Source: Salibacteraceae bacterium (lineage in GTDB: Bacteria; Bacteroidota; Bacteroidia; Flavobacteriales_G; Salibacteraceae). Taken from it: 9,443 nt of DNA. The notes under the pieces were generated by a model. That model saw only the letters and a program-made list of their open reading frames with translations. It ran no database searches and was not told where the DNA came from. This document shows, piece by piece, positions 1 through 9,443 of the stretch. The position numbers and the translations under genes were made by a program. Every line of letters begins with the position of its first letter. Position 1 is the first letter of the stretch. The stretch lies in assembly GCA_023262195.1 (NCBI GenBank), contig JALRDM010000395.1, positions 1 to 9,443 on the forward strand. The letters are read 5' to 3'.

Positions 1-1
1 A

Positions 2-964
2 CGCACTCAAATCATGAATTCGCTCCGCGGATTTTTCAACGAGCATGGTTACTTGGAAGTTGACACGCCAGTGCTCCAGCCGATTCCGGGTGGTGCCGCT
101 GCAAGACCTTTTGTTACCCACCATAATTCGCTGGACGTTGATATGTATTTGCGTATTGCCAATGAGCTCTATCTGAAACGATTGATCGTAGGTGGCTTCG
201 ATGGCGTATATGAGTTTTCACGAAACTTCCGAAATGAAGGAATGGACCGCACCCACAACCCTGAGTTTACAGTGATGGAAATCTATGTAGCCTACAAAGA
301 CTACCAATGGATGATGGATTTTACCGAAAAAATGATTGCAAAAACGGTGGTTGATCTGCACGATAAGTATGAAATCCCATTGGGCAAGCATACCATCAAT
401 TTCGCTCCGCCCTTTGACCGGATCACCTTCTTAGGTGCGATTGAAAAGTTTACAGGAACAGATGTGTCTACTATGGATGAGGCGGCTTTGAGAGATTTCT
501 GTAAAAGTCTGCACATCGAAATCGATGAGAGCATGGGAAAAGCCAAATTATTGGATGAGATTTTTGGTGAGAAATGTGAGCCAAACTTCATTCAGCCCAC
601 GTTTGTGATGGACTATCCTGTTGAGATGAGTCCGTTGTGTAAAAAACACCGCGATAATCCTAATTTGACCGAACGATTTGAGCTGATGGTAAATGGTAAG
701 GAGCTCGCCAATGCCTATTCAGAATTAAACGACCCGATAGACCAACGCGAGCGCTTCGAAGAGCAAATGAAACTGAGTGAAAAAGGTGACGATGAAGCGA
801 TGTTTATCGATCAAGATTTTTTACGTGCACTGGAATATGGCATGCCGCCTACGTCAGGCATGGGCATTGGTATAGACCGATTGGTGATGTTTTTAACCAA
901 TCAAGAATCCATTCAGGATGTCTTGTTCTTCCCTCAAATGCGACCGGAAAGGGAGTATTCATGA
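2..964 (+). CDS. lysS: Lysyl-tRNA synthetase, class II (LysRS), 5'-truncated by the window edge
   Basis: This cytoplasmic enzyme charges tRNA-Lys with lysine using ATP. The frame is already open at base 2 (R-T-Q-I before the first ATG at 14), so that ATG is internal and the true start lies upstream. About 320 codons are visible, against roughly 500 for the family, so the N-terminal OB-fold anticodon-binding domain is missing and only the class II catalytic domain is seen. Class II motif 2 is present ([15 protein letters not shown], about 227-270), preceded by the LysRS stretch [10 protein letters not shown] and then THHN. Motif 3 ([12 protein letters not shown]) lies at about 857-892. The protein ends QMRPEREYS, close to the usual LysRS C-terminus. 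No other gene is visibly co-transcribed upstream. A diverged copy of the final 25 bases lies just downstream. The identification is very secure; only the start is unknown. Confidence 0.97.
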
Positions 965-1018
965 GTACCAATCATATGAACAAATTGCGAACTAAATGCG
1001 ACCTGAAAGGGAGCATTT
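936..1018 (+). repeat. Imperfect direct repeat of the lysS 3' end (copies 936-960 and 994-1018)
   Basis: The last bases of lysS (936-960) recur at 994-1018, a shift of 58 bp, with 22 of 25 positions identical. Differences are G946 to T1004, T956 to C1014 and C960 to T1018. The second copy still reads M-R-P-E-R-E in its own frame but lies after the lysS stop and in a different frame relative to it. The chance of such a match is low, so a local duplication is the simplest reading. Confidence 0.75.
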
Positions 1019-1020
1019 TT
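994..1020 (+). terminator. Hairpin downstream of lysS, possible weak terminator
   Basis: AAATGC (994-999) pairs with GCATTT (1013-1018). Inside, CCT (1002-1004) pairs with AGG (1008-1010) around a GAA loop, with a symmetric GA/GA internal loop that could form tandem sheared G-A pairs. The T run at 1016-1020 is mostly inside the stem, so the U-tract is poor for classic intrinsic termination. Its position 30 nt after the lysS stop fits a 3'-end processing or termination role. The fold was drawn by hand. Confidence 0.35.
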
Positions 1021-1029
1021 GCTGTGAGT

Positions 1030-1037
1030 TATCTTTG
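1030..1037 (+). promoter_or_regulatory. Possible Bacteroidota -7 promoter element upstream of the DUF1801-like gene
   Basis: TATCTTTG at 1030-1037 matches the Bacteroidota -7 consensus TAnnTTTG exactly. No convincing TTG/TTTG -33 element lies 17-23 bp upstream, which is where the lysS-tail hairpin sits. It would give a leader of roughly 35-40 nt before the GTG at 1082. An eight-base match alone is weak evidence. Confidence 0.28.
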
Positions 1038-1081
1038 ATCATTGAGGTTTCAATTTTTCGAATTCGATTAACTCCATCCAC

Positions 1082-1450
1082 GTGAAAACCACCGTTGAAG
1101 AAATAAAGTCGGCACTACTTGCAGCGTTGGAAGCGCACGAGCCACCATTAAGACATCGTGGAACAACAGCAAACCGCACATTTGAAGGGACCATCCCTAC
1201 CATGCAAGGCAGACAAAAAGTTGATGGACACTACTTCGCGAGCATTGTAGAGAAACCAAAAGATGTTCGACTTTATTTCTTTCCCATCTACACCCATGTC
1301 GATGCCTTTTCTATTTCAAAAGAACTCGACAAAGCGCTCAAGGGTAAAAGCTGTTTTCACATCAAAAAACTGAGTCCAGAGTTGGAATCCGAAATTGCTG
1401 AAATGATCAAACTCGGCATTGAGCTTTACCAAAAAGACGGCATTATATAG
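1082..1450 (+). CDS. DUF1801-like (YdhG-type) small protein of unknown function
   Basis: This 122-residue protein is probably cytoplasmic; no signal peptide or membrane segment is visible. The C-terminal half carries the pattern I associate with the DUF1801 family: YFASI, then a VRLYFFPIYTH strand region, LKGKSCFHIKKL, and a closing helix ending G-x-E-L-Y-Q-K-D-G-I. Its length is normal for that family, whose biochemical role is not established. The start is GTG at 1082: the frame is closed by TGA at 1043-1045, and no ATG or TTG lies between. No Shine-Dalgarno sequence is evident, which is common in Bacteroidota. gpsA begins 26 nt downstream on the same strand, so the two may be co-transcribed, but no functional link is implied. 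Family assignment is from memory of the motif and fairly likely. Confidence 0.8.
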   Translation: MKTTVEEIKSALLAALEAHEPPLRHRGTTANRTFEGTIPTMQGRQKVDGHYFASIVEKPKDVRLYFFPIYTHVDAFSISKELDKALKGKSCFHIKKLSPELESEIAEMIKLGIELYQKDGII

Positions 1451-1476
1451 TCGTTGATTTATTAGGTTTGACCCCA

Positions 1477-2469
1477 ATGGAAAAATCTTATGCCATTATC
1501 GGAGGTGGAAGTTGGGCCACCGCGATTGCAAAAATGCTTTGCAATAACTCCTCAAATGTTTCGTGGTGGCTCAGAAAACAAGAAGATGTAGATCACCTCA
1601 TAAAGTACAGACACAATCCGAGGTACCTGCAATCGGTTGAATTCGATCTCAACAAAATCACCCCTTCCAATGATTTAAAGACCTGTATAGAATCAAGCGA
1701 TATTGTGGTAATTGCTGTGCCGTCTGCATTTGTTTTTCAAACCTTTAATGGATTCCAATGTGAAGGATTATCTAATAAAATAATTTTTAGTGCCATTAAG
1801 GGTATTGTGCCAGAGTATCACAGCATACCAGCTCGTTTCTTTCACAAAGAATTTGACATACCCTATGACAGAATAGGCATCATATCTGGCCCATGTCATG
1901 CTGAAGAAATTGCCCTTGAGCGGTTAAGTTACTTAACGCTTGCATGCCAAGATCAGAGTATTGCTGCCGAAATGGCTAAAGCTCTAGCATGCCGTTATGT
2001 AAAGACATCTACATCCGAAGATATCTTCGGGACTGAAATTAGCGCAGTCATGAAAAACATCATGGCTATAGCATCGGGAATATGCCATGGACTTGGCTAT
2101 GGCGACAACTTTCAAGCCGTACTGATTAGCAACGCTATTAGAGAAATTGAGCGCTTTGTGGATGAAGTAAATCCAGTCCATAGAGATGTGAAATCCTCCG
2201 CATATTTGGGAGACTTGCTCGTAACGGCCTATTCACAGTTTAGCCGTAATCGAACATTTGGTAATATGATCGGAAAAGGATACAGCGTAAAGGCTGCTCA
2301 ATTGGAGATGAGCATGATTGCCGAAGGATACTATGCCGTAGCCTCTATTGTGGAGATGAATAAAAAGTTTGAAGCTGATATTCCGATCACTGAGGCAGTA
2401 CACCGAATACTGTATGAAAAAATCAGCCCAGTCATTGAAATCAATTTACTTAAAGACCAATTAGACTAG
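1477..2469 (+). CDS. gpsA: NAD(P)-dependent glycerol-3-phosphate dehydrogenase
   Basis: GpsA reduces dihydroxyacetone phosphate to sn-glycerol 3-phosphate in the cytoplasm, supplying the backbone for membrane phospholipids. The 330-residue product has the N-terminal Rossmann dinucleotide motif G9-G-G11-S-W-A14 (GxGxxA), a strand and conserved loop IVVIAVPS, the SAIKG segment, and GPCHAEE (138-144). The catalytic lysine region AVMKNIMAIASG has Lys at 193, and the substrate-binding end includes GDLLVTAYSQFSRNRTFG. Length is usual for the family. I chose ATG at 1477: a TTG three codons upstream (1468) is also in frame, but the ATG puts the Rossmann glycine motif at the usual distance from the N-terminus. 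It follows the DUF1801-like gene by 26 nt and converges on the uvrC-side gene. No frameshift or missing key residue is seen. Confidence 0.95.
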   Translation: MEKSYAIIGGGSWATAIAKMLCNNSSNVSWWLRKQEDVDHLIKYRHNPRYLQSVEFDLNKITPSNDLKTCIESSDIVVIAVPSAFVFQTFNGFQCEGLSNKIIFSAIKGIVPEYHSIPARFFHKEFDIPYDRIGIISGPCHAEEIALERLSYLTLACQDQSIAAEMAKALACRYVKTSTSEDIFGTEISAVMKNIMAIASGICHGLGYGDNFQAVLISNAIREIERFVDEVNPVHRDVKSSAYLGDLLVTAYSQFSRNRTFGNMIGKGYSVKAAQLEMSMIAEGYYAVASIVEMNKKFEADIPITEAVHRILYEKISPVIEINLLKDQLD

Positions 2470-2482
2470 TTGGTTGACTCCT

Positions 2483-2535
2483 CAAGCTCCTTTGTGCGAG
2501 TAATATCAATTGCATAGCTCACAAAGGATCGCTTG
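2483..2535. repeat. Inverted repeat between convergent genes, candidate bidirectional 3'-end hairpin
   Basis: A perfect 9-bp inverted repeat, TCCTTTGTG (2488-2496) and CACAAAGGA (2520-2528), is extended outward by CAAGC (2483-2487) and GCTTG (2531-2535) with a 2-nt bulge. The loop is 23 nt. It lies between the gpsA stop (2469) and the stop of the minus-strand ORF (2577), as expected for a shared transcription end. Neither side has a T-tract, so it is not a standard intrinsic terminator. Confidence 0.45.
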
Positions 2536-2576
2536 CTTGCTCTGCTTGAGTTGATGGCAATGGGACAAATATACCT

Positions 2577-2828
2577 TTAGCACCACAACGTCTTGTTTGA
2601 TTCACTGACCGACTGCTCTACCCAAGTCACAGACTCATCGGTTTCATAGACTTTCAATAATATTTCATCCCGTTTTGCTACGATGGCGTCAGGCCAAGCT
2701 TCAGATTTTGCATAGTCCACATTTCTCTTTCCTATCAAGCTATCTCTCAGTGCTTTATCCCGAGTTGCGTTTTCACTAATAAACTCAAGTCTCAGCTCTT
2801 CGTCAAACATCACGGAGTCAATTGGCAA
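2577..2828 (-). CDS. Unrecognised small protein downstream of uvrC
   Basis: I do not recognise this ORF. It encodes 83 residues if it starts at TTG (2828-2826), only 4 nt after the uvrC stop, or 77 residues from ATG at 2810-2808. The tight spacing fits translational coupling with uvrC on the minus strand. The product is charged and soluble-looking, rich in Glu, Asp, Lys and Ser, with an N-terminal acidic stretch (MFDEELRLEF), a central RDKALRDSLIGKR segment predicted helical by eye, and a C-terminal WVEQSVSES then LWC ending. No signal peptide, membrane segment or known motif is seen. It is followed by the convergent-gap hairpin. The codon pattern looks coding, but with no homology in hand it could be a spurious or decaying ORF. 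Confidence 0.42.
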   Translation of the reverse strand: MPIDSVMFDEELRLEFISENATRDKALRDSLIGKRNVDYAKSEAWPDAIVAKRDEILLKVYETDESVTWVEQSVSESNKTLWC

Positions 2829-2832
2829 TTGA

Positions 2833-4647
2833 TCAAGGTTTTTTGTGGTCCTTAAAGTAGCTGAGCAGCAATTCTGCTTGGTTTGTATTCAACACCTTCT
2901 CTAAATCCTCTTTCTTAAGCTTCGATATACGATCTACACTCCCAAAACTTCGCAACAGTTCTTTCGCGGTCTTTACACCAATACCCTGAACATTGAGCAA
3001 CTCACTGGTAAAAGCCGCTTTGCTACGTTTGTTCCTGTGGTGTGTAATTCCAAAGCGATGCGCTTCGTTACGTAGTCTTTGAATGACCTTCAAGGATTCA
3101 CTGCGCTTGTCAATGTATAATGGTATCGGATCTTCTGGAAAGAAAATCTCTTCCAGCTTTTTTGCAATACCCACCACGGCTACTTTACCACGAAGGCCAA
3201 GTTTATCGATACTCTTCATCGCTGAGCTTAATTGACCTTTACCTCCATCAACAATAATAAGCTGTGGCATGGATTGATTCTCATCTTGCAGTCGTTTGTA
3301 TCTACGATATATGACCTCTTCCATGGATGCAAAATCATTGGGTCCTTCCACTGTTTTGATATTGAAGTGCCGATAATCCTTTTTTGCAGGTTTCGCGTTC
3401 TTAAACACCACACACGCTGCCACGGGATAAGAGCCTTGAAAGTTTGAGTTATCAAAACACTCTATATGTCTTGGAAGCTCCTTTAATCTTAAGTCCTTCT
3501 GTATGGTTTTCATAATCCGGTTTGAATGCCGTTCTGGATCTACTTTATCCTGAGCACGCTGTCGCTCAAGCATAAAAAACCGCACATTCTTCAATGAAAA
3601 ATCTATGAGCGCTTTCTTATCACCGCGCTGCGCATGGTGAAACTTCATAGTATCCCAAGTTGCATCAATAGGAATGGACGTGACAATCTCCTTTGCGTCA
3701 CTGCTAAATATATTGCGCATTTCAGCTACAAATGACAGCATTAGATCTTCCGATGACTCATCAAGCTTCTTTTTAAACTCAACCGAATGAGATTGAATGA
3801 TGGCGCCTTTCACCACGCGCAAGTAATTTAGATATGCGTAGGCATCATCCGCAATAATGGATACTGCGTCTAAGTTCTGAAGATTAGGATTCACTACCAC
3901 CGACTTACTCTGGTAGTCATTAAGCAAATCAATGCGTGATTTGAGTTCAGCTGCCTTCTCAAAGTCCAACACGCCAGCCGCAACGCTCATCTTTTGTTTC
4001 ATCTGTGAAATCACGGAATCAACATCTCCTTTAATAATGCTACGGATTTCACTAACGCTCTGATTATAATCTTCTTCCGTTTGCTTGCCTTCACATGGTC
4101 CTAAGCAGTTGCCAAGGTGATGCTCTAAACACACCTTAAACTTACCAGCATTAATGTTTTCTTCTGATAAATTATACTTACACGTTCTGATCTTATGAAT
4201 CTTGCTAATTACCCCTAGCACAGCTTTCATCTTCTTTACTGAAGCGTACGGGCCATAATATTCTGAGCCATCTTTGAAAATGTTGCGCGTTGGAAACACC
4301 CGCGGGAAGCGTTCGTTTTTAATGCAAATCCAAGGGTACGTCTTATCATCGCGCAGTTGGATGTTGAACTTTGGCTGATGCTCTTTAATCATTGAGTTTT
4401 CCAGCAACAATGCTTCGTACTCATTCTCAACCACGATATGTTCAACATCACGAATATTTCTTACCAGCAGAGCCGTTTTGCCACTTTCATATCGATCGCG
4501 ATTGAAGTAAGAACCAACACGCTTGCGAAGATTCTTGGCCTTGCCTACGTAGATGATTACTCCCGATTTATCCAAGTATTGATAGACCCCTGGCTTATAG
4601 GGCAATCCCTTAATCTTATCTTCTAAACTCGGAGCTATTGAATTCAT
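2833..4647 (-). CDS. uvrC: UvrABC excinuclease subunit C
   Basis: UvrC makes both incisions around a bulky DNA lesion during nucleotide excision repair, acting with UvrB after UvrA damage recognition. The 604-residue product has every expected part. The GIY-YIG 3' nuclease domain is N-terminal (G20-V-Y22, Y33-V-G35, with R41 and Glu near 76-83). Four cysteines (C156, C173, C181, C185) match the iron-sulfur ligands known in E. coli UvrC, with a longer first spacer (16 residues). The UVR (UvrB-interacting) motif is at about 208-242. The RNase H-like 5' nuclease has D399 (CFDNS), D467 (IVDGGKGQ) and H530 (EAHRFGITHHR). Helix-hairpin-helix DNA-binding motifs lie at about 549-600 (VQGIGVKTAKELL). 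ATG at 4647 is the natural start, and it is divergent from the CarH-like regulator. Length and residues indicate a functional enzyme. Confidence 0.98.
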   Translation of the reverse strand: MNSIAPSLEDKIKGLPYKPGVYQYLDKSGVIIYVGKAKNLRKRVGSYFNRDRYESGKTALLVRNIRDVEHIVVENEYEALLLENSMIKEHQPKFNIQLRDDKTYPWICIKNERFPRVFPTRNIFKDGSEYYGPYASVKKMKAVLGVISKIHKIRTCKYNLSEENINAGKFKVCLEHHLGNCLGPCEGKQTEEDYNQSVSEIRSIIKGDVDSVISQMKQKMSVAAGVLDFEKAAELKSRIDLLNDYQSKSVVVNPNLQNLDAVSIIADDAYAYLNYLRVVKGAIIQSHSVEFKKKLDESSEDLMLSFVAEMRNIFSSDAKEIVTSIPIDATWDTMKFHHAQRGDKKALIDFSLKNVRFFMLERQRAQDKVDPERHSNRIMKTIQKDLRLKELPRHIECFDNSNFQGSYPVAACVVFKNAKPAKKDYRHFNIKTVEGPNDFASMEEVIYRRYKRLQDENQSMPQLIIVDGGKGQLSSAMKSIDKLGLRGKVAVVGIAKKLEEIFFPEDPIPLYIDKRSESLKVIQRLRNEAHRFGITHHRNKRSKAAFTSELLNVQGIGVKTAKELLRSFGSVDRISKLKKEDLEKVLNTNQAELLLSYFKDHKKP

Positions 4648-4661
4648 CGTAAACCAGCGTA

Positions 4662-4694
4662 TAAAGTTATTATGTGAATGGTTGGAAAATGCAA
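4662..4694 (-). promoter_or_regulatory. Possible uvrC promoter
   Basis: Read on the minus strand, TAACTTTA (4669-4662) differs from the Bacteroidota -7 consensus TAnnTTTG at one base. A TTG (4694-4692) lies 22 bp upstream, within the usual spacing for the -33 element. It would give a leader of only about 10 nt before the ATG at 4647. The match is modest. Confidence 0.3.
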
Positions 4695-4716
4695 TAAAAT
4701 GATTTGAACTAATTTC

Positions 4717-4731
4717 AACAAACGTTGTTTA
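4717..4731. promoter_or_regulatory. Small palindrome at the regulator start, possible autoregulatory site
   Basis: AACAA (4717-4721) and TTGTT (4725-4729) form a perfect inverted repeat around ACG, 8 bp before the regulator's ATG (4738). The right arm extends to TTGTTTA (4725-4731), the same core that recurs in the promoter gap before the sigma gene. This fits binding by the adjacent MerR-type protein to its own leader, but short AT-rich matches can be coincidental. Confidence 0.35.
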
Positions 4732-4737
4732 GCCATC

Positions 4738-5628
4738 ATGAACACGTACTCCATTAAGGATTTAGAAAAATTAACTGGTATCAAGGCGCATACCATAAGG
4801 GCGTGGGAGCAACGCTATGGCCTCATCGAACCAAAAAGGACGGATACGAACATCCGGTACTATGATGATGAACAGCTAAAGCATCTGCTCAACGTTTCTC
4901 TGCTAAGTAAGAATGGATTTAAGATTTCGAAGATTTGCCGCTGGAGCGATGAGGAATTTGAGCAGACGATAAGAGAAGTATATGACAGGACGCTTATACA
5001 TTCTTCTGGTCCACACATAGAAATAAGCGCCAACGATCTCATTACAGCCATGATTGATCTTGATGCGGCCAAGTTCAATGCCATTTACGAGTCCTCTATT
5101 CAAACCCACGGATTTCAGGATACAATCAAAGAAGTGATTTATCCATTTCTGGAGAAAGTTGGCATTTTGTGGACCATCGGTCAAATCAATATTGCCCAGG
5201 AGCATTTTGTCTCGTGTTTGATTCGTCAAAAGATTATAGCCGCGATTGATCGCTTGAGTAATAATCTGGAGGGTAAGAAGTTTGTCCTTTTCTTGCCTGA
5301 GGGTGAACACCATGAAATTGGATTATTACTCGCTTACTATCTGTTGAAAGAGCAAGGACAGAATGTATATTATCTCGGGCAAAATTTACCCACAAAGGAT
5401 ATTGGAGATGTGATTGAGACCATCCAACCCGACTTTGTATTGACTTTTATTGTTGACCCAAGTCTAATCAACACGGCAGATAAGCTTGTAAGTCATTTGC
5501 AAGAAGCATCACAGAATTCAAAATTGCTTATAGCGTCTCGGCCAAGTGAGAAGCTTAATAACGAAGCATTCCCCAATGTTCAATTCATGCACAGCATGGA
5601 TGATCTAACCGCAATCATTCACGAATAG
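4738..5628 (+). CDS. MerR-family regulator with cobalamin-binding domain (CarH/LitR-like light sensor)
   Basis: This probably represses carotenoid genes in the dark when bound to adenosylcobalamin and is released by light, as known for CarH/LitR proteins. The 296-residue product begins with a MerR winged-helix domain (about 1-70; YSIKDLEKLTGI, TIRAWEQRYGLI, RYYDD). A helical cap of the B12-binding module spans about 95-175, with the CarH signature W145-x9-E155-H156. A Rossmann-like B12 domain follows from about 180, with E190-x-H192-x-x-G195 in place of the common DxHxxG; H192 would be the lower cobalt ligand. It lies divergent to uvrC and directly upstream of an ECF sigma gene and crtI-crtB, the typical setting for light-induced carotenogenesis in this phylum. 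TTGTTTA-type repeats flank it on both sides. Light and cobalamin response are inferred from these motifs, not shown. Confidence 0.92.
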   Translation: MNTYSIKDLEKLTGIKAHTIRAWEQRYGLIEPKRTDTNIRYYDDEQLKHLLNVSLLSKNGFKISKICRWSDEEFEQTIREVYDRTLIHSSGPHIEISANDLITAMIDLDAAKFNAIYESSIQTHGFQDTIKEVIYPFLEKVGILWTIGQINIAQEHFVSCLIRQKIIAAIDRLSNNLEGKKFVLFLPEGEHHEIGLLLAYYLLKEQGQNVYYLGQNLPTKDIGDVIETIQPDFVLTFIVDPSLINTADKLVSHLQEASQNSKLLIASRPSEKLNNEAFPNVQFMHSMDDLTAIIHE

Positions 5629-5633
5629 AAATA

Positions 5634-5669
5634 TTTTGTTTACCCTTTTGTAAAAAAAGTTAAACAAAA
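5634..5669. promoter_or_regulatory. Inverted-repeat operator candidate upstream of the sigma gene promoter
   Basis: TTTTGTTTA (5634-5642) and TAAACAAAA (5661-5669) form a perfect 9-bp inverted repeat separated by 18 bp. A second overlapping inverted repeat, CTTTTGT (5645-5651) with ACAAAAG (5664-5670), shares the right arm. The element ends just before the -33 box of the proposed promoter. A role as CarH binding site is inferred from position and from reuse of the same core elsewhere in the gap. Confidence 0.5.
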
Positions 5670-5732
5670 GTTTGGGTTTACTATATCTACTCTTATTTTT
5701 GTGTAACTTTTAATCAAAATAGTTAAACAAAA
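5658..5732. repeat. 12-bp direct repeat flanking the sigma gene promoter
   Basis: AGTTAAACAAAA occurs exactly at 5658-5669 and again at 5721-5732. The copies are 63 bp apart, about six helical turns, placing them on the same DNA face. One copy abuts the -33 box and the other covers the leader up to the first base of the sigma ATG. Binding at both could block initiation or loop the promoter. Confidence 0.55.
5671..5701 (+). promoter_or_regulatory. Bacteroidota-type promoter for the sigma-crt operon
   Basis: A -33 TTTG (5671-5674) and a -7 TATTTTTG (5694-5701, exact TAnnTTTG) are separated by 19 bp, the expected geometry for the phylum's primary sigma factor. Transcription would start near 5706-5709, giving a leader of about 25 nt that contains the downstream operator-like repeat. 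This is the best promoter match in the window and implies that sigma and the pigment genes can be read independently of the regulator. Confidence 0.6.
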
Positions 5733-6241
5733 TGTCAACAGTAGAATATAATAATCACCTTCTCTCTCATAAGCAAGCGTTAGAATATTTTGCTTTGAGT
5801 CTTACTTCAAATCGTGACGATGCTCAAGATTTAATGCAAGACACGTTTATGAAGGCTATTGCGTATAGAGAAAAATTCAAGGAAGCAACCAACCTCAAAG
5901 CATGGTTATACACCATAATGAAAAACACCTTCATTAATAAGTATAGAAGGAAAGTTAAGTCGAGAACCATCATCGATCAAAGTGAAGATTTATATTATCT
6001 AAACAATGCTCCCGATGGAAAAGATAAGCACCCAAGTCACTTGTACAACACGCAAGAAATCATGAAGGAATTGAATGCGCTTCAAGATGAATACCGTATT
6101 CCATTCACCATGCACCACGAAGGGTATAAGTATAAAGAGATTGCAGATCACCTTAACCTTCCAATCGGAACTGTGAAAAGCCGTATCTTTTTAGCCAGAC
6201 AAAAACTCATGGATTCGTTAAAGGAATTCAATCCGAATTAA
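5732..6241 (+). CDS. ECF-type RNA polymerase sigma factor of the carotenoid cluster
   Basis: This alternative sigma factor directs RNA polymerase to specific promoters. The 169-residue product has region 2 at about 13-76 (DDAQDLMQDTFMKA at 29-42; LKAWLYTIMKNTFINKYRR) and region 4 at about 108-163 (helix-turn-helix EIADHLNLPIGTVKSRIFLARQKL). A linker of about 30 residues joins them, the normal two-domain ECF plan. No anti-sigma gene is adjacent, so control is probably transcriptional, through the CarH-like regulator and the operator-like repeats upstream. Comparable sigma genes accompany LitR/CarH regulators in light-induced carotenoid systems (LitS-like). The stop is 7 nt before crtI, so the pigment genes should be co-transcribed and may also be its targets. 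ATG at 5732 fits region 2 spacing. Its actual regulon cannot be read from this window. Confidence 0.92.
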   Translation: MSTVEYNNHLLSHKQALEYFALSLTSNRDDAQDLMQDTFMKAIAYREKFKEATNLKAWLYTIMKNTFINKYRRKVKSRTIIDQSEDLYYLNNAPDGKDKHPSHLYNTQEIMKELNALQDEYRIPFTMHHEGYKYKEIADHLNLPIGTVKSRIFLARQKLMDSLKEFNPN

Positions 6242-6248
6242 TCACCAC

Positions 6249-7715
6249 ATGAAAACCGCCACTATTATAGGCTCTGGTTTCTCCTCTCTCGCGGCAGCCT
6301 CTACATTAGCTGCCAATGGAGTAGAAGCAACCATTGTCGAAAAAAACCAACAGATCGGGGGAAGAGCCAGAATGCTTAAGCGCGATGGCTTCACCTTCGA
6401 TATGGGCCCCAGTTGGTATTGGATGCCCGATGTGTTCGAGCGATATTTTGAATCGTTTGGCAAGAAGCCCAGCGACTACTACGAGCTGAAACGTCTCGAT
6501 CCGTCCTATAAAGTTTTCTTTCATGATGAAGCCATCAGCATTCCGCCTGCTATGGAAGAACTCGAACAATTGTTTGAGAGCAAAGAGAAAGGCGCGGGTA
6601 CAGCCCTACGTAAGTTTCTTGCCGATGCATCTGTTAAATATGATGCCGGCATCAACGATTTAGTGCACAAACCAGGGCATAGCTTATTTGAATTTGCCCA
6701 ATGGAAGGTTATCAAAGGCCTGTTCGAGCTCGATCTTCTAAAAGACTTTAGGTCATTTGCACAGTCTTACTTCAAAAATGATAAGCTTCTCAGCCTCATC
6801 GAATTTCCCATTTTGTTTTTAGGTGCAATGCCTCAAGACACACCGGCACTTTACAGTTTGATGAACTATGCAGATATGTCACTAGGGACATGGTATCCAA
6901 TGGGTGGAATGCATAAAATCATTGAAGCAATGGAGTCTTTGGCTCGAGAAAAAGGTGTGAATTTTCGTACAAATGAGCCAGTGACTCAAATTTTCCGGAA
7001 TGGGTCGATGAATGTCGTAACAGACAAGGACACCATAAAGTCCGATTACGTAGTTGGTGGAGCTGACTACCACCATATTGAAACCAGCCTTTTGAAGCCT
7101 GAGGACAGACAGTATTCGTCATCATATTGGGATCGAAGAACAATGGCCCCTTCTTGTTTGCTCTATTATGTTGGGGTTGATAAAAAGTTGACTGGGCTAG
7201 AACATCATAATCTTTTCTTTGATACGCCATTCGACCAGCATGCCATTGAAATCTATTCCGATGAACAATGGCCATCAAACCCATTGTTTTATGTTTGCTG
7301 TCCATCTCAAACTGATCCCAGCGTGGCGCCTGAGGGTAAAGAGAATCTTTTCATTCTTATACCTATTGCTCCGGGGCTCGAAGGGGATACAGACGCTGTA
7401 AGAAAAGAATATTTCGATAAGGTGATTGCTCGCATTGAAAAGCATACGAAGCAGTCATTTTCAAATGAAATTTTATTCTCAGAAAGTTATTCCATCAAGG
7501 AATTCAAAACGGATTACAATTCTTTTAAAGGTAATGCGTATGGCCTAGCCAACACGCTTATGCAAACTGCTTTTCTTAAACCAAAACTTCGACATAAAAA
7601 GTTGAAAAATCTATTCTTCACCGGTCAATTAACCACTCCAGGACCCGGTGTACCTCCTTCACTTATCAGTGGTCAAGTGGTGGCCAAAGAAATTTTAAAA
7701 TCAATTAGACAATGA
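6249..7715 (+). CDS. crtI: Phytoene desaturase (CrtI-type, FAD-dependent)
   Basis: CrtI introduces double bonds into colourless phytoene, usually yielding lycopene in bacteria, at the membrane with FAD as cofactor. The 488-residue product opens with the dinucleotide-binding fold G8-S-G10-F-S-S, an acidic residue at the end of the second strand (IVEKN), and IGGRARMLKRDGFTFDMGPS. It closes with the family signature FFTGQLTTPGPGVPPSLISGQ, then a short helix VAKEILKSIRQ. Length is usual for CrtI. It starts 7 nt after the sigma stop, and its stop overlaps the crtB start (ATGA), implying coupled translation. The number of desaturation steps cannot be told from sequence alone. Related amine-oxidase-fold enzymes (carotene isomerase or ketolase types) are possible, but pairing with crtB makes desaturase by far the best reading. 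Confidence 0.95.
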   Translation: MKTATIIGSGFSSLAAASTLAANGVEATIVEKNQQIGGRARMLKRDGFTFDMGPSWYWMPDVFERYFESFGKKPSDYYELKRLDPSYKVFFHDEAISIPPAMEELEQLFESKEKGAGTALRKFLADASVKYDAGINDLVHKPGHSLFEFAQWKVIKGLFELDLLKDFRSFAQSYFKNDKLLSLIEFPILFLGAMPQDTPALYSLMNYADMSLGTWYPMGGMHKIIEAMESLAREKGVNFRTNEPVTQIFRNGSMNVVTDKDTIKSDYVVGGADYHHIETSLLKPEDRQYSSSYWDRRTMAPSCLLYYVGVDKKLTGLEHHNLFFDTPFDQHAIEIYSDEQWPSNPLFYVCCPSQTDPSVAPEGKENLFILIPIAPGLEGDTDAVRKEYFDKVIARIEKHTKQSFSNEILFSESYSIKEFKTDYNSFKGNAYGLANTLMQTAFLKPKLRHKKLKNLFFTGQLTTPGPGVPPSLISGQVVAKEILKSIRQ

Positions 7716-8548
7716 AAGCACTTTTTGACGAAACATCTTTCAAAACGAGCAGATTGACTACAGAGCTCTATAGCACATCATTTTCACTGGGCACAAAGTT
7801 TCTCGCAGACGACATCAGAGATGCGATCTACGGAATTTATGGCTTCGTAAGATTCGCAGATGAAATTGTAGATACCTTTCATGATTATGATAAGCCGTAT
7901 TTGCTGGAAAAATTTCGCAACGACACATACGAGGCGATTGAGCAAAAAATTTCGCTCAATCCAATTTTGAATTCTTTCCAGCACGTTGTGCACAAGTACA
8001 ATATCGAGCGACAGTTGATCGATACTTTTTTGGAAAGCATGGCAATGGACCTAAAGAAATTTGAATACAACCAAAAGGGATATGAGCAATACATTCTTGG
8101 GTCCGCAGAGGTGGTAGGCTTGATGTGTTTGCGTGTCTTTGTTTATGGAGACGATGAGAAATACAAAGAGCTCGAGTATTCAGCTATGAAGCTAGGAGCG
8201 GCATTTCAGAAAATAAATTTCCTTAGAGATTTGAAAGCTGATTTCAAGGGCATGGGTCGATCTTACTTTCCAGGTGTAGACCTTTCAAACTTTGGCGATA
8301 GTGAGAAAAAGAAAATTGAGAAAGAAATCATGATGGACTTTGCCGAGGGTTACGCAGGCATTTTGCGGTTGCCTAAATCTTCAAGATTTGGTGTTTACTT
8401 GGCATATCTCTATTTCTTTCAATTGCTAAAGAAGATTCAGCGCACGGATGCGCAAAAAATTCTCACCAAACGCATTCGCATTGCTGATCCGAGGAAGTAT
8501 GTGCTTTTTGTTGAAAGTTATCTAAAGCATAGTCTCAACCTGATATGA
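7712..8548 (+). CDS. crtB: Phytoene synthase
   Basis: CrtB condenses two geranylgeranyl diphosphates head to head into phytoene, the committed step to C40 carotenoids. The 278-residue product is an all-helical squalene/phytoene synthase. It has early substrate-site residues YSTSFSLGTKFL (20-31), the first metal-binding motif D50-E-I-V-D54, and the second D173-L-K-A-D177 within INFLRDLKADF, followed by GRSYFP. Both DxxxD motifs are intact, so activity is expected. The ATG overlaps the crtI stop by ATGA, and the crtB stop overlaps the next start in the same way, showing a tightly packed operon. Squalene-type homologues (HpnC/HpnD) look similar, but adjacency to crtI settles the role. Substrate supply (GGPP synthase) is not encoded in the window. 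Confidence 0.95.
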   Translation: MKALFDETSFKTSRLTTELYSTSFSLGTKFLADDIRDAIYGIYGFVRFADEIVDTFHDYDKPYLLEKFRNDTYEAIEQKISLNPILNSFQHVVHKYNIERQLIDTFLESMAMDLKKFEYNQKGYEQYILGSAEVVGLMCLRVFVYGDDEKYKELEYSAMKLGAAFQKINFLRDLKADFKGMGRSYFPGVDLSNFGDSEKKKIEKEIMMDFAEGYAGILRLPKSSRFGVYLAYLYFFQLLKKIQRTDAQKILTKRIRIADPRKYVLFVESYLKHSLNLI

Positions 8549-9030
8549 TCGGACTAATATTGATCGCATTGCTCACCGGGGGTGATGTGAAACCAGCTAC
8601 CATGCCAGAGATACGTGTGTCCTTTTTTCAAGCGACAACTGAAATTGGACAGCGAGAAAATTTCTTCGAAATGATGGAGTCTATTCCAAAAGCATCCCCC
8701 TTAGTAAAGGTCTATTATGGTGCAGCTCAGGCCATGATGGCTGAAGTGGTTTTCAATCCATACACCAAGCTCAACCATTTCATAGAAGGAAAAAACTTCA
8801 TAGAAGAGGCTATTGCCGAGCGGCCAGAGGAGGCTGAATTAAGGTACGTGAGATATCTAATCCAATCCAATGCCCCCGATTTTCTTGACTACAACAAAGA
8901 CATACCTGATGACTTAAAATTCATCTGCGCGGCCATTGAACAAGCAAATGAGAAGGAGTCTTGGATGTTTCAATTTCTAGAATACCGATCACTACAGAAG
9001 GCAAAGCTTGAAGCAAACGGAAAAAGCTAG
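8545..9030 (+). CDS. Unrecognised protein embedded in the carotenoid operon
   Basis: I do not recognise a named family. The 161-residue product starts with about ten hydrophobic residues (MIGLILIALLTGG) lacking a basic n-region, so a classical signal peptide is doubtful; a short membrane anchor or buried helix is possible. The rest looks helical and rather acidic. A pattern of paired helices (VYYGAAQAMMAEVVFNP, then FIEEAIAERPEEAELRYVRYLIQ) resembles tetratricopeptide-like packing, without a clean TPR consensus. Its ATG overlaps the crtB stop (ATGA) and its stop is 1 nt before idi, so it is translated with the pathway enzymes. That placement suggests an accessory role, such as assembling or scaffolding the carotenoid enzymes at the membrane, but this is inference only. 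No internal stop or unusual codon use is seen. Confidence 0.85.
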   Translation: MIGLILIALLTGGDVKPATMPEIRVSFFQATTEIGQRENFFEMMESIPKASPLVKVYYGAAQAMMAEVVFNPYTKLNHFIEGKNFIEEAIAERPEEAELRYVRYLIQSNAPDFLDYNKDIPDDLKFICAAIEQANEKESWMFQFLEYRSLQKAKLEANGKS

Positions 9031-9031
9031 T

Positions 9032-9403
9032 ATGGAAAAGGTAATTCTTGTAAATGAGCATGACGAACAAGTCGGCACCATGGAAAAAATGGAGGCTCAT
9101 GAAAAGGGAATACTCCATAGAGCCTTTTCAGTATTTGTTTTTAACGACAATGATGATTTGCTTATGCAACAGAGAGCGGTGAGCAAATACCATAGCGGTG
9201 GCTTATGGACGAATACTTGTTGCAGCCACCCAAGAGAAGGTGAAGCAGCAATAATCTTTTCATTAGAAGGTGTTTTTGCAACAATTGCAGCTTGGTTTTT
9301 GTTAAATCAGATATTAGGAGCTAATAATTTATTAGGATGTTTCTTTATTTTATGTGGTGTTTTATTATCTCAATTACTACCTTTAATTAAACAATCAGTT
9401 TAA
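9032..9403 (+). CDS. idi: Chimeric ORF: N-terminal half of isopentenyl diphosphate isomerase joined to a transporter tail
   Basis: The first 71-72 residues are type I Idi, which interconverts IPP and DMAPP to feed isoprenoid synthesis. Visible Idi features are H23 and H29 (HEKGILHRAFSVFVF), LLMQQRAVSKYHSGGLWTNT, the active-site Cys64 and His66 in CCSHP, and REGE. After residue 72-73 the Idi sequence stops. The Nudix-type metal-binding glutamates and the whole C-terminal half are absent, replaced by hydrophobic EamA-like sequence in the same frame. I chose ATG at 9032, 1 nt after the preceding stop; an upstream in-frame ATG at 9008 lies inside the previous gene and adds residues unlike Idi. 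As written the product could not be an active isomerase. The genuine gene presumably continues normally in the source genome. Confidence 0.88.
   Translation: MEKVILVNEHDEQVGTMEKMEAHEKGILHRAFSVFVFNDNDDLLMQQRAVSKYHSGGLWTNTCCSHPREGEAAIIFSLEGVFATIAAWFLLNQILGANNLLGCFFILCGVLLSQLLPLIKQSV
9245..9251. other. Probable chimeric assembly breakpoint
   Basis: Protein homology switches from Idi (through Glu71, codon 9242-9244) to EamA (from Ile74, codon 9251-9253) across the codons GCA GCA. G+C falls abruptly at the same place. The GCAGCA could belong to either side and may be the shared bases at which two molecules or reads were joined. It lies about 195 bases from the window end. Confidence 0.72.
9248..9403 (+). 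CDS. C-terminal fragment of an EamA/DMT-family transporter, from foreign AT-rich DNA
   Basis: From about residue 73 of the fused ORF the protein reads as the last part of a drug/metabolite transporter domain: IIFSLEGVFATIAAWFLL, then a loop, then the final membrane helix with the typical CGVLLSQLLPL ending, and a short basic tail. The family normally ends with IFSLEPVFA, then W, then GVLLSQL, so the order and spacing fit. Two membrane helices are visible; the preceding eight are missing. G+C is about 23% over 9251-9443, against about 42% for the idi part, and codons end mainly in A or T. This suggests an AT-rich donor genome, SAR11-like being one possibility. The substrate is unknown. Bases 9404-9443 hold no gene that I can see. 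Confidence 0.78.
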   Translation, partial: AIIFSLEGVFATIAAWFLLNQILGANNLLGCFFILCGVLLSQLLPLIKQSV

Positions 9404-9443
9404 AAATAAATTATCGACAATAAAATTAATCCAATTATTAATC

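Follow-up and report, generated by a model that had tools for sequence, protein, structure and literature searches.

The last 187 bases of the window, the whole 9,443-nucleotide stretch of DNA, are almost certainly Pelagibacter-type DNA that became joined to an isomerase gene (idi) through a library or assembly error and not by recombination in a cell, to judge from sequence comparisons. The window is one entire contig (C34), with its last base at 9443, and belongs to a bin (G000) of 420 contigs and 2.10 Mb with 78.9% completeness and 2.8% contamination. Near its 3′ end, a frame of 123 residues (9032–9403) joins an Idi head in frame to an EamA/DMT transporter tail. This idi-EamA feature is most likely not biological, and biologically there is probably nothing unusual here, only a normal crt-idi cluster to which the wrong end is attached. 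The features of the window are as follows.

1–99, plus strand: 99 bases identical to positions 388–486 (minus strand) of contig C164, by exact match; an assembly-graph branch mark
2–964, plus strand: lysS-like class II tRNA synthetase, truncated on its 5′ side where the contig begins (PF00152, profile positions 25–307)
6249–7715, plus strand: crtI-like phytoene desaturase, native context (PF01593)
7712–8548, plus strand: crtB-like phytoene synthase, native context (PF00494)
8545–9030, plus strand: conserved 161-residue protein separating crtB from idi, family unknown, without a Pfam match
9032–9256, plus strand: native idi (type I isopentenyl-diphosphate isomerase), residues 1–75 only (TIGR02150, NUDIX, and identity with proteins P0002 and P0003)
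9245–9256, plus strand: shared Ala-Ala-Ile-Ile codons, the site of the join (native and donor proteins compared)
9257–9403, plus strand: foreign C-terminal end of an EamA/DMT transporter with its stop codon, Candidatus Pelagibacter type (PF00892 and protein matches)
9404–9443, no strand: AT-rich non-coding end, presumed to be foreign too (sequence and composition)

The main part of the contig is native, since 10 of the 11 same-genus loci fetched share the order crtI, crtB, 161-residue protein, idi. Among the same-genus idi loci fetched, crtI lies upstream of crtB in 10 of 11, and crtB upstream of idi likewise in 10 of 11. Homologues of the 161-residue protein occupy the same place in 10/11 same-genus loci and in 2/8 loci outside the genus, which makes it a conserved component of the carotenoid cluster that has yet to be named. 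In the interval 4738–7715, a MerR-type regulator with B12-binding domains and then an ECF sigma factor stand directly 5′ of crtI-crtB; light-controlled carotenoid clusters have a similar regulator arrangement ahead of their crt genes. A uvrC-like gene, recognised by eye, lies at 2833–4647, and in one same-genus genome (G001, locus L096) idi sits beside a uvrC-like gene, also recognised by eye, with no match to crtB there.

Both halves of the 123-residue frame are recognisable and both are incomplete. NUDIX is matched at residues 28–72, and the type I Idi model TIGR02150 at residues 4–73 with 96.5 bits, below its curated cut-off of 105.8, so that the frame fails as a type I Idi by that measure. 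The EamA profile (PF00892) is matched at residues 71–113, covering positions 91–133 of 135, with 28.1 bits, just under the cut-off of 28.2. EamA/DMT transporters are complete membrane proteins with two EamA repeats, and the window frame holds part of one repeat only. The identity of the tail, first proposed in a sequence-only reading of this DNA, was borne out by the EamA profile match together with matches to full-length transporters. The same reading had ended the Idi part at residue 71; the Idi identity stands, but native identity to P0002 and P0003 reaches residue 75.

The frame was also said to have lost the isomerase metal site, which holds in part. The C-terminal Glu-x-Glu motif, which we take to serve in metal binding and catalysis, is present as TEHEFDH in P0003, where it aligns with EHEID of human IDI1, and is absent from the window frame. 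The loss is not total, as the putative His ligand positions, presumed to be metal ligands of Idi, fall inside the retained part. The Cys-Cys-Ser-His region, to which we also ascribe a functional role, is retained in the chimera. With the C-terminal acidic Idi residues and most of the transporter gone, the chimeric protein would be expected to lack activity.

The join can be placed within 12 bases. Native identity extends to residue 75 (base 9256) and donor identity begins at residue 72 (base 9245); because both parents encode Ala-Ala-Ile-Ile, the join lies within 9245–9256. At this point the native parent reads ...GEAAIIGAHRRLQ and the donor transporters read ...PAPAAIIFSLEG, or more fully ...KNITPAPAAIIFSLEG, with the word xAAIIF present in 120/120 listed donor proteins. 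Past the join, P0003 continues as native Idi (...HPREGEAAIIGAHRRLQEEMGF), and P0002 beyond residue 75 is likewise native (...GAHRRLQ). Read from the proteins, the word shared by the parents is at most 12 bases, or 13 should the donor Pro codon have A as its third base. An earlier placement near 9250/9251 falls inside this interval, but an exact point has to give way to the 12-base interval itself.

The same idi allele continues as an ordinary Idi elsewhere. P0002, 82 residues encoded on a contig of 1595 bases, is identical to the window across 75 residues. P0003, an ordinary Idi of 182 residues, is 99% identical to the Idi part of the window and is represented by 19 sequences on 13 contigs, the longest of 42 kb; residue 41 is Asp in the window and in P0002 and Asn in P0003. 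The chimera itself (P0001) is represented by one sequence on one contig, the window, and among the 120 listed of 7997 Idi matches it alone carries an EamA domain. One Idi relative of 166 residues (P0036) is listed with PF03120 and PF01653 beside NUDIX, and is perhaps another chimeric or mixed entry.

Related genomes give the same picture. Idi was matched in 31 of 40 relatives, including 12/12 of the same genus, and all 33 non-self matches stop at query residues 71–79, covering the Idi part only. The idi-EamA junction, whose occurrence in a related genome had been named beforehand as evidence against a chimera, was found in 0/40 relatives (31 with and nine without an Idi match). Past the position of the join, the frame stays Idi in 27/27 loci read out, from 99 fetched, in two of them until the contig end. 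The head shares its lineage with P0003 and the same-genus relatives, and Bacteroidota names occur among the matches.

The tail points elsewhere. All 120 listed matches (of 5839) are EamA proteins, 118 of them 294–298 residues long, with 92–96% identity across 98–100% of the 53-residue query. Just one listed match names its organism, Candidatus Pelagibacter communis. A search with the tail against marine genomes had been proposed as a way of finding an unrelated AT-rich lineage, and the tail did match full-length transporters of such a marine lineage, with this one name. By these protein matches, head and tail come from different lineages. The tail DNA occurs once in the bin, and scans of viral contigs gave no confirmed relative for either the donor DNA or the native idi DNA.

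Base composition changes at the join. G+C falls from 93/219 over 9032–9250 to 44/193 over 9251–9443, and the recount agreed exactly with the abrupt change reported before. In 72 readable contigs, from 110 fetched of the 420 in the bin, the window's last 188 bases had the lowest G+C (0.234) among 143 contig ends, and every one of 2055 internal windows of other contigs lay above it (minimum 0.266). AT-rich ends were enriched generally, 12/145 lying beyond the 99th percentile of 3412 internal controls where 1.45 were expected, with the 3′ end of the window ranking first among the 145 for AT-richness. Part of this enrichment could come from breaks within AT-rich regions. Since the enrichment alone could reflect such breaks, eight further ends were read, and two of them (C419 and C155) were chimeric.

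C419 (L219), positions 1–253: foreign 5′ end, a piece of Pelagibacter-type glutamyl-tRNA synthetase (GltX) that reads in frame into a native T9SS protein
C155 (L191), positions 4973–5338: foreign 3′ end of at least two pieces, ETF-QO and then a LivH-like permease

The same defect thus recurs at other contig ends of this assembly. The GltX part of C419 is 76.8–79.7% identical over 69 residues in 7/8 best alignments, three listed matches to its frame are named Candidatus Pelagibacter sp., and the frame continues into a native T9SS sorting domain. Contig C333 ends inside C419 at 254–352, an exact 99-base overlap, and carries the native continuation. At C155, the ETF-QO piece matches residues 407–453 of PDB 2gmh (E 7e-4) and the permease piece matches PF02653; the end frame has no match in 14/14 relatives, and the reverse frame has no Pfam match above the cut-off. 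Here too a second contig, C259, ends inside at 4874–4972 with an exact 99-base overlap and holds the native continuation, folD-like by eye. Two other ends that we read are AT-rich: the 5′ end of C20 (L134) lacks both a clear foreign gene and a partner in the bin, and the 3′ end of C8 (L122) likewise shows no clear foreign gene, its tested frame having no Pfam match over the cut-off.

The overlap with a native sibling proved predictive at the other end of the window. The first 99 bases of the window are identical to C164:388–486 on the minus strand, an overlap from which C164:1–387 (L238) was predicted to be foreign, and this prediction was borne out. C164 carries lysS (PF00152, profile positions 1–59) and leaves it where the 99-mer ends, beyond which come short unrelated frames that belong to no known family; the remaining lysS (profile 25–307) is in the window. 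The foreign end of C164 has a normal G+C of 0.442 and would therefore be missed by composition alone. No similar DNA was found for it in a phage collection, and no clear family emerged, the only PHROG matches being four at E 0.02–0.05.

Exact 99-base sharing is the signature of a wrongly resolved branch in the assembly graph, and 99 would be the last word length of the assembler. In all three pairs found (3/3), one contig departs from the native gene past the shared stretch. Across 75 readable contigs, the only such pairs were C419/C333 and C155/C259; there were none among the 73 contigs fetched irrespective of partners, C333 and C259 having been fetched as matches, and no end-to-end overlaps across 72 readable contigs. 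A bin-wide partner search with five ends gave a partner for three (C155, C419 and the window 5′ end) and none for two, the window 3′ end and the C20 5′ end.

The idi end has no native partner with a 99-base overlap in the bin. Nor was the second half of Idi found there, and 9032–9443 had no other match in it. As the bin is 79% complete, the partner contig of idi may be unbinned. In several relatives queD-like and folE-like genes, recognised by eye, follow idi. Their matches in the bin, on C98, are only 48% and 38% identical and C98 has no Idi match, so these genes yielded no partner for the join.

How the join arose can be proposed in outline. Since the parents have no more than 13 bases in common where idi breaks off, far below 99, the false path has to originate in a chimeric read or in an early stage of assembly with a small word. 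Such a read, or a path made across a short overlap at a small word length, may have opened a false branch where the parents share these 12–13 bases at most; the assembler, working at k=99, would then have merged this branch into the window contig, and the native half of idi would have been left on a separate, unbinned contig. Within this artefact, it is evenly balanced whether a laboratory chimeric molecule, made in amplification or library preparation, was read faithfully or the assembler invented the path. The former would account for a shared word so far below 99 having been spanned by a read or an early small-word step, and the C155 and C419 ends resemble mosaics of more than one piece. 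We saw no sign here, however, that the sample was amplified, and on the evidence of the siblings with exact 99-base overlaps, the assembler took a wrong branch as well. Published chimeras of phi29 amplification form at similarly short overlaps (PMC1855051, PMC4595205). A laboratory chimera is in any case a sub-case of the library or assembly error that we favour, not its opposite.

Recombination in a cell, by which Pelagibacter DNA entered idi at the short shared word and truncated Idi, is very improbable. The join is in frame at a four-codon word common to both parents, and unlike the other foreign ends the idi end has no native partner contig in the bin; the kept reading frame, which a random join gives one time in three, counts against an artefact. 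Against recombination, the same allele is intact elsewhere, the junction occurs in 0/40 relatives of which 31 have an Idi match, and foreign DNA also stands at C419, C155 and C164, directly adjoining 99-base branch points. Such an event would moreover disrupt idi within the conserved crtI-crtB-idi arrangement. Its specific form, a real interphylum recombination at a 12–13-base word in a Bacteroidota-type cell, which would have left a minority strain with its carotenoid operon disrupted, is a shade less probable again. Natural lateral transfer was accordingly rejected, given the junction's absence from the 40 relatives, the native allele elsewhere and the 99-base overlaps. The least credible reading, with hardly any probability left to it, is a novel fusion protein that puts a membrane tail on an isomerase head: the 123-codon frame is open and its junction in frame, but it occurs once among the 120 best-listed of 7997 matches and both domains are mere fragments, and we rejected it on those grounds. 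A library or assembly chimera, already considered the likeliest cause in the sequence-only reading, is favoured by the AT-rich donor match, the native allele elsewhere and the three similar ends in the bin.

Where foreign stretches of 187 to 387 bases extend the end of a contig, they can evade contamination checks that consider whole contigs. They can seed false fusion proteins in protein databases, of which P0001 is an example, and they could pass for interphylum transfers. Where a contig shares exactly 99 bases with a native sibling, the overlap offers a simple, read-free signature of such ends, and it was this signature that predicted the end of C164.

Chimeric contig ends are a recognised class in short-read metagenome assemblies. 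The window resembles them in the foreign extension at its end and in the three other ends of its bin whose native continuation lies on a contig with a 99-base overlap; unlike C419, C155 and C164, it has the native partner of its idi end missing from the bin. Compared with type I Idi (TIGR02150), residues 1–75 are the same and the C-terminal half with Glu-x-Glu is absent, and compared with the 296-residue EamA/DMT transporters of Candidatus Pelagibacter type, the last 50 or so residues are 92–96% identical and the other 245 or so are absent. There is also a likeness to the chimeras of phi29 multiple-displacement amplification, in which, according to PMC1855051, priming occurs at 2–21 bases in more than 70% of junctions, and for which PMC4595205 gives an overlap peak at 6; the junction here likewise lies at a short word, of at most 12–13 bases. 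In a single-cell E. coli phi29 study, more than 85% of chimeras were inversions, whereas the window joins DNA of two phyla.
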